From Herpetosiphon aurantiacus DSM 785 (GTDB taxonomy: Bacteria; Chloroflexota; Chloroflexia; Chloroflexales; Herpetosiphonaceae): a DNA stretch of 64,000 nt. This document shows, one piece after another, positions 1 to 64,000 of the stretch (within the stretch, counting starts at the first letter, position 1; every line of letters starts with the position of its first letter). The position numbers and the translations under genes were made by a program. The notes under the pieces are model-generated. The model was not told the DNA's origin. It made no database searches and was given only the letters and a program-made list of their open reading frames with translations. The stretch is taken from positions 1,317,199-1,381,198 of the forward strand of contig CP000875.1 in NCBI GenBank assembly GCA_000018565.1. The letters run 5' to 3'.

Positions 1-1344
1 CTCAATATCAATCCAACAGTTTGGCACATGAATGAAGGTCACTCAGCATTCTTGGGCTTGGAATTGTTGCGCGAACGAGTTCAACGTGGCGAAAACCTTG
101 AACATGCCGTCAGCGAAGTGCGCAAACGCTCAGTCTTTACCACCCATACGCCAGTGCCTGCTGGCAACGATGCCTTCCCACTCGATCTGATCGATCAATT
201 CTTCCACAACTACTGGCCACAATTGGGCATTGATCGCGACACCTTTATGAATATTGCGTTGCAGCAACAAAGCTGGGGGCCAACCTTCAGCATGACCGTG
301 CTCGCATTGCGCTTATCGGAATATCATAACGGCGTGAGCGAATTGCACGGCGCTGTGGCTCGTCAAATGTGGCAATTCCTGTATCCAGGCAAATCAGTTG
401 ACGAAGTGCCAATTGGCCATGTGACCAACGGCGTGCACTCGGATACGTGGTTGGCTCCAGCCATGGCCAATATGTACGACTCGGTGCTTGGCGCTGGTTG
501 GCGCGAACGGATGGACGACCCTGCAACATGGGATCGCATCACGACGATGCCCGATGAAGTGCTTTGGGGCGTACACTCAGGCCAAAAGCACGATTTGGCT
601 CGCTTTATTCGCGAACGCGCTTGGCAGCGCCAACGTCGTTTAGGCTACCATCGCGACGATGCAATTAGCGGCGATGTTAACCCCAACGCGTTGTTGATTG
701 GCTTCGCACGCCGATTTGCCACCTACAAACGGGCGACCTTGATTTTCCGCGATTTGGATCGGATCAAGCGGATTTTGAACAACGCTGAGCGTCCCGTTCA
801 AATCATTTTCGCTGGTAAATCGCACCCAGCCGATGAGCCAGGCAAGAGCTTTATTCGCGCCGTTTACAATATGGCTCGCGACCCAGAGCTGCGTGGCAAG
901 ATCTTCTTTATCGAAGAATATGATATTAACGTTGGCCGCCATTTGGTACAAAGTGTTGACGTATGGTTGAACAACCCACGCCGACCATTGGAAGCATCGG
1001 GAACCAGCGGCGAAAAAGCGGGCATGAACGGTGTGCCAAACCTAAGCGTGCTTGACGGCTGGTGGCGCGAAGCCTACAACGGCAAGAACGGTTGGGCGAT
1101 TGGGCGCGAAGCTGGCTACGACGATCTTGAACAACAAGATATTGACGATGCTGAATCGTTGTATAGCTTGTTGGAAAACGAAGTTATTCCATCGTTCTAT
1201 GATCGTGATGCCAATGGCTTGCCCCACAAATGGATTGCGACCATGAAGGAATCGATTCGCACGGTTGCCCCACAATTTAGCTTCCGTCGCATGCTCAAAG
1301 ATTACGTAGCCCAATACTACGTGCCAGGCATGCAAGCCGAATAA
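1..1344 (+). CDS. glgP: Alpha-glucan (glycogen) phosphorylase, 5'-truncated by the window
   Basis: C-terminal 447 residues of an alpha-glucan phosphorylase; the frame is open from base 1, so the start lies outside the window. The enzyme releases glucose-1-phosphate from alpha-1,4-glucan ends in the cytosol, with pyridoxal phosphate as cofactor. Seen in order: THTPVPAGNDAF, GHVTNGVHSDTW, the nucleotide-fold segment GFARRFATYKRA, and EASGTSGEKAGMNG, whose Lys matches the cofactor-binding Lys of the family (EASGTGNMK in the E. coli type). The GEK variant suggests the GlgP branch common in bacteria that lack the long MalP form (inference). A strong hairpin follows the stop. The ABC importer and amylosucrase downstream fit a storage-glucan role. 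Confidence 0.95.
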   Translation, partial: LNINPTVWHMNEGHSAFLGLELLRERVQRGENLEHAVSEVRKRSVFTTHTPVPAGNDAFPLDLIDQFFHNYWPQLGIDRDTFMNIALQQQSWGPTFSMTVLALRLSEYHNGVSELHGAVARQMWQFLYPGKSVDEVPIGHVTNGVHSDTWLAPAMANMYDSVLGAGWRERMDDPATWDRITTMPDEVLWGVHSGQKHDLARFIRERAWQRQRRLGYHRDDAISGDVNPNALLIGFARRFATYKRATLIFRDLDRIKRILNNAERPVQIIFAGKSHPADEPGKSFIRAVYNMARDPELRGKIFFIEEYDINVGRHLVQSVDVWLNNPRRPLEASGTSGEKAGMNGVPNLSVLDGWWREAYNGKNGWAIGREAGYDDLEQQDIDDAESLYSLLENEVIPSFYDRDANGLPHKWIATMKESIRTVAPQFSFRRMLKDYVAQYYVPGMQAE

Positions 1345-1416
1345 GCCGCCGTTTGTAGCGTGAGCCTGTGCTACAGCAAGGCTTTTTTGGCTTTTTGACA
1401 ATGTTTGTCAGTCAAA

Positions 1417-1460
1417 CAAACGAGCAAGGTTTTGAAAAAGCGCAAAATCTTGCTCGTTTG
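1417..1460 (+). terminator. Intrinsic terminator after glgP
   Basis: An 18-bp stem: left arm CAAACGAGCAAGGTTTTG, right arm its complement with one G-U pair, 8-nt loop. It is followed by GCATTTTTAG. It lies 73 bases after the glgP stop, with no gene between. Confidence 0.8.
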
Positions 1461-1787
1461 GCATTTTTAGCCCTAAACTTCGTTCGCCTACCGATCTTTG
1501 TTATATGCAGGTGAAGCTCTAGGCTTTTGGCTATGGGCTATCGGAGATTGATAGGAAATACCAACCATTGTTCCGATAGCCAAACGCCATGTCTCCTTCG
1601 TGTCCTTCGTGGTTAAATTTCATCCTTCATCCCTCACTTTTCAGCCAGCTATCATTGACCCGCCTGCAACCGGTGTGCTAGGCTGAACAAGTGTTGTGAG
1701 TTGATGGAGGACATGCCTCATAAACAATCGTGCCCGTTGGCCGCAGCCCATGTGGCCTTGGGTGGTTAATACTCCCACTAGCTCCAA
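1461..1787. other. Intergenic mosaic repeat region
   Basis: No convincing gene. Around 1525-1640 it holds pieces that recur in many gaps of this window: 'ctatcggagatt', 'ccgatagcc', 'ccttcgtgtccttcgtgg' and 'catccttcatccctcac'. From about 1660 to 1787 nothing recognisable is seen. An 18-codon frame at 1714 has its GGAGG too close to the ATG to be convincing. Confidence 0.6.
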
Positions 1788-1928
1788 CTAGTCAATCTGC
1801 TGCAAACACCGCTCGATACTGACATAAGCAAAATTACCATGGCTAGTAACGGTGGCTTTGTGCCCAATCAAGACCAATTGGCAAGAAATGTTGTCTACGG
1901 TGCCGCTTAAGTGGGTGGTGTTCTTCAT
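1788..1928 (-). CDS. Possible 46-aa small protein or gene remnant
   Basis: Reads MKNTTHLSGTVDNISCQ and on to IERCLQQID. The composition is protein-like (mixed residues, two Cys, no low complexity), but no good ribosome binding site precedes the ATG and there is no recognised domain. It may be a fragment of a larger decayed gene. Listed because nothing else explains this stretch. Confidence 0.25.
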   Translation of the reverse strand: MKNTTHLSGTVDNISCQLVLIGHKATVTSHGNFAYVSIERCLQQID

Positions 1929-1981
1929 GTGCAGCTGTTCAGTTGCCGTGGTTAACTGATATTGCATGGGGTACTAAATTC

Positions 1982-2839
1982 ATGAAATTGAGCAAGGATA
2001 CAGCACATCGATTGCTATCGATAGGCTTAGCGCTAGGGGTATTAACAGGTTGTGACCAAGCACTGCCATTGCCTACGACCGCGATCAATCCAACTGAAAC
2101 GGTTGATGCGATTAATGCAACCCTGCATGCACAAGCAACGGCATTTGCGCAAAGCCCAACCCTTGAACCAGCTGCTGAGGCAACCTACTGGGCTGATCGG
2201 AATCGCGAATCAGAATATTATGCAGCGACTGTCGCGGCGGGTAGACCGACGCGCACCCTCAGCCCTGATTCCGCTGATATCGCAACAGCAAAGGCAAATG
2301 GCACTCTTCTTACCCCATTTTTGTCACCAGTGCCAAGAGTTATTGGGAGGCATTATGGATGTTTTGATATTCCTAATCGAACGATAACCGTCCATGATTG
2401 TTGGTTCATGGTGGATAATCTATCCCGATATGAATTGGTACTCTATACAAAAGATGCAGACCCTAGCGTATCATATATACTGGTTGAAACGCAGACGATC
2501 CAAACACAGGATGTTACTACAGCACGCTATGGTACTCCTCGCACAATAGAACCCTTATATATTCATCATACGGATGGTGCGCAGATTTATTTTGCAACCG
2601 TCGCCAATACAACCACGGTTGTTCTACGTTTCAATCTTGAAACGCGCCAATGGCTTGATCCCAATGGCACGCCAATTCCGGTCACTGCGACACCAACCAG
2701 CATCATGCCCGTGCCCGCCACGCCAACTAGTGGTGGCAGTACCAGCACACCGCGCAGCGCTAAAACCGCCCTGTTGGTCGTCGGTACTGTGACGAATACG
2801 AATGTACAGCGTGGATTCAGCAGGCACAAACCACACTAA
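1982..2839 (+). CDS. Hypothetical lipoprotein with C-terminal Thr/Pro-rich tail
   Basis: 285 residues from the ATG at 1982. An upstream TTG at 1943 would add 13 residues ahead of the signal peptide and is unlikely. The signal peptide ends in the lipobox VLTGC with Cys24, so the protein is probably exported and lipid-anchored. The middle part, with two Cys (YGCFDIP, VHDCWF), matches no family I recognise. The tail is a Thr/Pro/Ser linker (TATPTSIMPVPATPTSGG). The 3' end lies in one copy of a 34-bp imperfect direct repeat (2760-2793) whose second copy lies at 2836-2869 and supplies the stop codon, so the C-terminus may have been rearranged. No neighbour suggests a function. Confidence 0.75.
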   Translation: MKLSKDTAHRLLSIGLALGVLTGCDQALPLPTTAINPTETVDAINATLHAQATAFAQSPTLEPAAEATYWADRNRESEYYAATVAAGRPTRTLSPDSADIATAKANGTLLTPFLSPVPRVIGRHYGCFDIPNRTITVHDCWFMVDNLSRYELVLYTKDADPSVSYILVETQTIQTQDVTTARYGTPRTIEPLYIHHTDGAQIYFATVANTTTVVLRFNLETRQWLDPNGTPIPVTATPTSIMPVPATPTSGGSTSTPRSAKTALLVVGTVTNTNVQRGFSRHKPH

Positions 2840-2869
2840 AACCACCCTGTTTGTCGTCGGTGACGTGAC
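2760..2869. repeat. 34-bp imperfect direct repeat at the 3' end of the lipoprotein gene
   Basis: Copies at 2760-2793 and 2836-2869 share 29 of 34 bases. Both begin CTAAAACC and contain GTCGTCGGT and GTGAC. The first copy is coding; the second contains the TAA stop and extends past the gene. Confidence 0.75.
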
Positions 2870-2896
2870 CATACCTTTCGTGATCAAAACTCCCCC

Positions 2897-2925
2897 TTGA
2901 CAATGATCTACTTTTGGCGTATTGT
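2897..2925 (+). promoter_or_regulatory. Sigma-70-type promoter of the sugar ABC operon
   Basis: TTGACA at 2897-2902, a 17-bp spacer, then TATTGT at 2920-2925. It is followed directly by an operator palindrome, so a repressor bound there would cover the transcription start. The first gene begins at 3185, leaving a leader of about 250 nt. Confidence 0.75.
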
Positions 2926-2943
2926 AATGGAAACGCTTCCATT
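2926..2943. promoter_or_regulatory. LacI-family-type operator 1
   Basis: AATGGAAACGCTTCCATT has perfect 7-bp arms (AATGGAA / TTCCATT) around ACGC and matches the GGAAACG-NTTCC style of LacI/CcpA-class sites. It abuts the -10 box. No LacI-family gene is present in the window. Confidence 0.7.
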
Positions 2944-3058
2944 ACTTCAAATGCTCAATCAAGGCCTGAATCACCAACGTTGGCCGTCAAGTGACCGTTA
3001 TTCCTGTTTGGTATTAGCCCTAAATGCCTTCCCAATGCGGGATTTTTTTATCATAATT

Positions 3059-3074
3059 ATGGAAACGTTTTCAT
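3059..3074. promoter_or_regulatory. LacI-family-type operator 2
   Basis: ATGGAAACGTTTTCAT is a palindrome with one mismatched pair and the same central ACG core as operator 1. The site centres lie about 132 bp apart, within the same leader. Two sites this close suggest looping or cooperative repression of the ABC operon (inference). Confidence 0.6.
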
Positions 3075-3184
3075 GAAAAATTGACGTATGATATAGGAGG
3101 ATACCTCGCCGCTGCCAATCTGCCGCATCCACCCAATTTCGCTGTTAGCTTGACGTTTGGTTTAATCAATGAGGATGTACCACT

Positions 3185-4510
3185 ATGCAACGACCATGGA
3201 TTCGCTCGTTTACCTTGCTGATCGGCTTAATTTTGGCGGCATGTGGCGAGGCGACTACGCCAACCACGCCCCCGACCAACCCAACTACGGCAACTGGCGC
3301 TAGCAGTGCGGCTAGTGGCACGGTCACGTTGTGGTTTCACTCCGGTCAAGGTGCTGAACGCGATGCCTTAAACGCAACGCTCCAAGCATTTGCAGCCAAA
3401 AACTCAGCAATCAAAGTTGAAGCCATTGAATTGCCTGAAGGCGCATATAACGATCAAGTCAATGCTGCTGCCTTGGCTGGCGAATTGCCCTGCTTGCTCG
3501 ATTTTGATGGCCCATTTGTCTATAACTATGCATGGTCGGGCTATTTGCAACCATTGGATAGTTTGATCGCTGCCGATGTCAAAGCCGATTTTCTGCCTTC
3601 AATCATTGAACAAGGCACTTACAACGGCAAATTGTATAGCCTTGGGCAGTTCGATTCGGGCTTAGGCTTCTATGCCAACAAGGAATTGTTGGAAAAAGCT
3701 GGGGTGCGCATTCCAACTTTAGCCCAGCCATGGACTCGCGCTGAGCTTGATGAGGCCTTGAGCGAACTTAAAGCCAATGGTTTGGAATATCCACTTGACT
3801 TGAAAATGGACTATGGCCGTGGCGAGTGGTTTAGTTATGGCTTTTCACCCTTCTTGCAATCTTTTGGCGGCGATTTGATCGATCGCTCAACGTATCAAAA
3901 AGCCAGCGGCAGCTTGAATAGCGCGGCTTCGGTCGAAGCAATGAAGTGGTTCCAAGGCCTCTTCACCAATGGCTATGTTAATCCTAAGCCTGCTGGCAGC
4001 ACCGATTTTGCTGAGGGTAAAGCGGCTTTGAGTTGGGTTGGGCACTGGGCCTACCCTGATTATGCCAAAGCCTTGGGCGATAAATTGTTGGTGCTGCCTG
4101 CCGCCGATTTGGGCAAGGGTGCGAAAACGGGCATGGGTTCGTGGAATTGGGGCATTACCAGCAAGTGTGCTAATCCGGCGGCTGCCGCTGAAGTGCTTTC
4201 GTTCATCGTCTCGCCCGAAGAAGTGCTGCGCATGAGCGATGCCAATGGCGCTGTGCCAGCGCGTACTTCAGCAATTGCCAAATCCAAATTGTTTGGTGAT
4301 GGCGCTCCGTTGAACCTCTATGTGCAACAATTGACCAATGGCGTTGCCATGCCGCGCCCAATTACCCCAGCCTACCCAGTCATTACCGTCGCCTTTGCCG
4401 AAGCCGTCGATAACATTGTGGCTGGAGCCGATGTGCAAGCCGAGTTGGATAAAGCGGCCCAAAAGATCGATGCCGATATTGAAGATAATCAAGGCTATCC
4501 CGTGAAGTAA
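3185..4510 (+). CDS. Sugar ABC transporter substrate-binding lipoprotein
   Basis: 441 residues. The signal peptide ends in the lipobox LILAAC (Cys20), followed by a Thr/Pro linker. The mature protein is a family 1 extracellular solute-binding protein (MalE/UgpB type): TVTLWFHSGQGAERDALN, then ELPCLLDFDGPFVYNYAW and GKAALSWVGHWAYPDYA. It captures an oligosaccharide outside the membrane and delivers it to the two permeases that follow. Substrate is not readable from sequence; an alpha-glucoside or sucrose is a guess from the nearby amylosucrase-type enzyme. First gene of the operon, behind a consensus promoter and two operators. GAGG lies 10 bases before the ATG. A perfect hairpin separates it from the permeases, which usually raises binding-protein levels above the membrane parts. 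Confidence 0.92.
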   Translation: MQRPWIRSFTLLIGLILAACGEATTPTTPPTNPTTATGASSAASGTVTLWFHSGQGAERDALNATLQAFAAKNSAIKVEAIELPEGAYNDQVNAAALAGELPCLLDFDGPFVYNYAWSGYLQPLDSLIAADVKADFLPSIIEQGTYNGKLYSLGQFDSGLGFYANKELLEKAGVRIPTLAQPWTRAELDEALSELKANGLEYPLDLKMDYGRGEWFSYGFSPFLQSFGGDLIDRSTYQKASGSLNSAASVEAMKWFQGLFTNGYVNPKPAGSTDFAEGKAALSWVGHWAYPDYAKALGDKLLVLPAADLGKGAKTGMGSWNWGITSKCANPAAAAEVLSFIVSPEEVLRMSDANGAVPARTSAIAKSKLFGDGAPLNLYVQQLTNGVAMPRPITPAYPVITVAFAEAVDNIVAGADVQAELDKAAQKIDADIEDNQGYPVK

Positions 4511-4522
4511 CTGTTGATCAAC

Positions 4523-4552
4523 CACCAAGCCGTTGATTTCAGCGGCTTGGTG
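4523..4552 (+). promoter_or_regulatory. Intercistronic hairpin between binding protein and permease genes
   Basis: Perfect 10-bp arms CACCAAGCCG / CGGCTTGGTG with a 10-nt loop and no U-run. In such operons a hairpin of this kind protects the upstream mRNA or gives partial termination (known for malE-malF). The ribosome binding site AAGGAG of the next gene follows. Confidence 0.7.
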
Positions 4553-4572
4553 CTTCACAAGGAGTGTGTCTG

Positions 4573-5517
4573 ATGGCTATTTCAAAATCGCAAACTGCCA
4601 GCGCCAAACCCACCACCAGCCGCCCAATGCTTAGTTGGAAACGCCGCGAACAACGGGTTGCGTGGGCATTTGTGGCTCCGGCACTGCTATTGCTCCTGAT
4701 CTTTTTGATCGCGCCCTTTGGCTTGGCTTTTTATCTTTCGCTGACCGACCAACGCCTCGTGCCCAATCCCAACTTACCAACGCGCTTTGTTGGCCTCAAA
4801 CATTATCTGGCAATGTGGCAAGATGCGACCTTTGTCCGTGCTTTGCTGAATAATTTCTTGTTTGTGGCGGTAGTTGTGCCAGTTCAAACCAGTTTTGCCT
4901 TATTTCTGGCAGTTTTGGTCAACCAAAAAATCAAAGCAATCAACTTTTTTCGCACAATCTACTTTATTCCAGTCGTCACAATTATGGCGATTGTGGCGGT
5001 CGTTTGGACGTTTCTTTACAATCCCGATCAGGGCATTATCAACAAATTTATTCAGACGATTAGCTTTGGTCAACTTGGCCCCTATCGCTGGCTCGAAGAC
5101 CCTAAATTAGCGTTTCCGGCGATTATGTTGATGTCGATCTGGCAGGGCGTTGGCTTTCAGATGGTGATTTATCTGGCGGGCTTGCAAGAAATTCCTGGCG
5201 AATTATACGAAGCAGCTCAGTTGGATGGAGCGAGTGCTTGGCAACAGTTTCGCTTTGTCACCCTGCCTCAATTGCGCAATACCTCAATTTTTGTGGTGAT
5301 CTCAACCACAATTATGGCCTTCAAGCTGTTCGATCAAGTTGAGATTATGACCAAGGGCGGCCCTAACGATGCTACTGTCACCGCTATGTTGCATATCGTC
5401 AATAGCGGGTTTCGTACCCAAAAAGTTGGCTATGCCTCGGCACTTTCGGTAGTGTTTTTCATCATTGTGTTGCTGATCTCGCTGGGCCAACGAATTTTTA
5501 CCCGCTCAGAAAGGTAG
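4573..5517 (+). CDS. Sugar ABC transporter permease (MalF/UgpA type)
   Basis: 314 residues from the ATG at 4573, which has AAGGAG 8 bases upstream; the earlier GTG at 4564 overlaps that site. Six membrane segments are apparent, starting with WAFVAPALLLLLIFLIAPFG. The cytoplasmic EAA loop, EAAQLDGASAWQQFRF, is the contact for the ATPase. It forms the transmembrane channel with the next gene product. No ATPase gene is present in the operon, so the complex must borrow one encoded elsewhere (MsiK-like sharing is known for CUT1 importers). Confidence 0.92.
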   Translation: MAISKSQTASAKPTTSRPMLSWKRREQRVAWAFVAPALLLLLIFLIAPFGLAFYLSLTDQRLVPNPNLPTRFVGLKHYLAMWQDATFVRALLNNFLFVAVVVPVQTSFALFLAVLVNQKIKAINFFRTIYFIPVVTIMAIVAVVWTFLYNPDQGIINKFIQTISFGQLGPYRWLEDPKLAFPAIMLMSIWQGVGFQMVIYLAGLQEIPGELYEAAQLDGASAWQQFRFVTLPQLRNTSIFVVISTTIMAFKLFDQVEIMTKGGPNDATVTAMLHIVNSGFRTQKVGYASALSVVFFIIVLLISLGQRIFTRSER

Positions 5518-5524
5518 GTTAATC

Positions 5525-6415
5525 ATGCAACGTCCTGCAATTGAACCAACCAAGCGCTGGCAAAAAAGCTCACGCACATTCGGCATCTACCTGCTGATGA
5601 CGGGAATCGCGCTGTTTACCCTGTTTCCCATCCTATTTATGTTGGTCACGGCGATCAAAGCTGATGAATCGCAGATTTTGCGTGAAATGAGCACATTTGC
5701 AGCGTTTTTGCCAACTGGAGAACTTTCGCTGCAAAACTTTCGCGATGTCTTTGAGCGCGTACCATTTGCCCAATATCTAATCAATTCGGTAATTATTGCC
5801 TTGTCAATTGTGATCTGTGGGCTGTTTGTCAATAGCTTGATCGCCTATGCCTTGGCCCGTATGCAATTTCGCGGCCAAAAATTGCTCTTGGCAATTGTCG
5901 TGGCATTGATTATCATTCCATTTCAGGCAGTTGCCGTGCCTTTGCTGCTGATCGTCAATCAGTTGCCATGGTTTGATGGCCGCATGACCTGGCTCGATAG
6001 CTATCATGTGCAGATCATTCCATTTATTGCCGATGCTTTTTCGATTTTCCTGTTCTACCAGTTTTTCCTAAATATTCCCAAGGATATTGAGGAAGCGGCC
6101 TTGGTCGATGGAGCCAGCCGTTTTCGGATGTATTCACAGATCATTGTGCCACTTTCACGCCCAGTTTTTGCGACCGTCGCCATTCTGCAATTTCTGACCC
6201 ACTGGGGCGATTTCTTGTGGCCATTGATGGTGGTACGTGATCCAGCGGTGCGACCATTGACGGTTGGTATGCAAGCCTTTTTTGGCCAAATGCCACGCCA
6301 ATGGGGCGATATTATGGCCTTCGCCACGATGGTAACGCTACCAGTGCTGATTATTTTCCTGCTGTTCCAAAAATGGTTCGTTCAATCGGTGGCCTCATCG
6401 GGGGTCAAGGGCTAA
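5525..6415 (+). CDS. Sugar ABC transporter permease (MalG/UgpE type)
   Basis: 296 residues and six membrane segments, beginning with YLLMTGIALFTLFPILFMLV. It has an extracytoplasmic loop after the first segment, as in MalG-type proteins, and the EAA loop EEAALVDGASRFRMYSQ. It starts 7 bases after the preceding permease. It ends the operon: a family-A repeat whose arms form a hairpin with a T5 run follows within 30 bases. Confidence 0.92.
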   Translation: MQRPAIEPTKRWQKSSRTFGIYLLMTGIALFTLFPILFMLVTAIKADESQILREMSTFAAFLPTGELSLQNFRDVFERVPFAQYLINSVIIALSIVICGLFVNSLIAYALARMQFRGQKLLLAIVVALIIIPFQAVAVPLLLIVNQLPWFDGRMTWLDSYHVQIIPFIADAFSIFLFYQFFLNIPKDIEEAALVDGASRFRMYSQIIVPLSRPVFATVAILQFLTHWGDFLWPLMVVRDPAVRPLTVGMQAFFGQMPRQWGDIMAFATMVTLPVLIIFLLFQKWFVQSVASSGVKG

Positions 6416-6442
6416 ACATACTGATTGCCCTCATCCCCTAGC

Positions 6443-6475
6443 CCCCTCTCCCGCCGCCGTGGCAGAGGGGTTTTT
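6443..6475 (+). terminator. Repeat-derived terminator after the sugar ABC operon
   Basis: Part of a family-A repeat (ctcatcccctagccccctctc...). The arms CCCCTCT and AGAGGGG enclose 14 nt and are followed by TTTTT. This copy appears to serve as the operon terminator. Confidence 0.6.
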
Positions 6476-6550
6476 CCAAGAGTAGGTTTCCATTGCGAAC
6501 CACGGAATCCATGGTTCATCGGTGAATGGTTAACTACCACTGTATGTACT

Positions 6551-6610
6551 TTAGGGGGTGCAGGGGGATTAAAGCCCCCTGCGTCTCCCGCCTTGAGGCG
6601 GGACGGAAGG
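6551..6610. repeat. Two-hairpin intergenic repeat (family B), copy 1
   Basis: After TTAGGGGGT comes hairpin 1, with arms GCAGGGGG / CCCCCTGC, then hairpin 2, with arms CCCGCC / GGCGGG and loop ttga, then GACGGA. A second copy at 52011-52070 keeps both hairpins while changing paired bases. Confidence 0.8.
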
Positions 6611-6728
6611 GTGGTGATCCCAAGCCACGGTTAAAACCCTTGGAAGGCCGAGGGCACGGCGATTTGATTTCATTTAGTTAATCCAACATTACAGCTTAAA
6701 AACCATCGGCAGTATGAGGAGTGTGGTT

Positions 6729-8702
6729 ATGCAACCACTCACAGTTCAAACTATGCATTTGCCCAATCCAACCACGTTCGATGATCTGCTCGATCAACAG
6801 ATTGCCAATTCGCGTGATCGCGATATTTTTCGCTTGCGCATGCAACGCCATTTTGGCGATTGTTTAGAAGCGCTAGGAGCGTTGTATGCCCAGCATCCAG
6901 CTTGGCCACAGTTGTTGGAGCAATTGCCCGAACGCTTGATTACTGCCTATGCCCAGCGCCGCGATGCCCTGAAAATTCACGATTTAGCCCGCGAAATCCA
7001 GCCCGATTGGTTTGCTGAGGCCACCATGGTTGGCGGCATTTACTATGTTGATCGCTTGGCAGGCACATTGCGCGGGGTGATTGAGCATATTGATTATTTG
7101 CAAGAATTGGGTTTGACCTATGTGCATCTGATGCCGCTATTACAGCCACGCCATGGCCCCAACGATGGCGGCTATGCGGTGCTCGATTATCGCTCGATTG
7201 ATCAACGGCTTGGCAATGTGGCCGATTTTATCGAATTAAGCGATTTGCTCCGTACCAACGGCATCAGCTTATGCATTGATGTGGTGGTGAATCACACGGC
7301 CAAAGAGCATGAATGGGCAGTCAAGGCCCGTGCTGGTGATGCCCAATATTTGGATTACTATCTGAGTTTTGCCGATCGCAGTTTGCCTGATGCCTATGAG
7401 CAACATTTACCCGAAGTGTTTCCCGATTTTGCGCCTGGTAATTTTACTTGGTATGCCGAGTTGAGCGAGCATGGCCGTTGGGTTTGGACGACCTTCAACG
7501 AATTTCAATGGGATTTGAACTATACCAACCCCATGGTTTGGCTGGAGATGCTGGATATTTTGCTGTATCTCGCCAATCTAGGCGTTGATGTGCTGCGTTT
7601 GGATGCCGTGCCGTTTATGTGGAAACGCCTCGGCACGAATTGCCAAAATCAGCCCGAAGTGCTCGATTTGTTACAAGCTTGGCGAGCAGCCATGCGGATC
7701 GTCTGTCCGGCGACAATTTTCAAGGCCGAGGCGATTGTTGCCCCCGACGATTTGGTGCAATATTTGGGTTTGGGACGGCGCACAGGCAAGCTCTGTGAAA
7801 TTGCCTACCATAATTCGCTGATGGTGTTGTTGTGGAGTGCCTTGGCCTCGCAACGCGCCGATCTGTTTACGCAATCGCTGTTGAACATGCCTGCAACGCC
7901 CAGCAATGCCGCTTGGATTACCTATGTGCGCTGCCACGATGATATTGGCTGGGCTGTGACCGACCACAATGCAGCTTTGGTTGGCGAAGATGGGCCATTG
8001 CATCGCCAATTTTTAAGCGCTTGGTATAGTGGCGAATTTGCTGGTAGTTTTGCGCGGGGCGAGGTGTTTCAATATAATCCACTCACCAACGATCGCCGAA
8101 TTAGCGGCATGACTGCCTCGTTGGCTGGGCTAGAGCAAGCCTTGGAAACCACCGATCCAGCAGCGATTGAATTGACAATTCGCCGGATTGCGTTGCTGTA
8201 TGCCGTGATTTTTAGCTTTGGTGGCATTCCGTTGATCTATATGGGCGATGAATTGGGCATGCTCAATGATCACAGCTACTTGCATGACCCTACCAAAGCC
8301 AACGATAACCGCTGGTTGCATCGCCCAGCCATGGATTGGTGCTTAGCGGCCCAACGCCATGATCCAACTACGCTTGCTGGGCGCTTATGGCAGGTATTGC
8401 GCCATTTGATTCAGGTGCGCCAACATACTCCAGCCTTGCATAGCGCAGGCCAAACCTTGCCAATCTGGACACAGCAACGCCATGTTTTAGGGGTGGTTCG
8501 AGTTCACCCATTGGGGCGAATTTTAATTCTTGGAAACCTTTCCGCCACCCCACAGCGGGTCAGTTTAGCGGTTATTCAACAAGCAGGGCTGGTTGGTCGC
8601 TTATATAATTTGTTGGATAACGATTCACTTAATATCGATACACAAAGCCATGAAATTATACTCGATGCATATCAATGTTGTTGGCTCAGCATTCAAGCCT
8701 AA
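6729..8702 (+). CDS. Amylosucrase-type GH13 glucosyltransferase/hydrolase
   Basis: 657 residues from the ATG at 6729, preceded 7 bases upstream by AGGAG; the ATG at 6714 overlaps that site. Family GH13 (alpha-amylase clan), closest in layout to amylosucrases: a helical N-terminal part, then DWFAEATMVGGIYYVDRL and YVHLMPLLQPRHGPNDGGYA. Counting from the chosen start, the catalytic residues are nucleophile Asp292 (DVLRLDAVPF), acid/base Glu334 (IFKAEAIV) and Asp404 (VRCHDDIGW). Amylosucrase makes alpha-1,4-glucan plus fructose from sucrose in the cytosol; no signal peptide is seen. Sucrose hydrolase or trehalose-type activities share this fold and cannot be excluded. It follows the ABC importer and may act on its cargo. 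Confidence 0.85.
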   Translation: MQPLTVQTMHLPNPTTFDDLLDQQIANSRDRDIFRLRMQRHFGDCLEALGALYAQHPAWPQLLEQLPERLITAYAQRRDALKIHDLAREIQPDWFAEATMVGGIYYVDRLAGTLRGVIEHIDYLQELGLTYVHLMPLLQPRHGPNDGGYAVLDYRSIDQRLGNVADFIELSDLLRTNGISLCIDVVVNHTAKEHEWAVKARAGDAQYLDYYLSFADRSLPDAYEQHLPEVFPDFAPGNFTWYAELSEHGRWVWTTFNEFQWDLNYTNPMVWLEMLDILLYLANLGVDVLRLDAVPFMWKRLGTNCQNQPEVLDLLQAWRAAMRIVCPATIFKAEAIVAPDDLVQYLGLGRRTGKLCEIAYHNSLMVLLWSALASQRADLFTQSLLNMPATPSNAAWITYVRCHDDIGWAVTDHNAALVGEDGPLHRQFLSAWYSGEFAGSFARGEVFQYNPLTNDRRISGMTASLAGLEQALETTDPAAIELTIRRIALLYAVIFSFGGIPLIYMGDELGMLNDHSYLHDPTKANDNRWLHRPAMDWCLAAQRHDPTTLAGRLWQVLRHLIQVRQHTPALHSAGQTLPIWTQQRHVLGVVRVHPLGRILILGNLSATPQRVSLAVIQQAGLVGRLYNLLDNDSLNIDTQSHEIILDAYQCCWLSIQA

Positions 8703-8738
8703 ACTTTTTCAAATCAAAAAATAAGCTTCCGATAACGA

Positions 8739-8767
8739 TTGCAGTCCTGAATTGGATCAAGTATAGT
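8739..8767 (+). promoter_or_regulatory. Candidate promoter of the beta-propeller gene
   Basis: TTGCAG at 8739-8744, a 17-bp spacer, and TATAGT at 8762-8767. The expected transcript start near 8774 lies after the upstream in-frame start at 8767, supporting translation from 8806. Confidence 0.5.
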
Positions 8768-8805
8768 TGCGCTATCCCTGTTCTTTTTTCAGAAGGAGCG
8801 CAACG

Positions 8806-10989
8806 ATGCGAAATGTTCAATTACGCATGCTCTTGCTTGTTGGGCTATTGGTGGGCTTGAGCGCTGGGGTCTGGCTGCGCCGACCAGTGGCCTATGCCGT
8901 GCCCAGCGCAACCAACCAAACCCTACCGCCACCAGCGCGGGTCGCGGTGACAACTCGTAGTTTCAACAATGCTCGCACTGGCACAACCGCCGCCGAGCAA
9001 TTACTAGCCCCAACTAATGTCATGTCCACTACTTTTGGCAAATTGTTCAGTCGCACCGTTGACGGCCAGATCTACGCTCAACCGTTGTATGTGCCCGATT
9101 TGAACATGCCTGGGGTTGGTATTCGCAACGTCGTTTTTGTGGCAACCCAGAAAAATAATGTTTATGCCTTCGATGCGGATGATCCGGCGATGAGCCAGCC
9201 ATTATGGTCACTCAACCTTGGGCCATACGCGATTAGCAATTTAAAAGAATTTGGCACGCGCTACAATGGTGGCGTGTACCAAGATATCAAGCCCTACGTT
9301 GGGATTACCGGCTCGCCAGTGATCGATCCGGCCACTAACACCCTCTATGTTGTACCGTTCATCCGCTTGGGAGCCTATCAATACCAGCATCGGATGATTG
9401 CGATCAACATTTTGGATGGCTCGCTTATCCAATCAACGACGATCCAAGGCTCGGTGCCAGGCGATGGCAACGATGCGAATCCCAATGATGGAATTGTCGT
9501 ATTCGATAGCCGCCAGCATTTGCAACGTTCGTCATTGCTGCTCGATGGCAATCGGGTGTACGTAGCATTTGCTGGCTATGCCGACACCGATCCCTATCAT
9601 GGTTGGGTCTTTGGCTACAACAAAACGACCCTGCAACAAGAATTGATCTACAACACAACGCCGCAAAAAGAAGTTACTTCGCAGCCCAACGCCGCCAATG
9701 ATGGCGAAGGTGGCATCTGGATGAGCGGGCAAGGCCTGACCAGCGATGGTCAGGGCAATTTGTATCTTTCAATTGGCAACGGTAGCTGGAACGCCAATTT
9801 GCCCAATGGCCGCGATTATGGCTCGTCGGTCAACAAATTGAATGTAACTAATCCACTCTCACCAACTGTTGAGACATGGTTTACGCCTTACGATTACAAA
9901 ACCCTCAATACCAACGACACCGACCTTGGCACAACTGGCGCGGTCTTAATTCCCAATACCAATGTGATGATCGCTGGCAGCAAGGGCGGCAAAATCTATG
10001 TCTTCAATCGCAACGATATGGGCGGTTTAGGCGTTCAGCAAGGCACAACTGGCTTTGATAAAACCGTGCCCGGCAAGTTCTATCAAAGCTTCAAGCCCCA
10101 TGGTGGCTCGGGCTTCCGTGGGATCTTTGGCACACCAGTGGTTTGGGCAGCTGGTGGCGCAACTGGCACACGTATGTTTGTTTGGCCAGTCAATTCGCCA
10201 TTGAAGGCCTTTCAATTTAGTACCACCCAGCCATTGACTCCAAGTTTTAATACCACGCCTGTAGCCACCAGCACCTTGCAAACCGTGACGATGCCAGGTG
10301 GAGTGATGTCATTGTCGTGGGATGGCAGCAACGCCAACACCGGGATCGTTTGGGCGACCCACTCGACTGGTGGCAGCGCCAATACTACCACCCAGCCAGG
10401 GGTGATTCATGCTTATAACGCCTTGACCTTGCAAGAAACCTGGAATAGTAACCAAAACGCTACTCGCGATGCGATGGGCAATTTGGCCAAATTCAATACC
10501 CCATTAATTGCTGATGGTAAAGTCATCGTTGGTACATTCTCAGTCGATAGCATCACCAACACCGATAAATTGGTGGTGTATGGCCATTTGGCTCCGCGAA
10601 TTGTGCGCGAACCAGTTGATACCACAGTTTCGTTTGGTCAAAATGCCAGCGTTCATGTCACCGCAACTGGCGCGGCAAATCTCAGTTATCAATGGTATCG
10701 TGGCACAACTGGCGATACCAGCAACCCAATCAGTGGCGCAACAATGCCAAGTTTAACCTTGACCAATGTCCAAACCAATAGCCAAGTCTGGGTGCGGGTC
10801 ACTAATCAGCAAGGCAATGTAAATAGCATTACCGCTAGCGTCATGGTGACCAATATTCCAACCAACACGCCAACAATTACCCCAACACCGAGCAACACCC
10901 CGACCCCCAGCAATACCCCAACACCGAGCAACACCCCAGTTGTTAGCCAATGGAAGGTTTGGTTGCCAATGGCAATGCGAGGCCAATAA
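8806..10989 (+). CDS. Secreted PQQ-type beta-propeller protein with Ig-like domain
   Basis: 727 residues from the ATG at 8806, which has AAGGAG just upstream. N-terminal signal peptide (LRMLLLVGLLVGLSAGVWL). A long propeller-like region follows, with blades such as KNNVYAFDADDP, GITGSPVIDPATNTLYVV and GKIYVFNRNDMGG, resembling PQQ/quinoprotein folds; no catalytic cofactor residues can be assigned. Then comes an Ig-like domain (LSYQWYRGTTGDTSNP), a TPTPSN linker encoded by three 18-bp repeats, and the tail SQWKVWLPMAMRGQ. That tail resembles the ends of two other secreted proteins here. Probably extracellular or surface-held; function unknown. The next gene starts inside its stop codon (TAATG). 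Confidence 0.8.
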   Translation: MRNVQLRMLLLVGLLVGLSAGVWLRRPVAYAVPSATNQTLPPPARVAVTTRSFNNARTGTTAAEQLLAPTNVMSTTFGKLFSRTVDGQIYAQPLYVPDLNMPGVGIRNVVFVATQKNNVYAFDADDPAMSQPLWSLNLGPYAISNLKEFGTRYNGGVYQDIKPYVGITGSPVIDPATNTLYVVPFIRLGAYQYQHRMIAINILDGSLIQSTTIQGSVPGDGNDANPNDGIVVFDSRQHLQRSSLLLDGNRVYVAFAGYADTDPYHGWVFGYNKTTLQQELIYNTTPQKEVTSQPNAANDGEGGIWMSGQGLTSDGQGNLYLSIGNGSWNANLPNGRDYGSSVNKLNVTNPLSPTVETWFTPYDYKTLNTNDTDLGTTGAVLIPNTNVMIAGSKGGKIYVFNRNDMGGLGVQQGTTGFDKTVPGKFYQSFKPHGGSGFRGIFGTPVVWAAGGATGTRMFVWPVNSPLKAFQFSTTQPLTPSFNTTPVATSTLQTVTMPGGVMSLSWDGSNANTGIVWATHSTGGSANTTTQPGVIHAYNALTLQETWNSNQNATRDAMGNLAKFNTPLIADGKVIVGTFSVDSITNTDKLVVYGHLAPRIVREPVDTTVSFGQNASVHVTATGAANLSYQWYRGTTGDTSNPISGATMPSLTLTNVQTNSQVWVRVTNQQGNVNSITASVMVTNIPTNTPTITPTPSNTPTPSNTPTPSNTPVVSQWKVWLPMAMRGQ
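10882..10935 (+). repeat. Three 18-bp tandem units encoding TPTPSN
   Basis: Unit CCAACACCGAGCAACACC, with one diverged middle copy. It encodes the Thr/Pro linker before the C-terminal tail of the beta-propeller protein. Three further Thr/Pro residue pairs precede it. Confidence 0.85.
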
Positions 10990-11783
10990 TGCTGATTGAT
11001 CGTCAACTAGCGGCCCAACTAGAAGCAGCCGATGCACATAATTTGCGGCAATACACCGCTGCGGTAGCCCAAGTTGTGCCTGCTAGCCAAGCAACGTGGG
11101 CGCAAATTGGCGATGCCACAGCTTGCTACACTGGCCCTGACTTACCGATTAATCGGGCGGTTGGGGCTGGCAGCCAACAGCCTTGGCAGGCACGACAATT
11201 TGGCGAGTTAGAAGATTTTTATCGGCAACGCCAATTACCAGCGAGCCTCGAACTAACCCCATTCTGCGACCCAAGCCTCCAAGGCGTGTTAGCCCAGCGC
11301 AATTACCAGATTATACGTTGGTGGAGCGTACTGGCCTTTGACATGCTGCGTTATACCCCTTTTAGCCCAAGTAGTGTACAATCGCGGATGATCGCACCTG
11401 AACAGTCCGAACTATGGGTTGAGGGCATAACGAATCATGGCCAAAGTAGCCCGATGGGCATCACGATGGCCAAGGCTGCCGCTGCCCGATCAGATAGTCA
11501 GCTTTTTGGAGCGTGGCTTGATGATCATCTGATTGGCTGTGGGGCATTGAGCATTAATGCCGAAGTTGCCACGCTATTTTCAACCTTCGTCAAGCCAGAT
11601 TGGCGACGGCGCGGAGCACAAACCAGCCTGATTGCAGCGCGTTTAGCTTATGCTCATGCCCAAGGCTGTCGTTGGGCAACCGTGCTAACCATTAGCGGGA
11701 GCGATTCGCAACGGATTGTAACGCGAGCTGGTTTTGAGCTTGCCTACAATAAAGTGACGCTAGAAGAGCAACGAGGATCGTAG
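10989..11783 (+). CDS. GNAT-family N-acetyltransferase
   Basis: 264 residues from the ATG at 10989, which overlaps the previous stop by one base (TAATG), so translation is probably coupled. The C-terminal half carries the acetyl-CoA-binding pattern PDWRRRGAQTSLIAARLAYA of the GNAT fold, preceded by a beta strand (AEVATLFSTFVKP). The N-terminal half is less conserved and may be a second, degenerate GNAT lobe. It would transfer an acetyl group from acetyl-CoA to an amine; the substrate is unknown. It sits 26 bases before bioY, so the two may share a transcript. Confidence 0.8.
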   Translation: MLIDRQLAAQLEAADAHNLRQYTAAVAQVVPASQATWAQIGDATACYTGPDLPINRAVGAGSQQPWQARQFGELEDFYRQRQLPASLELTPFCDPSLQGVLAQRNYQIIRWWSVLAFDMLRYTPFSPSSVQSRMIAPEQSELWVEGITNHGQSSPMGITMAKAAAARSDSQLFGAWLDDHLIGCGALSINAEVATLFSTFVKPDWRRRGAQTSLIAARLAYAHAQGCRWATVLTISGSDSQRIVTRAGFELAYNKVTLEEQRGS

Positions 11784-11809
11784 ACAATCTATCTAGGAGG
11801 AAGCTGCAC

Positions 11810-12409
11810 ATGTATCGTGTGGAATCGGTAGCGGAACGACAAACCTTGGCCGACCTGATTCGTGGCAAATCACTGGGTCGTGATCTTGCGCTGATTATCG
11901 GGTTTAGTTTGTTTGTTGCCCTCACCGCTCAAATTGCTATTCCGTTGCCTTGGACTCCCGTGCCAATTACGGGTCAGACCTTGGGGGTGTTGCTGACGGG
12001 GGCGATTTTGGGGCCACGCCGTGGCGCTTTGGCAATTTTGCTCTATCTGGTCGAGGGCTTGGCTGGCATGCCTGTGTTTGCTGGCATGACCAGCGGTTTG
12101 GCTAAATTGCTCGGCCCAACTGGTGGGTATCTCCTGTCGTGGCCATTGGCCGCCGCTTTGGTGGGCTGGTTGGCCCAACGTGGCTGGGATCGCCGGATTC
12201 CAACCGCTTTGGCGATGTTTTGTTTTGGCAATATCTTGATCTATGCGATCGGCGCATCATGGCTGAACATCTACAAAGATACGTTTGGTCAAATCAGCGT
12301 GATGTGGGCGGGGGTTTATCCCTTCTTGCCTGGTGATGCTTTGAAGATTGTGATTGCGGCCTTGGTATTACCTGGGGCGTGGGCGCTATTCGGGCGTAAC
12401 GAACGCTAA
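11810..12409 (+). CDS. bioY: Biotin transporter BioY (ECF S component)
   Basis: 199 residues, preceded by a strong AGGAGG. Six membrane segments and the BioY signature: PLPWTPVPITGQTLGVLL, then GAILGPRRGALAILLYL and GPTGGYLLSWPLAAALVG. BioY binds biotin in the membrane. It can work alone or with the ECF ATPase/T module (BioM/EcfA, BioN/EcfT), none of which is encoded nearby. No BirA operator is seen upstream, and the gene probably depends on transcription from the GNAT gene. Length is normal for the family. Confidence 0.93.
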   Translation: MYRVESVAERQTLADLIRGKSLGRDLALIIGFSLFVALTAQIAIPLPWTPVPITGQTLGVLLTGAILGPRRGALAILLYLVEGLAGMPVFAGMTSGLAKLLGPTGGYLLSWPLAAALVGWLAQRGWDRRIPTALAMFCFGNILIYAIGASWLNIYKDTFGQISVMWAGVYPFLPGDALKIVIAALVLPGAWALFGRNER

Positions 12410-12428
12410 ACTTGCTTGGCTAAACCAC

Positions 12429-12457
12429 AACACGGCTGAAATTGCTTCAGCCGTGTT
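12429..12457. terminator. Terminator between convergent bioY and the 82-aa gene
   Basis: Perfect 12-bp arms AACACGGCTGAA / TTCAGCCGTGTT with loop ATTGC. It lies between two convergent genes and can serve both strands. Confidence 0.75.
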
Positions 12458-12462
12458 GGCAT

Positions 12463-12711
12463 TTAACCGCGTCGGAACATGCCGAAGAAACTGCTTTTTG
12501 GTTGGAGCTTGTGCATTAGCATCAGCCGATATTGGCCCCAATCGCCTGGATCCCGCTCGATCCGCAAATCGTAGTGATGATTGATAAAGACAGGGCCATA
12601 TTCGTTGTTGGCCGATTGGGATAAGCCGCGTTTGGTGCCTTCCTCTTTAAGTCGCTCGACGATTGGTGCAAGCTCTACGCCTTGCATCAAGATTTCACGC
12701 TTCACGTTCAT
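12463..12711 (-). CDS. Conserved-looking hypothetical protein, 82 aa
   Basis: Starts MNVKREILMQGVELAPIV, with AAGGAG 8 bases upstream of the ATG, a textbook ribosome binding site. It is soluble, mixed in charge (EERLKEEGTKRG-like helix, then HHYDLRIERDPGDWGQYRL) and ends in FFGMFRRG. I do not recognise a family. A single-gene unit ending at the shared terminator with bioY. Confidence 0.75.
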   Translation of the reverse strand: MNVKREILMQGVELAPIVERLKEEGTKRGLSQSANNEYGPVFINHHYDLRIERDPGDWGQYRLMLMHKLQPKSSFFGMFRRG

Positions 12712-13082
12712 CTCGATTACTCCTTGGGTATGTAGATATCATTGAATTAATAATGTCATGTGGGCTTCATCCTATCATGCTGTGCAAGAGCCATGCCATA
12801 AGCCATGTGTCCTACACAACGATAGGGCGTAGTAGAAGTATGAAGGATGAGGGATGAAGCTGAAGTTTTAACCACGAAGGACATGAAGAGTCACGAAGGG
12901 AGCTGATTAACGATTGGTTTTGTAGGAGCTAAATAGATTCAGACAGCTGTAGGCATATGATCTGGGTAATCTGTGGCTAAAAATGGCCTTGGCGTTCTTC
13001 GCGCTCTTCGCGGTTCCAATCCTCTGTACCCTCGTGGATCAAAAATCTGGCTCCTAATCCCTATGTTCTATGTTCTATGTTC
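12712..13082. other. Intergenic mosaic repeat region
   Basis: No gene. From about 12836 it strings together fragments seen elsewhere in the window: 'atgaaggatgagggatgaag', 'aaccacgaaggac', 'ttcgcgctcttcgcggtt' and 'gttctatgttctatgttct'. 12712-12835 shows nothing recognisable beyond the ribosome binding site of the 82-aa gene. Confidence 0.6.
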
Positions 13083-13475
13083 TTAGCCATGTTGTTGGCC
13101 GCGCAAGGGTGGCCCAGCGGCTTGCAATTCGGAATATTCGGCATCGCTAAATACCCGCGAACGAGTTAAAAAGCGCACACCTTCAGGCGCTTCGACCGAA
13201 AAACCACTGCCACGGCCTTTGACCACATCGATGGTTAATTGGGTATGTTGCCAATATTCAAATTGCGGCCCGCTAATGTAAAATGGGCAGCCTGCAATCT
13301 CGCCAAGATACACATCGTGCTGGCCGATTCGAAATTCTTGGCGGGGATAGCACATTGGGGCACTACCATCGCAACAGCCACCCGATTGATGAAACAACAA
13401 TGGGCCATGCAATTGGCTGAGTTTCGCAACCAAGGCTTCCGTTTGTTCAGTTGCTAGCACACGTTCAACCGTCAT
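13083..13475 (-). CDS. DUF779 protein, aldehyde dehydrogenase partner
   Basis: 130 residues. It matches DUF779: HQSGGCCDGSAPMCYP, EFRIGQHDVYLGEIAGC and FYISGPQFEYWQHTQLTIDV. The cluster of Cys and His residues suggests metal binding (inference). DUF779 genes are commonly found beside AcoD/ExaC-type aldehyde dehydrogenases, as here, where the dehydrogenase lies 80 bases upstream on the same strand. A perfect hairpin separates the two, so DUF779 is probably made at a lower level. Length is normal for the family. Confidence 0.88.
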   Translation of the reverse strand: MTVERVLATEQTEALVAKLSQLHGPLLFHQSGGCCDGSAPMCYPRQEFRIGQHDVYLGEIAGCPFYISGPQFEYWQHTQLTIDVVKGRGSGFSVEAPEGVRFLTRSRVFSDAEYSELQAAGPPLRGQQHG

Positions 13476-13500
13476 GATCCAACTCCTTGTTGAGATAAAA

Positions 13501-13533
13501 ACACTACCGCAAGCAGCATACCTGCGGTAGTGT
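13501..13533 (-). terminator. Intercistronic hairpin, partial terminator
   Basis: Perfect 11-bp arms ACACTACCGCA / TGCGGTAGTGT. On the minus strand it is followed by TTTT. It lies between the aldehyde dehydrogenase and DUF779 genes, so it should attenuate rather than end all transcription. Confidence 0.65.
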
Positions 13534-13555
13534 GACGTTTGGAAGCACCAATCAA

Positions 13556-15076
13556 CTAAAAGAAGCCCATTGGATTGGGATCGTAGCTGACCAACAGGTT
13601 TTTAACTTGTTGATAATGGTTGAGCATCATCTTATGGTTTTCGCGGCCAATCCCCGAGTGTTTGTAGCCACCGAACGCAGCATGGGCTGGATACAAGTGG
13701 TAACAGTTGGTCCAAACACGGCCTGCTTGAATTGCCCGACCCATGCGATAGGCTGTGTTCATATCGCGAGTCCACAAACCAGCGCCCAAGCCATACAAGG
13801 TATCATTGGCAATACTCAAGGCATCGTCAAAATCATCGAACGAAGTCACCGAAACGACTGGCCCGAAAATTTCTTCTTGGAAGATTCGCATGCGGTTGTT
13901 GCCAGCAAAGATCGTCGGCTGAACATAATAGCCTTCAGCTAAATCGCCGCTAAGCTCAGCTTTGGCTCCGCCAACCAGCACTTTAGCCCCTTCGTCGCGG
14001 CCAATCGCCAAATACGACAAAATTTTCTCGAATTGATCATTGGAGGCTTGTGCCCCCACCATTGTGGCTGGATCAAGTGGATTGCCCTGAATGCAGCGTT
14101 TGGTGCGTTCGACCGCTCGCTCTAAAAACTCACCATAGATCGATTTTTGAATTAATGCCCGTGATGGACAGGTACAAACTTCGCCTTGGTTCAAGGCAAA
14201 CATGGTGAAGCCTTCGAGCGCTTTATCAACAAACGAATCTTGCTTGCTCAAAACATCCTCGAAGAAGATGTTGGGCGATTTGCCACCAAGCTCTAAGGTC
14301 ACAGGAATGATATTTTCTGAGGCATATTGCATAATCAAACGGCCAGTGGTGGTTTCGCCCGTAAAGGCTATTTTGGCGATCCGATTGCTGCTCGCCAACG
14401 GCTTGCCAGCTTCAATCCCAAAGCCATTGACCACATTGACCACGCCCGCTGGAATCAAATCGCCGATCAATTCCATCAAGACCAAAATTGTGCTGGGCGT
14501 TTGTTCGGCGGGCTTGAGCACCACACAATTGCCAGCAGCGAGGGCCGGAGCCAATTTCCAAGTTGCCATCAACAGCGGGAAGTTCCACGGAATAATTTGG
14601 CCCACCACGCCCAGCGGCTCATAAAAATGGTAGGCAATTGTATTTTCGTCGATTGTGGCGGCACTGCCTTCTTGCGCCCGAATTACCCCAGCAAAATAGC
14701 GGAAGTGATCGATCGCCAAGGGTAAATCAGCGGCGAGAGTTTCGCGCACAGGCTTGCCATTTTCCCATGTTTCGGCGACCGCCAGCATCTCCAAGTTGGC
14801 TTCCATGCGATCGGCAATCTTATTCAGAATATTGGCGCGTTGGGCGGGTGAGGTTGCACCCCAAGCAGCTTTGGCAGCATGGGCCGCATCGAGCGCTTTT
14901 TCGATGTCTTCGGCGGTCGAACGAGGAATTTCGCAGAACGGCTTGCCATTAACTGGGCTGATATTTTCAAAATACATGCCCTTGACTGGCTCAACAAACT
15001 CGCCATTGATGTAGTTGCCATACCGTGACTTAAAACTGACTTTACTGCCCGGCTGATTGGGATTGGTGTAGACCAC
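13556..15076 (-). CDS. acoD: NAD-dependent acetaldehyde/aldehyde dehydrogenase, AcoD/ExaC type
   Basis: 506 residues from a GTG at 15076, chosen because GGAGG lies 5 bases upstream and the resulting start [15 protein letters not shown] lines up with the family; an ATG at 15199 would add 41 unlikely residues. Oxidises acetaldehyde or similar aldehydes to acids in the cytosol. Seen: cofactor region [20 protein letters not shown], the Glu motif [12 protein letters not shown], catalytic Cys in [14 protein letters not shown], and the ending [13 protein letters not shown], close to AcoD. Paired with DUF779 downstream. A LacI/cre-like half-palindrome lies 67 bases upstream of the start. Confidence 0.93.
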
Positions 15077-15142
15077 AGTGTCCTCCAATAAGCATGTTTC
15101 AAGCTTGGGCCAAAATGGGTGGGGGAATGTTTCAAACCAGAG

Positions 15143-15156
15143 GTGAAGCGTTTCCA
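15143..15156. promoter_or_regulatory. LacI/cre-like site upstream of the aldehyde dehydrogenase
   Basis: On the minus strand TGGAAACGCTTCAC, matching the core of operator 1 (2928-2941, TGGAAACGCTTCCA) at 12 of 14 bases. It is 67 bases upstream of the GTG start, a plausible repressor position. Confidence 0.4.
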
Positions 15157-15178
15157 AACGTCGTGCCTGTATCATATC

Positions 15179-15328
15179 ACAAAATAGAACATAGAACATA
15201 GAGCGTAGAGCATAGTGTTGAGGCTATTGATTATTGGTGTTTCCAACGAATCTCCGATAGCCCACAGCCTATAGCCTTCGTGTGCTTCGTGTCCTTCGTG
15301 GATAAAATTGGCTCCTTGTTTTTGACCT
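15179..15328. repeat. Mosaic repeat fragments between acoD and the response regulator
   Basis: 'aatagaacatagaacatag', 'tctccgatagccc', 'cagcctatagccttcgtg' and 'cttcgtgtccttcgtgg' occur in a row; the same words recur in at least six other gaps. No gene. Confidence 0.65.
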
Positions 15329-16189
15329 TTATGTTCTATGTTCTTTGCTCTCTGCTCTGGCCTCGGCCAAAATATGGTAAAGCTGGGCGATGGCTTCTTT
15401 GCGGCGGCGATAATATTCGCTTTTCGAGAGGTGTAATTGCTGGGCTTGGGTTTGCGGGGCGTGGAGTTGCACAAATTCGCCCTCTAGAATTGCCAAGGTT
15501 TCGAGCACATTCAATTGCATGGCCTCGCGAATCACGTTGGCAATTTTGGCTTGGGTTTGCAGACCACGTTGATAATCGTTGGCAATCTGTGGAAACAAAT
15601 ACTTGGCCAAATGACTCGTACCCAAACCAACCAAGCCTTGACGATGCAATTGCAACAGCGCTTTGGTCAGATCTTCTTCGTTCAACGGTGGGCTAGGTGT
15701 GGGGGCCAGCAAGCGCAAGCGCAGAATATTCAGTAAGGCTTGGCTGCCAATCGGTGATTGTTGAGCGCTTGTGGCTAGCGCTTGCTCAATGCGTTGGGCC
15801 AAATCGGGAGTAGCAGGTTTTTCGAGCACGGCATCGCAGCCAAAGGCAATGGCCGTTTGATGAACTTCACTGGCACTTAAGGCAGTCAATGCCACAATCG
15901 CCAAGGGCGGCAGGCTGCCGTTAGCAATCTGAATTTGCAATTGTAAAGCCAAATTTGCACCCGCCAACGATGAGGCAACCACTTGCTGAAGCGCAGGATC
16001 GTTGGGCATATTTAAATCTACAAGTAACAATATTTGGCTTGGCTGATAGATCGCCAAGGCCTGCTGTAATTGCTCGATAGCTTGTTTGCTGGAACGGGCC
16101 ATGCTGGTTTGATAGCCAGCTGCTTGTAAATAACGCGCCGCCAACTGACGATCGACCGCCAGATCATCGACGATAATGCAATAGTTCAT
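15329..16189 (-). CDS. Response regulator with REC domain and YYRRRKEA-type C-terminal domain
   Basis: 286 residues from the ATG at 16189, which overlaps the kinase stop by 4 bases (ATGA). An N-terminal receiver domain is clear: acidic pair in CIIVDDLAVDRQ, phospho-acceptor Asp in LLLVDLNMPND, Thr in VALTALSASE, and Lys in AVLEKPATP. The middle part is helical. The C-terminus HLSKSEYYRRRKEAIAQLY resembles a short helix-turn-helix-like motif (LSxSxYYRRxKEA) found at the ends of several Chloroflexota proteins; a DNA-binding role is inference. It is the output partner of the kinase encoded just upstream. The downstream gap holds only mosaic repeats. Confidence 0.88.
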   Translation of the reverse strand: MNYCIIVDDLAVDRQLAARYLQAAGYQTSMARSSKQAIEQLQQALAIYQPSQILLLVDLNMPNDPALQQVVASSLAGANLALQLQIQIANGSLPPLAIVALTALSASEVHQTAIAFGCDAVLEKPATPDLAQRIEQALATSAQQSPIGSQALLNILRLRLLAPTPSPPLNEEDLTKALLQLHRQGLVGLGTSHLAKYLFPQIANDYQRGLQTQAKIANVIREAMQLNVLETLAILEGEFVQLHAPQTQAQQLHLSKSEYYRRRKEAIAQLYHILAEARAESKEHRT

Positions 16190-17466
16190 TGGGTAGCCTG
16201 TGGAAAATGCAGTTGAAGCGTGCAGCCTATCGCAACGTCGGGCACATGCAGCCACGCTTGGGCCTGCGTAAGCATCTGTTGCACTTGCTTCAAACCCAAG
16301 CCTTGCTTAATCGCACTAAAATCAGCCTGATTCAGCGCCGTGCGTAAGGCTTGATGCATGCCCGCCCCATCATCACGAACTTCGATTATCACGTTTTGCT
16401 CCGATCGATAGCTACTGATACGTACCTCGTGATGGCAACGGCTCAAACTATTATCGAGCAAGTTGAATAAGGCTCGCTCAAATTGCTCACGATCGGCCAC
16501 AATCACGCTGCCCGCGTCAATTTCAAGTTGCACTTTGACAATTGGCTCGCTGTAGTAGGCCGCCAAACCGCTGATTGCTGGCTGCAATTGCCCCAAACAG
16601 TGCTGTACATCGATGATTTCGAGGCTTGCCCGTTGGCGACCAAGCTGCTGACGGGCTTGATCGAGCAAATTATTAAGTTGACGTTCGACTCGTTGGGTTG
16701 CGGCTAGCGCTGGCTGAATCGTGCTATGCGTGCTTGGTTGTTCAAAAGCCAAGCCTTGCAACAAGCCTTGAACGCTTTTCAAGGGCTGGCGCAAATCGTG
16801 TTTCAGCAAACTCAGTTGTTGCACATGGGTTTGTAAATCGTGAAGTTGCTGTTGCATGCTGCTCTGTTGTTGCACCAACTCAGCGGTTTGGCTATGTTGT
16901 TGGCTGGCATGCCACAAGGTTTGGCGCGAAACAAAGCCAATCGTACTGCACATCAACACAATACTCAGCACGACAATCATCACCAAAGCCCATTCATTGA
17001 GCACAATAAATTGCCCTGCAAAGCAATAATTCAGCCCAATCAGCCCGCCAATGTACGCCAACACCTGCCAAAATGGCATCACCACCGCAAAACCGGCCAA
17101 CGCAAACAGCTCTACAATAATTACATTTGGCAAGTGCATCACATAGGCTAAAACCGTATTATGTGCCATTGCAAACACCATCGTAGAATGCCAAGCCCAA
17201 TTAATTTGTTTACGCTGTAGCAACCACCAAACTAGTAAAGGATTGAGCAGGCTACGGGTAAGGTGTAAAACCAAAACACTACTTGGCTGCTGATGATTGG
17301 CCACCGCTACGATTAATACAAGCGTAAATGGCAAAGCCAAACCACCAGCTAACAGCATAATCCACTCGATCAAGCGGCGTTTGTTGTGCTCCAGCAGGTG
17401 TTGATAATGAACTACAATAGCAGGATCGGCATGATTTTTGGCTCGATTAATGATCGTTTTGAGCAT
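16186..17466 (-). CDS. Membrane sensor histidine kinase
   Basis: 426 residues from the ATG at 17466. About six membrane segments (for example LAGGLALPFTLVLIVAVA, VMPFWQVLAYIGGLIGL, ALVMIVVLSIVLMCSTIG) are followed by a coiled coil rich in Gln/His. Next comes a HisKA box with the phospho-acceptor His in LSLLKHDLRQPLKSVQ, then an ATPase domain with N box FNLLDNSLSRC and G box VRDDGAGM. It has no separate sensory domain, so it probably senses through its membrane part or through the small membrane proteins encoded ahead of it. It overlaps both neighbours: 20 bases with the upstream gene and 4 with the regulator. Confidence 0.9.
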   Translation of the reverse strand: MLKTIINRAKNHADPAIVVHYQHLLEHNKRRLIEWIMLLAGGLALPFTLVLIVAVANHQQPSSVLVLHLTRSLLNPLLVWWLLQRKQINWAWHSTMVFAMAHNTVLAYVMHLPNVIIVELFALAGFAVVMPFWQVLAYIGGLIGLNYCFAGQFIVLNEWALVMIVVLSIVLMCSTIGFVSRQTLWHASQQHSQTAELVQQQSSMQQQLHDLQTHVQQLSLLKHDLRQPLKSVQGLLQGLAFEQPSTHSTIQPALAATQRVERQLNNLLDQARQQLGRQRASLEIIDVQHCLGQLQPAISGLAAYYSEPIVKVQLEIDAGSVIVADREQFERALFNLLDNSLSRCHHEVRISSYRSEQNVIIEVRDDGAGMHQALRTALNQADFSAIKQGLGLKQVQQMLTQAQAWLHVPDVAIGCTLQLHFPQATQ

Positions 17467-17767
17467 TGTTGAACCGTCTTTTGAGGCTAGCCAGCATCGT
17501 CTGATAATCGTGATCAAACAGCCAGCCAAAGCAACAAAACAGCATCAGGCTATTCAAACCAGCACTCACTACAATTGCCAGCAACTCGAATGGCAACAAA
17601 TAGGCAATGATGCTATGCAAAAAATCAATACAGCCAACGATTAACAATGCAATCAAGCCAAAACTAAGAATTTTGAATGCTCCACGCGGACGAAAATGCT
17701 GAATTAAAATCCAGCAACTAAGCACAGCAATTGCCAGATGCACTGGCCATCTATGACTGAAGATCAT
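17447..17767 (-). CDS. Small integral membrane protein of the two-component operon
   Basis: 106 residues from the ATG at 17767; a TTG at 17785 would overlap the preceding small gene. Three or four hydrophobic segments (HLAIAVLSCWILI, ILSFGLIALLIVGCIDFL, AIVVSAGLNSLMLFCCFGWL), then a charged tail (LASLKRRFNNAQNDH). No family recognised. Its stop overlaps the kinase start by 20 bases, so the two are likely translated together. It may be a partner or sensor subunit of the kinase (inference). Confidence 0.75.
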   Translation of the reverse strand: MIFSHRWPVHLAIAVLSCWILIQHFRPRGAFKILSFGLIALLIVGCIDFLHSIIAYLLPFELLAIVVSAGLNSLMLFCCFGWLFDHDYQTMLASLKRRFNNAQNDH

Positions 17768-17771
17768 CAAT

Positions 17772-17891
17772 TCACCAACGCTCAACGATTAATTGCAGCA
17801 CCAAACAACTAAACAGCCCCAACCCGCAACCCAAGCCAATCCCGATAATTGGCCAGAACAGCCGTTTAGCCTCACGATCAAACTTCAACAC
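17772..17891 (-). CDS. 39-aa single-span membrane protein at the head of the two-component operon
   Basis: GTG start with AGGAG 6 bases upstream. The protein is MLKFDREAKRLFWPIIGI through CLVLQLIVERW: a charged N-terminus, one long hydrophobic helix with two Cys and many Gly, and a short charged end. It stops 4 bases before the ATG of the next membrane protein, and all four genes run close or overlapping. A hairpin in the leader abuts its ribosome binding site. No family recognised. A small regulator or accessory subunit of the kinase is the simplest reading (inference). Confidence 0.65.
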   Translation of the reverse strand: MLKFDREAKRLFWPIIGIGLGCGLGLFSCLVLQLIVERW

Positions 17892-17900
17892 GCTACACTC

Positions 17901-17940
17901 CTAAAACTAGCTCCAACTGATTCGCTCAGCGCTAGTTTAG
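17901..17940 (-). promoter_or_regulatory. Leader hairpin abutting the ribosome binding site of the 39-aa gene
   Basis: Plus-strand arms CTAAAACTAGC and GCTAGTTTAG (one bulged A), with an inner CTGA/TCAG pair. The 3' arm on the transcript ends in the AGGAG used by the small gene, so the fold could limit access by ribosomes. Confidence 0.5.
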
Positions 17941-17988
17941 CTGAATCGGTTATGTTTGAATCGGGCTTTTTCCCAGCTTTTTCCCAAG

Positions 17989-20079
17989 CTAGATGGCTAA
18001 AATGCTGGCGGGGCTAGGCACTAAATCACGGGTAACCACGCGCTCGTTTGCTCGATTAGGGGCCAAAATATCAATTGGTTCTTGTGGTTCGAGCTGATTG
18101 TCGGGGCCAGTTGTAAACCAAGGGGTGATGCGCAAGCGCCAACCATTCAAGGTTTCATCCATGTTAAAGGTAACAAGGCTTTGCAATAATGGCGAACGAT
18201 CATGGTTAAGCGCATTGGTGTAGCCGCGATTTAAAATAGTTGGCTCTTGGCCGACAAGCCAGCGCCGCAAGCCCCACATTTGGTCATCAAGCTCGATTTT
18301 GCCGTTGAATTTTGCCCGCAGCTGTTGCGCTGTCGGAAATACTTCGCGCAACATCACCTGATCAACGATATCCTGTTCATCGTCACGGTAGACAAAGCGC
18401 GATTCCAAAGGAGTCATGCCGCTGGGCGTGTGCCAATGTAAATCAACTGGCTTGCTCAGATACGCGCCACCACCGCCATTGACCAGATGATGCGCAATAT
18501 GTTGGGTTCCGCGCAACGTGATATAGCGGGCTTCGTAATGTTGAAAGGCATGGGTATCGCCGCCAATCACCACATGGGTTTCATAGCGCCGCAACAATTC
18601 ATACAATTGGCGCATGCCAGGGTGATCGGCAAAGGCTCCATTAACATATAACGGCTCGCTGAGCACCACCGCAATAATTTTTTGTTGATTGAAGGCTGTT
18701 AGTAAACAGGTTTCCAGCCATTGCAGCTGAATGGGATCGACGCTGCCGATGCAGCCAGTATCGACGGCCAACAACACAAATGGCACTGGATCAAAGCTCA
18801 ATTCAAAAAATGGTAAGCGTTGGTGAGTACGCGGCTCATTCAGGTCACCGCCAAGCCGCGTCAGGCCATAACGTTGGCGCAAACTTTGCACTTCGTTCCA
18901 GCGCAATTGCCCCCATGGATAGCCATAGCGTGCCCAAGGCCCAGTTTTGAGCGCTTTGGCCCATTGTTGCAACTGCGGATCGCGGCTTTCGACATGGGCG
19001 GCGGCATAACCAAAATTCAGCATCAAGCCCTTTAAATCGTTGTACCAATCGTGATTCCCCGCCAAACCATAGATTAATGGCGAGGTTGAACTATCGCTCG
19101 CATAAGGCCGATACAGCGTGCGTTCATAATCCATCAACTCACCAGCTGGATAGACAATATCCGAGCTAAGGATGGTAAAAGTGGGATACGCTGGATTGGC
19201 TGGGCCTTGTTGAGCCAACGCGCTCTGCTCGGGCACAATTGGCGGGGCAATCTGCGATTCGTCGCCCTCACCAGGATCGCCAATCACCGCGAAGGTAAAG
19301 CCGCGTTGCGGGTGGGCGACTGGCTCAATTTTGGCAGCTTTGGCCACATCACGCGGCGCTTTGCTACCCACAATATGCTCGATATAGGCCATACGCACCG
19401 TATCAGCCAAATCGCTTTCGGCCAATGGTGGAATCCCCCAACGTGGCATCAAGCTATATTTCAAATGAGGCAACAATGTGCGCCAGTTCGGCGGATCGAT
19501 CCACGAGAAGCTGCCACTTTTGAGCAAACGTCGCGCAAGGTAGAATCCCAAATAGTACATGGTGAGCAGCACACACAGGGTTGCTAGCAATTCAACCCAA
19601 TTTTTAATCGCATCGATAAAACGAGTGTCGCTATCGAGAATTCGCGCTGGAACCAGCAATAATTCTAATATGATGGCAATTCCGCTGACGGTCAGCAAGA
19701 CCATACATAAAAATTGGATGACGACTAGCACGCCGCCAGTATAGCTTGAGGGTGAACGATCGCCTGCGCGTAAGCGTCGTCGTAGCTCGCGATAGAGCGT
19801 CAGCAAGCCCATAATTGCTAATGAGCTGGCAATTACCGTGCGTAGTTGAGGAAACGGCAGCAGCGCGAGGGTGAGCATGGTTGTGCTGACCGCAAAAATC
19901 TTAATCAGCAGCAAGGCCGCCCCAGCCAATTCCATCATTGTCATGGTGCGATGTGCCCAGTGTGAGGTTTCGATCCAAATTAAACTAAGCACTAAGATTG
20001 TGGTGATGATTAAATAGGTGCGAGCCGAGCTTGGCATGCCCAACGCAACCAAATATTCAGCGATTGTTCCAAACAGCAT
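17989..20079 (-). CDS. Membrane-anchored metallophosphoesterase
   Basis: 696 residues from the ATG at 20079, preceded by GAGGTG. The N-terminal third has about five membrane segments (IITTILVLSLIWI, AALLLIKIFAVSTTMLTLAL, VVIQFLCMVLLTVSGIAIIL). It is followed by a calcineurin-like phosphoesterase domain with its metal-binding signatures: FAVIGDPGEGDES, YGLAGNHDWYND and VVIGGDTHAFQHYEAR. The expected chemistry is hydrolysis of phosphate esters with two metal ions; the substrate is unknown. Which side of the membrane the domain faces cannot be told. It is separated from the upstream operon by a hairpin and is probably transcribed alone. Confidence 0.88.
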   Translation of the reverse strand: MLFGTIAEYLVALGMPSSARTYLIITTILVLSLIWIETSHWAHRTMTMMELAGAALLLIKIFAVSTTMLTLALLPFPQLRTVIASSLAIMGLLTLYRELRRRLRAGDRSPSSYTGGVLVVIQFLCMVLLTVSGIAIILELLLVPARILDSDTRFIDAIKNWVELLATLCVLLTMYYLGFYLARRLLKSGSFSWIDPPNWRTLLPHLKYSLMPRWGIPPLAESDLADTVRMAYIEHIVGSKAPRDVAKAAKIEPVAHPQRGFTFAVIGDPGEGDESQIAPPIVPEQSALAQQGPANPAYPTFTILSSDIVYPAGELMDYERTLYRPYASDSSTSPLIYGLAGNHDWYNDLKGLMLNFGYAAAHVESRDPQLQQWAKALKTGPWARYGYPWGQLRWNEVQSLRQRYGLTRLGGDLNEPRTHQRLPFFELSFDPVPFVLLAVDTGCIGSVDPIQLQWLETCLLTAFNQQKIIAVVLSEPLYVNGAFADHPGMRQLYELLRRYETHVVIGGDTHAFQHYEARYITLRGTQHIAHHLVNGGGGAYLSKPVDLHWHTPSGMTPLESRFVYRDDEQDIVDQVMLREVFPTAQQLRAKFNGKIELDDQMWGLRRWLVGQEPTILNRGYTNALNHDRSPLLQSLVTFNMDETLNGWRLRITPWFTTGPDNQLEPQEPIDILAPNRANERVVTRDLVPSPASILAI

Positions 20080-20130
20080 AATGCACCTCAACACACAACA
20101 ATCCTTGGGGCATTTCGATTGATTCAAGTA

Positions 20131-20162
20131 TCCCTGCTATGGCTAATGATTCCAAGCAGGGA
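20131..20162 (-). terminator. Hairpin downstream of the TPR / RuvC-fold operon
   Basis: Perfect 8-bp arms TCCCTGCT / AGCAGGGA with a 16-nt loop, 21 bases after the stop of the 95-aa gene. It has no clear U-run, so termination is only likely. Confidence 0.4.
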
Positions 20163-20183
20163 TGATTGCAATTAGCTAACAAA

Positions 20184-20471
20184 TTAGTGGCGTTTTTGTT
20201 TGGCGAGCCGTTCGTTGCCTCGTTTAAAATTACCAGTGATTTTAGCCATCACCAGTTGGGCAGCTTCACCATCAAGGTTGGCGATGTTGGCGAGAAAGTG
20301 TTGGGCTTTGGCTCCACTCAAAATCAGCACTTGCTTGCCATACCAACTAATAAAGACTTTGCCAGCTTTACTGACGGAGTAATCGAAGGCTTCATCCTCG
20401 ACGGCATTGGTTTTACGCGGGGCGGGTTCGGTCTCAAGCTCTTCCAGTTCAGGATCAATCTGTTCGCTCAA
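20184..20471 (-). CDS. Hypothetical protein, 95 aa, third gene of the RuvC-fold operon
   Basis: Starts at a TTG with AAGGAG 9 bases upstream; no ATG is available before the conserved part. The N-terminus is acidic (SEQIDPELEELETEPAP). The rest is basic and compact: VFISWYGKQVLILSGAKAQ, LVMAKITGNFKRGNE, and a Lys/Arg-rich end. The basic C-terminus would suit nucleic acid binding (inference). It lies 25 bases downstream of the RuvC-fold gene on the same strand. A 48-codon upstream extension runs through the RuvC-fold gene in another frame and is rejected. Confidence 0.75.
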   Translation of the reverse strand: MSEQIDPELEELETEPAPRKTNAVEDEAFDYSVSKAGKVFISWYGKQVLILSGAKAQHFLANIANLDGEAAQLVMAKITGNFKRGNERLAKQKRH

Positions 20472-20496
20472 CGTTGGCGACTCCTTGGCAAAAAAA

Positions 20497-20961
20497 TTAG
20501 CGTCGGCGCACTTCAGGAGGAATTGCCGCCAGCCAGCCAAGTTCGACCACCGCCCATAAGCCCAAAAGAATCGCTTCAGCTGCATCGTGACGCAACGAGG
20601 TAGGGCGTGGGGCATCCGACCATTCGATCACGCGGCGGGCTAATTCATCGGCCACGGCTTTGGCTTGCTCTCCGGTGCGTTGCTCACGAGCATATAACAA
20701 ACTCGCCCGCCAAACCTCAGCACTTGTACGGATTAGCTGTAGGTCGCGGCGGGTAGCTTCGCGCTCCCAAACATCGGCAATCGGGCCGCCGCCCTCAAGC
20801 ACCAACACGCTCAAATCGCTCACTTCATTCAATTGGCCGCTACTGCCACGGCGTAAGCGCGGCAACGAACCATAATTGTGCGAACGATACCAAAGCAGTT
20901 GGCCTGCGCGGTTGTAGCACGCAAAACCAGTGCGAATGCCCAAATCAACCGCTAGTAACAT
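20497..20961 (-). CDS. RuvC/RNase H-fold protein
   Basis: 154 residues with the acidic residues of a RuvC-like nuclease fold: LLAVDLGIRTGFACYN (first Asp), SVLVLEGGGPIADVW (Glu) and LRHDAAEAILLGLW (final His-Asp). Holliday-junction resolvases and related RNase H-fold enzymes cut structured nucleic acids with two metal ions. This protein is too divergent to call ruvC, and its target is unknown. Its ATG overlaps the stop of the upstream TPR gene by one base (TAATG), so they are likely co-translated. A 95-aa basic protein follows. Confidence 0.8.
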   Translation of the reverse strand: MLLAVDLGIRTGFACYNRAGQLLWYRSHNYGSLPRLRRGSSGQLNEVSDLSVLVLEGGGPIADVWEREATRRDLQLIRTSAEVWRASLLYAREQRTGEQAKAVADELARRVIEWSDAPRPTSLRHDAAEAILLGLWAVVELGWLAAIPPEVRRR

Positions 20962-21965
20962 TAGCGTTCTCCAAAACTATCGCCGCGTTGCGGGTTGCTT
21001 AGCTCTTGATTATAGGCTTCTAGCCCACCAATTGCCCGTTGAAAATGGCCATCGGCCTCTTGCAACCGCAAGGCAGCACGGTTGGCAATCGCCACATTGT
21101 AGTTAGTATAATATTCCAAAATATCATCGAAGGCAGCTTGTTCTAATTGCAGGCCTTGTTTATATTCGTTATGAATTTCGGCCAAAATATCAGGAGCTTT
21201 GACCCGCTCCAAATCGGTGTAGGCTTGACGCACTACATCGCGATAGATTTTGGCGGCCTCAATTTGCTCAGTTGCGACGGTTGAGGTCTCGCTAGTTGCG
21301 CGATAGGTTGTGACTGCTTGGTCAAGGCGTTGGCGAATTTCACCAACTTGGCTCAGGTAGCGCAGTAATTCAACCTGATTCATTTCCGAGGCCGCGACGA
21401 CCGCCTGTTGATCGGACTGATCATTGATGGCTATATCGAGGCCTGCGGGAATTTGGGGCAAGGGCTGAGCTTTGGCAACCGAAAGCATCACTGCGGTAAA
21501 GCTAATTGCCAACATCAGTGCAACTAACGAAACCACCCGTACAACTTTACCGCTGCGCTCAGAATCGCGCCATTCTTGCCACCAAGCTTTTTCGGCAGGT
21601 GGGGCGATTTCGGCGGCCCGCTCCTCGACGGTAGGGATGCTAATTTGTTGCAAGCCACTAGGCGGTTTAGGCGTGGTAATGCTTGCAGGCTTAGTTTGCT
21701 GCTGCTGAATCCAGGCTAAACCTTTGCGGGCTTGTTGGTTCTGCGGGTTGATTTTGAGCGCCGATTGCAAACAAAATTCGACATCACGTGGCTCGTCGAG
21801 CACCCCACTAAGCCAAAGCCATGCTTGTTCGTGGCGTGGATCAAGTTGAACCGCCTTGGTCAATAAGCCTGCCGCAATCCGCCGTTGACCGCCACGGGCC
21901 GCCGCCAAGCCACGCTCATATAAGCGCTGCGCCTCAACACTATAGGTTGTAATGCCTTGTTCCAT
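20961..21965 (-). CDS. TPR protein with a central membrane segment
   Basis: 334 residues. The N-terminal half has TPR-like helices (AQRLYERGLAAARGGQRRIA, LLTKAVQLDPRHEQAWLWLS, LKINPQNQQARKGLAWIQQ). After a Pro-rich linker comes one membrane span (VVSLVALMLAISFTAVMLSV). The C-terminal half, probably outside the membrane, is helical and Gln/Glu rich (LSQVGEIRQRLDQAVTTYRA). No enzyme signature. It could be a scaffold; its translational link to a RuvC-fold protein is unusual. Upstream lies a repeat-derived inverted repeat. Confidence 0.8.
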   Translation of the reverse strand: MEQGITTYSVEAQRLYERGLAAARGGQRRIAAGLLTKAVQLDPRHEQAWLWLSGVLDEPRDVEFCLQSALKINPQNQQARKGLAWIQQQQTKPASITTPKPPSGLQQISIPTVEERAAEIAPPAEKAWWQEWRDSERSGKVVRVVSLVALMLAISFTAVMLSVAKAQPLPQIPAGLDIAINDQSDQQAVVAASEMNQVELLRYLSQVGEIRQRLDQAVTTYRATSETSTVATEQIEAAKIYRDVVRQAYTDLERVKAPDILAEIHNEYKQGLQLEQAAFDDILEYYTNYNVAIANRAALRLQEADGHFQRAIGGLEAYNQELSNPQRGDSFGER

Positions 21966-21984
21966 ATGTATAACTCAAAGGGCA

Positions 21985-22056
21985 AAAGGCAGAAGTCAAA
22001 ATAAACAAGCTATAGCGAGCATCGATTTTGCCCTTTGCCTTTTGACTTTTGCCTTT
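21985..22056. repeat. Inverted repeat made of mosaic words
   Basis: AAAGGCAGAAGTCAAA at 21985-22000 and TTTGACTTTTGCCTTT at 22041-22056 are complementary with one mismatch, across a 40-nt loop. The same words occur at 23440-23458 and 36731-36771. Confidence 0.6.
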
Positions 22057-22060
22057 CTGA

Positions 22061-23317
22061 TTAATGGCCAGGAAGATAGCGATTGATTGAGCGTTGGACG
22101 ATCAAGGGATCTTGTTTCAACGATTCGCGAATATAGGTCCAGTTTTGGGGATCTTCGCTGCCCAAGCGCCAAATTGCAATGCCTGCTAAATCGTTTTCGC
22201 GCACCATCTCCATTTTGGCGGTTAGCGAACGATAATTGGAGAACCAAACCGTGCGTCCAGCATAGTTAAAAGTTGATTCCTGAATTTGCTGGCCGCCATC
22301 TTCCTCAACTAAGCGAATTTGGGGCTGATAGGTGGCTTTAATTTCTTCAACTTCAGTATAGGTGCGAGCAACCCCAAAGCCGCCATTACCTGGCCAATCG
22401 TAGGCATAAAACGAAATGCCAATTTGAATTTTGCTGGGGTCAACTTGGGTTTTGGCATATTCGGCCACCGCTTTGACCCAAAACATCGGAGCAATTGGGC
22501 CTGGCTCCGAGCCACGCCAGCTATAATCGTAGGTCATAATCCGCAGCCGATCAACCACTTTGCCCAAATCGGCATAATTTTGGTAATCGGGGCGACCAGT
22601 GTGGGCATGCACTGCAACGGTTAATAATTTATCTTCAGCATGCAACGCAGCACCCAATTCGGTCATAAAGGCGGTAAATTCATCTTCATAATCAAGCGCA
22701 AGCGATTCATAATCGATGTCGATGCCATCGTAGCCGTAGGTCCGAACCTCATCCATAATAATATTAATATGGTTTGTGCGGCTTTCGGGCGTTGCCAACA
22801 CCACCGAAGCTGCTTCCAAATCTTCAATATTATGCACAGTTGGAATAATCAGCACATTATTTTCTTTGGCAATTTGCACCAATTCGGCATCGCGTGAGCC
22901 AACGTCGGCGATTAACGTGCCATCAGGTCGCACGCCATACCAAAACGGGCTGACCTCATCGAGAATATCTTTGTTGGCTTCAAAGGTTGCACGGGCCGCC
23001 TCGGCATCAAACGAGGTTGGCAGCCAAGCAGCGACGTAGCGGCCTGTTTTGGGGTGTACCCCGCGCACATCATTGGCGCTAGCAGGTAGCTCTGAGCCGC
23101 CTTGACCATCGGCAACCGTGTTGGGCAGCGGCTGCAAGGTTGGCGCAACAAAGGTAGGAACGGGCAAGGCGGTTGAGGTTGCTCGGGGCAAGAGAGCTTG
23201 GGCGGCGGCATCGGCGGCGCGACTGTGCTTGATCCGTAAATCAATAAACTGCCAGAGAAACACGATCCAGACCAAAATCCCAATTGCCAGAACCCCGCGA
23301 AAAAGATGACGAAACAT
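22061..23317 (-). CDS. GH18-like glycosidase, membrane-anchored (YaaH/YdhD type)
   Basis: 418 residues. An N-terminal uncleaved signal or anchor (VLAIGILVWIVFLWQFID) is followed by a Pro-rich stalk and a GH18 domain. The active-site motif YDGIDIDYE carries the acid Glu204 (counted from the ATG at 23317) with the usual Asp pair before it. Other conserved parts are AWLPTSFDAEAARATF, RLRIMTYDYSWRGSEPG and AGIAIWRLGSEDPQNW. This branch of GH18 cuts glycan chains such as peptidoglycan or chitin, or only binds them; the layout resembles spore-germination YaaH enzymes without LysM domains. It probably works outside the membrane. Confidence 0.88.
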   Translation of the reverse strand: MFRHLFRGVLAIGILVWIVFLWQFIDLRIKHSRAADAAAQALLPRATSTALPVPTFVAPTLQPLPNTVADGQGGSELPASANDVRGVHPKTGRYVAAWLPTSFDAEAARATFEANKDILDEVSPFWYGVRPDGTLIADVGSRDAELVQIAKENNVLIIPTVHNIEDLEAASVVLATPESRTNHINIIMDEVRTYGYDGIDIDYESLALDYEDEFTAFMTELGAALHAEDKLLTVAVHAHTGRPDYQNYADLGKVVDRLRIMTYDYSWRGSEPGPIAPMFWVKAVAEYAKTQVDPSKIQIGISFYAYDWPGNGGFGVARTYTEVEEIKATYQPQIRLVEEDGGQQIQESTFNYAGRTVWFSNYRSLTAKMEMVRENDLAGIAIWRLGSEDPQNWTYIRESLKQDPLIVQRSINRYLPGH

Positions 23318-23611
23318 AACAATTCACTCGATCAACAAACAATCCAAGAAAAAGAACACTCGCAGTATAACCGATTAAACACGGCTTTCCAAGAAAGGCT
23401 AGATTAAAGGATGAAGTATGAGGGATGAGGGATGAACAGATAAAGGCTAAAGGCAAAAGTAATGTTCATTGGAGTGACAATCAATTCCATGCTTTTACCC
23501 CATGATTGCTCCCCTTGCCCGCCGCCGTGGGAGAGGGGTTGGGGGTGAGGGAACAATTGCGGTTGCCAACCTCATAAACTATTACAAATAGCCCATAGCC
23601 CGTTCTATACT
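23318..23611. other. Intergenic repeats
   Basis: Holds mosaic words at 23400-23462 ('ggatgaagtatgagggatga', 'aaaggctaaaggcaaaag'), a family-A C-rich repeat at 23510-23551 (cccgccgccgtgggagaggg...), and 'atagcccatagcccg' near 23588. No gene or promoter is apparent. Confidence 0.6.
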
Positions 23612-24376
23612 TTACATAAATTCTTGAATGATATCGTAGCTATAGCGCAAAATCACCCCAACTACGACCACCAAAAAGATCACGCGCACAAACTGACTGC
23701 CTTTGGCCATGGCCATACGCGAGCCGATGATGCCGCCCACAATATTGCAAACCGCCATCGGTACAGCCAAATGCCAGATAATTTGGCCTGCACCCAGAAA
23801 TTGCACCAAAGCTGCGACGTTGGTGGTTACATTAATAATTTTGGTGGTGGCTGAGGCTTGCAAAAAATCGAAGCCTAAAATGCCCACAAAAGCAAACATC
23901 AATAAACTGCCAGTGCCAGGCCCGAAAATTCCATCATAAAAACCAATCAAGCCACAAAAAAACAAAACATAAGGAATTGGTTTGGTTGAGGCTTTGGTTT
24001 CGCGGGCAGCGCTACCAAAATCTTTGCGTTTAAAGGTATAGATTGCCATGGCGATAATCAACACCAACATGATTGGCCGAAAAAGCTCTGGCCGAATCAA
24101 GCTGACAGCTCGCGCCCCCAGCCACGAACAAATTGCCGCACTAAACATACCTGGCACGACAATTTGCCAATTGACTTTGACCCGCCGATTGTAACTGACC
24201 GCTGCCGTGGCCGTGCCCGTGACTGCGGCAAATTTATTGGTTCCCAGGATAAAGGCTGGAGCAATATCTTTTTGGGTAATCAACAAGGGTGGCAGTTGAA
24301 TTAAGCCACCACCACCAGCCACCGCATCAATAAACCCCGCCAACAAGGCAAACCCGCATAACATCAACAAGGTCAT
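23612..24376 (-). CDS. TSUP (TauE/SafE) family anion transporter
   Basis: 254 residues and about eight membrane segments. The family marks are LAGFIDAVAGGGGLIQLPPLL at the N-terminus, LGTNKFAAVTGTATAAVSY, and the matching second half, GFYDGIFGPGTGSLLMFAFV. These proteins export or import sulfite, sulfonates or other small organic anions; the substrate is unknown here. It overlaps the pseudouridine synthase stop by 4 bases (ATGA), so the two are co-translated, which is probably chance packing rather than shared function. Confidence 0.9.
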   Translation of the reverse strand: MTLLMLCGFALLAGFIDAVAGGGGLIQLPPLLITQKDIAPAFILGTNKFAAVTGTATAAVSYNRRVKVNWQIVVPGMFSAAICSWLGARAVSLIRPELFRPIMLVLIIAMAIYTFKRKDFGSAARETKASTKPIPYVLFFCGLIGFYDGIFGPGTGSLLMFAFVGILGFDFLQASATTKIINVTTNVAALVQFLGAGQIIWHLAVPMAVCNIVGGIIGSRMAMAKGSQFVRVIFLVVVVGVILRYSYDIIQEFM

Positions 24377-25416
24377 GGCGCTGAATGTCCTTCTTCGAGC
24401 AATCCCGTTTGCAGATCAATTCCGACTGCTGCTCCAACCACGTGCCATAGACTTGGCACTGGCGCGATTAACTCAAGCATCGAGCCATAGCGCGGATGCG
24501 GAAATTGCAGCCAAGCAGCGTGTAATAATTGATCAGGAATGCTCAAATTGCCAAACTGAGTTACGCCACCATAGCGTTGATCGCCCACCAAGGGATGTCC
24601 AATATGTTTCGCATGCAAACGAATTTGATGGGTGCGGCCAGTGTGCAAGCGAGCCGCCAGTAAAGCCGCTGCGTTGCCAACTGCCTGCACTGTAAAACTG
24701 GTATGCGCCCGCCGCACCCGCCGATCCTTAGGCCCATACAATTGATCGATCATTGCTGCGGGGTAAACCGACCACAGCCCAAACTCGCCGCGTGAATGGC
24801 CTGTCACAACTTCTAATTTCGTCCAATCGGGTAGGCCACTGCATAGCGCCAAGTAGGTTTTCTGCACCCGACCCTCGTTGAACATGCGCTGAAAACGACT
24901 ATTGAGGCTAGGATTTTTGGAGACGATCAACGCGCCTGAGGTACCATGATCCAGTCGATGGACCAGGTGAAACGGCACAGCTTCGCCATCGCGCTCAAGA
25001 AAAAAGCGTTGCAACGCGCCTTCGAGATGCCCAAAGGTATCCCACGGCGTGGCCACGCTATACCAAGCGGCTGGCTTATTGAGCACCAAAATCCATTCAT
25101 CTTCAAATAAGATGTCGGCAGGAGTGACCACGGGGTTGGCATATAAACCAGCGGGCGGTGTATGCACCACCAATTCGCCTTCTGGCGGAGCCTCAGCCAA
25201 CGGATCAGTAACCCGCACGCTGTTGATCCAAATCGCGCCGCGTACCATCAGGGTTTGGGCCAAGGTTGGCGAGAGGTCGAGGCGGGCCATCAGCAGTTGC
25301 CAAAGTGGCATTCCAGCATCATTAGTTTCAAGAGTTAACTTAATGGGGTACTGTGCGGCTAAATCGCACAGTACCCTTTGATCAAGCGCCGACAGCTCGG
25401 CTAGCGGGTTGAACAC
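24373..25416 (-). CDS. RluA-family pseudouridine synthase
   Basis: 347 residues from a GTG at 25416. The catalytic Asp lies in the RluA signature HLVHRLDHGTSGALIVSKN. Other family parts: ILFEDEWILVLNKPAAW, KTYLALCSG and LHTGRTHQIRLHAKHIGHPL. It converts a uridine in ribosomal or transfer RNA to pseudouridine. The N-terminal region (LDLSPTLAQTLMVRGAIWIN) looks like an S4-like RNA-binding part. RluC versus RluD specificity cannot be decided. It begins 12 bases after the glycosidase stop on the same strand. Confidence 0.92.
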   Translation of the reverse strand: MFNPLAELSALDQRVLCDLAAQYPIKLTLETNDAGMPLWQLLMARLDLSPTLAQTLMVRGAIWINSVRVTDPLAEAPPEGELVVHTPPAGLYANPVVTPADILFEDEWILVLNKPAAWYSVATPWDTFGHLEGALQRFFLERDGEAVPFHLVHRLDHGTSGALIVSKNPSLNSRFQRMFNEGRVQKTYLALCSGLPDWTKLEVVTGHSRGEFGLWSVYPAAMIDQLYGPKDRRVRRAHTSFTVQAVGNAAALLAARLHTGRTHQIRLHAKHIGHPLVGDQRYGGVTQFGNLSIPDQLLHAAWLQFPHPRYGSMLELIAPVPSLWHVVGAAVGIDLQTGLLEEGHSAP

Positions 25417-25428
25417 AATCTATCCGTT

Positions 25429-27510
25429 CTATTTGTTGAGCAGCACCAACGGATTATACAGCGTATGGATGCCGTCATCGGTTGCAAACCGTAAGAGCGT
25501 GATTGAGTAAGCGGGCAGCGTGACCGTGGTGGTTTCGCCGACTTCGGTCAATTCAACCGTTTGTGCATTACTAAAATCATCGTTCACATTGGTTTGCCCA
25601 TTATACGTGATTGTGGTTGCATCGAGGCTAACAGCTTGGGCCACATCAATCGAGCCAGAAATTGCCGGAATGACCACACCACCAGCGCGAAGTTGGACAT
25701 TGGTGGTGGTCGCTTGGCCTGTTTTGTTGATTGCCATCAGCGAGATCGTATGGCCATCGCTGCCAGCATACATGCTAATTTGGGTTTCGGCATCGGCATC
25801 GCTGGTATATTCAAGTAGGCGATTGCCGAAAAATTGCCAGAGATGGAAGGCATAATACTGCGGGCTACGAGTGTAGGTTGGCACATCGCCAATCAAACCA
25901 TAATCGGTGCCATTGCTTTGCACATTGCCATTCAACAGCCAATGGTTGGCAGCCAACACATCGCCTTGAATAATTTGGCCGGTTGTATCAGCAATAAACA
26001 ACATATTCAGCGCTTTGGTCATCATCGCTTGCGGATCATATGGCCAGCCAGCGCTCAAATTGTATTCGCCAATCATAATCGGAATATTGCGACCATCAGC
26101 AAAATCGGCGATCGCTTGACGAGTGCTAGCAAAAACTTCAGGCCATTGTTTTTGCGGGCGTGAAAGCATCAAATAACGGCCAAGCGCATCATTGTTTGGC
26201 ACATCAACAAAGGAGTAGGGGTGAATTGCGAGGTAGTCGATCACATCGCCGCCCTCGGTCAGCACTTTGGTGGTCCAGTTGTTGAATTCGGTTGGGTTGG
26301 CTAAGCCAGTTACACCGACCATAATCGTTGGGTCAACCGCTTTCATTGCTGCACGAACTTCGAGATAGCCTTCGTGGCGATTGGGTGCTGGCAAGCCGTT
26401 GATATATTCAGCACCATCACAGGTCCAGCCAACTTCCCAGCCTTGGACACATGATCCATAGGTTTCGTTGCCAAAATCCCAATATTTGATGCCAACTGGT
26501 GCGGCATTGCCATGGCTGGCCCGCAGTTGCGCCCAATGGCCAACTGTCTGCCAATTCACACCTTTGTGATCGGTGCCAAGTGCCCGTTGATCATTGACAT
26601 CGCCATTGAAGAAGGCAACCAACGCGGCAGCTTCGCCCGAAGTCACGTTGGTATTGATCGTCCAGATCGCATCGCGATCGGTTGCGCTCAGAAATTCAAT
26701 AAAATCGGTTGGGGTCATGGCCCATTCATAATTACATGGCCATGCGTTGGCAATTGTGTTGCCCGTGCCCAATTCGCAGTTGATTGCCCCATGGTCTTGG
26801 CTCATCGAGCCACCTGGCAAACGAATTGTCATATTACCCAACGCGCCACTGCGGGCCAAGAAAGTTGAATTGGCCGCAGCTTCAACCCCCCACATACCAT
26901 AATTGGTGCCAAGTGCATTGCGGGCACTAAAGTCAAGCACGGTTTGATCGGTATCGATCGTTACATTAACTGTGCCTGGTGGGGCAAAATCGACAATATT
27001 GAGGATAAGATCGTCGATGTAGAAGGTTGCTTGAGCCGTACCTGTGGATTCTTGCAAGTTAATCCGTGAAACTGCACTGGGATTGCCCAACTGGGCCATT
27101 GTCAATTGAACCTGCGTCCATTGGCCAGCGGGAGCGTTAACTGGCACAGCAGCAACGATATTACCGCTATCAGAGGTCGTGACCCCAGCATTAAACTGTG
27201 CGCCACCAGTACCGCCATAGACCCAAAAACTAATTCCAGTCAAGGCTTCGGCGGGAATCAGCCCAGGTGAGTGTAGCGAAAAACCGCCCCACGCCTCAAA
27301 GGTTATTGCCGTCGATTTCGTGCCGGTATGCGCTTGGGCAGTGCTATCAAACGCTGCCGCTGTGCTCCACGACCAATTTTGCCAACCAGTAGCCAAGGCT
27401 TCATCAAATACAATCGATGTGCCATTCGGAATTGCGGTATGTGCCCGCGTCGAACCGAGCCATGCGACACCCAACACCATCAGCAGCGAAAGTTGAACCA
27501 AACGTCGCAT
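25429..27510 (-). CDS. Secreted clan GH-A glycosidase, arabinofuranosidase-like
   Basis: 693 residues from the ATG at 27510, with AGGAGG 6 bases upstream; the ATG at 27531 precedes that site. A signal peptide (LVQLSLLMVLGVAWLGSTRA) is followed by a carbohydrate-binding beta-sandwich (about residues 30-170) and a catalytic barrel. The acid/base Glu is in KYWDFGNETYGSC and the likely nucleophile in IPIMIGEYNLSAGW, the clan GH-A arrangement, most like GH51-type arabinofuranosidases. A C-terminal beta domain ends in TLYNPLVLLNK, similar to the tails of two other secreted proteins here. Probably extracellular and acting on plant polysaccharides; exact substrate unknown. Confidence 0.82.
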   Translation of the reverse strand: MRRLVQLSLLMVLGVAWLGSTRAHTAIPNGTSIVFDEALATGWQNWSWSTAAAFDSTAQAHTGTKSTAITFEAWGGFSLHSPGLIPAEALTGISFWVYGGTGGAQFNAGVTTSDSGNIVAAVPVNAPAGQWTQVQLTMAQLGNPSAVSRINLQESTGTAQATFYIDDLILNIVDFAPPGTVNVTIDTDQTVLDFSARNALGTNYGMWGVEAAANSTFLARSGALGNMTIRLPGGSMSQDHGAINCELGTGNTIANAWPCNYEWAMTPTDFIEFLSATDRDAIWTINTNVTSGEAAALVAFFNGDVNDQRALGTDHKGVNWQTVGHWAQLRASHGNAAPVGIKYWDFGNETYGSCVQGWEVGWTCDGAEYINGLPAPNRHEGYLEVRAAMKAVDPTIMVGVTGLANPTEFNNWTTKVLTEGGDVIDYLAIHPYSFVDVPNNDALGRYLMLSRPQKQWPEVFASTRQAIADFADGRNIPIMIGEYNLSAGWPYDPQAMMTKALNMLFIADTTGQIIQGDVLAANHWLLNGNVQSNGTDYGLIGDVPTYTRSPQYYAFHLWQFFGNRLLEYTSDADAETQISMYAGSDGHTISLMAINKTGQATTTNVQLRAGGVVIPAISGSIDVAQAVSLDATTITYNGQTNVNDDFSNAQTVELTEVGETTTVTLPAYSITLLRFATDDGIHTLYNPLVLLNK

Positions 27511-27567
27511 TCCAAGCCTCCTGATCATCATTGAACATAGCTAGATTATAGTGAAAGTATCTAAAGA

Positions 27568-27612
27568 ATAAACTTAAAAAATTTAGTAATTATTCACTAA
27601 AATTAAGTTTAT
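27568..27612. promoter_or_regulatory. Long AT-rich palindrome in a divergent intergenic region
   Basis: Outer arms ATAAACTTAA / TTAAGTTTAT (10 bp, perfect), inner arms TTTAGT / ACTAAA, and an 8-nt centre. It lies between two divergent genes for secreted proteins and may be an operator or an AT-rich hairpin. Confidence 0.5.
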
Positions 27613-27728
27613 CTAGCAACCCTAGCCCGAAGTATAGGCTCTAAATTCGTATAGAACTTGACATTTTCTACCAAAGCTGGGGTTGAGGCTTATGCTATAC
27701 TCGCAATCTAAAGCAAGGAGTTTTTGCG

Positions 27729-28436
27729 ATGAAGCAATTGAAATGTTTGATGCTGGCAATGTTGTTAATCGTGCCAATTCGCGCTAGTACTGCCGCGAGC
27801 AGCTATTGTTTCCCCGAACTCAAGGCCCATTGCGTCGAAGCGCCATTTGACGATTATTGGCGTGATAACGGTGGTCTGCCAGTTTTTGGCTACCCAATTA
27901 CGGCCAAAGAACGCTACCAAGCTCCCGATCATGGCCCAACCCTCAGCATTCAATGGACTGAACGCCAACGGTTGGAGCATCATAGCAATTTGACGGGCAC
28001 GCCCTACGAAATTCAAATTGGCTTGTTGGGCAAAGAGCGCCTCGCCCAACTCAACCGCGAATTGGAACCCGCTGCCCGCCGTCCAGCCGCCGATTGTTTG
28101 TGGTTTGGTGAAACTGGACATAATGTTTGTAATCAAGATCTGGGGATGGGGTTTAAGCAATATTGGGAGAGCCATGGCACAACCACCGCCGGCTTGGATA
28201 GCTATGGGCGTTCATTACAATTGTTTGGGTTGCCGCTAACCAGCGCTCAATATGAAATTAATGCTGATGGCGACCAAGTGGTTACCCAGTGGTTTGAACG
28301 CGCTCGCTTCGAGTGGCATCCTGATAATCCCGACCAATTCAAGGTGTTATTGGGGCGTTTGGGCAGCGAATTAACTGGGCTTGAACCAGTAATTGAGCCT
28401 GAGCCAATTCCTGGGCCAAACCCGCCTGATAAGTAA
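27729..28436 (+). CDS. Secreted protein with two GLPVFGYPIT-type repeats
   Basis: 235 residues, with AAGGAG upstream and a signal peptide (LMLAMLLIVPIRASTAA). Two repeats of a motif common in Chloroflexota exported proteins are visible. The first contains FDDYWRDNGGLPVFGYPIT and WTERQRLEHHSN. The second contains FKQYWESHGTTTAGLDSYG, LFGLPLTSAQYE and WFERARFEWHPDNPDQF. It ends in a Pro-rich stretch. Such repeats are found beside peptidase or glycan-binding domains, but here they stand alone. Function unknown. Confidence 0.8.
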   Translation: MKQLKCLMLAMLLIVPIRASTAASSYCFPELKAHCVEAPFDDYWRDNGGLPVFGYPITAKERYQAPDHGPTLSIQWTERQRLEHHSNLTGTPYEIQIGLLGKERLAQLNRELEPAARRPAADCLWFGETGHNVCNQDLGMGFKQYWESHGTTTAGLDSYGRSLQLFGLPLTSAQYEINADGDQVVTQWFERARFEWHPDNPDQFKVLLGRLGSELTGLEPVIEPEPIPGPNPPDK

Positions 28437-28439
28437 AAA

Positions 28440-28465
28440 GAGGCGCTGGTAACGTCCAACGCCTC
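28440..28465. terminator. Terminator between convergent genes
   Basis: Arms GAGGCGCTGG / CCAACGCCTC, with one mismatch, and loop TAACGT. It starts 3 bases after the secreted-protein stop and ends 10 bases before the aldo/keto reductase stop. Confidence 0.6.
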
Positions 28466-28475
28466 AGTATATTTC

Positions 28476-29591
<1,116 letters not shown>

Positions 29592-29642
29592 TTAGCCACG
29601 AATTGGAACTATTGAGGTGATTCACGCATCCATTTGAGCATT

Positions 29643-30002
29643 TTATGGAAGTAGCATTTGAAGGTCACTGGCAAGCACCAGCACAAATAACGGTAATTTC
29701 TCAGCTTGAACCGGGAACCGAGCAATATAATTACGGGTATAGGCGCAACTTCTACGTACATAATTATCTAATGATTCACCAGGTTGGCGATTTATAGACC
29801 AATTTTCATAGCTTATTTCAATACCTTCTAAACTTTGCAGATAAACATCTCCACCGAGAATAGGAATTGCTAAATCTTCGATGATAACAATCGCATTCAT
29901 CGCGTCTTGCTGGTCTAAGGCATATTCTTGCGTGCCTAATTCAGATAGTAATATCCCTTTTTGGGATAAAAATGCGTTATAAGCTGCTCTATTTTTCAAC
30001 AT
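29643..30002 (-). CDS. Imm40-type immunity protein, orphan
   Basis: 119 residues that fit the Imm40 pattern of polymorphic-toxin immunity proteins: GILLSELGTQEYALDQQDAM, IPILGGDVYLQSLEG, ISYENWSINRQPGESL and YVRRSCAYTRNYIARFP. Such proteins neutralise a toxin domain delivered by a neighbouring cell or encoded next door. No toxin, secretion or Rhs-like gene is visible within the window, so this copy is an orphan. The gene is visibly more AT-rich than its neighbours, which fits transfer. No clear ribosome binding site precedes the ATG. Identification rests on pattern memory, not a search. Confidence 0.7.
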   Translation of the reverse strand: MLKNRAAYNAFLSQKGILLSELGTQEYALDQQDAMNAIVIIEDLAIPILGGDVYLQSLEGIEISYENWSINRQPGESLDNYVRRSCAYTRNYIARFPVQAEKLPLFVLVLASDLQMLLP

Positions 30003-30080
30003 AACAATCTCACAATGAAAAGAATCTGTGCTTAATTATCCTACTGTAGCATAGATTCGCCTTTTTTGGCTACAAACTGA

Positions 30081-30104
30081 AAGCCCTGCCCAAAGGCAAG
30101 GCTT
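30081..30104 (-). terminator. Terminator at the end of the amino-sugar operon
   Basis: Arms AAGCCCTGCC / GGCAAGGCTT, with one mismatch and a 4-nt loop, 25 bases after the stop of the SIS-domain gene. On the minus strand a short T run follows. Confidence 0.5.
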
Positions 30105-30128
30105 CGTGGATGGAGAGTAATTGAACAA

Positions 30129-31175
30129 TTAGCGGGTTTCGGTAACTTTGCGCAAACCACGTGGCTGATCAACATCAAAATCGCGGGTGTGGGCTAAATG
30201 CAAGGCCAGCAGTTGGCCAGGCACAATGTTGATAATTGGCGAGAGCCATTCAGGCAAACCAGCTGGTGTGCGCAAGGATGTGCGGCTCAAGCGCAAGGTA
30301 TCGTGGTCATCGCTGATCGCCAGAATTTCTGCGCCACGCTCGCGAATAGTTTGGATGAAACTTTGCATTTCAGGCAACATCTGACCACTTGGTGCAATCA
30401 CAATCACCGGAAAACCAGGTTCGAGCACTGCCACGGGGCCATGCAAAAAGTCGGCGCTGCTGTAGGGCTGCACAATCGTATAGGTTAATTCTTTGAGCTT
30501 GAGCGCCAATTCAAAGGCAGTTGAATAATTGTAGCCACGGCCAATCACCACGCATTGCTGCATGTAACGATAGCGCTGCACCACATTCGCCATATCTGGC
30601 AAGTTGCTCAGGGTGTCGCCAACAACGCGGGGCAAACGCTCTAAGGCTTGGTTCATGGCCGAATCATCGGCCAAGGCAGTGCTGAGCAGCGCAATCGCCG
30701 CGAGTTGAGCGGTATAGCTTTTGGTTGCGGCAACCGCCAATTCCTCGCCAGCGTGTAAATCGATCACAAAATCGCCAGCTTGCGCTAAGGGCGAATCGGT
30801 TTTGTTGGTGATTGCGGCGGTGAGTGCGCCTTGCTTGCGAGCTTCGGTCAGCACGGCCACGATGTCGGGGCTTTTGCCACTTTGGCTGATGCCCAGGACA
30901 CAAACATTGCCCAAAACCGGCGGGCGTTGATAGATTGAGAACAGGCTGGGTGTAGCCAAGGTGACTAAGATGCCGTTGAGTGAGCCAAGCAAATATTGGG
31001 CGTAGCGAGCAGCATTATCGCTGGTGCCACGCGCGGCAATCACAATTTGGCTAATATTTCGTTCGCGAATGGCCGCCGCCAATTTGGCAACCGTCGCTTT
31101 TTCGGCCTCAAGCAGCCGTGCCAACGATTGGGGTTGCTCATAAATTTCGCGATAAAGATGGCTTTGGGTTAGCAT
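30129..31175 (-). CDS. SIS-domain glucosamine-6-phosphate deaminase, NagB-II/AgaS type
   Basis: 348 residues with two SIS (sugar isomerase) domains: [20 protein letters not shown] and [16 protein letters not shown] in the first, [20 protein letters not shown] and [11 protein letters not shown] in the second. It lacks the glutaminase half of GlmS, so it matches the NagB-II class, which turns glucosamine-6-phosphate into fructose-6-phosphate and ammonia. The start overlaps the nagA stop by 7 bases. Last gene of the amino-sugar operon and its entry into glycolysis. The alternative, a glucosamine-6-phosphate synthase-like regulator, is less likely given the neighbours. Confidence 0.88.
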
Positions 31176-32308
31176 TGACGTTGCTCCAAGGTTGTAGAAC
31201 CATAGACGATGTTGCCGCCCACAAGTGTGGCGACAACCTGATAGTGCTGCTGATCAAAAATGACTAAATCAGCAGGGTTATTGATTGCAATCCGGCCATA
31301 GTGAGCTAAGCCCAACAAATTGGCCGGAATCGTGGTAAAGGCTGGCAGAATCTGCTCAAGCGGGCTGTTCGTCCACGCATGAATGTTGCGTAAAGCTTGA
31401 TCCATCGCCAACACGCTGCCCGCCAAACGGCCATCGCTGCGCCGAGCCTCACCGTTGGCTACGGTCAGGGTTGTATCGCCAAGCAGATATTCGCCGTCGG
31501 GCATGCCGAGCGCAGCTTGGGCATCGCTGACAATTGCAATCCGTTGACTGGCACTGTGCCAAATATGGCGCACCAAGCCTGCATGAACGTGTACGCCATC
31601 GGGAATCAAGCCCATGGTGATCCGTTGATCGCTCAAGGCGGCTCCGGCTAAACCTGGTTCGCGATGGTGCAAGGCTGGCATGGCGTTGAACAAATGGGTT
31701 ACCGCGCGAATGCCTTGATTGAAACCAGCCTCAGCTTCTTCAAATGTGGCCTCGGAATGGCCAGCACTGACCACCACTCCCCGCTCAACCAATGCTCGAA
31801 TGAGTTCGTCGGCAGCATCAAGTTCAGGAGCCAAAGTTACCAAACGCACGCCATTGGCTGGCGACCAAGTTTCAATCGCCGCTAAACTGGGGTTTTGCAA
31901 ATGGCTGGGATTATGCGCACCACGCTTGGCTGGGTTGAGAAACGGCCCTTCGAGATGCAACCCCAATACCCGCGAACCAGTAAAATTGCCCTGTTGCACC
32001 ACCTGTTGAGCCGCCGCAACTTGACTCAGCGGTGAAGTAATGATCGTTGGCAAAAATGCTGTCACGCCATATTGCGGTAAGCCAGCAGCAACCGCACCAA
32101 TCGTATGAGGATCGCTGGTGAAATCGTGGCCAAATGCCCCATTCAGTTGCAAATCGATCAAACCTGGCACAACAATCAGATCAGTCAGATCGTAGCAGGG
32201 CGCTGTAGGAGCAGCCTCAGCCACATGACCATTGGCAATCGCCAAACTACGCGCAGCACTTAGCTCTGGCGTATAGATCGTGGCATTTTCAAAACGTAGG
32301 CTGCTCAT
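31169..32308 (-). CDS. nagA: N-acetylglucosamine-6-phosphate deacetylase
   Basis: 379 residues. Amidohydrolase fold with NagA marks: [20 protein letters not shown], the metal-binding [50 protein letters not shown], and catalytic Asp in [16 protein letters not shown]. It removes the acetyl group from GlcNAc-6-phosphate in the cytosol, giving the substrate of the next enzyme. It overlaps the GNAT stop by 4 bases (ATGA) and the SIS gene start by 7, so translation is tightly coupled. Confidence 0.95.
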
Positions 32309-32766
32309 GCGTCCCCTTGCAACATCCCACGATACACCCCAGGAGTCGAATCGGGGATGACAATTGCGCCAACTGTGCGTTGATAAAACTCAACGGGGCC
32401 AGCATCGCCGACAATTGCATAGCCATAACCAAGTTGTTTCATCGCATCCAAGGCCGCAACCAGCAAGGCCGTGCCAACTCCGCGCCCACGACAATCGGGG
32501 TCAACTCCGGTTGGGCCAAAGAAATTGCGGGTAGTGGTGTCGTAGCAGGCAAAGCCCAAGAGTTTTTGCTCTTCAACGGCAATAATACAGCTAATTGGTG
32601 ACTGACTGAAGGCCACTGCACACTCACTGCGCCACGCGGGATAGAAAAAGCGAGCCACCCAATCCAGCACCACATGGCGTTCAGGGGCAAGGGCGCGACG
32701 AATCGTCACGCCCGCAATGCTGGGGATAGTTGGCAGTTCATACAATTTGACCAAGAGATCAGGCAT
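32305..32766 (-). CDS. GNAT-family N-acetyltransferase in the amino-sugar operon
   Basis: 153 residues from the ATG at 32766, with GAGGTG upstream; the longer frame runs into GH20. Acetyl-CoA site: GVDPDCRGRGVGTALLVAAL, followed by GYGYAIVGDAGPVEFYQ. Coupled to both neighbours by overlap (8 bases with GH20, 4 with nagA). Its substrate may be an amino sugar or a glucosamine that needs re-acetylation (inference from position); GNATs are too diverse to say more. Confidence 0.82.
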   Translation of the reverse strand: MPDLLVKLYELPTIPSIAGVTIRRALAPERHVVLDWVARFFYPAWRSECAVAFSQSPISCIIAVEEQKLLGFACYDTTTRNFFGPTGVDPDCRGRGVGTALLVAALDAMKQLGYGYAIVGDAGPVEFYQRTVGAIVIPDSTPGVYRGMLQGDA

Positions 32767-34558
32767 AACGCACCTCGCCATAGCTATCGCGCAAGCTTGC
32801 AAAATGTTTAAGGCTATCTTGCAAGCCACCGGGGCGATTGCGGCTCAGCCAAACTTGTTGGAAGCGTTCGATCAAGGCATCGATTTCTGGTTGCAATTTG
32901 CTAGCGGTTTCGCTTGGCTGTTGATCAAGCACCCACAAACCGCGTTGCACCGCATGGCGCAATAAATCGATCGCCCAAGCTAATTCAACTTGGCAAAGCT
33001 CGCCATCAGCGCGTTGGGGTTTGATGGTTTGCAAGTCGTTGCGCAGTTGCAGCAAAATCTCATCGGCATTATGCAAATTTTTGCGATCAAGGTTTAATTC
33101 GGCAATTGCGGCTGGGTTGGCCTGCAAAATGCGGAATAACGACGAGGTATTGTGCAATAACGGTGGTACAGCGCGATAGACATCGCCCAATTGATAGACC
33201 AAATTGCCCAAAACCTTGTTGCTATCGGCAAAAACCACCGTATCGAGCAAGGCAACCACATCAAGCTCAGCGAGCGCATTCCAAGCCCGAGCAGCGCCGA
33301 TTGCCAAGCCAAGATAGCTGGTCACGAGTGGTTGCCAGTGGCCGTTATCGCCCCAATCGGTCATCAAAAAGCCTTTTGCACCATGGTTCAAGCCATGTTT
33401 GGCGGCGCTCGCGATATTTTCCAAGGCGTTGGTGGTGCGGCCTGCGACGGTGTTCCAGCTTGACGTGCCTGGGCAAACGTAGAAGGGCAAGCCCGCTTTG
33501 GCAATGGTGGCGGCTTGTTCTTCAAAGGGATGATGCGACTCGTAGCCCCAAATCAACACCTCGGCATCGCGGGGCAATTCGCTGACCAATTCTGGATAAT
33601 GCAAAATAATATCGCTCCAGAATTGCATCACATAGCCGCGTGAATGGGCTTCGTGGTAGAGCTTTTGCAAAAATTCGAGATAAACCCGACCTTTGCCGCG
33701 CTCAGCAACTGCTGCTGCACTTGCCCCCAAGCCCAATTCGACCGTTTCGTCGCAGCCAACGTTGAGTGTGCGAGTGCGGAAGTTGGGCAATAGTTCGTCG
33801 AGCATGCTACGCACTAATTCGATGCTGCCTGGGTGTTCGGGAGCTAAGGTGAAGGGTTCTTCAAAATAGCCCCAATCGGGGTCGCCAGTGTCGCAGCCAT
33901 CGGGGCATTCGGCCAAATCGCGATAGGCTGGTTTGGTCAGCCAACGTCGCATATGGCCAAAACAATTTTGGTTGGGCACTAATTCGATAAAGCGTTCAAG
34001 ACAGAAATCATCGAGCGCCCGTACTTCCTCGGCAGTCAACGGCGAAGCATCAGCCCATACTGTGGGGTGGTTTTGGTAAGCAAACGTATGCTCAATATAC
34101 AGCTGAATTTGGTTAATTTTCCAGCTAGCTAATTCGTCGATTAGCGCATAGAGCGTGGCCATGGTTGGCACTTTATCGCGGCTAATATCGAGCATAAAGC
34201 CACGCACCACAAAATCAGGGGCATCATCAATTAATAGATACGGCAATTGCTCAGCTGATTGTTGTTGAATTTGGCGCAGCGTTTGCAGGCCATAAAACAA
34301 GCCTGCCGCAGTTTGCGCCACAATCTGCACGCCATCAGCAGCAATCTGCAAACGATAGCCATCGGCATGAACGATGCTTGAATCAAGCGTTAGCAGCAAA
34401 TTGGCAGCTTGCTCAACCATTTGATATTCGCCCAGTGCCGCCAAACTGGCCGTAACCCGCTGATCAAGCCCACTAGGTAGGCTAATCTGCCAGATTTTGG
34501 GTAAAGCATAGCTTCCCTCAGCACGCTGAAGGTTTTTTGGTTTTGGTAATAATTGCAT
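32759..34558 (-). CDS. Cytosolic GH20 beta-N-acetylhexosaminidase
   Basis: 599 residues and no signal peptide. GH20 barrel: FMLDISRDKVPTMATLYAL and the catalytic Asp-Glu pair in LNVGCDETVELGLG. An N-terminal GH20b-like domain comes first (PKPKNLQRAEGSYALPK). It releases terminal GlcNAc from short chitin oligosaccharides by substrate-assisted catalysis. The lack of export signal, together with the ABC importer directly upstream, suggests that oligosaccharides are taken up whole and cut inside. The C-terminal 150 residues are helical and unassigned. It starts 6 bases after the permease stop. Confidence 0.9.
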   Translation of the reverse strand: MQLLPKPKNLQRAEGSYALPKIWQISLPSGLDQRVTASLAALGEYQMVEQAANLLLTLDSSIVHADGYRLQIAADGVQIVAQTAAGLFYGLQTLRQIQQQSAEQLPYLLIDDAPDFVVRGFMLDISRDKVPTMATLYALIDELASWKINQIQLYIEHTFAYQNHPTVWADASPLTAEEVRALDDFCLERFIELVPNQNCFGHMRRWLTKPAYRDLAECPDGCDTGDPDWGYFEEPFTLAPEHPGSIELVRSMLDELLPNFRTRTLNVGCDETVELGLGASAAAVAERGKGRVYLEFLQKLYHEAHSRGYVMQFWSDIILHYPELVSELPRDAEVLIWGYESHHPFEEQAATIAKAGLPFYVCPGTSSWNTVAGRTTNALENIASAAKHGLNHGAKGFLMTDWGDNGHWQPLVTSYLGLAIGAARAWNALAELDVVALLDTVVFADSNKVLGNLVYQLGDVYRAVPPLLHNTSSLFRILQANPAAIAELNLDRKNLHNADEILLQLRNDLQTIKPQRADGELCQVELAWAIDLLRHAVQRGLWVLDQQPSETASKLQPEIDALIERFQQVWLSRNRPGGLQDSLKHFASLRDSYGEVRYA

Positions 34559-34564
34559 AATTTG

Positions 34565-35410
34565 TTATCCCTTGACTGATCCGGCTAGCAACCCACGCAC
34601 GAAATAGCGCTGCAATGCAAAGAACACTGCCAACGGCACGACCATCGAGACAAACGCGCCAGCAGTTAGCAAGTGCCATTTATTGCCGAGCGAGCCAGTT
34701 AATTCAGAAAGTTTGACAGTCAGAACTTTATTTGTGCCCAAGAATACCAACGAAACCAGCAGGTCATTCCAAATCCAGAGGAACTGGAAGATCGCAAATG
34801 AGGCAATCGCGGGTGTCGAAAGGGGCAGCACAATCTTCATAAAGGCAGTGAAATCGGAAGCACCGTCGATTTTGGCCGATTCAATTAAATCGGCGGGGAG
34901 CTGCGAAATATAGTTGTAGAGCAGATAAATTGCTAGCGGCAAGCCAAAACCAGTATGCGCCAGCCATAACCCAAGGAAGGTTCCGGCAATGCCAGTTTGC
35001 GTATACAAACGCAAAATTGGGATCAAAGCCACTTGCAAGGGCACAACCATCAAGCCAATCACCATGGCAAACAGCCAATCGCGGCCTGGAAATTTCATCC
35101 AAGCGAAGGCATAGGCGGCAAAAGCAGCCACCGTAATTGGCAAAATCGTGGCCGGAATAGTTACGACTAAAGTATTGACAAAGGCTTCGCCAATGCCGTT
35201 AGCGTTGATCACATCCGAATAATTCTTGAACGTCCAGACCGATTCCTCGAATGGATGTTTGAGCGCATTCCACCAGCCTGAAGTTTTAACATCGTTTTCA
35301 GGGCGGAACGAGCTAACTAACACGCCGACGGTTGGTAGTGTCCAGAGAAAGGCAATCGTAATAACTGCGAAGTGAACAAATGAACGTGAGAAAAAACGTT
35401 GGATACGCAT
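34565..35410 (-). CDS. ABC transporter permease, amino-sugar importer (MalG type)
   Basis: 281 residues and six membrane segments (for example FAVITIAFLWTLPTVGVLVS and LFAMVIGLMVVPLQVALIPI). ATPase-contact loop: LIESAKIDGASDFTAFMKIV. It pairs with the permease encoded 2 bases upstream. Chitin oligosaccharide or GlcNAc-containing sugars are the likely cargo, from the downstream GH20 and nagA genes. Confidence 0.92.
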   Translation of the reverse strand: MRIQRFFSRSFVHFAVITIAFLWTLPTVGVLVSSFRPENDVKTSGWWNALKHPFEESVWTFKNYSDVINANGIGEAFVNTLVVTIPATILPITVAAFAAYAFAWMKFPGRDWLFAMVIGLMVVPLQVALIPILRLYTQTGIAGTFLGLWLAHTGFGLPLAIYLLYNYISQLPADLIESAKIDGASDFTAFMKIVLPLSTPAIASFAIFQFLWIWNDLLVSLVFLGTNKVLTVKLSELTGSLGNKWHLLTAGAFVSMVVPLAVFFALQRYFVRGLLAGSVKG

Positions 35411-35412
35411 GA

Positions 35413-36516
35413 TTACCCTCGCTGACGGCGGGCGTTCCGCACATTAATAATCATCACTGGCAGCACGGCGATCACCAAAATCATGGTTAAGGCACTACTT
35501 AGGCCATAGTTTTGGTTGCGGAAGAACTCGGTAAACATGCGGTTGGCGATCACTTCGGTTTCGTAGTTGCCGTTGGTCATCACAAACACAATGTCGAATA
35601 CCTTCAACACCGCGATCACGACCGTCGTCACCACCGTCAAAATTGTGGTTTTGAGCGAAGGAATGATAATTCGCCAGAAGATGTCGAGTTCGCCTGCGCC
35701 GTCTACCCGGGCTGCATCGATGATATCGGCAGGAATCGCCTTGAGTGCTGCTGAGAGAATCACCAGACAAAAGCCAGTTTGTAGCCAAATCATAATCACG
35801 ATCAACGAAATATTATTAACGCTCTTATTGATCAGCCATGCAACTGGTTTATAGTCGAAATTGCCGATAAAAGCATTCAATAAGCCCACACCGGGCGGGT
35901 TACTGGCATACATAAAGCGCCAAATCACACCTGCGCCAACGAACGAAATAATCATTGGCAAGAAGATCATCGATTTGGCAACTGATTCATAGCGCACTTT
36001 ATCGAACAGCACCGCCATAATCAAGCCACCAACCACGCTAAATGTGGTTACGCCAACAATCCAGTAGAGATTATTGCGCAGTGCGATTTGGATGGTGCGA
36101 TTTTTGAAGGCAAATGTGTAGTTATCAAGGCCAACAAAGGCCTCGCTATTTTTGTCGAGCACACTATAGTAGGCCGTCATCACGGTTGGATAAACCAAGT
36201 AGATAATCAGCAAGGCCAAGGCTGGGCCAACAAAAATTATTGGGCGAATCTTCTCGCGCAGCGTCTCAGAAGGAATCAGATTGAGCAACTCGTTACAGAG
36301 CCAGTAGGCAATCCAGATCCCAAAGACCCCGACGAGCAAGGCCACCCCAACCACCAACAACCGTGGCGCTTCGGCATCTTTCATAACGCCAAGGCTCCAA
36401 CGCCCGACCAAGATTGAGATTAATAACGCGAGAGGGACAAGCAGCATCTGGGCCAGCCCGACGTTGTTACGTGAGCGTGGCTCAGTGTTTGTGCTAGTTT
36501 GTGGTTGTGATGACAT
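35413..36516 (-). CDS. ABC transporter permease, amino-sugar importer (MalF type)
   Basis: 367 residues and about eight membrane segments; the N-terminal extension adds two (LLVPLALLISILVGRWSL, LVVGVALLVGVFGIWIAYWL), as in MalF. EAA loop: IIDAARVDGAGELDIFWR. It follows the binding-protein gene after 366 bases that contain a strong hairpin and repeats, so permease expression is probably lower than that of the binding protein. No ATPase gene in the locus. Confidence 0.92.
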   Translation of the reverse strand: MSSQPQTSTNTEPRSRNNVGLAQMLLVPLALLISILVGRWSLGVMKDAEAPRLLVVGVALLVGVFGIWIAYWLCNELLNLIPSETLREKIRPIIFVGPALALLIIYLVYPTVMTAYYSVLDKNSEAFVGLDNYTFAFKNRTIQIALRNNLYWIVGVTTFSVVGGLIMAVLFDKVRYESVAKSMIFLPMIISFVGAGVIWRFMYASNPPGVGLLNAFIGNFDYKPVAWLINKSVNNISLIVIMIWLQTGFCLVILSAALKAIPADIIDAARVDGAGELDIFWRIIIPSLKTTILTVVTTVVIAVLKVFDIVFVMTNGNYETEVIANRMFTEFFRNQNYGLSSALTMILVIAVLPVMIINVRNARRQRG

Positions 36517-36882
36517 GCCACAACTCCTTGCTGAGGAACAGTGCTACCAAGGCACTGTGCGATTACCGAGAACAGAGTCCAGAGAACAAATGAATCTGGT
36601 CGATTCCGCTGTTCTCTGTGCTATGTTATGTTTGGCTATGGGCGATAGGCTTTTGGCTCTAGGTTTTTAGCCACAGATTACACAGATTACACGAATGATT
36701 TAATTTCATCCCTCATCTTTATCCTGACCCCGCTTCGCCTTTTGACCTTTGACTTTTGACTTCTGACTTTTCCTCCTATGCTCTATGTTCTATGTTCTAC
36801 TAATGATACAACGCGAGGTAGGCATAAGCTACCTACCTCGCGCAGAGTTTCGATGCATCACATCGTCATCGAGGAAGGCTGA
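36517..36882. other. Gap between binding protein and permease genes: hairpin and repeats
   Basis: Holds a perfect hairpin (36813-36841), then mosaic words (36590-36800): 'cctcctatgctctatgttct', 'gacttttgacttctgacttt', 'catccctcatctttatcc', 'ccacagattacacagattac' and 'ggctatgggcgataggc'. Near 36541 'aggaacagtgctaccaaggcactgtgcg' carries another short inverted repeat (CAGTGC / GCACTG). No gene or promoter for the permeases is evident. Confidence 0.6.
36813..36841 (-). terminator. Hairpin after the amino-sugar binding-protein gene
   Basis: Perfect 10-bp arms GCGAGGTAGG / CCTACCTCGC around a 9-nt loop that itself allows an alternative register. It follows the binding-protein stop by 41 bases. 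There is no long U-run, so partial termination or mRNA protection is likely. Confidence 0.6.
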
Positions 36883-38340
36883 TTAGTTTTGTGGCCAGCT
36901 TTCTTCGATGGTTTGCAACACGGTGTCGATTTCGGTATTGTTCACGTAATCGACCATACCTTTCCAGAAGGTACCTACGCCAACTTCGGCTGGCATCAAG
37001 TCAGAAGCATCAAAGCGGAATACGGTAGCTTCCTTGATGATTTCAGCTTGGCGGCGGTCGATGTCGTTACCATACCAAGCCAAATCTACACTCTTGTTTG
37101 GTGAGATAAAGCCACCAGCTTCGACCCAGCCTTTGGCTGATTCTGGGCTAGCCAAGTATTGCAACACGGCGCGAACTTCAGGGCGGTCGTTGAACATTGC
37201 GAACACGTCGCCACCACCCAACACAGGCTTGCCTTGAGCTGGATCAATTGGTGGCAAGTAGAAGAAGTTGCTGTCGGTACCAGCTTTCTTGCCTTCTGGG
37301 AAGAATGATGGAATCCAGCCAGCTTGGCGGTGCAACCAGCAGCCTGGTTTGTCGGCGTTGAACATTGGGGTTTGGGTATCGGCCACGGTGGTGGTCAAGA
37401 TACCTTCGCGGCCACCGGCAACGTAGGTTTCGTTGAACCAGATTTTACCCATGACTTCAGCGGCGTTCTTGACGCTTGGGTCGGTGAATGGGATTTCGTG
37501 GCTGACCCACTTGTCGTAGGTTTCAGCGCCAGCGGTGCGCAACATGATGTCTTCCATCCAGTCGGTAGCCACCCAACCGGTCACGTTGCCGTGTTCCAAG
37601 CCGATACACCATGGAGTGTTGCCATCAGCAACCATCTTGTCGCTCAAAGCGGTCAATTCATCCCAGGTTTCTGGAATGGTGTAGCCAGCTTCTTCGAAGG
37701 CTGGAACTGGATACCAGACGATGCTCTTGGTGCTGGCGCGGAAGAAGACACCGTAGAGGGTGTTATCAACTGAGCCAAGATCGATCCATGATTGGATGTA
37801 ATCTTTTTGCAAGTCTTCTGGTTTGATGAAGCTTGAGATATCGACCAACTTGTTCTTGCGAGCCAAGGTTGCCATCAAGCCTGGTTGTGAGAAACCAGCG
37901 ATGTCAGGGGCGTTACCGCCTTCGGCGCGAACAGGAATCAAAGTTTCGAAATCTTTCGAGCCTTCGTACTGAACATCGATGCCAGTGCGGGCTTCGAAAG
38001 CAGCCAAGGTTTGATTGAAGGCGGTGTCTTCAGCTTCAACCCACAAACCGAAAATGCTGACTTTAGTGCCTTTGAATTCGCCAGCTTCGGCGCGGACTAA
38101 TTCGGCATAGTTAGGGTTGACGGCTGGGACGCTGCCAGTGCTATCTGTAGTTTTGGTTGCGGCTGGTGCTTCGGTTGCGGCTGGTGCTTCGGTCGCGGCT
38201 GGTGCTTCGGTTGCGGCTGGAGCCGTGGTGGCTTGAGCAGCAGTGTCAGCGGTTGGTGCGGTCGTAGGCGTTGTGCTACCACCACAGGCGGCGATCAGCA
38301 TGCTGATCAGCAGTAACAACAGGAAACTGCGATGTTTCAT
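36883..38340 (-). CDS. Sugar-binding lipoprotein of the amino-sugar ABC importer
   Basis: 485 residues with AGGAGG 10 bases upstream of the ATG. Lipobox SMLIAAC (Cys19), then a linker built of APAATE repeats (three 18-bp DNA units plus partial ones). The mature domain is a family 1 solute-binding protein: KVSIFGLWVEAEDTAFNQ, then VDNTLYGVFFRASTKSIVWY and WCIGLEHGNVTGWVATDW. It would sit on the outer face and deliver GlcNAc or chitin oligosaccharides to the permeases downstream. The role follows from position next to nagA and GH20; substrate contacts cannot be read. Confidence 0.92.
   Translation of the reverse strand: MKHRSFLLLLLISMLIAACGGSTTPTTAPTADTAAQATTAPAATEAPAATEAPAATEAPAATKTTDSTGSVPAVNPNYAELVRAEAGEFKGTKVSIFGLWVEAEDTAFNQTLAAFEARTGIDVQYEGSKDFETLIPVRAEGGNAPDIAGFSQPGLMATLARKNKLVDISSFIKPEDLQKDYIQSWIDLGSVDNTLYGVFFRASTKSIVWYPVPAFEEAGYTIPETWDELTALSDKMVADGNTPWCIGLEHGNVTGWVATDWMEDIMLRTAGAETYDKWVSHEIPFTDPSVKNAAEVMGKIWFNETYVAGGREGILTTTVADTQTPMFNADKPGCWLHRQAGWIPSFFPEGKKAGTDSNFFYLPPIDPAQGKPVLGGGDVFAMFNDRPEVRAVLQYLASPESAKGWVEAGGFISPNKSVDLAWYGNDIDRRQAEIIKEATVFRFDASDLMPAEVGVGTFWKGMVDYVNNTEIDTVLQTIEESWPQN
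38161..38214 (-). repeat. 18-bp tandem repeats encoding the APAATE linker
   Basis: Three units (plus strand GGCTGGTGCTTCGGTTGC, with one C/T change) flanked by partial copies. They lie in frame in the lipoprotein linker, so copy number could vary without breaking the gene. Confidence 0.85.
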
Positions 38341-38476
38341 CTTGATTGTTCCTCCTAGTGTGGGGAATAGTGGGCTATGCGTGACCCATAACCCGTAGGT
38401 TTCCCCAAATCCAACCTAAATCGATGTGGTACTGGTATGGTTTTGCCGTGGGATTCTGTGCCAATCCCTTGGCGAG

Positions 38477-39487
38477 TTATGCCAGTTGCGTTTGCGCAAC
38501 CCGCGCCAACGCTTGGCTATCGAGCAAGGCGATTCCGCCCCATGCACCAGCAGCAAAATCACGATCTAAGAGCTTAACCCGCCCCGTCGGAAGTAATGAT
38601 GTTGCTAGAGAACTTTGCTGACGTAAGACATCAAGTGCTTGTTCGATTGGTGCGAAGAAGGCTGAGCCTGCGCGGCTAACACCGCCTCCAAGCACAATAT
38701 GATCGCAATCGTAGGCAAGCACCATGGTATAGAGGGCTTGAGCAAGTTGTTCGCCAACCATGTGGGCAACTGCCAACGCTAAATCATCGCCAGCTTCAGC
38801 AGCGGCGTAAACTGCTGGAGTGGTTATCGAATCGAGTTGATGCAGTTGGCTATGCGGGAATGTTGAGAGCAGAGAGTGTGCATAGTTGGCAATTGCTGGC
38901 CCAGCAACGATGGCTTCAAGACAGCCATAATTGCCACAGCGACAGCGAATTGTTGATGATCCGAAGCGTGCATGGCCGATTTCGCCCGCCATTCCGTGAC
39001 TACCACGGTAGACAGTACCATCAAGAATCATGCCAGCGGCTATGCCAGTGCCTATACTAACATATAACATCGAATCGATCGAACCAGCCAACCAATAGCG
39101 TTGAATGCCTAATGCTGCTGCTCGAACATCGTTTTCAATCACACAGGCCGTGCCAAAGGTTGCGTTGATGAATCCACGTAGATCAACTGCTTGCCAGCCA
39201 AGATTGACGGCGTGCCGAACAATCCCGCTCTGCGTATCGACTTGGCCTGGAATGCCAATCCCAATGCCCGCAAGGAGCCGAATGGGTAGGTCGGCTTGTT
39301 TCAAGGTTTCCCAAATCGCATCAGCAAGAGACTTGAGGGCATGGTCTGGAGTTGCGGTATCGGTTGGGCGTTGAACGCTGGCCCAAACTCGATTATCGCC
39401 ATCGACAAGTAGGGTGGCAATTTTCGTCCCCCCTACATCGACTCCCAGCCGCCAGCCATTGGCGTTCCGGCGCTGTCGTTGATCCAC
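38477..39487 (-). CDS. ROK-family sugar kinase, probably N-acetylglucosamine kinase
   Basis: 336 residues from a GTG with AGGGGG upstream. ATP-binding loop LGVDVGGTKIATLLVDGD, ROK zinc site CRCGNYGCLEAIVAG, and catalytic region CVIENDVRAAALG. It phosphorylates a hexose at the 6-position in the cytosol. GlcNAc is the most likely substrate from the operon, because nagA needs GlcNAc-6-phosphate; glucose kinases share these motifs. It lies 59 bases downstream of the ROK regulator. Confidence 0.88.
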   Translation of the reverse strand: MDQRQRRNANGWRLGVDVGGTKIATLLVDGDNRVWASVQRPTDTATPDHALKSLADAIWETLKQADLPIRLLAGIGIGIPGQVDTQSGIVRHAVNLGWQAVDLRGFINATFGTACVIENDVRAAALGIQRYWLAGSIDSMLYVSIGTGIAAGMILDGTVYRGSHGMAGEIGHARFGSSTIRCRCGNYGCLEAIVAGPAIANYAHSLLSTFPHSQLHQLDSITTPAVYAAAEAGDDLALAVAHMVGEQLAQALYTMVLAYDCDHIVLGGGVSRAGSAFFAPIEQALDVLRQQSSLATSLLPTGRVKLLDRDFAAGAWGGIALLDSQALARVAQTQLA

Positions 39488-39546
39488 GCAAACCCCCTAT
39501 ACAAGGAACTAAGTGGCTAAGCCTGTCGGGGGTGGTTTGCTGGAAC

Positions 39547-40707
39547 TTAATCCCGAACAATGCCTAGCTCATTGGCTAGTAACAGAGCTGCTGCACCTAG
39601 GGTAACGATATCGCTGCCGAGGGTGCTCACTTGCACATCGGTGGCGGCGACCAAAGTCTGCAAAGCGTGTTGTGCTAGCGAACGGCGTAACGGTTGGAGT
39701 AAATCATTGCCAAGTTGGGCCAGCGACCCAGCAAGGATAATTGATTGAGCGTTGAGCAAACCCACTACATTTGCAATGGCGATGCCAAGATAGTAGGCAG
39801 CTTCGTCAACCAAGGCTCGGACAGTCGGATCATTCGCGGCTAAGGCCGCTTGGACCTCGGCAATCGTCCATGGCTGTGATTGTGGTTGGGTTGCATCAAG
39901 TTTTGTTAGCAGCGCACTTGTGCTGGCAACAGTTTCGAGGCAGCCATAATGGCCACAACGACAGAGAGTTCCATGAGGTTGAACCACGACGTGACCGATT
40001 TCACCCGCTCCCCAAGCATCACCACCAACAATTCGACCATTGATAAAAATGCCTGCGCCGATCCCACGCCCAACGTTGATCACCACAAGGTTTGCCGCGT
40101 TGCGCTGGCTGCCAAACGTGTGTTCAGCAATCGCCGTTACATGACTATCGTTGGCCAAATAGACCGGTAACCCATAACGCTTGCCCAACAAATCGCGGAG
40201 TGCGAGATTGTGCCAACCAAGGTTGACTGCTTGTTGGACAACTCCAGCGGTGGTGTTAATGACCCCTGGTGCGCCGATGCCAATTCCGAGAACTGGGCTG
40301 TGGGTGTTCGCTAGCAATTGATCAATCAGTTGATACAATTGTTCGAGAACATTGCCCCCATTCAGCGCGAGCGTTTGGCGTTGGCGAATTGCCCCACGTA
40401 AGTTGATGATCGTGCCCCGCAGTTCGTGTCCCGCAACATCCAAACCTATCAAGTGGCGACCATCATCCAATACGCTCAGCAATGTCGCTGGCTTTCCACC
40501 ACCAGAGGGCGCTAACCCGACTTCTTGCACCAATTCTTCTTCGAGTAGGATCGCGACGTTACTCGAAACTGTGGTTGGCGTGAGGTTGGTTAAGCGTGCT
40601 ACATCCACCCGACTAATCGCGCCACCGTCGTAGATGGCTTTGAAGACAAGTCGGTAGTTGTGAAGCTTGCTTTGCTCCCGACTGGCTTTCTTGGGCAGTC
40701 CCTGCAT
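39547..40707 (-). CDS. ROK-family transcriptional regulator (NagC/XylR type)
   Basis: 386 residues. N-terminal winged helix-turn-helix (YRLVFKAIYDGGAISRVDVA, LTNLTPTTVSSNVAILLEEE), then a ROK domain: LIGLDVAGHELRGTIINL and the zinc motif CRCGHYGCLETVAST. It probably represses the amino-sugar locus and releases DNA when GlcNAc or its phosphate binds. First gene on the strand, behind a good promoter (40737-40765) with an imperfect 25-bp palindrome between promoter and start, so autoregulation is likely (inference). Confidence 0.9.
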   Translation of the reverse strand: MQGLPKKASREQSKLHNYRLVFKAIYDGGAISRVDVARLTNLTPTTVSSNVAILLEEELVQEVGLAPSGGGKPATLLSVLDDGRHLIGLDVAGHELRGTIINLRGAIRQRQTLALNGGNVLEQLYQLIDQLLANTHSPVLGIGIGAPGVINTTAGVVQQAVNLGWHNLALRDLLGKRYGLPVYLANDSHVTAIAEHTFGSQRNAANLVVINVGRGIGAGIFINGRIVGGDAWGAGEIGHVVVQPHGTLCRCGHYGCLETVASTSALLTKLDATQPQSQPWTIAEVQAALAANDPTVRALVDEAAYYLGIAIANVVGLLNAQSIILAGSLAQLGNDLLQPLRRSLAQHALQTLVAATDVQVSTLGSDIVTLGAAALLLANELGIVRD

Positions 40708-40708
40708 A

Positions 40709-40733
40709 ACTTATTCCAATGAATTTACTAAGT
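40709..40733. promoter_or_regulatory. Candidate autoregulatory operator of the ROK repressor
   Basis: Outer arms ACTTA / TAAGT with 8 of 12 pairs matching over 25 bp, overlapping the expected transcription start. The TTATT...AAG layout is like NagC-class sites but is not a strict match. Confidence 0.4.
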
Positions 40734-40736
40734 GAG

Positions 40737-40765
40737 AGTATCCCACAAGCGGCTCAATTTGTCAA
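40737..40765 (-). promoter_or_regulatory. Promoter of the amino-sugar locus regulator
   Basis: On the minus strand TTGACA (40765-40760), a 17-bp spacer, and GATACT (40742-40737). The start codon follows about 30 bases downstream. Confidence 0.7.
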
Positions 40766-40829
40766 GCGCAGCTTTGCGAGGGGCAAAAGGCTGAGCTTTA
40801 GGTATCAGAATAGTCTGATTTTGGGAGAG

Positions 40830-40845
40830 TGTAATCGCTTCCATT
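40830..40845. promoter_or_regulatory. LacI/cre-like site upstream of the ROK regulator
   Basis: On the minus strand AATGGAAGCGATTACA matches operator 1 of the first ABC operon at 13 of 16 bases. It lies upstream of the promoter at 40737-40765. Palindromy is weaker than in operators 1 and 2. Confidence 0.35.
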
Positions 40846-40983
40846 GCAGCGTTGAGGCGACTATTTCTGAATGCGGTTCTATTTTATCCGATAAATGGGG
40901 ATTGGGGATCGGTTGTTGGGGATCAGGGGCTAGCATTAAGAGCGTAGCTGTAATGGTTTATAGCATTAACAACGGCCAGCATG

Positions 40984-41093
40984 CCCTCACCCCCTAGCCC
41001 CCTCTCCCGCACGCGAGGAGAGGGGGAATCAACCGTGGATATCCCTCTCCCCTCGCCCGCCGCAGTGGGAGAGGGGCTGGGGGTGAGGGAGGG
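40984..41093. repeat. Family-A C-rich repeat, inverted pair
   Basis: A copy reading ccctcaccccctagccccct is followed by a reverse copy ending gaggggctgggggtgaggg. Together they can form a long imperfect hairpin. Related copies are at 6428-6475, 23510-23551 and 56576-56673. Confidence 0.75.
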
Positions 41094-41231
41094 TGACAAT
41101 GGTTGTTAACCCAATGAACCATTACAACTAGCGGCTATGGGTTAGCGGAACGTTGTGTCGAATTGTCATGATTTCCATAGCCAAACGCCAATAGCTACAT
41201 CCTTCGTGCTCTTCGTGTCCTTCGTGGATCG

Positions 41232-41266
41232 AAAAAGGGATCGATAACAACCTCGTTACCGATCCC
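41232..41266 (-). terminator. Intrinsic terminator of the M14 carboxypeptidase gene
   Basis: Arms GGGATCG / CGATCCC plus TAAC / GTTA with one mismatch between, 6-nt loop, followed on the minus strand by TTTTT. Confidence 0.8.
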
Positions 41267-41299
41267 AACAACAAATTCCTCAATCCCCAACTGCTCGAA

Positions 41300-44200
41300 C
41301 TACTTCACAATATAGGGCATAAATACCTTATATTGGCTGACTGGAATGCTATTAGCGGTTGAAACCAAGCTGATGCTATTGGTTGCACTGCTATCGGCAG
41401 CCGACGTTGCCGTAATAGTCACGCTATCCGTGCTATTGGCGGCAGCATTGGCCGGAATTGCCACCGACACTTGAATTGTAGTGCTTGCACCAGCCGCCAA
41501 ATTAACACTGGTTTGGCTCAAGGTTGTTGGCCAAACATTGCCACTCAAGCTCAAGTTAAAGCTATCGCTGACATTGCCTGTGTTAGTGACGCTCAGCGTG
41601 TAGGTGATGGTTGAACCAACGAACCCACTCAAGGCTGCTTGCGGTGCACTAACTGCAACATCATGGACTGTCGAGCTACCAACATTCAAAACCACTGGAA
41701 CCGTTTGGTCGCCGTTGATCGTGTTGGCTCCTGCGTTAACTCGTAAGCGAGTGCGATAGGTGCCATTGGCAAGGCCTGTAGCATTGGCGGTTACTTGGAC
41801 GTTCGTCGAACCACGCGCTGCTACATCAATGTTGCTAGGTGTCCAACTGAGCCATGGGGCACTGCCAGCATAGGCCGCAAATTGAATTGCCAAATTATCG
41901 TGTAAACGGCCAGTGCTGTTATAGACCCACTGATAGCCATTGGCCCCAGTGCTATCTTCGATACCAACACTGACGCTATTTTGGGTATCAATGTTTTGAT
42001 AATTGAGCGTAACATCGCCAGTTGTCAGATTCAGCACAAATTGGAAATCTTCGGGGCTGAAGTTGCCATTGTTTGCCCAGTGTGGCACACCACTAAATTC
42101 AACAATAAATTGATTGTTGGCACTATCGTTATAGGTAAAGACCCCGTTCGTGCCCGTCAAACCTTCAGGATCAAGGTCGTCCCACAAGGCTGCAATCACA
42201 TTGTTGGGCGTTGACGTGCTTGGCACAACGCCGTTGGTCGATGTACCAGTTGAGCTACAGGTAGTGGCATTGGTTGGGCTAACAAAACCATTGCTGTTGA
42301 CAATCAATTTGCTATAGGCGGTGCCATAGTAATTGAAGCTGCTTGGCAAGTTCACCACCGAACAGGTATCATCGCCCAAACTGAGGCGTGTACCTGTGCT
42401 ACTAATGTCGTTCCAAGTATAGCTTGGGCCACCAGCATCGTCACTGCTCTTAACTTCATAGCCAGTTGGAGCGAGTGAGATGGCTGCATTCAAGCTTGTA
42501 CCACCAGCATTGCCCACCACCAACGTGCGATCTTGGCTGCCACTGGCCACGTTGAAGGTCAATGGACTGGGCGAGGTCGTCAAGACTGCCAACTGCGCCA
42601 AACTAATATCTTGGGTTGTGAAACTATTGCTGCTAACAGTCAGGTTGTAGCTAGCAGGAGTCAAGCCTGTGCCACTGGCCTTGAGCGTGTAGCTACCAAC
42701 TGGCAATTCCAAACGATAACTGCCATCAGCGCCGCTGGTCGTCGTGCTGGTAAACGTGCCAGTTGTGGCGACGACCGTTGCATTGGCAATTGGCTGATTG
42801 TTATCGCTTGCGCGGACAAACCCAACCAAGCCTTGCGGTGCAACATCGAGCCATTGAGCGCTAACCGGCCCCCAGTTGCCCGCAGCATCGCGCCCACGGA
42901 AATAGACTAAGTGGCGACCAGCATTCAAGGTTTGCGGAATGGTTGCATTGACCGCTTCTTGGGTGCTGTTGAAACTGCCATCGGTTGCGCTCAGGCTAAT
43001 TGCAGTTGCCCCAGCTCGCCATGGTGGTGTATCAACATAGGCTTCGGCAGCAGCAATTGTTTGGTTGCCATTGGTTACATCATTAATCGTTGCCAGCAAT
43101 TTGTAACCATTGCTCATCGATTGAGCGGTTACATTCAAAGCATCGGGACCACGTTGCAACAAATATGGTGTACGGGCAACTTTCGAGGCATACAAGAAGG
43201 CAGGCAAGTTGCGACCCCAGAAATTACCAGGAGCTTGGCCATCCAAACAGGTAAATGCTGGGAAGAAGCCGCTACATGTGCCTGATTCTGGCCCAATTTC
43301 AAAGGTATAGGCCGCTACCCCTAACTCACCATAGGCCCAATCGTCGGTTGTACCACTGGTTGGATACAGTTCGTCGGATTTTTGCGGTGTGTAGCCGTTG
43401 TAGCTGGCGAATTTCTTGCCCAAACCACGCAAATCGGCATCGTTTGGCGCAAGTTGGGCTGAGTGACCATATGGCCACAAGACCAAATCGCTATATGAGT
43501 GAATTGAGATATAGACCCCGGTTGTGGTATCTGGCGCAGGATCAGTATCACTTGGCCCACGTTGATCGGCAAATACGCCACGAATCCATTGTTGTAAGGT
43601 GGCAACTTCTGGCTCTGAAGCAGCTGAAACGCCAGGCCATGTTGCGCCACAACGATCACCATTCGGGCTATCAACTTCGCCCCAGTGGAACGATGAGTTG
43701 CGGTTGAGGTCGATCCCAATATTCACGCCGCTACAACTTGAAGTATCAACCGTGTTGCGATTTTTGCGTTGCGATAAGCTTTGCTCGGCAATCTTGCGGC
43801 CATCGGGGTTGACAAAAGGCACAATCACAATTGTGTGTTCATCAAGCAACCAATGCACATCGGGGTCGGTTTCATAGCGCGAAAGCAAATACTCGGTATA
43901 GCGCAAGGTCAATTCAGCAGTTGACATTTCACGGGCATGAATCGCCGACATTAAGAAGAAGGTTGGTTTTGGCCCAGGAATCAACGAATTGGTCAGTGTG
44001 ATCCCACGCAAATCGTAGCCTGCTGGCCCACCAGCGGTCACTTTATCCCATGAAGTCCCATAGGTGAACAAATCCGTTAGGTTGGGATAGGTTGCATGCC
44101 ATTGATCAAGCAAGGCATAGCCTTCTTCAACCGTGCGGAATCCACCTTGGACTGGCATGATTGAAGGTTCTTGCAACAAACGAGTTTGCTCTTGATCAAT

Positions 44201-44485
44201 TTCAGCGACAAAGCCTTCTTGTTGCAATTTAGCCAATTCGCTTGGCGTAATCAATGCAAACAAATCGTGCTTATCGCGCATTTCCAACAAATCGAGGCCT
44301 CGCGCACTAAGTGCCAGTGAATCAGCGCGATCTTTGGCCTCAATCCGCGCCACAATCCGTTGTTCCTCGACCACAGGCTGGGCTTGGGTTCGTTGGGGCA
44401 GCGAAATCACCACCAAGCTACTCCACAAGCCAATTAACGCTAGGATTGTCCCAATTAACGACCAACGATGCCTCAGACGGTCCAT
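41300..44485 (-). CDS. Secreted M14 zinc carboxypeptidase with C-terminal beta domains
   Basis: 1061 residues from the ATG at 44485, with GGAGG 8 bases upstream. Signal peptide, then an M14 peptidase domain: zinc ligands in SAIHAREMSTAELTLRY, VIVPFVNPDGRKIAEQS, the third ligand in ISIHSYSDLVLWPYGHS, and catalytic Glu in AYTFEIGPESGTC. It removes C-terminal residues from peptides outside the cell. After it come a carboxypeptidase-regulatory-like domain (GADGSYRLELPVGSYTLK), beta-rich regions (WNDISSTGTRLSLGDDTC) and a CARDB/NEW3-like domain (YTLSVTNTGNVSDSFNLSL). The tail SQYKVFMPYIVK resembles that of the beta-propeller protein. Transcribed alone. Confidence 0.92.
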   Translation of the reverse strand: MDRLRHRWSLIGTILALIGLWSSLVVISLPQRTQAQPVVEEQRIVARIEAKDRADSLALSARGLDLLEMRDKHDLFALITPSELAKLQQEGFVAEIDQEQTRLLQEPSIMPVQGGFRTVEEGYALLDQWHATYPNLTDLFTYGTSWDKVTAGGPAGYDLRGITLTNSLIPGPKPTFFLMSAIHAREMSTAELTLRYTEYLLSRYETDPDVHWLLDEHTIVIVPFVNPDGRKIAEQSLSQRKNRNTVDTSSCSGVNIGIDLNRNSSFHWGEVDSPNGDRCGATWPGVSAASEPEVATLQQWIRGVFADQRGPSDTDPAPDTTTGVYISIHSYSDLVLWPYGHSAQLAPNDADLRGLGKKFASYNGYTPQKSDELYPTSGTTDDWAYGELGVAAYTFEIGPESGTCSGFFPAFTCLDGQAPGNFWGRNLPAFLYASKVARTPYLLQRGPDALNVTAQSMSNGYKLLATINDVTNGNQTIAAAEAYVDTPPWRAGATAISLSATDGSFNSTQEAVNATIPQTLNAGRHLVYFRGRDAAGNWGPVSAQWLDVAPQGLVGFVRASDNNQPIANATVVATTGTFTSTTTSGADGSYRLELPVGSYTLKASGTGLTPASYNLTVSSNSFTTQDISLAQLAVLTTSPSPLTFNVASGSQDRTLVVGNAGGTSLNAAISLAPTGYEVKSSDDAGGPSYTWNDISSTGTRLSLGDDTCSVVNLPSSFNYYGTAYSKLIVNSNGFVSPTNATTCSSTGTSTNGVVPSTSTPNNVIAALWDDLDPEGLTGTNGVFTYNDSANNQFIVEFSGVPHWANNGNFSPEDFQFVLNLTTGDVTLNYQNIDTQNSVSVGIEDSTGANGYQWVYNSTGRLHDNLAIQFAAYAGSAPWLSWTPSNIDVAARGSTNVQVTANATGLANGTYRTRLRVNAGANTINGDQTVPVVLNVGSSTVHDVAVSAPQAALSGFVGSTITYTLSVTNTGNVSDSFNLSLSGNVWPTTLSQTSVNLAAGASTTIQVSVAIPANAAANSTDSVTITATSAADSSATNSISLVSTANSIPVSQYKVFMPYIVK

Positions 44486-44732
44486 ACAAGCGACCTCCAC
44501 ACAGTGTGAGCCTAGCGCCGTGCCAGAATCTCCTTCGATTGTTACGCTAGGGAAGTTTTGGGGAATACCTGCTCTTCATTGAGGCTCTATTTTATCATTA
44601 TTAAGTATTCGTAATGCAGCTTTGGCGATATGCGATTAATTGGGATTAGGAGCGACCTACGATCAGGAAACAATGAAACTGGTTTTTACCTTATACCCTA
44701 CGACATTTAGCTTCTCTATTCTTGTTGACGGT

Positions 44733-45365
44733 TTAGCGTGGATACACAATTACTGGCACAACCTTGCCAAGCGCTAGCGGCACGGTTTGTTGGCCAGTTG
44801 TAATATCGCAAACAATCAAAAAGGCTTCTTGATTGACATAAGCAATAATACCAAGAAGGTTTGGGCTGATTAATTTGATCGAGCCAGTATGCGCAGGCAA
44901 CACAATCTCGGTCAATTGCTGCTGATCAGCCATCCGAAAGACGAGTCCTCGCCGTTGATGTTGAATTGGCGAAGCTGCATCACAGGTTGGGCTATTCTCA
45001 TACACTACTGCATTTGTTCTGATCCATGGAGTACGTGGGTCGCAGGTTAATGCCAAAAGATAATTGCTATCAGGTGTCCAGCGCAGCATTGTAGGATCAA
45101 ATGGCAAGCTCTGTTTGGCATAATACCCAATGCATCTGGATTTACGCCAATTGCCAATTCGCCCAACGCTTGTTGCTGTTCAATCGAATATAGGCGAATG
45201 TTGCCTGGAGTTGGTGCAGCATATTCGGTGATAGTTGGGTGGTTGGGTGGTTGTGGTCGTGATTGGCGGTGTCTGATTGCGCTGATTCGTTGGTGCGGTA
45301 CATGCTACCATCAGCTATAAACTGACCAATATACCGCCCAAGCTGATCCACCAAGTGATTTTCAT
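44733..45365 (-). pseudogene. Decayed lipoprotein gene, WD40/TolB-like
   Basis: Read on the minus strand from 45365, the gene begins MKITWWISLGGILVSL, meets a TAG, and continues LMVACTAPTNQ, which is the lipobox of the same signal peptide. A second frame carries PTITEYAAPTPGNIRLYS and QALGELAIGVNPDALG. A third frame (45107-44733) carries PFDPTMLRWTPDSNYLLALT to the end. One stop and two frameshifts therefore break one coherent protein. The first shift lies in a tandem 8-bp sequence (GGTTGGGT, two units near 45236-45251), a slippage-prone site. The remaining C-terminal 124 codons are open and could still be read from a TTG, but without export signal. Confidence 0.7.
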
Positions 45366-45569
45366 GGGTTCAACCTTCAACTCATACGTTGATAACACTC
45401 CTACTATAGGTTGTAAATGTCGAGTGCAAATGGTAATCACCTGACAAAACCCTGAAGGCTGGGGTTTTGAGTAGAGCACTAATCATTCAATCAGCTAGCA
45501 ATGCAGCAATTCCCCTCGCACCTCGCTCGCCGCTGCGAGAAAGAAGGCCAGGGGATTCGAGCACAACAT
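45366..45569. other. Short gap with degenerate repeats
   Basis: Contains a degenerate family-A-like stretch at 45509-45555 (cccctcgcacctcgctcgcc...) and 'tgttctatgttgtatgttct' at 45582-45601, which runs into the 3' end of the next gene. No gene. Confidence 0.45.
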
Positions 45570-46124
45570 TTAATCCAAATCTGTTCTATGTTGTATGTTC
45601 TTTTTTGTCATCAGCAACTCATCGTGATAGATACCTTCGTAATAAATTGCCATTGGCTCAACCCCATAGACGGCATACCCGCAACGGGTATACAGCTGAA
45701 TGGCGCTCGTATTGGCCACATTCACAGCTAAGCGAATAATCTGCACCGATTGTTGCCAAGCCCAGGCTTCGGCCATGCCCAAAAGCTGACGACTGAGGCC
45801 ATTGCCACGCCAATTTGGGTCGGTATAGACTCCCCAAATATCAGCTTGATGACTCGATTTTGGGTCGGTAAAGCGCCGAATACCAACCATTGCCACAAAC
45901 TGCGACTCGTGTACCGCCACAAACGTTTGCTGTTTGGTTGGGTCTAAATTCGCCATGCGTTCTTGCCAATAGCGATCAGGTTCAGCGGCGTTTTGGGCGT
46001 AATCCGAGCCGAAAAAGCTGGGGTGTTGTTGAAGCGCCATTAAGCGCAAACGTCGATACGCTTGCCATTCATCAGTTTGGGCTGCTCGCAGAGTAAGATC
46101 GCCCCGTTCAGTCGATAGTTGCAT
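45570..46124 (-). CDS. GNAT-family N-acetyltransferase
   Basis: 184 residues. N-terminal part TLRAAQTDEWQAYRRLRLMA and acetyl-CoA loop YTDPNWRGNGLSRQLLGMAE, with the family end NVANTSAIQLYTRCGYAVYG. It is like RimI/ribosomal-protein or small-amine acetyltransferases; the substrate is unknown. The 3' end overlaps repeat words (gttctatgttgtatgttc), so its last few codons are repeat-derived. Divergent from the 50-aa gene. Confidence 0.88.
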   Translation of the reverse strand: MQLSTERGDLTLRAAQTDEWQAYRRLRLMALQQHPSFFGSDYAQNAAEPDRYWQERMANLDPTKQQTFVAVHESQFVAMVGIRRFTDPKSSHQADIWGVYTDPNWRGNGLSRQLLGMAEAWAWQQSVQIIRLAVNVANTSAIQLYTRCGYAVYGVEPMAIYYEGIYHDELLMTKKNIQHRTDLD

Positions 46125-46140
46125 TACGATTGCTCCACAC

Positions 46141-46168
46141 TAGCAAGGAAACTGCACCATGGTACAAT
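46141..46168 (+). promoter_or_regulatory. Candidate promoter of the small membrane protein / phosphoesterase pair
   Basis: Extended -10 TGGTACAAT at 46160-46168, with a weak -35 (TAGCAA, 16-bp spacer). The start codon follows at 46204. Confidence 0.35.
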
Positions 46169-46203
46169 AAGCGCGGATTCTTTCTCTACAACTTGAGGTG
46201 GAT

Positions 46204-46356
46204 ATGCTGCTTTTGCTGATTAAATTAACCATGCTTGCAGTGATGATCGCAGGCGTTGTGGCAGTAACCCGTCAATTAAGCCAAGCTGCACGGGGCAAAA
46301 CTTTGGTTCAAGCCAAACCCACGACAGCAGCAAGTGAAGGCGAGGAAGCGGCTTAA
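46204..46356 (+). CDS. 50-aa small membrane protein coupled to a phosphoesterase
   Basis: ATG with GAGG 5 bases upstream. The N-terminal half is a single hydrophobic helix (LLLLIKLTMLAVMIAGVVAV); the rest is a short charged tail (VTRQLSQAARGKTLVQAKP, ending EGEEAA). Its stop overlaps the phosphoesterase start by one base (TAATG). No family recognised. Position suggests a membrane tether or partner for the phosphoesterase (inference). Confidence 0.7.
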   Translation: MLLLLIKLTMLAVMIAGVVAVTRQLSQAARGKTLVQAKPTTAASEGEEAA

Positions 46357-47222
46357 TGGCATCGACCATCCTGCACCTTTCCGATTTACACGCTGGCCCA
46401 CCCTTCAACCCCGAAAAAGCCCAACAAATTCTTGAGGCAGCTTGGCAAATCAAGCCAACCTTAACTGTGTTGTCTGGTGATTTTGTGCAGCGAGCCGATA
46501 TTCGCAGTCAATGGCTGACGATTCGCGATTTTGTGGCCCAATTGCCTCAGCCGACAATTGCGGTGATGGGCAATCACGATGTGCCGCTTTACAATGCACT
46601 CTATCGGATGCTGCGGCCAAACTATTACTACAAAAAATATATCTCGCCGATTTTAGAGCCAGTGTGGGGCAATGATGATTTCGTGGCGGTTGGGGTCAAT
46701 ACTACCCGCTCGTTTACGGTCGATGGCGGCAAATTGACCGATCAGCAATTGCTGGAGCTTGAGCGAAGCTTAGCCCGCTATCCTGATAGTTTATGCAAAA
46801 TCGTGGTCATGCACCACCATCCGGTCATGCCACCAGGCGAAACTCGCGATGTGATTCAGAATGCGGCGGCAGCACTTAGAACTTTTGATCGCAGCAATGT
46901 CGAGTTGGTGCTATGTGGCCATACCCATGCTTCATACATTGGCAACACCTTGGAGTTCGACCCTGATTTGCGCCAAGGTACCGTGATTGTGCAGGCTGGC
47001 ACAGCAACCTCGCGGCGTGGGCGGCGTTGGTATCGTGGTAAAAATGCTTTCAATGTGTTGGAAATTGAGCATATGCGCAGTGTTATCACCCAATATCTCT
47101 ATTTGGAAGATGCAGGCCGCTTCTTGCCAGTTAGCCAACATCAATTCCCACGACGTTCGGCAGGAGCCTATGCCTTACCATTAAATGAGGCAGTGCTCGA
47201 AATTGTGGAGCCAAGCCAGTAA
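46356..47222 (+). CDS. Calcineurin-like metallophosphoesterase (CpdA/Icc type)
   Basis: 288 residues. Complete set of metal-binding motifs: ILHLSDLHAGPPF, LTVLSGDFVQRAD, AVMGNHDVPLYN, VVMHHHPVMPPGE and LVLCGHTHASYIG. Members hydrolyse cyclic nucleotides or other phosphodiesters with a two-metal centre; cAMP (CpdA) is one possible substrate. No signal peptide, so cytosolic unless tethered by the upstream 50-aa protein. A perfect terminator follows. Confidence 0.9.
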   Translation: MASTILHLSDLHAGPPFNPEKAQQILEAAWQIKPTLTVLSGDFVQRADIRSQWLTIRDFVAQLPQPTIAVMGNHDVPLYNALYRMLRPNYYYKKYISPILEPVWGNDDFVAVGVNTTRSFTVDGGKLTDQQLLELERSLARYPDSLCKIVVMHHHPVMPPGETRDVIQNAAAALRTFDRSNVELVLCGHTHASYIGNTLEFDPDLRQGTVIVQAGTATSRRGRRWYRGKNAFNVLEIEHMRSVITQYLYLEDAGRFLPVSQHQFPRRSAGAYALPLNEAVLEIVEPSQ

Positions 47223-47227
47223 AACCA

Positions 47228-47253
47228 ACGAGCGCTGAATGTTCAGCGCTCGT
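47228..47253. terminator. Bidirectional terminator
   Basis: Perfect 12-bp arms ACGAGCGCTGAA / TTCAGCGCTCGT with a 2-nt centre, between convergent genes. Confidence 0.75.
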
Positions 47254-47265
47254 TCTAGATTAAAT

Positions 47266-47676
47266 CTACGGTTGGTTTGGAATTTCAAAGCCACTATTTG
47301 CCACCAACCATGTGCCATCATCTTGCTCGATCAACTCGACTAACTGATTGGCAGGATATTCAACCGTTTGGCCATCGGTCATTTGCGCCACCAAAATACC
47401 ATTAACTTGCACATACGCCCGACCATCATCAATTTTTTCGAGTGTATATTGATCATCTTGATAATCGATTGATTGAATTCGTGGCATCACCTGCCGCAGC
47501 TGCCAACCAGCATCACGCCGCATATCGGGAACCATCAAGGCAATCATCCGATCAACATTCCGTTCTTCAGTTGCTGCAACAAATGCCTTGACTTGGTTGA
47601 CGGGTGCGGTATCATCGCCACCACAGGCTGTGAGTGTAAGCAAAAGGCAGCCAATAAGCAACTGTTTGAAACGCAT
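47266..47676 (-). CDS. Hypothetical lipoprotein, NTF2-like
   Basis: 136 residues with GGAGG upstream. Signal peptide with lipobox LLTLTAC, then VNQVKAFVAATEERNVDRMI, a pattern typical of DUF4878/NTF2-like lipoproteins, ending VELIEQDDGTWLVANSGFE. It would be anchored outside the membrane; such small domains bind ligands or act as accessory parts. It runs divergently from the subtilisin-FHA gene, 47 bases away, sharing the intergenic space. Confidence 0.8.
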   Translation of the reverse strand: MRFKQLLIGCLLLTLTACGGDDTAPVNQVKAFVAATEERNVDRMIALMVPDMRRDAGWQLRQVMPRIQSIDYQDDQYTLEKIDDGRAYVQVNGILVAQMTDGQTVEYPANQLVELIEQDDGTWLVANSGFEIPNQP

Positions 47677-47723
47677 GGGGAATCCTCCAGCGTGCTGAGT
47701 GTTTGTCAGGAGGCGATTATATC

Positions 47724-49349
47724 ATGAGCCGTCGCATTGCACTTGTTTTTTGTTTGATCTTGCTGGTCGGCACGCCAGTCTATGCCCAAAATGCCTTAAC
47801 TGGCCCACCCAACGACCCCGACGCAAATAAACAATGGGTCATTCGCCAACTTGGTTTAGCGTGTGCATGGGAGCATTTGACGGGTAACTCCGATGTTACT
47901 GTGGCCGTGATCGACTCTGGCGTTGATATGAACCACCCCGATTTGGTCGATGTCTTGCGCACCGACGGCTTTGATGCTGTCGATGGCGATGATGATCCAT
48001 CGGATGAGAATGGCCACGGAACCCATGTTTCAGGCATTATTGCCGCCACCATCAACAACAGTAAAGGAATTGCAGGGGTTGCCGGTGGGGGCACGCGCAT
48101 TTTGCCAATTCGGGTGATGGCTGCCGATGGTTCGGGCACGAATCAAGATATTATTGCGGGCATTCGCTATGCCGTTAGCAAAAATGTCCAGATCATCAAT
48201 ATGAGCCTTGGCTCGATGTTACCGCTCGATAGCGAAGATATTGTTGAGGCAATCAAAGAGGCCGATGCCGCTGGCGTACTGGTGATTATCGCCGCTGGTA
48301 ATTCGTTTGTGCCCTTGCCCAACTTCGCCTTTGGGGTTGAAGAATTTGCCATGGTCGTGGCCGCAACTGATCCTGATGATCGCAAAACCGATTTTTCGAA
48401 CTATGGTAAGTGGATTTCGGTTTCGGCACCAGGGGCAGGCATTTACTCAACAATGCCCACCTACGATGTGTATATGACCAGTCAGTTGCCTGCTGAAGAA
48501 CGCTTCAACAAAAACTACGATCAAATGAGCGGCACATCGCAAGCTACGCCAGTGGTTGCTGGCTTGGCAGCCTTGCTATTTGCCCAACACCCCGATTGGA
48601 ATGCCGACCAAGTACGGGCTGAAATCGAAAAAACTGCTGATGATATTTCAGCGCAAAATCCGATTAAGCGCTATGGCCCAATCACCTATTTCGAGCCAAG
48701 CAACCTTGGCAAAGGCCGTGTCAATGCTTGCAATGCCTTGGGTGGCCCAGTTAAAGGTAGTGCTGCAGCAGTTGGCGGCCCTGAAGGAAAATCCAATTTA
48801 ATCATGCTGCTTGGGTTTAGCGCGGTCATGTTGGTAGTTTTGGGCGGATTAACCGTCTTTTTAATTCGCCGTCGCAAGCACAACGCCCGCCCTGCGGCGA
48901 TTCCCGCTGGTGGTTTTGCCCCACCGCCACCAATTCATTATGATCAAGCAATGGCCCAACAGCAACGCAACCTTGCCTCGCAACCAATCGTCGGATCAAC
49001 GCCGCCATTGAACCAGAGTTATGCCCCACCCAGCGCGGCTCCGGCAGGCGGGCCAGCGTGGGGCAAATTAACGGTTGTCCGGGGAGCCGAATTGAACAAG
49101 TTCTATTTGCTGCGTGAAAATCAAATTTTTATTGGCCGTGAAGCCTCGCTTGCCGTGGCAATTAGCGGTGATAGCACCGTTTCACGTCGCCATACGATCA
49201 TCTATCGTGATCCTCGTGGCATTGAAATTGAAGATGCAGGCAGCAGTCATGGCACCAAAATCAACGGCATTCCAGTACAAGGCCGCCAACTGGTTCGACC
49301 AGGCGATGTGATCGAAGTTGGGCAGACCCATTTACGTTTTGAGGGTTAA
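47724..49349 (+). CDS. Subtilisin-like protease fused through a membrane span to an FHA domain
   Basis: 541 residues from the ATG at 47724, with AGGAGG 10 bases upstream; an earlier start at 47703 precedes that site. Signal peptide, then an S8 peptidase domain with the complete triad: Asp64 (AVIDSGVDMNHPDLV), His98 (NGHGTHVSG) and Ser272 (MSGTSQATP). Around residues 358-382 there is one membrane span (LIMLLGFSAVMLVVLGGLTV) followed by RRRK, which places the C-terminus inside. A Pro-rich linker leads to an FHA domain (about 445-541) with Arg472 (FIGREA), SRRH at 487-490 and HGTKINGIPV. Protease outside and phosphothreonine reader inside is an unusual design. DUF456 follows. Confidence 0.92.
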   Translation: MSRRIALVFCLILLVGTPVYAQNALTGPPNDPDANKQWVIRQLGLACAWEHLTGNSDVTVAVIDSGVDMNHPDLVDVLRTDGFDAVDGDDDPSDENGHGTHVSGIIAATINNSKGIAGVAGGGTRILPIRVMAADGSGTNQDIIAGIRYAVSKNVQIINMSLGSMLPLDSEDIVEAIKEADAAGVLVIIAAGNSFVPLPNFAFGVEEFAMVVAATDPDDRKTDFSNYGKWISVSAPGAGIYSTMPTYDVYMTSQLPAEERFNKNYDQMSGTSQATPVVAGLAALLFAQHPDWNADQVRAEIEKTADDISAQNPIKRYGPITYFEPSNLGKGRVNACNALGGPVKGSAAAVGGPEGKSNLIMLLGFSAVMLVVLGGLTVFLIRRRKHNARPAAIPAGGFAPPPPIHYDQAMAQQQRNLASQPIVGSTPPLNQSYAPPSAAPAGGPAWGKLTVVRGAELNKFYLLRENQIFIGREASLAVAISGDSTVSRRHTIIYRDPRGIEIEDAGSSHGTKINGIPVQGRQLVRPGDVIEVGQTHLRFEG

Positions 49350-49352
49350 CAT

Positions 49353-49832
49353 TTGGAACTAGCACTTGCATTGTTGATTATGTTTCTCGGCTTGGTGAGC
49401 GTGGTAATTTTGCCAATCTTGCCAGGCGCAGCCTTGATTTGGCTTGGGGCATTATTGTATGCCTCGATGACCGATTTTGTGGTGATTGGCTGGGGCACGT
49501 TGGCCGTTTTGGGCGCGATTGCCCTGATTGCCATGACCAGTGATATTTGGGTTGGTGCGTTGGGCCAGCGCCGTGGTGGAGCCTCAATTTGGGCAACAAT
49601 CTTTAGCATGATTGGTGGTATCATTGGCCTACTCATTCTGAACATTCCAGGCATGCTGATTGGCTCGATCATTGGGGCATTATTGCCAGAATGGCAACGC
49701 TGGCGCGATCGAAAATTCGTGCTCGATGTTTCATGGCGCACCATCAAAAATTGGCTCGTAAGTATTGCAATTCAGGTTTCACTCGGGCTTGTAATGGTTA
49801 CGATCTTTTTGGTGCGTGTGATTACTGGTTAA
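49353..49832 (+). CDS. DUF456 membrane protein
   Basis: 159 residues starting at a TTG, with GAGGG 7 bases upstream, 3 bases after the preceding stop. Several hydrophobic segments in the DUF456 pattern: LGLVSVVILPILPGAALIWL, then SDIWVGALGQRRGGASIWAT and GLLILNIPGMLIGSIIGALL. Gly-rich repeats in this family resemble small transport or channel folds; the function is not known. Likely in one transcript with the subtilisin-FHA gene, ending at the hairpin at 49881. Confidence 0.88.
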   Translation: MELALALLIMFLGLVSVVILPILPGAALIWLGALLYASMTDFVVIGWGTLAVLGAIALIAMTSDIWVGALGQRRGGASIWATIFSMIGGIIGLLILNIPGMLIGSIIGALLPEWQRWRDRKFVLDVSWRTIKNWLVSIAIQVSLGLVMVTIFLVRVITG

Positions 49833-49880
49833 GTAACCCCCGCGATTGTAACAACGTATAGCCTAACGCTGACAGAATAT

Positions 49881-49927
49881 ATGCGCCACACGGTTTGTCG
49901 CACTTGGCAAAACCAGTGGCGCATTTT
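49881..49927 (+). terminator. Hairpin between DUF456 and the first KimA-type gene
   Basis: Perfect 9-bp arms ATGCGCCAC / GTGGCGCAT, inner GGTTTG / CAAAACC pairing, and TTTT at the end. It ends the upstream operon or acts as an attenuator in the leader of the potassium importer that starts at 49985. Confidence 0.6.
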
Positions 49928-49984
49928 AGAGCGAAATTAACCAAGTGGCGAAGGCTGTCAATCCACTTTGAAAGGACATCAACC

Positions 49985-51946
49985 ATGAATATCAAACAGC
50001 TACTCATCGGGAAGCCGTTCCCCAGCAGTAGTGCCCAGCACGAACGGCTCGACAAAATTCGCGGATTGGCAGTCTTTGCATCCGACCCAATTAGCTCCAA
50101 TGCCTATGCCACTGAAGCGATTATGCGGGTGCTGATTTTGATCAGCGCCGCAGCATTAAGTTACACCTTGCCGATTGCGATCGGGATTGCGGCCTTGGTG
50201 CTGTTGGTCGTCTTGAGCTACAACCAAACCATTCACCACTACCCAATGGGTGGCGGCGCGTATATGGTCAGTAAGGATAACCTCGGTCGCACAGCTTCAT
50301 GGTTGGCAGGTGCTTCGATTCTTAGTGATTATGTGCTGACCGTGGCGGTTTCGGTTTCGGCGGGGGTTAAAGCAATTTCTTCGGCCTTCCCCGATGTCGC
50401 ATTCTTTCATGAGCATCGGGTATTAATCGGAATTGGGATTATCCTTTTAATTACCTGGCTGAACTTACGTGGTGTGCGCGAAAGCGGCACGATCTTTGCC
50501 ATCCCCACCTATGCCTTTGTGTTTGGGGTGTTCGTAGTGATCGCGATTGGCCTTGCCCGCTATTTTGGAATTTTCGGCGAGCCATTGCCACCACGCAGCG
50601 TCGCAACCGACGAAACCGCTCGTTCAGGCCTTGATAACTTTGGCTTGATCTGGCTGGTCTTGCGGGCCTTTGCTGGTGGTTGTACCGCCTTGACTGGGAT
50701 TGAAGCAATCAGCGACGGCGTACAAGCGTTTCGTAACCCAGCGCCAAAAAATGCGATCATTACCATGCGAGCCATGGCCGTCATGGCCATGACCTTGTTT
50801 ATTGGAATTAGCTTTATTGCTACCCATATTCCGATTACCCTGCTGCATGAAGGTGGCGAGAGTGTACTTTCGCAAATGACACGCACGATTGTTGGTAGTG
50901 GGTTTCTGTACTACTGGGTTCAATTTACCACCATGTTGATTTTGATCCTAGCTGCTAACACTGCTTATGCCGACTTCCCACGGATCGCGGCCTTCTTGTC
51001 GAATGACGGTTTCTTGCCGCGTTGGCTCTCGCGCTTGGGTAGCCGTTTGGTCTATAGCTCAGGCGTGATCGCGCTGGCCTTTTTGGCCTCGGCCTTGCTG
51101 GCAGCTTTCGGCGGCGAAGAACATCACCTGTTGCCATTGTATGCGATTGGGGTGTTCCTCTCGTTTACGCTTTCGCAAGCTGGCATGATTGTGATGTGGC
51201 GCAAAGTTGCCAAACTCAAGCCAGGCGAAAGCCTCGACACTGGCATCACCACTCTGCACTATGAGCCAAACTACAAGCTCAAACGAATTCCCAGCATCAT
51301 TGGGGTTGGCTTGACGGCTGTGGTTTTGGTGGTGTTGACAGTTACCAAATTTACCGAAGGTGCATGGCTGATTATTGTGGCCTTGCCGTTGATCATGCTT
51401 TTGTTCCGCAAGATCAAAGCACACTATGACCATGTGGCAACCAATTTGAGCCTAACAGGCTTGAAACCAAGCGATTTGCGTTCGCCCGCTGATGTGGCGA
51501 TTGTGCCAGTTGGCAGCATTCATCGTGGCTCGTTGCGTGCGATCAAATATGCCTTGAAACTAACCGACGATGTGCGCGTGGTCCAAGTTGTTGGTAGCGA
51601 AGAGGAAGAAATCAAAACCCGCAAACGCTGGGAACAGTGGGACGAAGTGCTGGGCAAGGCCAAATTGGTCTTCTTGCACACCGACTACCGCGATTATCTC
51701 ACGCCATTGGTCGATTACGTCGATCAAGTCAACAACAAGGAATTTCCAGGCGATTTGATTACCGTGGTTATTCCGGAGTTTGTGCCCGATTCGACCATGG
51801 CCAAAGTGCTGCACAACCAAACTGCTGTGATGCTATTGCTGGCATTGCGCAAATATGAAGATGTGGTGGTAATCAGCGTCCCTTATCACTTGCACTATAT
51901 TCCAACTGGCTCGGAAGATATTGTGGCCCAAAAACCAGCCGCCTAA
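49985..51946 (+). CDS. KimA-type potassium importer (APC fold), copy 1
   Basis: 653 residues from the ATG at 49985, with AAAGGA upstream. N-terminus IKQLLIGKPFPSSSAQHERL and FASDPISSNAYATEAIM match B. subtilis KimA closely, as do YPMGGGAYMVSKDNLG, LSDYVLTVAVSVSAGVKAIS and LTGIEAISDGVQAFRNP. About 12 membrane segments are followed by a cytosolic C-terminal domain (about 180 residues: VAIVPVGSIHRGSLRAIKYA) that in KimA responds to c-di-AMP. It imports K+ coupled to protons. The second copy lies 530 bases downstream and differs throughout, so the two are old paralogues. Confidence 0.88.
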   Translation: MNIKQLLIGKPFPSSSAQHERLDKIRGLAVFASDPISSNAYATEAIMRVLILISAAALSYTLPIAIGIAALVLLVVLSYNQTIHHYPMGGGAYMVSKDNLGRTASWLAGASILSDYVLTVAVSVSAGVKAISSAFPDVAFFHEHRVLIGIGIILLITWLNLRGVRESGTIFAIPTYAFVFGVFVVIAIGLARYFGIFGEPLPPRSVATDETARSGLDNFGLIWLVLRAFAGGCTALTGIEAISDGVQAFRNPAPKNAIITMRAMAVMAMTLFIGISFIATHIPITLLHEGGESVLSQMTRTIVGSGFLYYWVQFTTMLILILAANTAYADFPRIAAFLSNDGFLPRWLSRLGSRLVYSSGVIALAFLASALLAAFGGEEHHLLPLYAIGVFLSFTLSQAGMIVMWRKVAKLKPGESLDTGITTLHYEPNYKLKRIPSIIGVGLTAVVLVVLTVTKFTEGAWLIIVALPLIMLLFRKIKAHYDHVATNLSLTGLKPSDLRSPADVAIVPVGSIHRGSLRAIKYALKLTDDVRVVQVVGSEEEEIKTRKRWEQWDEVLGKAKLVFLHTDYRDYLTPLVDYVDQVNNKEFPGDLITVVIPEFVPDSTMAKVLHNQTAVMLLLALRKYEDVVVISVPYHLHYIPTGSEDIVAQKPAA

Positions 51947-52010
51947 AATTAATCCAAGTGCTGAAACTGTGATCACGATTGTAGATCGAAGGTAATCCAC
52001 AGATTGCCCT

Positions 52011-52070
52011 TTAGAGGGTGCAGGGGGCTTTAATCCCCCTGCGTTTCCCTCCAGCGGAGGGACGGATTAG
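52011..52070. repeat. Two-hairpin intergenic repeat (family B), copy 2
   Basis: TTAGAGGGT, hairpin 1 (GCAGGGGG / CCCCCTGC), hairpin 2 (CCCTCC / GGAGGG), GACGGA. Compared with 6551-6610, a G-C pair in hairpin 2 has become T-A on both arms. Confidence 0.8.
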
Positions 52071-52122
52071 TAGTTCAGCTTGGCTAAACAAGTTACGAAT
52101 TTCATATTCGTTAACAATCTCA

Positions 52123-52150
52123 TTGACAAAAGTTTAGAGTGGACTATAAT
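52123..52150 (+). promoter_or_regulatory. Consensus promoter upstream of the second KimA-type gene
   Basis: Perfect TTGACA and TATAAT, 16-bp spacer. Expected start near 52157. A terminator begins only 8 bases later. Confidence 0.8.
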
Positions 52151-52164
52151 CAAAGCCTGTGTTC

Positions 52165-52198
52165 ACCGCCGACATATCTGAATAGTGGCGGTTTTTTT
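52165..52198 (+). terminator. Early terminator / attenuator in the KimA leader
   Basis: Arms ACCGCC / GGCGGT around 16 nt, then a T7 run (52192-52198). With the promoter just upstream it would release a transcript of about 42 nt unless read-through occurs. Confidence 0.7.
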
Positions 52199-52476
52199 AT
52201 GCAAATGGAAACGGGTATGCGCTTTCAGCTACACCAATCCAACTTAACCAATGTCGCTTTACCGTATTGTTCGCAACAAGCACGGCACTCACCGCATTCT
52301 CCACCTAAAGCCTAATTTCACTGCAACAATAATGCTCCAATAAATACTGTTTAAGCTGCTCAGTCGAGGTGTCGTCAGCTTAAGGGTAATTTATTGCGAC
52401 CTTAAATACAGAACATTTGTTCAATTAAATATGTGTAATTAACCCTCGTTTTGAGGAAACGCCAAGGAGTTTGTCC

Positions 52477-54360
52477 ATGTTGACCCAATTGAAGGGGGTT
52501 TTAGTGGGGAATCCGTTGGAGACTGCGGCCCAATCGCATGAGCGCTTGGATAAAAAAACCGCGCTCGCAGTCTTCTCGTCTGATGCTTTATCATCAGTCG
52601 CCTATGCCACCGAAGAAATGCTTGTCCACCTTGTGCCAGCCGGCATCATTGCGTTTAGCTCATCGCTGTGGCTGGGCATCGGCATCGCTGTTTTGTTGAT
52701 GATCGTGACGATCTCGTATCGCCAAACAATCACGGCCTATCCCAGCGGTGGTGGCTCGTACATCGTGGCCTCGGATAATTTAGGCACTCTTCCGGGTTTG
52801 ATCGCTGGCGGTGCATTATTAATTGACTATATTCTGACTGTGGCAGTGTCGATCTCGTCGGGCGTTTCGCAGTTGATCTCATTGGTCGAGCCGTTGCGTG
52901 ATTATCGAATTGAAATTTGTTTGATTGGGATTCTCATTCTGACCTTGGCCAATTTGCGTGGGATTCGCGAATCGGGGGCGATTTTCTCGCTGCCTACCTA
53001 CTTTTTTATTACAGTCATTATGTTGACCCTCGGCTATGGCTTTTACAAACAATTTACAGGCGATATTCAGCCGTTAGTGCTTTCGGATAACCTGATGGGG
53101 CCACATGAACAAAGCTTCTCGCCATTTGGAACTGAGGCTATGACCGCCTTTTTGCTGATGGGCGCGTTTGCCTCGGGCTGTTCAGCATTAACCGGGGTTG
53201 AGGCAATTTCGAATGGCGTACCAGCATTTCGCAAGCCAGAGCCACACAACGCTCGCGTCACCATGGTTTGGATGGCGGGATTACTATTAGTGATGTTCGC
53301 TGGCATTACCTGGTTTGCTCACAAGTATGGCGCACGCCCGCAATTCAACGAAACCGTGATTTCGCAAATTGGGCGAGGCATTTGGGGGCGCACGACGGGC
53401 AGCGAAACGGGCTTCCCCAAAGTGATGCATGGCATGTTGCAAATCTCAACCGCCGCAATTTTGCTGGTTGCAGCCAATACCAGCTACGCCGATTTCCCAC
53501 GATTGATGTCGTTGTTGGCCCGAGATGGCTTCTTGCCCCGCCAATTCTCATCATTGGGCGATCGTTTGGTCTTCTCGAATGGGATTCTTTTCTTGGCGGT
53601 TGCTGCTGCACTGTTGGTGATTGGTTTTGATGGCTCGGTTACCAACTTAATTCCCTTGTATGCGGTTGGCGTGTTTCTCTCATTCACACTCTCGCAATCG
53701 GGGATGGTGTTGCGCTGGTTGCGGCTCAAAACCAAGGGTTGGCAACTTAATTTAGTGGTGAATGCAGTTGGCGCGATCGCAACTGGGATCGTTTTGATCA
53801 TCAACGGCACAACGAAATTCAAAGAAGGTGCATGGTTGGTGGTTATTTGTATTCCAATTCTCGTTTTGATTTTTACTACGATCAATCGTCATTACAAAGG
53901 CGTAGCCAAACAACTTTCATTGGAAGGGTTTAGCAAACCCGTGCCATTAGAAAATAATGTGATTGTGCTCGTATCATCATTGCATCGTGGCACGGTTAAA
54001 GCGCTTGAATATGCCAAATCAATTGCTCCAGGTAAAGTTCGCGCTTTGTATATTGAATTTGAGCATGAACACGAAAAAACTGAACGTCTACAAGAACGCT
54101 GGCAACAGTGGGAGCCAGATGTGCCCTTGGATATTGAAATATCTAAATATCGTTCATTGTTACGCCCAGTTTTACGCTATGTTGATCGGATTGAAGCTGA
54201 GCGCAATGATGATATTCTAACCATTATCTTGCCTGAATTTATTCCGGCGCGAATTTGGGAATATGCCTTACATAACCAAACCGCCTTCTTCTTGAAAGGT
54301 GCGCTGCTATTCCGACGCAATAAAATCGTGATTAGCGTGCCATATCATCTTGAACGCTAA
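52477..54360 (+). CDS. KimA-type potassium importer (APC fold), copy 2
   Basis: 627 residues from the ATG at 52477, with AAGGAG 7 bases upstream; the TTG at 52471 is too near. KimA marks: VLVGNPLETAAQSHERLDKK, VFSSDALSSVAYATEEML, YPSGGGSYIVASDNLG, LIDYILTVAVSISSGVSQL and LTGVEAISNGVPAFRKP. It ends in the cytosolic domain NVIVLVSSLHRGTVKALEYA with the family ending VISVPYHLER. It is closer to B. subtilis KimA than copy 1 in the N-terminal motif DALSSVAY. Preceded by a strong promoter with early terminator, so expression is probably attenuated. A terminator follows. Confidence 0.88.
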   Translation: MLTQLKGVLVGNPLETAAQSHERLDKKTALAVFSSDALSSVAYATEEMLVHLVPAGIIAFSSSLWLGIGIAVLLMIVTISYRQTITAYPSGGGSYIVASDNLGTLPGLIAGGALLIDYILTVAVSISSGVSQLISLVEPLRDYRIEICLIGILILTLANLRGIRESGAIFSLPTYFFITVIMLTLGYGFYKQFTGDIQPLVLSDNLMGPHEQSFSPFGTEAMTAFLLMGAFASGCSALTGVEAISNGVPAFRKPEPHNARVTMVWMAGLLLVMFAGITWFAHKYGARPQFNETVISQIGRGIWGRTTGSETGFPKVMHGMLQISTAAILLVAANTSYADFPRLMSLLARDGFLPRQFSSLGDRLVFSNGILFLAVAAALLVIGFDGSVTNLIPLYAVGVFLSFTLSQSGMVLRWLRLKTKGWQLNLVVNAVGAIATGIVLIINGTTKFKEGAWLVVICIPILVLIFTTINRHYKGVAKQLSLEGFSKPVPLENNVIVLVSSLHRGTVKALEYAKSIAPGKVRALYIEFEHEHEKTERLQERWQQWEPDVPLDIEISKYRSLLRPVLRYVDRIEAERNDDILTIILPEFIPARIWEYALHNQTAFFLKGALLFRRNKIVISVPYHLER

Positions 54361-54380
54361 AACTTAGCAACTCTTAATCA

Positions 54381-54418
54381 AAAAACGCCTGAACTGCCTG
54401 TGCAGTCGGGCGTTTTTT
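54381..54418 (+). terminator. Intrinsic terminator after the second KimA-type gene
   Basis: Arms AAAAACGCC / GGGCGTTTTT with inner ACTG / CAGT, ending in T6. Confidence 0.85.
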
Positions 54419-54419
54419 C

Positions 54420-54448
54420 TTGACAGGCAGTGATGGGCAACGTATGAT
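54420..54448 (+). promoter_or_regulatory. Promoter of the DUF4015 lipoprotein gene
   Basis: TTGACA at 54420-54425, 17-bp spacer, TATGAT at 54443-54448, directly after the preceding terminator. Confidence 0.75.
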
Positions 54449-54498
54449 TACCGCCGTCTAAACCGACACCCACCACAATCTTAGGAAGGTCAGAAGTG

Positions 54499-56538
54499 AT
54501 GTATTTTGTGAGTCAAACCAAGCGTCGCCTAACAGCTGGTCTGTTTGGCGCTGTTGCGTTGGTGCTTGCCGCCTGTGGCAGTAGCAATCCGCCACTGACG
54601 GGAATTGTAACAGATAGCTATACCCAAAAGCCCGTTGCTGGAGTAACCATTCAAGTTGGCGAAGCAAGCGCTACGAGTGATGCTGATGGTAAATGGACGA
54701 TTAATGAATGGGAAAATACCAATTCACTCTTAGTTCAAGCCAGCGATTATAGCTCAGCTACGCTTAGTTTGGCCGATAAAACTCCTGTCGATGAGCAAAC
54801 TCCGGTAGAAGTTAATCTGACGATTCGTCCCAACACGATCAGCGGGGTTGTGCTTGATCAATACTCACAACAGCCTGTGGCTGGCGTGACGGTCAAGGCT
54901 GGCACGAGCCAAGCCACCAGCGGCGCTGATGGCCGCTACAAATTGACCGATGTTGCTGAAAAGGCTGAAGTGGTGATTGTGGCAACCGATTACACCAGTG
55001 CCACCGCTACCCTCGAAAAACAAACAAGCTACGATGTTTCGCTGCGCCCAACCAGCTTAACTGGGATCATCAGCGATAAATATAGCCAAAAACCAGTCAG
55101 CGGAGCCACGGTCAGCGTTGGTAGCGCCACGGCCCAAAGCGATGCTGAAGGTCGCTATACAGTTAAGAACATCGATTTGGATGCACCAGTTGTTTTCAGC
55201 GCTACCGATTACAGCAGCCAAACCTTAGAATTGCCGCAAGCCGCCTCGTTGGATGTGGTTTTGCGACCTTCGACCGTGCGTGGCTCAGTCGTCGATAGTA
55301 CAACAGGCAAGCCGTTGACCAAGGGCACGGTTATCGCCATGGTCAAGCCATTTGAAGGGGCTGATGAAACCTATCCCTACACTGGCACTGCCGTTACTAT
55401 GGCACGGCTGAATGCCGATGGCACCTATGAATTAACCGATGTGCCTGAAAATGCCCAAATTCAGGTGCTCTCGCCTGGGTATCGCAAGGCTTGGACGGCG
55501 CTCAGCGAAGGCAAATTTACCGCCGATCTAGAAGCTGAAGAATTTGTAGCCAAAGCAATTTATATTACCGCAGCAACTGGCTCGTCAAAAGCTTCATTAA
55601 GCGAATTGTTTGATTTGGTTGATCAAACCGAAGTTAATGCGGTGGTGATCGATATCAAGCTGGATATTGCTGGCGATGTTGGCGGAGTAGGCTATCTCTC
55701 GCAACATCCATTGGTATTGGCCGCCGAAACCTCATCCGATTATTTGGATATGGAATGGATTGTGGCCGAAGCTCGCAAGCGCGATATCTACTTAATTGGC
55801 CGCATGGCGGTAATGCGCGATAATCGTTTGGCCGATGCTCACCCCGAATGGGCCGCCCAAAGCAAGGCCACTGGCGGAGTTTGGGAAGATGACGGTGGTC
55901 TCAAGTGGCTTGATCCATTCAACCCCAACGTCACCGAGTATAATGTGGGCATTGCCAAAGAAATTGCCGCATTTGGCTTTGATGAAGTACAATTCGATTA
56001 CATTCGCTTCCCATCGGATGGCAGCACCAGCAATTTGGTTTTCTCCAAGCCGATTGATCCCAAAAATAATCCGGAAGTGATGTACGAAGCAATTGGCAAT
56101 GTGCTCAAACGCGCTCATGGCGATATCAATGGTTCAGGCGCATTCTTCTCAATCGACGTGTTCGGTTATGCCACATGGCGTAATATGTGGGAAATTGGCC
56201 AAAGCCTTGAAATTATGGCCGATCACACCGATTATGTCTGTGCAATGGTCTATCCTTCGCACTACGATCGCAATGAGTTGGGCTTCGATAACGCCGATGC
56301 CTACCCTTATGAGATCGTCAAGGATAGTATCGAAAAAGGCCAAAAGCGCATGGAAGGCAAATACGCAGTGCAACGACCGTGGCTTCAAGCCTTCACCGCG
56401 ACATGGCTTGATCCAGTAACACCATATGGTCGCACCGAAGTTCGCGCCCAAATGCAAGCAGTCGCCGAAGTCGAAGGCACGTATGGCTGGATTCTCTGGA
56501 ATGCTGCCAATTATTACGACCCCGACTGGCTCGATTAA
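54499..56538 (+). CDS. DUF4015 (putative glycoside hydrolase) lipoprotein
   Basis: 679 residues from the ATG at 54499. Lipobox LVLAAC, then three or four carboxypeptidase-regulatory-like beta repeats, each starting like GIVTDSYTQKPVAGVTIQVG (also SGVVLDQYSQQPVAGVTVKA and GIISDKYSQKPVSGATVSVG). The C-terminal domain (from about residue 350) is DUF4015, a barrel related to glycoside hydrolases: VNAVVIDIKLDIAGDVGGVG, IVAEARKRDIYLIGRMAVMR, FGFDEVQFDYIRFPSDG and VCAMVYPSHYDRNELGF. It would act on glycans outside the membrane; the substrate is unknown. Alone behind its own promoter. Confidence 0.9.
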   Translation: MYFVSQTKRRLTAGLFGAVALVLAACGSSNPPLTGIVTDSYTQKPVAGVTIQVGEASATSDADGKWTINEWENTNSLLVQASDYSSATLSLADKTPVDEQTPVEVNLTIRPNTISGVVLDQYSQQPVAGVTVKAGTSQATSGADGRYKLTDVAEKAEVVIVATDYTSATATLEKQTSYDVSLRPTSLTGIISDKYSQKPVSGATVSVGSATAQSDAEGRYTVKNIDLDAPVVFSATDYSSQTLELPQAASLDVVLRPSTVRGSVVDSTTGKPLTKGTVIAMVKPFEGADETYPYTGTAVTMARLNADGTYELTDVPENAQIQVLSPGYRKAWTALSEGKFTADLEAEEFVAKAIYITAATGSSKASLSELFDLVDQTEVNAVVIDIKLDIAGDVGGVGYLSQHPLVLAAETSSDYLDMEWIVAEARKRDIYLIGRMAVMRDNRLADAHPEWAAQSKATGGVWEDDGGLKWLDPFNPNVTEYNVGIAKEIAAFGFDEVQFDYIRFPSDGSTSNLVFSKPIDPKNNPEVMYEAIGNVLKRAHGDINGSGAFFSIDVFGYATWRNMWEIGQSLEIMADHTDYVCAMVYPSHYDRNELGFDNADAYPYEIVKDSIEKGQKRMEGKYAVQRPWLQAFTATWLDPVTPYGRTEVRAQMQAVAEVEGTYGWILWNAANYYDPDWLD

Positions 56539-56575
56539 TTAACCTTCGCAAGTCGCAAAAATTAAGGGCTATGCT

Positions 56576-56673
56576 CCCTCACCCCTTACCCCTCTCCCAT
56601 TTGGTGGGAGAGGGGCTTGATCCAGTATTCCCCCTCGTCTGCTAGGCGGGAGAGGGGGCTAGGGGGTGAGGGG
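56576..56673. repeat. Family-A C-rich repeat, inverted pair
   Basis: Forward copy ccctcaccccttacccctct and reverse copy ending agggggctagggggtgaggg; the forward copy also holds a hairpin (CCTCTCCCA / TGGGAGAGG). The gap from 56539 to 56754 otherwise contains 'tgatagcctatagtcctt'. Confidence 0.75.
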
Positions 56674-56754
56674 ATATATTTTGGTCAATCGAATGAACCA
56701 TTATATTGATAGCCTATAGTCCTTAATTTCGTAGTCGTTATCGACGAGGTACCT

Positions 56755-58992
56755 ATGCGCCGTAAGTTTTTCATGGCAGCAATTGGCTTATCGCTAGCAT
56801 TCGGTGGCATTGCTTGGCAAGCCCAAGCTCAGACCAACACCGCCAGTAAGGTGCAAACTGCCACATTTGCCCAAAGCTCAGTCGCCGATTGGCAAGCTGG
56901 CACGCTCGAAGGCTTGTTGGTGACCAATAATAGCGATGGCGAGTTGCGGCTCGATCAAGCGGCTACCCAAGGTACTTTTACATCGGTTGCCCACGAAGTG
57001 CCATTCGTTTGGAATGCGGTTTCGGCCCATTGGAATTTCGAACTCCCAGTTGGCACGAGCCTCAGCCTTAAGCTGCGCACCAGCGCCAATGGCACCGAAT
57101 GGCGCGAATGGCAAACCTTGAATGTGGCCCAAATTCTGGCCGAGGGCGAGCAATTGCTTGGGCCAATTGGGGTTGAGGCCGATTCACGCTGGTTGCAATA
57201 TCAGGTTGATTTTACCAGCAGCAATCAGCCAGCGGCACCGAGTTTGCAAGCAATTGCTTGGCGCTTTATTGATACTAGCAACGGCCCTAAACTTACCGAT
57301 CAGCTCAATCGTGCTCCAGCTGCCTTTGGTGGTACAACCTTCACTCGCCCACCGCAAGTGATTAGCCGCAATAGTTGGGGTGCATTGCCTGGCATTCCGA
57401 ATTTGCTGCCTTCACGCCCACGCCGAATCGAGTTAGTCAGTTTGCCCTTGAATAACCAGGCTGATCCGCCGACGATGTTGCGAGCTTTGCAAGCCGCTGC
57501 CCAAGCTGAGGGAGCCGCCGACCTGCCCTATCAATTTGTGATCGATCAGGCTGGCAATGTCTATGCTGGGCGCAATGGTTTTCCGGCCAGCAATGGCACA
57601 ATTCGCTTGGCGCTACTTGGCGATTTAACCGATGCCGCCCGCACAGGCTTGGGCCAAATTATCGCTTGGATTAGCGAAGCCTATCGTTTGCCGCAAACAT
57701 TAACAGTCTTGGGCAGTTTGAATGTTGAGCAAGCTGAATCGATTCGGCGTACCGCTGACCAACTGACCGTGCGCAAACGTTTGACCTTTGTTGAAAGCAA
57801 CACCCGCGATTACAACGAGCGGATTATGTTGTTCAATCCAACCAACCAAATTGCCCGCACGATCGTGACCTTCTTGCCTGGGCAAACCAATGCCGTGCGC
57901 CGCGAATATGAAATTCAGCCTGGCCAGCGAGTCAATATCATCGCCAACGAAATTTTCAGCGATACCTTTAATTTGCCCATTGAAGTCAGTTCCAATCAAG
58001 CGATTGTTGGTGATCGCACAATGTTGTTTGCCAACGATGCACTGGGCGAATCGGGCATTAGTCGTTGGAGCCGTACTTGGTATTTTGCTGAGGGCGATGG
58101 CTCGAACGATCGCAGCACCCTGTTGTGGCTTTATAATCCCCAGCCCAGCGAAGTTGTGGCTAATTTACTGATGATGCCAACCGATGGCATTACGGCTACG
58201 CGCCAAGTGCTACTGCCACCTTTTACTCGCACCCAAGTTGATTTGAGCAGCAACTATCCCAAGGCGTTTGGTTTGCGCATCGCGGCGACTGCGCCGATTG
58301 CCGCCGAACGCACCGTCTTGGTTGGTCCAACTAAGGGTGGCGGCTTCTTAACCCAAGGCGCAGTTGCCCCATCGAATACCTGGTATTTTGCCGAAGGTGC
58401 AACCCTCGATCCCTTCGTCACAACCTTGGCCTTGCTCAACCCAAATCCGGTTTCAGCGGCAATTACCACGACCTTTATGACCGAGGAAGGTTCGACCTTT
58501 ACGCGGCGTTATCAAGTGCCAGCCTTGGCGCGGCTCGATGTTGATCTGCGTGAGATTGTGCCATCACCGCAAGGCGTTGGGACAATGTTGACCTCAAGTC
58601 AGCCGATTGTCGCCGAACGTACCAGCTATTTCAATGCTGGCAACAGCGCCACAAACACATTAGGGGCTGCCGAGCCAGATTATGTTTGGCATTTTGCCGA
58701 AGGCCGTACCGCCGATCCAGCAACCGAATTCTTGCTAGTGCTCAATCCCAATCAACGCCCAGCCCAAGTCAAGGTAACGCTCGGCAAAGACGATGGCACA
58801 ACCCAAGTTGTCGAGTATACAATTCCACGCACTGGCCGAATTTCAGTTTTGCTTGATGCGATTGACCCAAATTTGCAATCGCATACCATCAGCGTTGAAG
58901 CCAATTTGCCGGTTGTCGCCGAACGCACAATTTTGATCGACAATACCAGCGGCGGCGGCGGCCATAGCGCCCTTGGCACGCCCGAACGTTAA
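56755..58992 (+). CDS. Secreted PGRP-like protein lacking zinc ligands, with WYFAEG repeats
   Basis: 745 residues. Signal peptide ending AQAQ; a beta domain (SLKLRTSANGTEWREWQT); then a region laid out like an amidase_2/PGRP domain: VISRNSWGALPGIP, LPYQFVIDQAGNVYAG. Where amidases have the first zinc His (HHT) this protein has IELVSLPLNN, and no later His ligand is visible, so amidase activity is unlikely. The C-terminal half has four repeats of about 100 residues with TWYFAEG, LLNPNP and PIVAERT motifs, a type seen in Chloroflexota and actinobacterial surface proteins. Likely a cell-surface binding protein (inference). Confidence 0.85.
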   Translation: MRRKFFMAAIGLSLAFGGIAWQAQAQTNTASKVQTATFAQSSVADWQAGTLEGLLVTNNSDGELRLDQAATQGTFTSVAHEVPFVWNAVSAHWNFELPVGTSLSLKLRTSANGTEWREWQTLNVAQILAEGEQLLGPIGVEADSRWLQYQVDFTSSNQPAAPSLQAIAWRFIDTSNGPKLTDQLNRAPAAFGGTTFTRPPQVISRNSWGALPGIPNLLPSRPRRIELVSLPLNNQADPPTMLRALQAAAQAEGAADLPYQFVIDQAGNVYAGRNGFPASNGTIRLALLGDLTDAARTGLGQIIAWISEAYRLPQTLTVLGSLNVEQAESIRRTADQLTVRKRLTFVESNTRDYNERIMLFNPTNQIARTIVTFLPGQTNAVRREYEIQPGQRVNIIANEIFSDTFNLPIEVSSNQAIVGDRTMLFANDALGESGISRWSRTWYFAEGDGSNDRSTLLWLYNPQPSEVVANLLMMPTDGITATRQVLLPPFTRTQVDLSSNYPKAFGLRIAATAPIAAERTVLVGPTKGGGFLTQGAVAPSNTWYFAEGATLDPFVTTLALLNPNPVSAAITTTFMTEEGSTFTRRYQVPALARLDVDLREIVPSPQGVGTMLTSSQPIVAERTSYFNAGNSATNTLGAAEPDYVWHFAEGRTADPATEFLLVLNPNQRPAQVKVTLGKDDGTTQVVEYTIPRTGRISVLLDAIDPNLQSHTISVEANLPVVAERTILIDNTSGGGGHSALGTPER

Positions 58993-59050
58993 TCAGCAAA
59001 CCAGCGGCTTGCAACTGCAATCCGCTTATCTATTTTAGAAACAAACGCTT

Positions 59051-59872
59051 ATGCCAGAATTACCAGAAGTTGAAACCGTTCGTCGTTCGCTTGAGCAAGA
59101 GCTTGTTGGGCGGTATTTTGTGGCATTGCGCAGCCTTGGCTGGCCCAAAATTGTCGATACCCATAGCCCTGAATTGTTTGCCGAGGCTATCGCCCAACGC
59201 CAGATTCAGCAAGTTCAGCGGCGGGCCAAATATTTGCTGATCGAGCTTGATAACCACGAAACCTTGATTGTGCATCTGCGCATGACTGGCCAAATGTTGG
59301 TTGTGGCTGCCGACGAACCTGCCGATCGCCATACGCATGTGGTGGTAGCGCTGGATAATGGCCGCGAACTACGGTTTCACGACCCACGCAAATTTGGCCG
59401 TTGGAGTCTTGTTGATCGCAGTGGCGTGGCGGCGCTCAATCAACGTTTAGGACCAGAGCCGCTTGGCGACGATTTTACTTTAGATGATTTTGCGCAACGC
59501 TTGAGTCGCAAAGCTACCAAAATCAAGCCAACCTTGCTTGATCAAAGTGTCTTGGCGGGAGTTGGCAATATTTATGCTGATGAAGCGTTGTGGTTGGCCA
59601 AAATTCACCCCTTGCGCTCCGCCAATAGCCTAAACGCCAACGAAATTGCCGAGCTATTCGAGGCGATTAAAACTGTACTGCGCAACTCAATTGAGCATCG
59701 TGGCACAACCTTGGTCAATTATCGCGATGCCTATGGGGCAAGCGGCGAAAACCAATATCACCTTGAGGCTTATGGACGAACTGGCGAGCCATGCCGGCGC
59801 TGTGGCACGCCAATCGAGCGCATCGTCGTGGCCCAACGCTCTACCCATATTTGCCCAGTATGCCAAGCTTAA
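59051..59872 (+). CDS. mutM: Formamidopyrimidine-DNA glycosylase
   Basis: 273 residues. N-terminus PELPEVETVRRSLEQEL carries the catalytic Pro2 and Glu3. Also present: the helix-two-turn-helix (QSVLAGVGNIYADEALWLA) and a C-terminal zinc finger (CRRCGTPIERIV ... CPVC). Removes oxidised purines such as 8-oxoguanine and nicks the strand. Length and motifs are normal. It stands alone, with repeat mosaics after it; mutM is often a single gene. Confidence 0.97.
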   Translation: MPELPEVETVRRSLEQELVGRYFVALRSLGWPKIVDTHSPELFAEAIAQRQIQQVQRRAKYLLIELDNHETLIVHLRMTGQMLVVAADEPADRHTHVVVALDNGRELRFHDPRKFGRWSLVDRSGVAALNQRLGPEPLGDDFTLDDFAQRLSRKATKIKPTLLDQSVLAGVGNIYADEALWLAKIHPLRSANSLNANEIAELFEAIKTVLRNSIEHRGTTLVNYRDAYGASGENQYHLEAYGRTGEPCRRCGTPIERIVVAQRSTHICPVCQA

Positions 59873-60018
59873 GAGCATAGAGCAAAGAACATAGGGGCAT
59901 GTGGCTAAAGGCTATCGGCTTTTGGATCATTTGAAATGCTAGAAAATATTCCGATAGCCAATAGCCTCATAGCCTACAGCCATACTCCCTTCGTGCTCTT
60001 CGTGGTTAAAATTACCCC
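59873..60018. repeat. Mosaic repeat fragments between mutM and tsaD
   Basis: 'agagcatagagcaaagaaca', 'aaggctatcggcttttgg', 'ccgatagccaatagcc' and 'cccttcgtgctcttcgtgg' fill the gap; no gene or terminator is seen. Confidence 0.65.
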
Positions 60019-61083
60019 TTAAATCAGCTTGAGACTGGGAGTGGCATCGAGCGACCAATCCTGCTGCACGCCTGCTTGATAACGATAATAGGCGGCAGCG
60101 CCGATCATGGCGGCATTATCGGTACACAGCCAAATTGGCGGGTAGGCTACCGGAATAGGCTTGGCGGTTGCGCTCAAGCGCTCGCGTAAGGCAGTATTTG
60201 CGGCTACGCCACCAGCTAAAATAATCGTTTTGGCTTTGTATTCGCGAGCAGCAGCCACGGTTTTTTGCACCAACACATCGACTGCCGAATCTTGGAAGGC
60301 AGCGGCAAGCTGGGCGGTGAAGGCTGGGTCAACTTCAGCAAGTTTAACTTTCTCCATGCGCTCACCCAAACGATCATTGACCACGTTCAGCACAGCGGTT
60401 TTGAGGCCGCTAAAGCTCCAATCGTAGGTTCCGCGCAACCATGCTCGGGGCAATTTGAGTGCACCTGGATTAACCCCACGCGCGACTTTTTCCATTTGCG
60501 GGCCGCCTGGATAGCCCAAGCCCATAATTCGCGCTACCTTATCGAAAGCCTCGCCCACTGCATCATCGCGGGTTTGCCCAAGCAAACGATAATCACCATG
60601 ATCGTTGAGCAACACCAAGGCCGTGTGGCCACCAGAAACAATCAAGGCGACACACGGAAATTCGGGGGCTTGGTAGGCTAGATCTTTGGCAGTATGCAGC
60701 CACGAAGCATAAATATGGCCTTCGAGGTGATTAACCCCGATAAACGGCAAATTGCGCGACCACGCAATCGCCTTGGCGGTGTTAATTCCAGTTAATAAAG
60801 CGCCAGCTAAGCCTGGTCCATAAGTTGTGGCAACCGCATTAATCGCGCTCCAACCGCCGGGCACTTGGGCCAGCACCGTATTAATCACGGGTGTAATCGT
60901 CAGAATATGTTGGCGCGAAGCCACTTCGGGCACAACGCCACCATAGCGTTGATGAATATCGATTTGTGAAGCGACGCTATTGGCCACAATCTCGCGGCCA
61001 TCGCGAATAACGGCGGCGGCGGTTTCATCGCACGATGTTTCAATTGCTAAAATCGTAAAACCTGCGGGCATTTGCTGTGACAT
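60019..61083 (-). CDS. tsaD: tRNA threonylcarbamoyladenosine transferase TsaD
   Basis: 354 residues from the ATG at 61083, with AGGA upstream. ASKHA fold with TsaD marks: ILAIETSCDETAAAVI, the metal site GVNHLEGHIYASW, VSGGHTALVLLNDHG, and KTIILAGGVAANTALRERL. It transfers threonylcarbamoyl to adenosine 37 of ANN-decoding tRNAs, with TsaB and TsaE encoded elsewhere. Essential in most bacteria. Confidence 0.97.
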   Translation of the reverse strand: MSQQMPAGFTILAIETSCDETAAAVIRDGREIVANSVASQIDIHQRYGGVVPEVASRQHILTITPVINTVLAQVPGGWSAINAVATTYGPGLAGALLTGINTAKAIAWSRNLPFIGVNHLEGHIYASWLHTAKDLAYQAPEFPCVALIVSGGHTALVLLNDHGDYRLLGQTRDDAVGEAFDKVARIMGLGYPGGPQMEKVARGVNPGALKLPRAWLRGTYDWSFSGLKTAVLNVVNDRLGERMEKVKLAEVDPAFTAQLAAAFQDSAVDVLVQKTVAAAREYKAKTIILAGGVAANTALRERLSATAKPIPVAYPPIWLCTDNAAMIGAAAYYRYQAGVQQDWSLDATPSLKLI

Positions 61084-61164
61084 GAATTCCTACGTTCTAT
61101 TTCACCTAGCTGTCAGTTGCGCTACATTGACGCTGTGCCGTGGCTATGGCATGATATGAGTGGT

Positions 61165-61200
61165 AAAAACGACAACACCCCGTTTTTGGGGTGCTGTCGT
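61165..61200 (-). terminator. Intrinsic terminator of the His-rich protein gene
   Basis: Arms ACGACAACACCCC / GGGGTGCTGTCGT with one mismatch and a 6-nt loop; TTTTT follows on the minus strand. Confidence 0.85.
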
Positions 61201-61204
61201 GCGT

Positions 61205-61435
61205 TTAGTGCTGTGAAGTGGTTTCCTCAGCGTGACTACCAACAACGACCTGGGTGTCATGGCTATCGTGATTGATCGCATCGTGATGATCATGGCCGTG
61301 GTCAGCATCATGATGATCGTGATGGCCATGACCACCAATGCTATATTCACGAACTTCACTGGCGGCTTTAACTCGCCGATCATATTCGCCATCGATGGCA
61401 TCTCGAAATGCCACAAAAAACTCTTTAATGCCCAT
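61205..61435 (-). CDS. Small His-rich protein
   Basis: 76 residues from the ATG at 61435, which has GGAGA upstream; the longer frame to 61468 has no such site. The N-terminus is an ordinary helix (MGIKEFFVAFRDAIDGEYDR). Then follows a stretch of His, Asp and Gly (GHGHHDHHDADHGHDHH), ending SHAEETTSQH. Likely binds nickel, zinc or other metals as a store or chaperone (inference). Alternative frames at the same place (61144-61416, 61232-61495) are composition artefacts of the His repeats. Ends at a strong terminator. Confidence 0.75.
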   Translation of the reverse strand: MGIKEFFVAFRDAIDGEYDRRVKAASEVREYSIGGHGHHDHHDADHGHDHHDAINHDSHDTQVVVGSHAEETTSQH

Positions 61436-61510
61436 TACGGTTCTCCGTTGAATGATCTGCTGTCGCATTATACCAAAAGTGGCCGCAGGGTGTAAGAAAG
61501 ATCATAATTC

Positions 61511-62263
61511 ATGTCAAGTGTTGGTTGTTTAATTCTTCACGGCTTTACTTCATGCGCCGATTCAGTCAATCGGGTGCCAAGCCGTTTAGCTCCCCATCAT
61601 ATTCCGTATCGCATGCCCTATTTGCGTGGTCATGGCACCTTGCCCGAAGATTTGCAGGGCGTAACCTGGCACGATTGGTATGCTGATGCCAATGCAGCCT
61701 TGCGTGATTTACGGCGCGAGGTCGATAAAGTTATTTTGATTGGGCTTTCTATGGGTGGCCTCGTGGCCAATCACCTAGCAGCAGCTCATCGCGATGACGT
61801 TATTGGGGTGGTTAGCGTGGCCGCTGCCATGCGCTTCCACTATAAACATGCCGATCGGGCACGCTATGTTGCGCCAATGCTAGGGATGTGGGGCGATGAA
61901 AATCGCGATATGGGCGCAGGTTGGTACGATAAAGAGACAGGCCGCCAACATGGCAATTATCGGCGCTTTCCGGCTCCGGCCTTTGTTTCGCTTTGGCGCT
62001 ATGCCAAAGTCGTGGAACAACAATTGCCACGAATTACTGCACCAATCTTAATCATTCATTCACATCAAGATCGTACAATTCCCACATCCGCCGCCGAAGC
62101 GATCTATCGCCAAGTTGGCTCCAGCGATAAACAATTACTGTGGTTCGATAAAAGTGGCCACGAAATGCTCCGCGATGGTGAATCGCCAGCAGTCTTAGAT
62201 GCGGTTGAGCAATTCGTGCTGCATCATCGTGCCCAATATCAATCATCAACAAACAAGGAGTAG
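61511..62263 (+). CDS. Alpha/beta hydrolase, carboxylesterase/monoacylglycerol lipase-like
   Basis: 250 residues. Oxyanion motif LILHGFTSCADSVN, nucleophile in ILIGLSMGGLVANHLA (GxSxG), Asp in IHSHQDRTIPTSAAE, and His in DKSGHEMLRDGE, all in the order of Est30-type carboxylesterases. Cytosolic ester hydrolysis is expected; the substrate is unknown. Stops 8 bases before the LCP gene, probably one transcript. Confidence 0.93.
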   Translation: MSSVGCLILHGFTSCADSVNRVPSRLAPHHIPYRMPYLRGHGTLPEDLQGVTWHDWYADANAALRDLRREVDKVILIGLSMGGLVANHLAAAHRDDVIGVVSVAAAMRFHYKHADRARYVAPMLGMWGDENRDMGAGWYDKETGRQHGNYRRFPAPAFVSLWRYAKVVEQQLPRITAPILIIHSHQDRTIPTSAAEAIYRQVGSSDKQLLWFDKSGHEMLRDGESPAVLDAVEQFVLHHRAQYQSSTNKE

Positions 62264-62271
62264 ATAGCTGC

Positions 62272-64000
62272 ATGCCTGCAAAAACCGATACACCTGAGGA
62301 ATCGACCAACGGGTCAGCCAATGATCTATCGCTCGATGCTGAGCATGTTCGTAGTCAAGCTACCACACCCTTGCCAACTCGTTCACGTGCCGCAGCTAAA
62401 GCCGATGCTGCCAACGACGCGGCGTTGATGAATGATCTGTTGTTGAACAATAATTCGACTGCTGCTGCACGCCCACGCCCACGGGCCGTACCACGTGCTG
62501 ACCACGAAGGATCATATGTTCGTGTGCCCAAGGCAGTCCAATCGGCGGTTGGCAGCCGACCAACCTCGCGCCCATTGCCACCCAAAACAGATCCAATCAA
62601 ACGTACCTCGCGTGGAGCTGGCTGTGGTATGGTTATGCTTGGGGTCTTGCTAACGGTGGTTTTGGTCGGTGGTGGTGGGGCACTTTGGGCCTATTTAAAG
62701 GTTAAAAATGCCACAAGTGATGCCTTAGTAACCATCCCAACCCAAGCGCCAAACCTAGTCGAAAATCCTAATAATCCTAATCCTCAGCCCAATCAACCTT
62801 TGGCAACCCCCGATATTGTCAAAGATCCCTTTAATTTGTTGTTGATTGGGGTCGATTTACGTGAAAATGATACCAAAGCTCGCACTGATACCATCATTGT
62901 GTTGCATATTGATCCAACCCAAAAATGGGCCAGCATGGTTTCGATTCCGCGCGATAGTTGTGCCGAAATTCCAGGCTACGATGCCCCAGGCACATGTTCG
63001 CAGCGAATTAATGCAGCCTACGAACTGGGTTATAAAGAAGGTATCGCCCAAAATATGACGATTCCTTCAACTCAGGCAATGGCATTAACCCGCGATACCG
63101 TCGCCAATATGCTGAATATTAATATCGATTATGTTGCTCAAGTCGATTTTAAGGGCTTTCGCAAAATTGTTGATGCCGTTGGGGGCATTACAATCGATGT
63201 GCAACGCCCGCTATGGGATGCGACTTACCCAACCGATGATGACGATTATGGAGTGATTCGGCTGTTTATTCCGGCTGGCTTGCAACACATGGATGGCACA
63301 ACTGCGCTGCGTTATGCCCGTTCACGCCATCAAGATGCTGATTATGGCCGCTCACGCCGCCAACAAGATGTGATTCGAGCGCTGGTTCAAACCCTCAAAG
63401 ATAAAGGCTTGCTCGACCAAATTGATGCCTTGGATAGCCTTGCTGCACAACTCAAAGGCTCGTTCTATACCGACCTGCCAATCGATGACCTTGGCAATTT
63501 ACGGGCTTTGGCTGGGCTTGGCAGTGATATTGCCAATGGCCGGATCAAGAGTGTCAAATGGGATACCAGCTCAGTAATCGGCTATATGGATGAGTCGCAG
63601 TATGTGCCAATTTGGGACCCTGCCAGCATCGCGGCCACGGTTGATCAATTATTGACCAGCCCAATTCCTGATACCAATAGCCCAATTGATGGTAGCTCAA
63701 ACACACCTTCGGACGACAATCTAAGCATCGAAGTGATCAATGGAGCGCAAATTAGTGGTTTGGCAGGCGATGTAGCAACTCACCTCGAAAACCGTGACTA
63801 TCAATTGCTCAATCCTTCAACCGCTTCAACCGTGTATGACACCACCAAAATCATCGATTTTGGCAATCATAAAGAACTGCGTGAGCAACTTGCTGCTGAA
63901 TTGGGGATTAGCAGCCGCAACATTATTGTGGTAAGCAAAACCAGCCCAGCTCCCGAACAACCAAAGGGCGACGCAGCTTTAGTGTTGTTGCTTGGCCGCG
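62272..64000 (+). CDS. LytR-CpsA-Psr (LCP) family protein, 3'-truncated by the window
   Basis: 576 codons visible; the gene continues past the window. AAGGAG 11 bases upstream. A cytosolic, basic, low-complexity N-terminus (about 110 residues) and one membrane span (VMLGVLLTVVLVGGGGALW) are followed by the LCP domain: FNLLLIGVDLRENDTKARTD, VSIPRDSCAEIPGYD, GGITIDVQRPLWDATYP, and the Arg-rich LRYARSRHQDADYGRSRRQQ. A LytR_C-like domain starts near LSIEVINGAQISGLAGDVA. LCP enzymes transfer lipid-linked glycans to the cell wall or surface. The long N-terminus is more than most members have. Confidence 0.93.
   Translation, partial: MPAKTDTPEESTNGSANDLSLDAEHVRSQATTPLPTRSRAAAKADAANDAALMNDLLLNNNSTAAARPRPRAVPRADHEGSYVRVPKAVQSAVGSRPTSRPLPPKTDPIKRTSRGAGCGMVMLGVLLTVVLVGGGGALWAYLKVKNATSDALVTIPTQAPNLVENPNNPNPQPNQPLATPDIVKDPFNLLLIGVDLRENDTKARTDTIIVLHIDPTQKWASMVSIPRDSCAEIPGYDAPGTCSQRINAAYELGYKEGIAQNMTIPSTQAMALTRDTVANMLNINIDYVAQVDFKGFRKIVDAVGGITIDVQRPLWDATYPTDDDDYGVIRLFIPAGLQHMDGTTALRYARSRHQDADYGRSRRQQDVIRALVQTLKDKGLLDQIDALDSLAAQLKGSFYTDLPIDDLGNLRALAGLGSDIANGRIKSVKWDTSSVIGYMDESQYVPIWDPASIAATVDQLLTSPIPDTNSPIDGSSNTPSDDNLSIEVINGAQISGLAGDVATHLENRDYQLLNPSTASTVYDTTKIIDFGNHKELREQLAAELGISSRNIIVVSKTSPAPEQPKGDAALVLLLGR

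Follow-up and report, generated by a model that had tools for sequence, protein, structure and literature searches.

A two-component operon of Herpetosiphon headed by two conserved genes for small, predicted membrane proteins

The saePQRS operon of Staphylococcus aureus has two auxiliary genes ahead of its two-component pair and a self-induced promoter at its head, with GTTAA-N6-GTTAA sites. The auxiliary proteins SaePQ induce the phosphatase activity of the kinase SaeS (both points from excerpts of PMC5083920), and SaeS is an intramembrane-sensing kinase (from excerpts of PMC12239555). MgrB, a membrane protein of 47 amino acids, is under the control of the system that it acts on, and its membrane span mediates contact with PhoQ (PMC8404706, in the portions used here). 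ScrA, with 88 amino acids and one predicted span, activates SaeS; its membrane segment suffices for activity and touches the membrane portion of this kinase (PMC12239555, likewise in part). As far as these partial sources go, small proteins can make contact with a kinase through a membrane span (PMC8404706, PMC12239555).

Here we describe an operon whose closest known counterpart, if systems are compared by their logic, is saePQRS. It lies in a stretch of 64,000 nucleotides from Herpetosiphon aurantiacus DSM 785 (the window), which falls within the 6.35-Mb contig of a 6.79-Mb genome. Two auxiliary genes, which we call p1 and p2, precede a histidine kinase and a response regulator, and both the gene order and the junctions recur in six of six Herpetosiphon genomes. 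We think it probable (roughly 60%) that the four genes form a two-component operon which is switched on by the response regulator that it encodes, and that p1 and p2 are membrane partners that tune the kinase. Our comparisons covered nine genomes of the family (six Herpetosiphon, namely the window's genome and G002 to G006, plus G001, G007, and G008), 82 genomes of the order, and 400 of the phylum. There was no paper on this operon among the listed matches of a literature search whose coverage excluded most subscription journals.

The four genes

All four genes are on the minus strand, in the order p1 (17891-17772, 39 amino acids), p2 (17767-17447, 106 amino acids), kinase (17466-16186, 426 amino acids), and regulator (16189-15329, 286 amino acids). 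The original prediction for this locus was made from the letters of the window, and it described the layout well: p2 begins 4 bases downstream of p1, and there are overlaps of 20 nt between p2 and the kinase and of 4 nt between the kinase and the regulator. These junctions (+4, -20, and -4 nt) are identical in all six Herpetosiphon genomes. The start of p2 is the ATG at 17767 (a mechanical list of reading frames begins it at the TTG at 17785). One detail needed correction: position 17447, where the feature was said to start, is the end of p2 and not of p1. The fixed junctions fit translational coupling of the four genes, which are presumably co-transcribed. The next gene upstream (17989-20127, minus strand, about 700 amino acids, from the list of reading frames) is hydrophobic towards its N terminus and contains a region that resembles, by eye, a metallophosphoesterase. 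Its frame ends at the same position in six of six Herpetosiphon genomes. No terminator was called between it and p1, and read-through from it could provide basal expression of the operon.

As predicted, a GTG with AGGAG six bases upstream opens the 39-codon frame of p1, and a hydropathy scan finds a single hydrophobic segment in its product. This frame is kept, next to p2, in all six Herpetosiphon genomes, with 87-100% identity to the window's p1. The corresponding identities are 56-92% for p2, 71-95% for the kinase, and 88-97% for the regulator, so p1 is more conserved than p2 or the kinase. Across 15 genome pairs, dN/dS is 0-0.13 for p1, 0.12-0.45 for p2, and 0.10-0.19 for the kinase. The 29 variable columns of p1 fall at codon positions 1, 2, and 3 in the ratio 5/2/22 (p = 3e-6), and this concentration at third positions argues against conservation for RNA reasons alone. 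Judging by these substitution patterns, p1 and p2 are selected protein-coding genes, and p1 is under strong purifying selection. Its exact start varies: the GTG is present in five Herpetosiphon genomes and is GTA in G005, three relatives have an ATG one codon upstream, and the sole position at which all six share a start codon is codon 2, a TTG. Given this variation, the product has 38-40 amino acids. We read its hydrophobic segment, in which G19, G21, G23, and G25 are invariant, as a membrane span, and by the positive-inside rule the N terminus is probably inside.

Strong matches to p1 occur in 6 of the 82 genomes of the order, and all six are Herpetosiphon. At E 0.05, p1 matches in 10 of the 82; the four matches outside Herpetosiphon are weak (E 0.007-0.03), and two of them contain an internal stop. 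With the single sequence and a threshold of E 1, the other three genomes of the family match only at E 0.3-0.85, and none of the three has a match to p1 or p2 comparable to those in Herpetosiphon. Searches at E 1 found no family for p1 in Pfam or NCBIfam and no match in PDB; PHROGs had none either. The second small gene, p2, encodes three hydrophobic segments, probably with the N terminus outside and the C terminus inside if the positive-inside rule holds. It matches in 6 of 82 genomes of the order. Its invariant stretches are GCIDFLH (less its V/I neighbour), AYLLPFEL, and MLFCCFG, and the protein contains invariant Cys, Asp, His, and Glu. No family reached the cut-off for p2 in Pfam or NCBIfam, none was found in PHROGs at E 1, and the only PDB matches were two magnesium-ATPase sequences at E about 0.7. 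Among the genomes that we searched, p1 and p2, as recognized by sequence similarity, are found only in Herpetosiphon.

The kinase and the regulator are more familiar. The kinase contains HisKA (PF00512, 31.3 bits) and HATPase_c (PF02518, 38.6 bits), both above cut-off, with no further domain above cut-off; the Pfam search found no HAMP or PAS family. Its H223 is invariant in seven of seven aligned kinases. The regulator contains a receiver domain (PF00072, 34 bits, above cut-off) whose D58 is invariant in seven of seven aligned regulators. So the pair has both the phospho-acceptor His domain and the phospho-acceptor Asp receiver of a two-component system. It had been claimed that the kinase lacks a separate sensor domain, and this agrees with the Pfam result and with a structural model, in which six helices in residues 15-180 precede the kinase core and the last continues as a long helix. 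The model has a mean pLDDT of 65.4, mostly 75-82 for residues 20-100 and 48-58 for residues 110-200, so confidence is low after about residue 110. A hydropathy scan at one threshold gives five segments for the window's kinase, three for that of G003, and six for that of G008. In its sequence and its model the kinase qualifies as intramembrane-sensing: the predicted input region consists of membrane helices, and no extracytoplasmic sensor domain was found. It would sense its signal in the membrane.

The DNA-binding part of the regulator is harder to classify. Response_reg is the only family above the Pfam cut-off; no winged-helix family appears at E 1, and no OmpR- or NarL-type output family is listed. 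After the receiver come a helical region and, at the C terminus (SEYYRRRKEAI), a putative helix-turn-helix marked by SEYYRRR. This C terminus weakly resembles DUF1492 (E 0.14 for the window and 0.0016 for G008, neither of which reaches the curated threshold) and weakly matches a PHROG of phage transcriptional activators (E 0.0045). The model of the regulator (mean pLDDT 58.6) is poor in the DNA-binding part. Fold searches with the regulator and kinase models returned two-component proteins or their receiver domains in the best 50 rows each, and these rows are uninformative for the DNA-binding part and the membrane part. The regulator matches in 7 of 82 genomes of the order at E 1e-8 and in at least 7 of 400 of the phylum at E 1e-15 (with the best 6 candidates per genome scored). 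Each Herpetosiphon genome also has a second match to the regulator, and the window genome's copy adjoins a kinase-like frame of 554 amino acids (in a list of frames of 80 amino acids or more).

The kinase's input domain matches in 8 of the 82 genomes of the order. The eighth (E 6e-21) is G050, from another family, where the kinase with the related membrane domain (L116, 4738-3024, minus strand) is split into two overlapping frames and is apparently truncated. A hydrophobic open reading frame of 117 amino acids ends 34 bases before it. By eye this frame resembled a fusion of p1 and p2, but profile comparison gave probabilities of 0.5% and 0.3%, and we rejected that idea. Box-like sites at this locus number 6 versus 3.85 expected. 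The 117-residue frame has no detectable similarity to p1 or p2, and we do not regard the locus as a relative.

Taken on its sequence, the locus is an otherwise ordinary two-component operon with real, conserved, and unfamiliar small genes.

A direct repeat and a -10-like hexamer

The conserved feature of the leader is an 11-bp direct repeat followed by a -10-like hexamer, which points to transcriptional self-control. The repeat (17967-17987, minus strand) reads TTGGGAAAAA-NN-TGGGAAAAA, with the core GGGAA-N6-GGGAA; a single base separates its start from the upstream gene's stop codon, and it is a candidate operator of the cognate regulator. The proposed -10 hexamer, TAAACT (17934-17939, minus strand), is TA[A/C]ACT in relatives. 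An alignment of the six Herpetosiphon loci shows that the letters of the repeat are invariant; it conserves TAGCTTGGGAAAAA-NN-TGGGAAAAA, in which the TAG ends the upstream gene, and TA(A/C)ACTAG, and the spacer between these two blocks varies for the most part. The distance from the second GGGAA to the hexamer is 30 nt in all six. We see no -35 consensus, and a sigma-70 scan called no consensus promoter at the hexamer, as would be expected if an activator replaces the -35. The transcript would start near 17927.

How specific is this pattern? The sequence GGGAAAAANNNGGGAA occurs once each in eight of the nine family genomes: at this operon in the six Herpetosiphon, near the orthologous kinase in G008, and in G001, a genome without a match to the regulator or a kinase-regulator pair. 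The reversed control has a single match, in G007. The longer pattern of repeat, N30, and TANACT has, with no mismatches, one match each in seven of nine family genomes (the six operons and G008). At two mismatches there are ten more matches in the family, versus eight for the reversed control. All of the promoter evidence comes from these seven genomes of one family.

One of the two-mismatch matches recurs in all six Herpetosiphon genomes (L083, 1501-1553; also L084, L086, L087, L090, and L091). It lies in an intergenic region whose conservation is striking; the gene downstream of this region has, by eye, two receiver-like domains, and the site faces away from that gene. It may be either a second target or a coincidence.

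The sister genus offers a useful comparison. In G008 (genus g4), the regulator matches at E 1.7e-78 and the kinase is directly before it. Identity to the window's proteins is 48% for the regulator and 31% for the kinase, and SEYYRRR is unchanged. There is no p1 or p2 beside this pair and no match elsewhere in the genome. On reading the locus, we noticed that the opposite strand carries GGGAAAAAGTGGGGAA, some 320 bp ahead of the kinase. Since this site points away from the kinase gene, simple activation of that gene, as in Herpetosiphon, is not open to it.

Because we drew up the long pattern after seeing G008, we trained weight matrices on the six Herpetosiphon sites alone. Three were made, and the version with both repeat and hexamer was the last. 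The repeat-only matrix ranks the G008 site best in its 12-kb locus (9.7, next 0.9), and 20 of 2000 intergenic shuffles reach its score. Across the fetched loci (0.92 million positions) it is outscored by six unrelated sites, and three of these six lay in loci that had been fetched by a repeat pattern. With the whole-leader matrix, the top score in the G008 intergenic region is equalled by 27 of 2000 shuffles. The repeat-plus-hexamer matrix gives the G008 site 19.2 and the next site in the 12-kb locus 2.7; none of 5000 intergenic shuffles reaches 19.2, and one unrelated site in G006 is higher (25.1). In these two genera, the repeat and hexamer are a conserved sequence near the kinase-regulator pair, even where p1 and p2 are absent.

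The G008 site faces about 100 nt that end in a terminator-like hairpin (10 pairs, then ATTACTTTTT). Terminator-like sites in this region number 4 versus 1.1 expected. The segment between repeat/hexamer and hairpin (L065, about 5285-5186, minus strand) is a candidate small RNA under the same regulator. As a whole it folds no better than shuffles (16 of 200 fold as well), no Rfam family was found in the locus, and the best match in another genome of the family is at E 0.065. In the same locus (5400-5600), two copies of a GC-rich element (GCAGGGT...ACCCTGCCGGGGGCTTGGGGCTG) can be seen by eye between the repeat and the kinase.

How the operon may work

Our proposal is as follows. A signal would reach the kinase in the membrane, and the regulator would become phosphorylated. 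The phosphorylated regulator would bind the two tandem GGGAA half-sites, which are one helical turn apart, at about -60 to -40. From there it would act upstream of the -35-less -10 and raise transcription of p1, p2, kinase, and regulator, whose overlapping or nearly touching genes may couple their translation. The one span of p1 and the three of p2, made together with the kinase, would pack against its membrane helices and set the balance between kinase and phosphatase activity. Given self-activation, the most useful sign of this effect would be negative feedback. We prefer this sign because SaePQ (PMC5083920) and MgrB (PMC8404706) act so in the excerpts that we cite, while ScrA activates (PMC12239555, in part).

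The repeat and the regulator stand together in two genera with different other neighbours, which is our reason for tying them together; that the regulator binds there, and acts positively, seems likely to us. The contact of p1 and p2 with the kinase, its sign, the translational coupling, and the signal are suggestions of the model. Several findings count against the proposal: G001 has the repeat core but no match to the regulator; the G008 kinase exists without p1 and p2, and the G008 site points away from it; the first two matrices are weaker, and with the third a G006 site outscores that of G008; and the DNA-binding part of the regulator is weakly recognized. The original prediction allowed that the small proteins are the sensor or a dedicated regulator. 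A regulatory role fits their fixed order and spacing, the lack of a soluble sensor domain in the kinase, and the published small-protein modulators. The sensor half of the suggestion is weakened by G008, whose orthologous pair lacks p1 and p2, so that the kinase can probably sense by itself.

Alternatively, p1 and p2 might be the output of the system and act elsewhere in the membrane rather than modulate the kinase. If the operon's own promoter is the only clear site, then what the signal brings about is more p1 and p2. Indeed, we found no second strong site (at up to two mismatches of the long pattern, the window genome has 2 further matches versus 1 for the reversed control), and the single G008 site faces a different short segment. 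But our site search covered the long pattern at up to two mismatches; the two-mismatch site upstream of another regulator gene is kept in six of six Herpetosiphon; and operons with kinase-modulating partners would look the same. We consider this alternative unlikely, but worth keeping in mind. Similarly tentative, and to our minds unlikely, is a broader idea of a self-contained membrane signalling loop. The regulator would have essentially one target per genome, at its own locus, and the product driven by the promoter would have been swapped in evolution: the new small proteins p1 and p2 with the kinase and regulator in Herpetosiphon, and a terminated transcript of about 100 nt in G008, where the repeat and the -10 keep their spacing but point in the opposite direction. 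The small proteins or RNA would be both output and feedback on an intramembrane-sensing kinase, and the system would match saePQRS by independent evolution, while using another kind of DNA-binding domain.

It is improbable that the kinase depends on p1 and p2 as subunits that sense the signal directly or bind a ligand. The invariant Cys, Asp, His, and Glu of p2 would suit such a role, as would a kinase in which no soluble sensor domain was found, but the orthologous kinase in G008 has a related membrane domain and no p1 or p2.

We think it very improbable that this is an Agr-like loop, in which p1 would give rise to a peptide signal, either secreted or lipidated, with p2 as a processing helper and the kinase as receptor. 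The parts list is suggestive: a small peptide gene, a small membrane protein, a multi-span kinase, and a regulator with a probable site at its own operon. We also applied two general lipoprotein-site patterns to p1. The loose pattern matches at C22 and C29, but it also matches 19.4% of shuffled p1 cores, and the strict lipobox is absent; a lipobox in p1 is not supported. Furthermore, peptide pheromones generally vary across species, and p1 is nearly invariant. Agr-type kinases are not known to be of the HisKA kind, and the window's kinase is. No processing-enzyme family was found in p2 in Pfam or NCBIfam.

Finally, it had been proposed that a leader hairpin masks the ribosome binding site of p1 and controls translation of the whole coupled set, and we give this almost no credence. 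Its arms would be 17940-17931 and 17911-17901 (minus strand), with the second running into AGGAG at 17902-17898. The window's letters allow a helix of ten pairs and one bulge, and those of G006 nearly allow it. Across six genomes, 45% of the cells for these ten pairs are paired in the proposed register, with no changes on both sides. Sliding by one column raises this to 66.7% because the self-complementary CTAG persists, and this CTAG-CTAG complementarity at a one-base shift is what remains in the other four genomes. Of 300 shuffles of the element, 53 fold as well in the window; the counts are 53 in G006, 20 in G004, 188 in G003, 87 in G002, and 68 in G005. For the leader from the inferred start site onward, the counts in the six genomes are 62, 14, 284, 144, 289, and 275 of 300. 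RNAalifold on the leader gives 13 pairs, of which 3 have changes on both sides and none belongs to the proposed helix, and Rfam has no match at E 1 in 17300-18100. The 5' arm also covers the proposed -10, so it would be absent from the RNA. With no covariation, shuffles that fold as well, and an arm over the -10, the hairpin (17898-17940) is unsupported as an RNA element, and we reject it as a switch.

Comparison with known systems

If our proposal is true, then the logic of saePQRS arose separately in the Herpetosiphon lineage, and with a partner of 39 amino acids that is more conserved than the neighbouring p2 and kinase. The operon would also offer a small, naturally occurring system for studying how a peptide with one span adjusts a kinase whose input is membrane helices only, and the sister genus supplies the same kinase without the partners for comparison.

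Like the Herpetosiphon operon, whose logic we compare from the genes alone, saePQRS has four genes with two auxiliary ones at the head (PMC5083920, in part). Both have a kinase with membrane sensing, here by its predicted membrane-helix input (PMC12239555, in part). The sae head promoter has GTTAA-N6-GTTAA as its binding site (PMC5083920), and the candidate site here, GGGAA-N6-GGGAA, is likewise a direct repeat of 5-bp half-sites around a 6-bp gap. The differences, again from the excerpted text of PMC5083920, are considerable. SaeP is a lipoprotein of 146 amino acids and SaeQ has 157 amino acids and four helices, whereas p1 has 39 amino acids and one segment and p2 has 106 and three. A winged helix is present in SaeR and a HAMP domain in SaeS, and Pfam found neither family in the Herpetosiphon pair. 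The kinase precedes the regulator in Herpetosiphon, while the sae order is regulator and then kinase. Also, a further promoter lies inside the sae operon, and about twenty genes are targets of the system. Since Pfam found no winged-helix regulator and no HAMP domain, we do not file the operon under saePQRS.

MgrB resembles p1 as a small membrane protein, and control of p1 by its own system is proposed only. According to the same portions of PMC8404706, the periplasmic region of MgrB is also necessary, whereas p1 has almost nothing there past its hydrophobic segment, and p1, unlike MgrB, sits in the kinase's own operon. Nor can p1 be placed in the MgrB family, as it has no Pfam or NCBIfam family at E 1. 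ScrA is also a small single-span protein that acts alongside an intramembrane-sensing kinase (PMC12239555, in part). It differs from p1 in being outside the four genes of the sae operon (PMC5083920, in part), in having 88 amino acids, and in activating its kinase (PMC12239555). On the sequence evidence, the Herpetosiphon operon is probably a self-regulating design of a known kind that is built from new parts.
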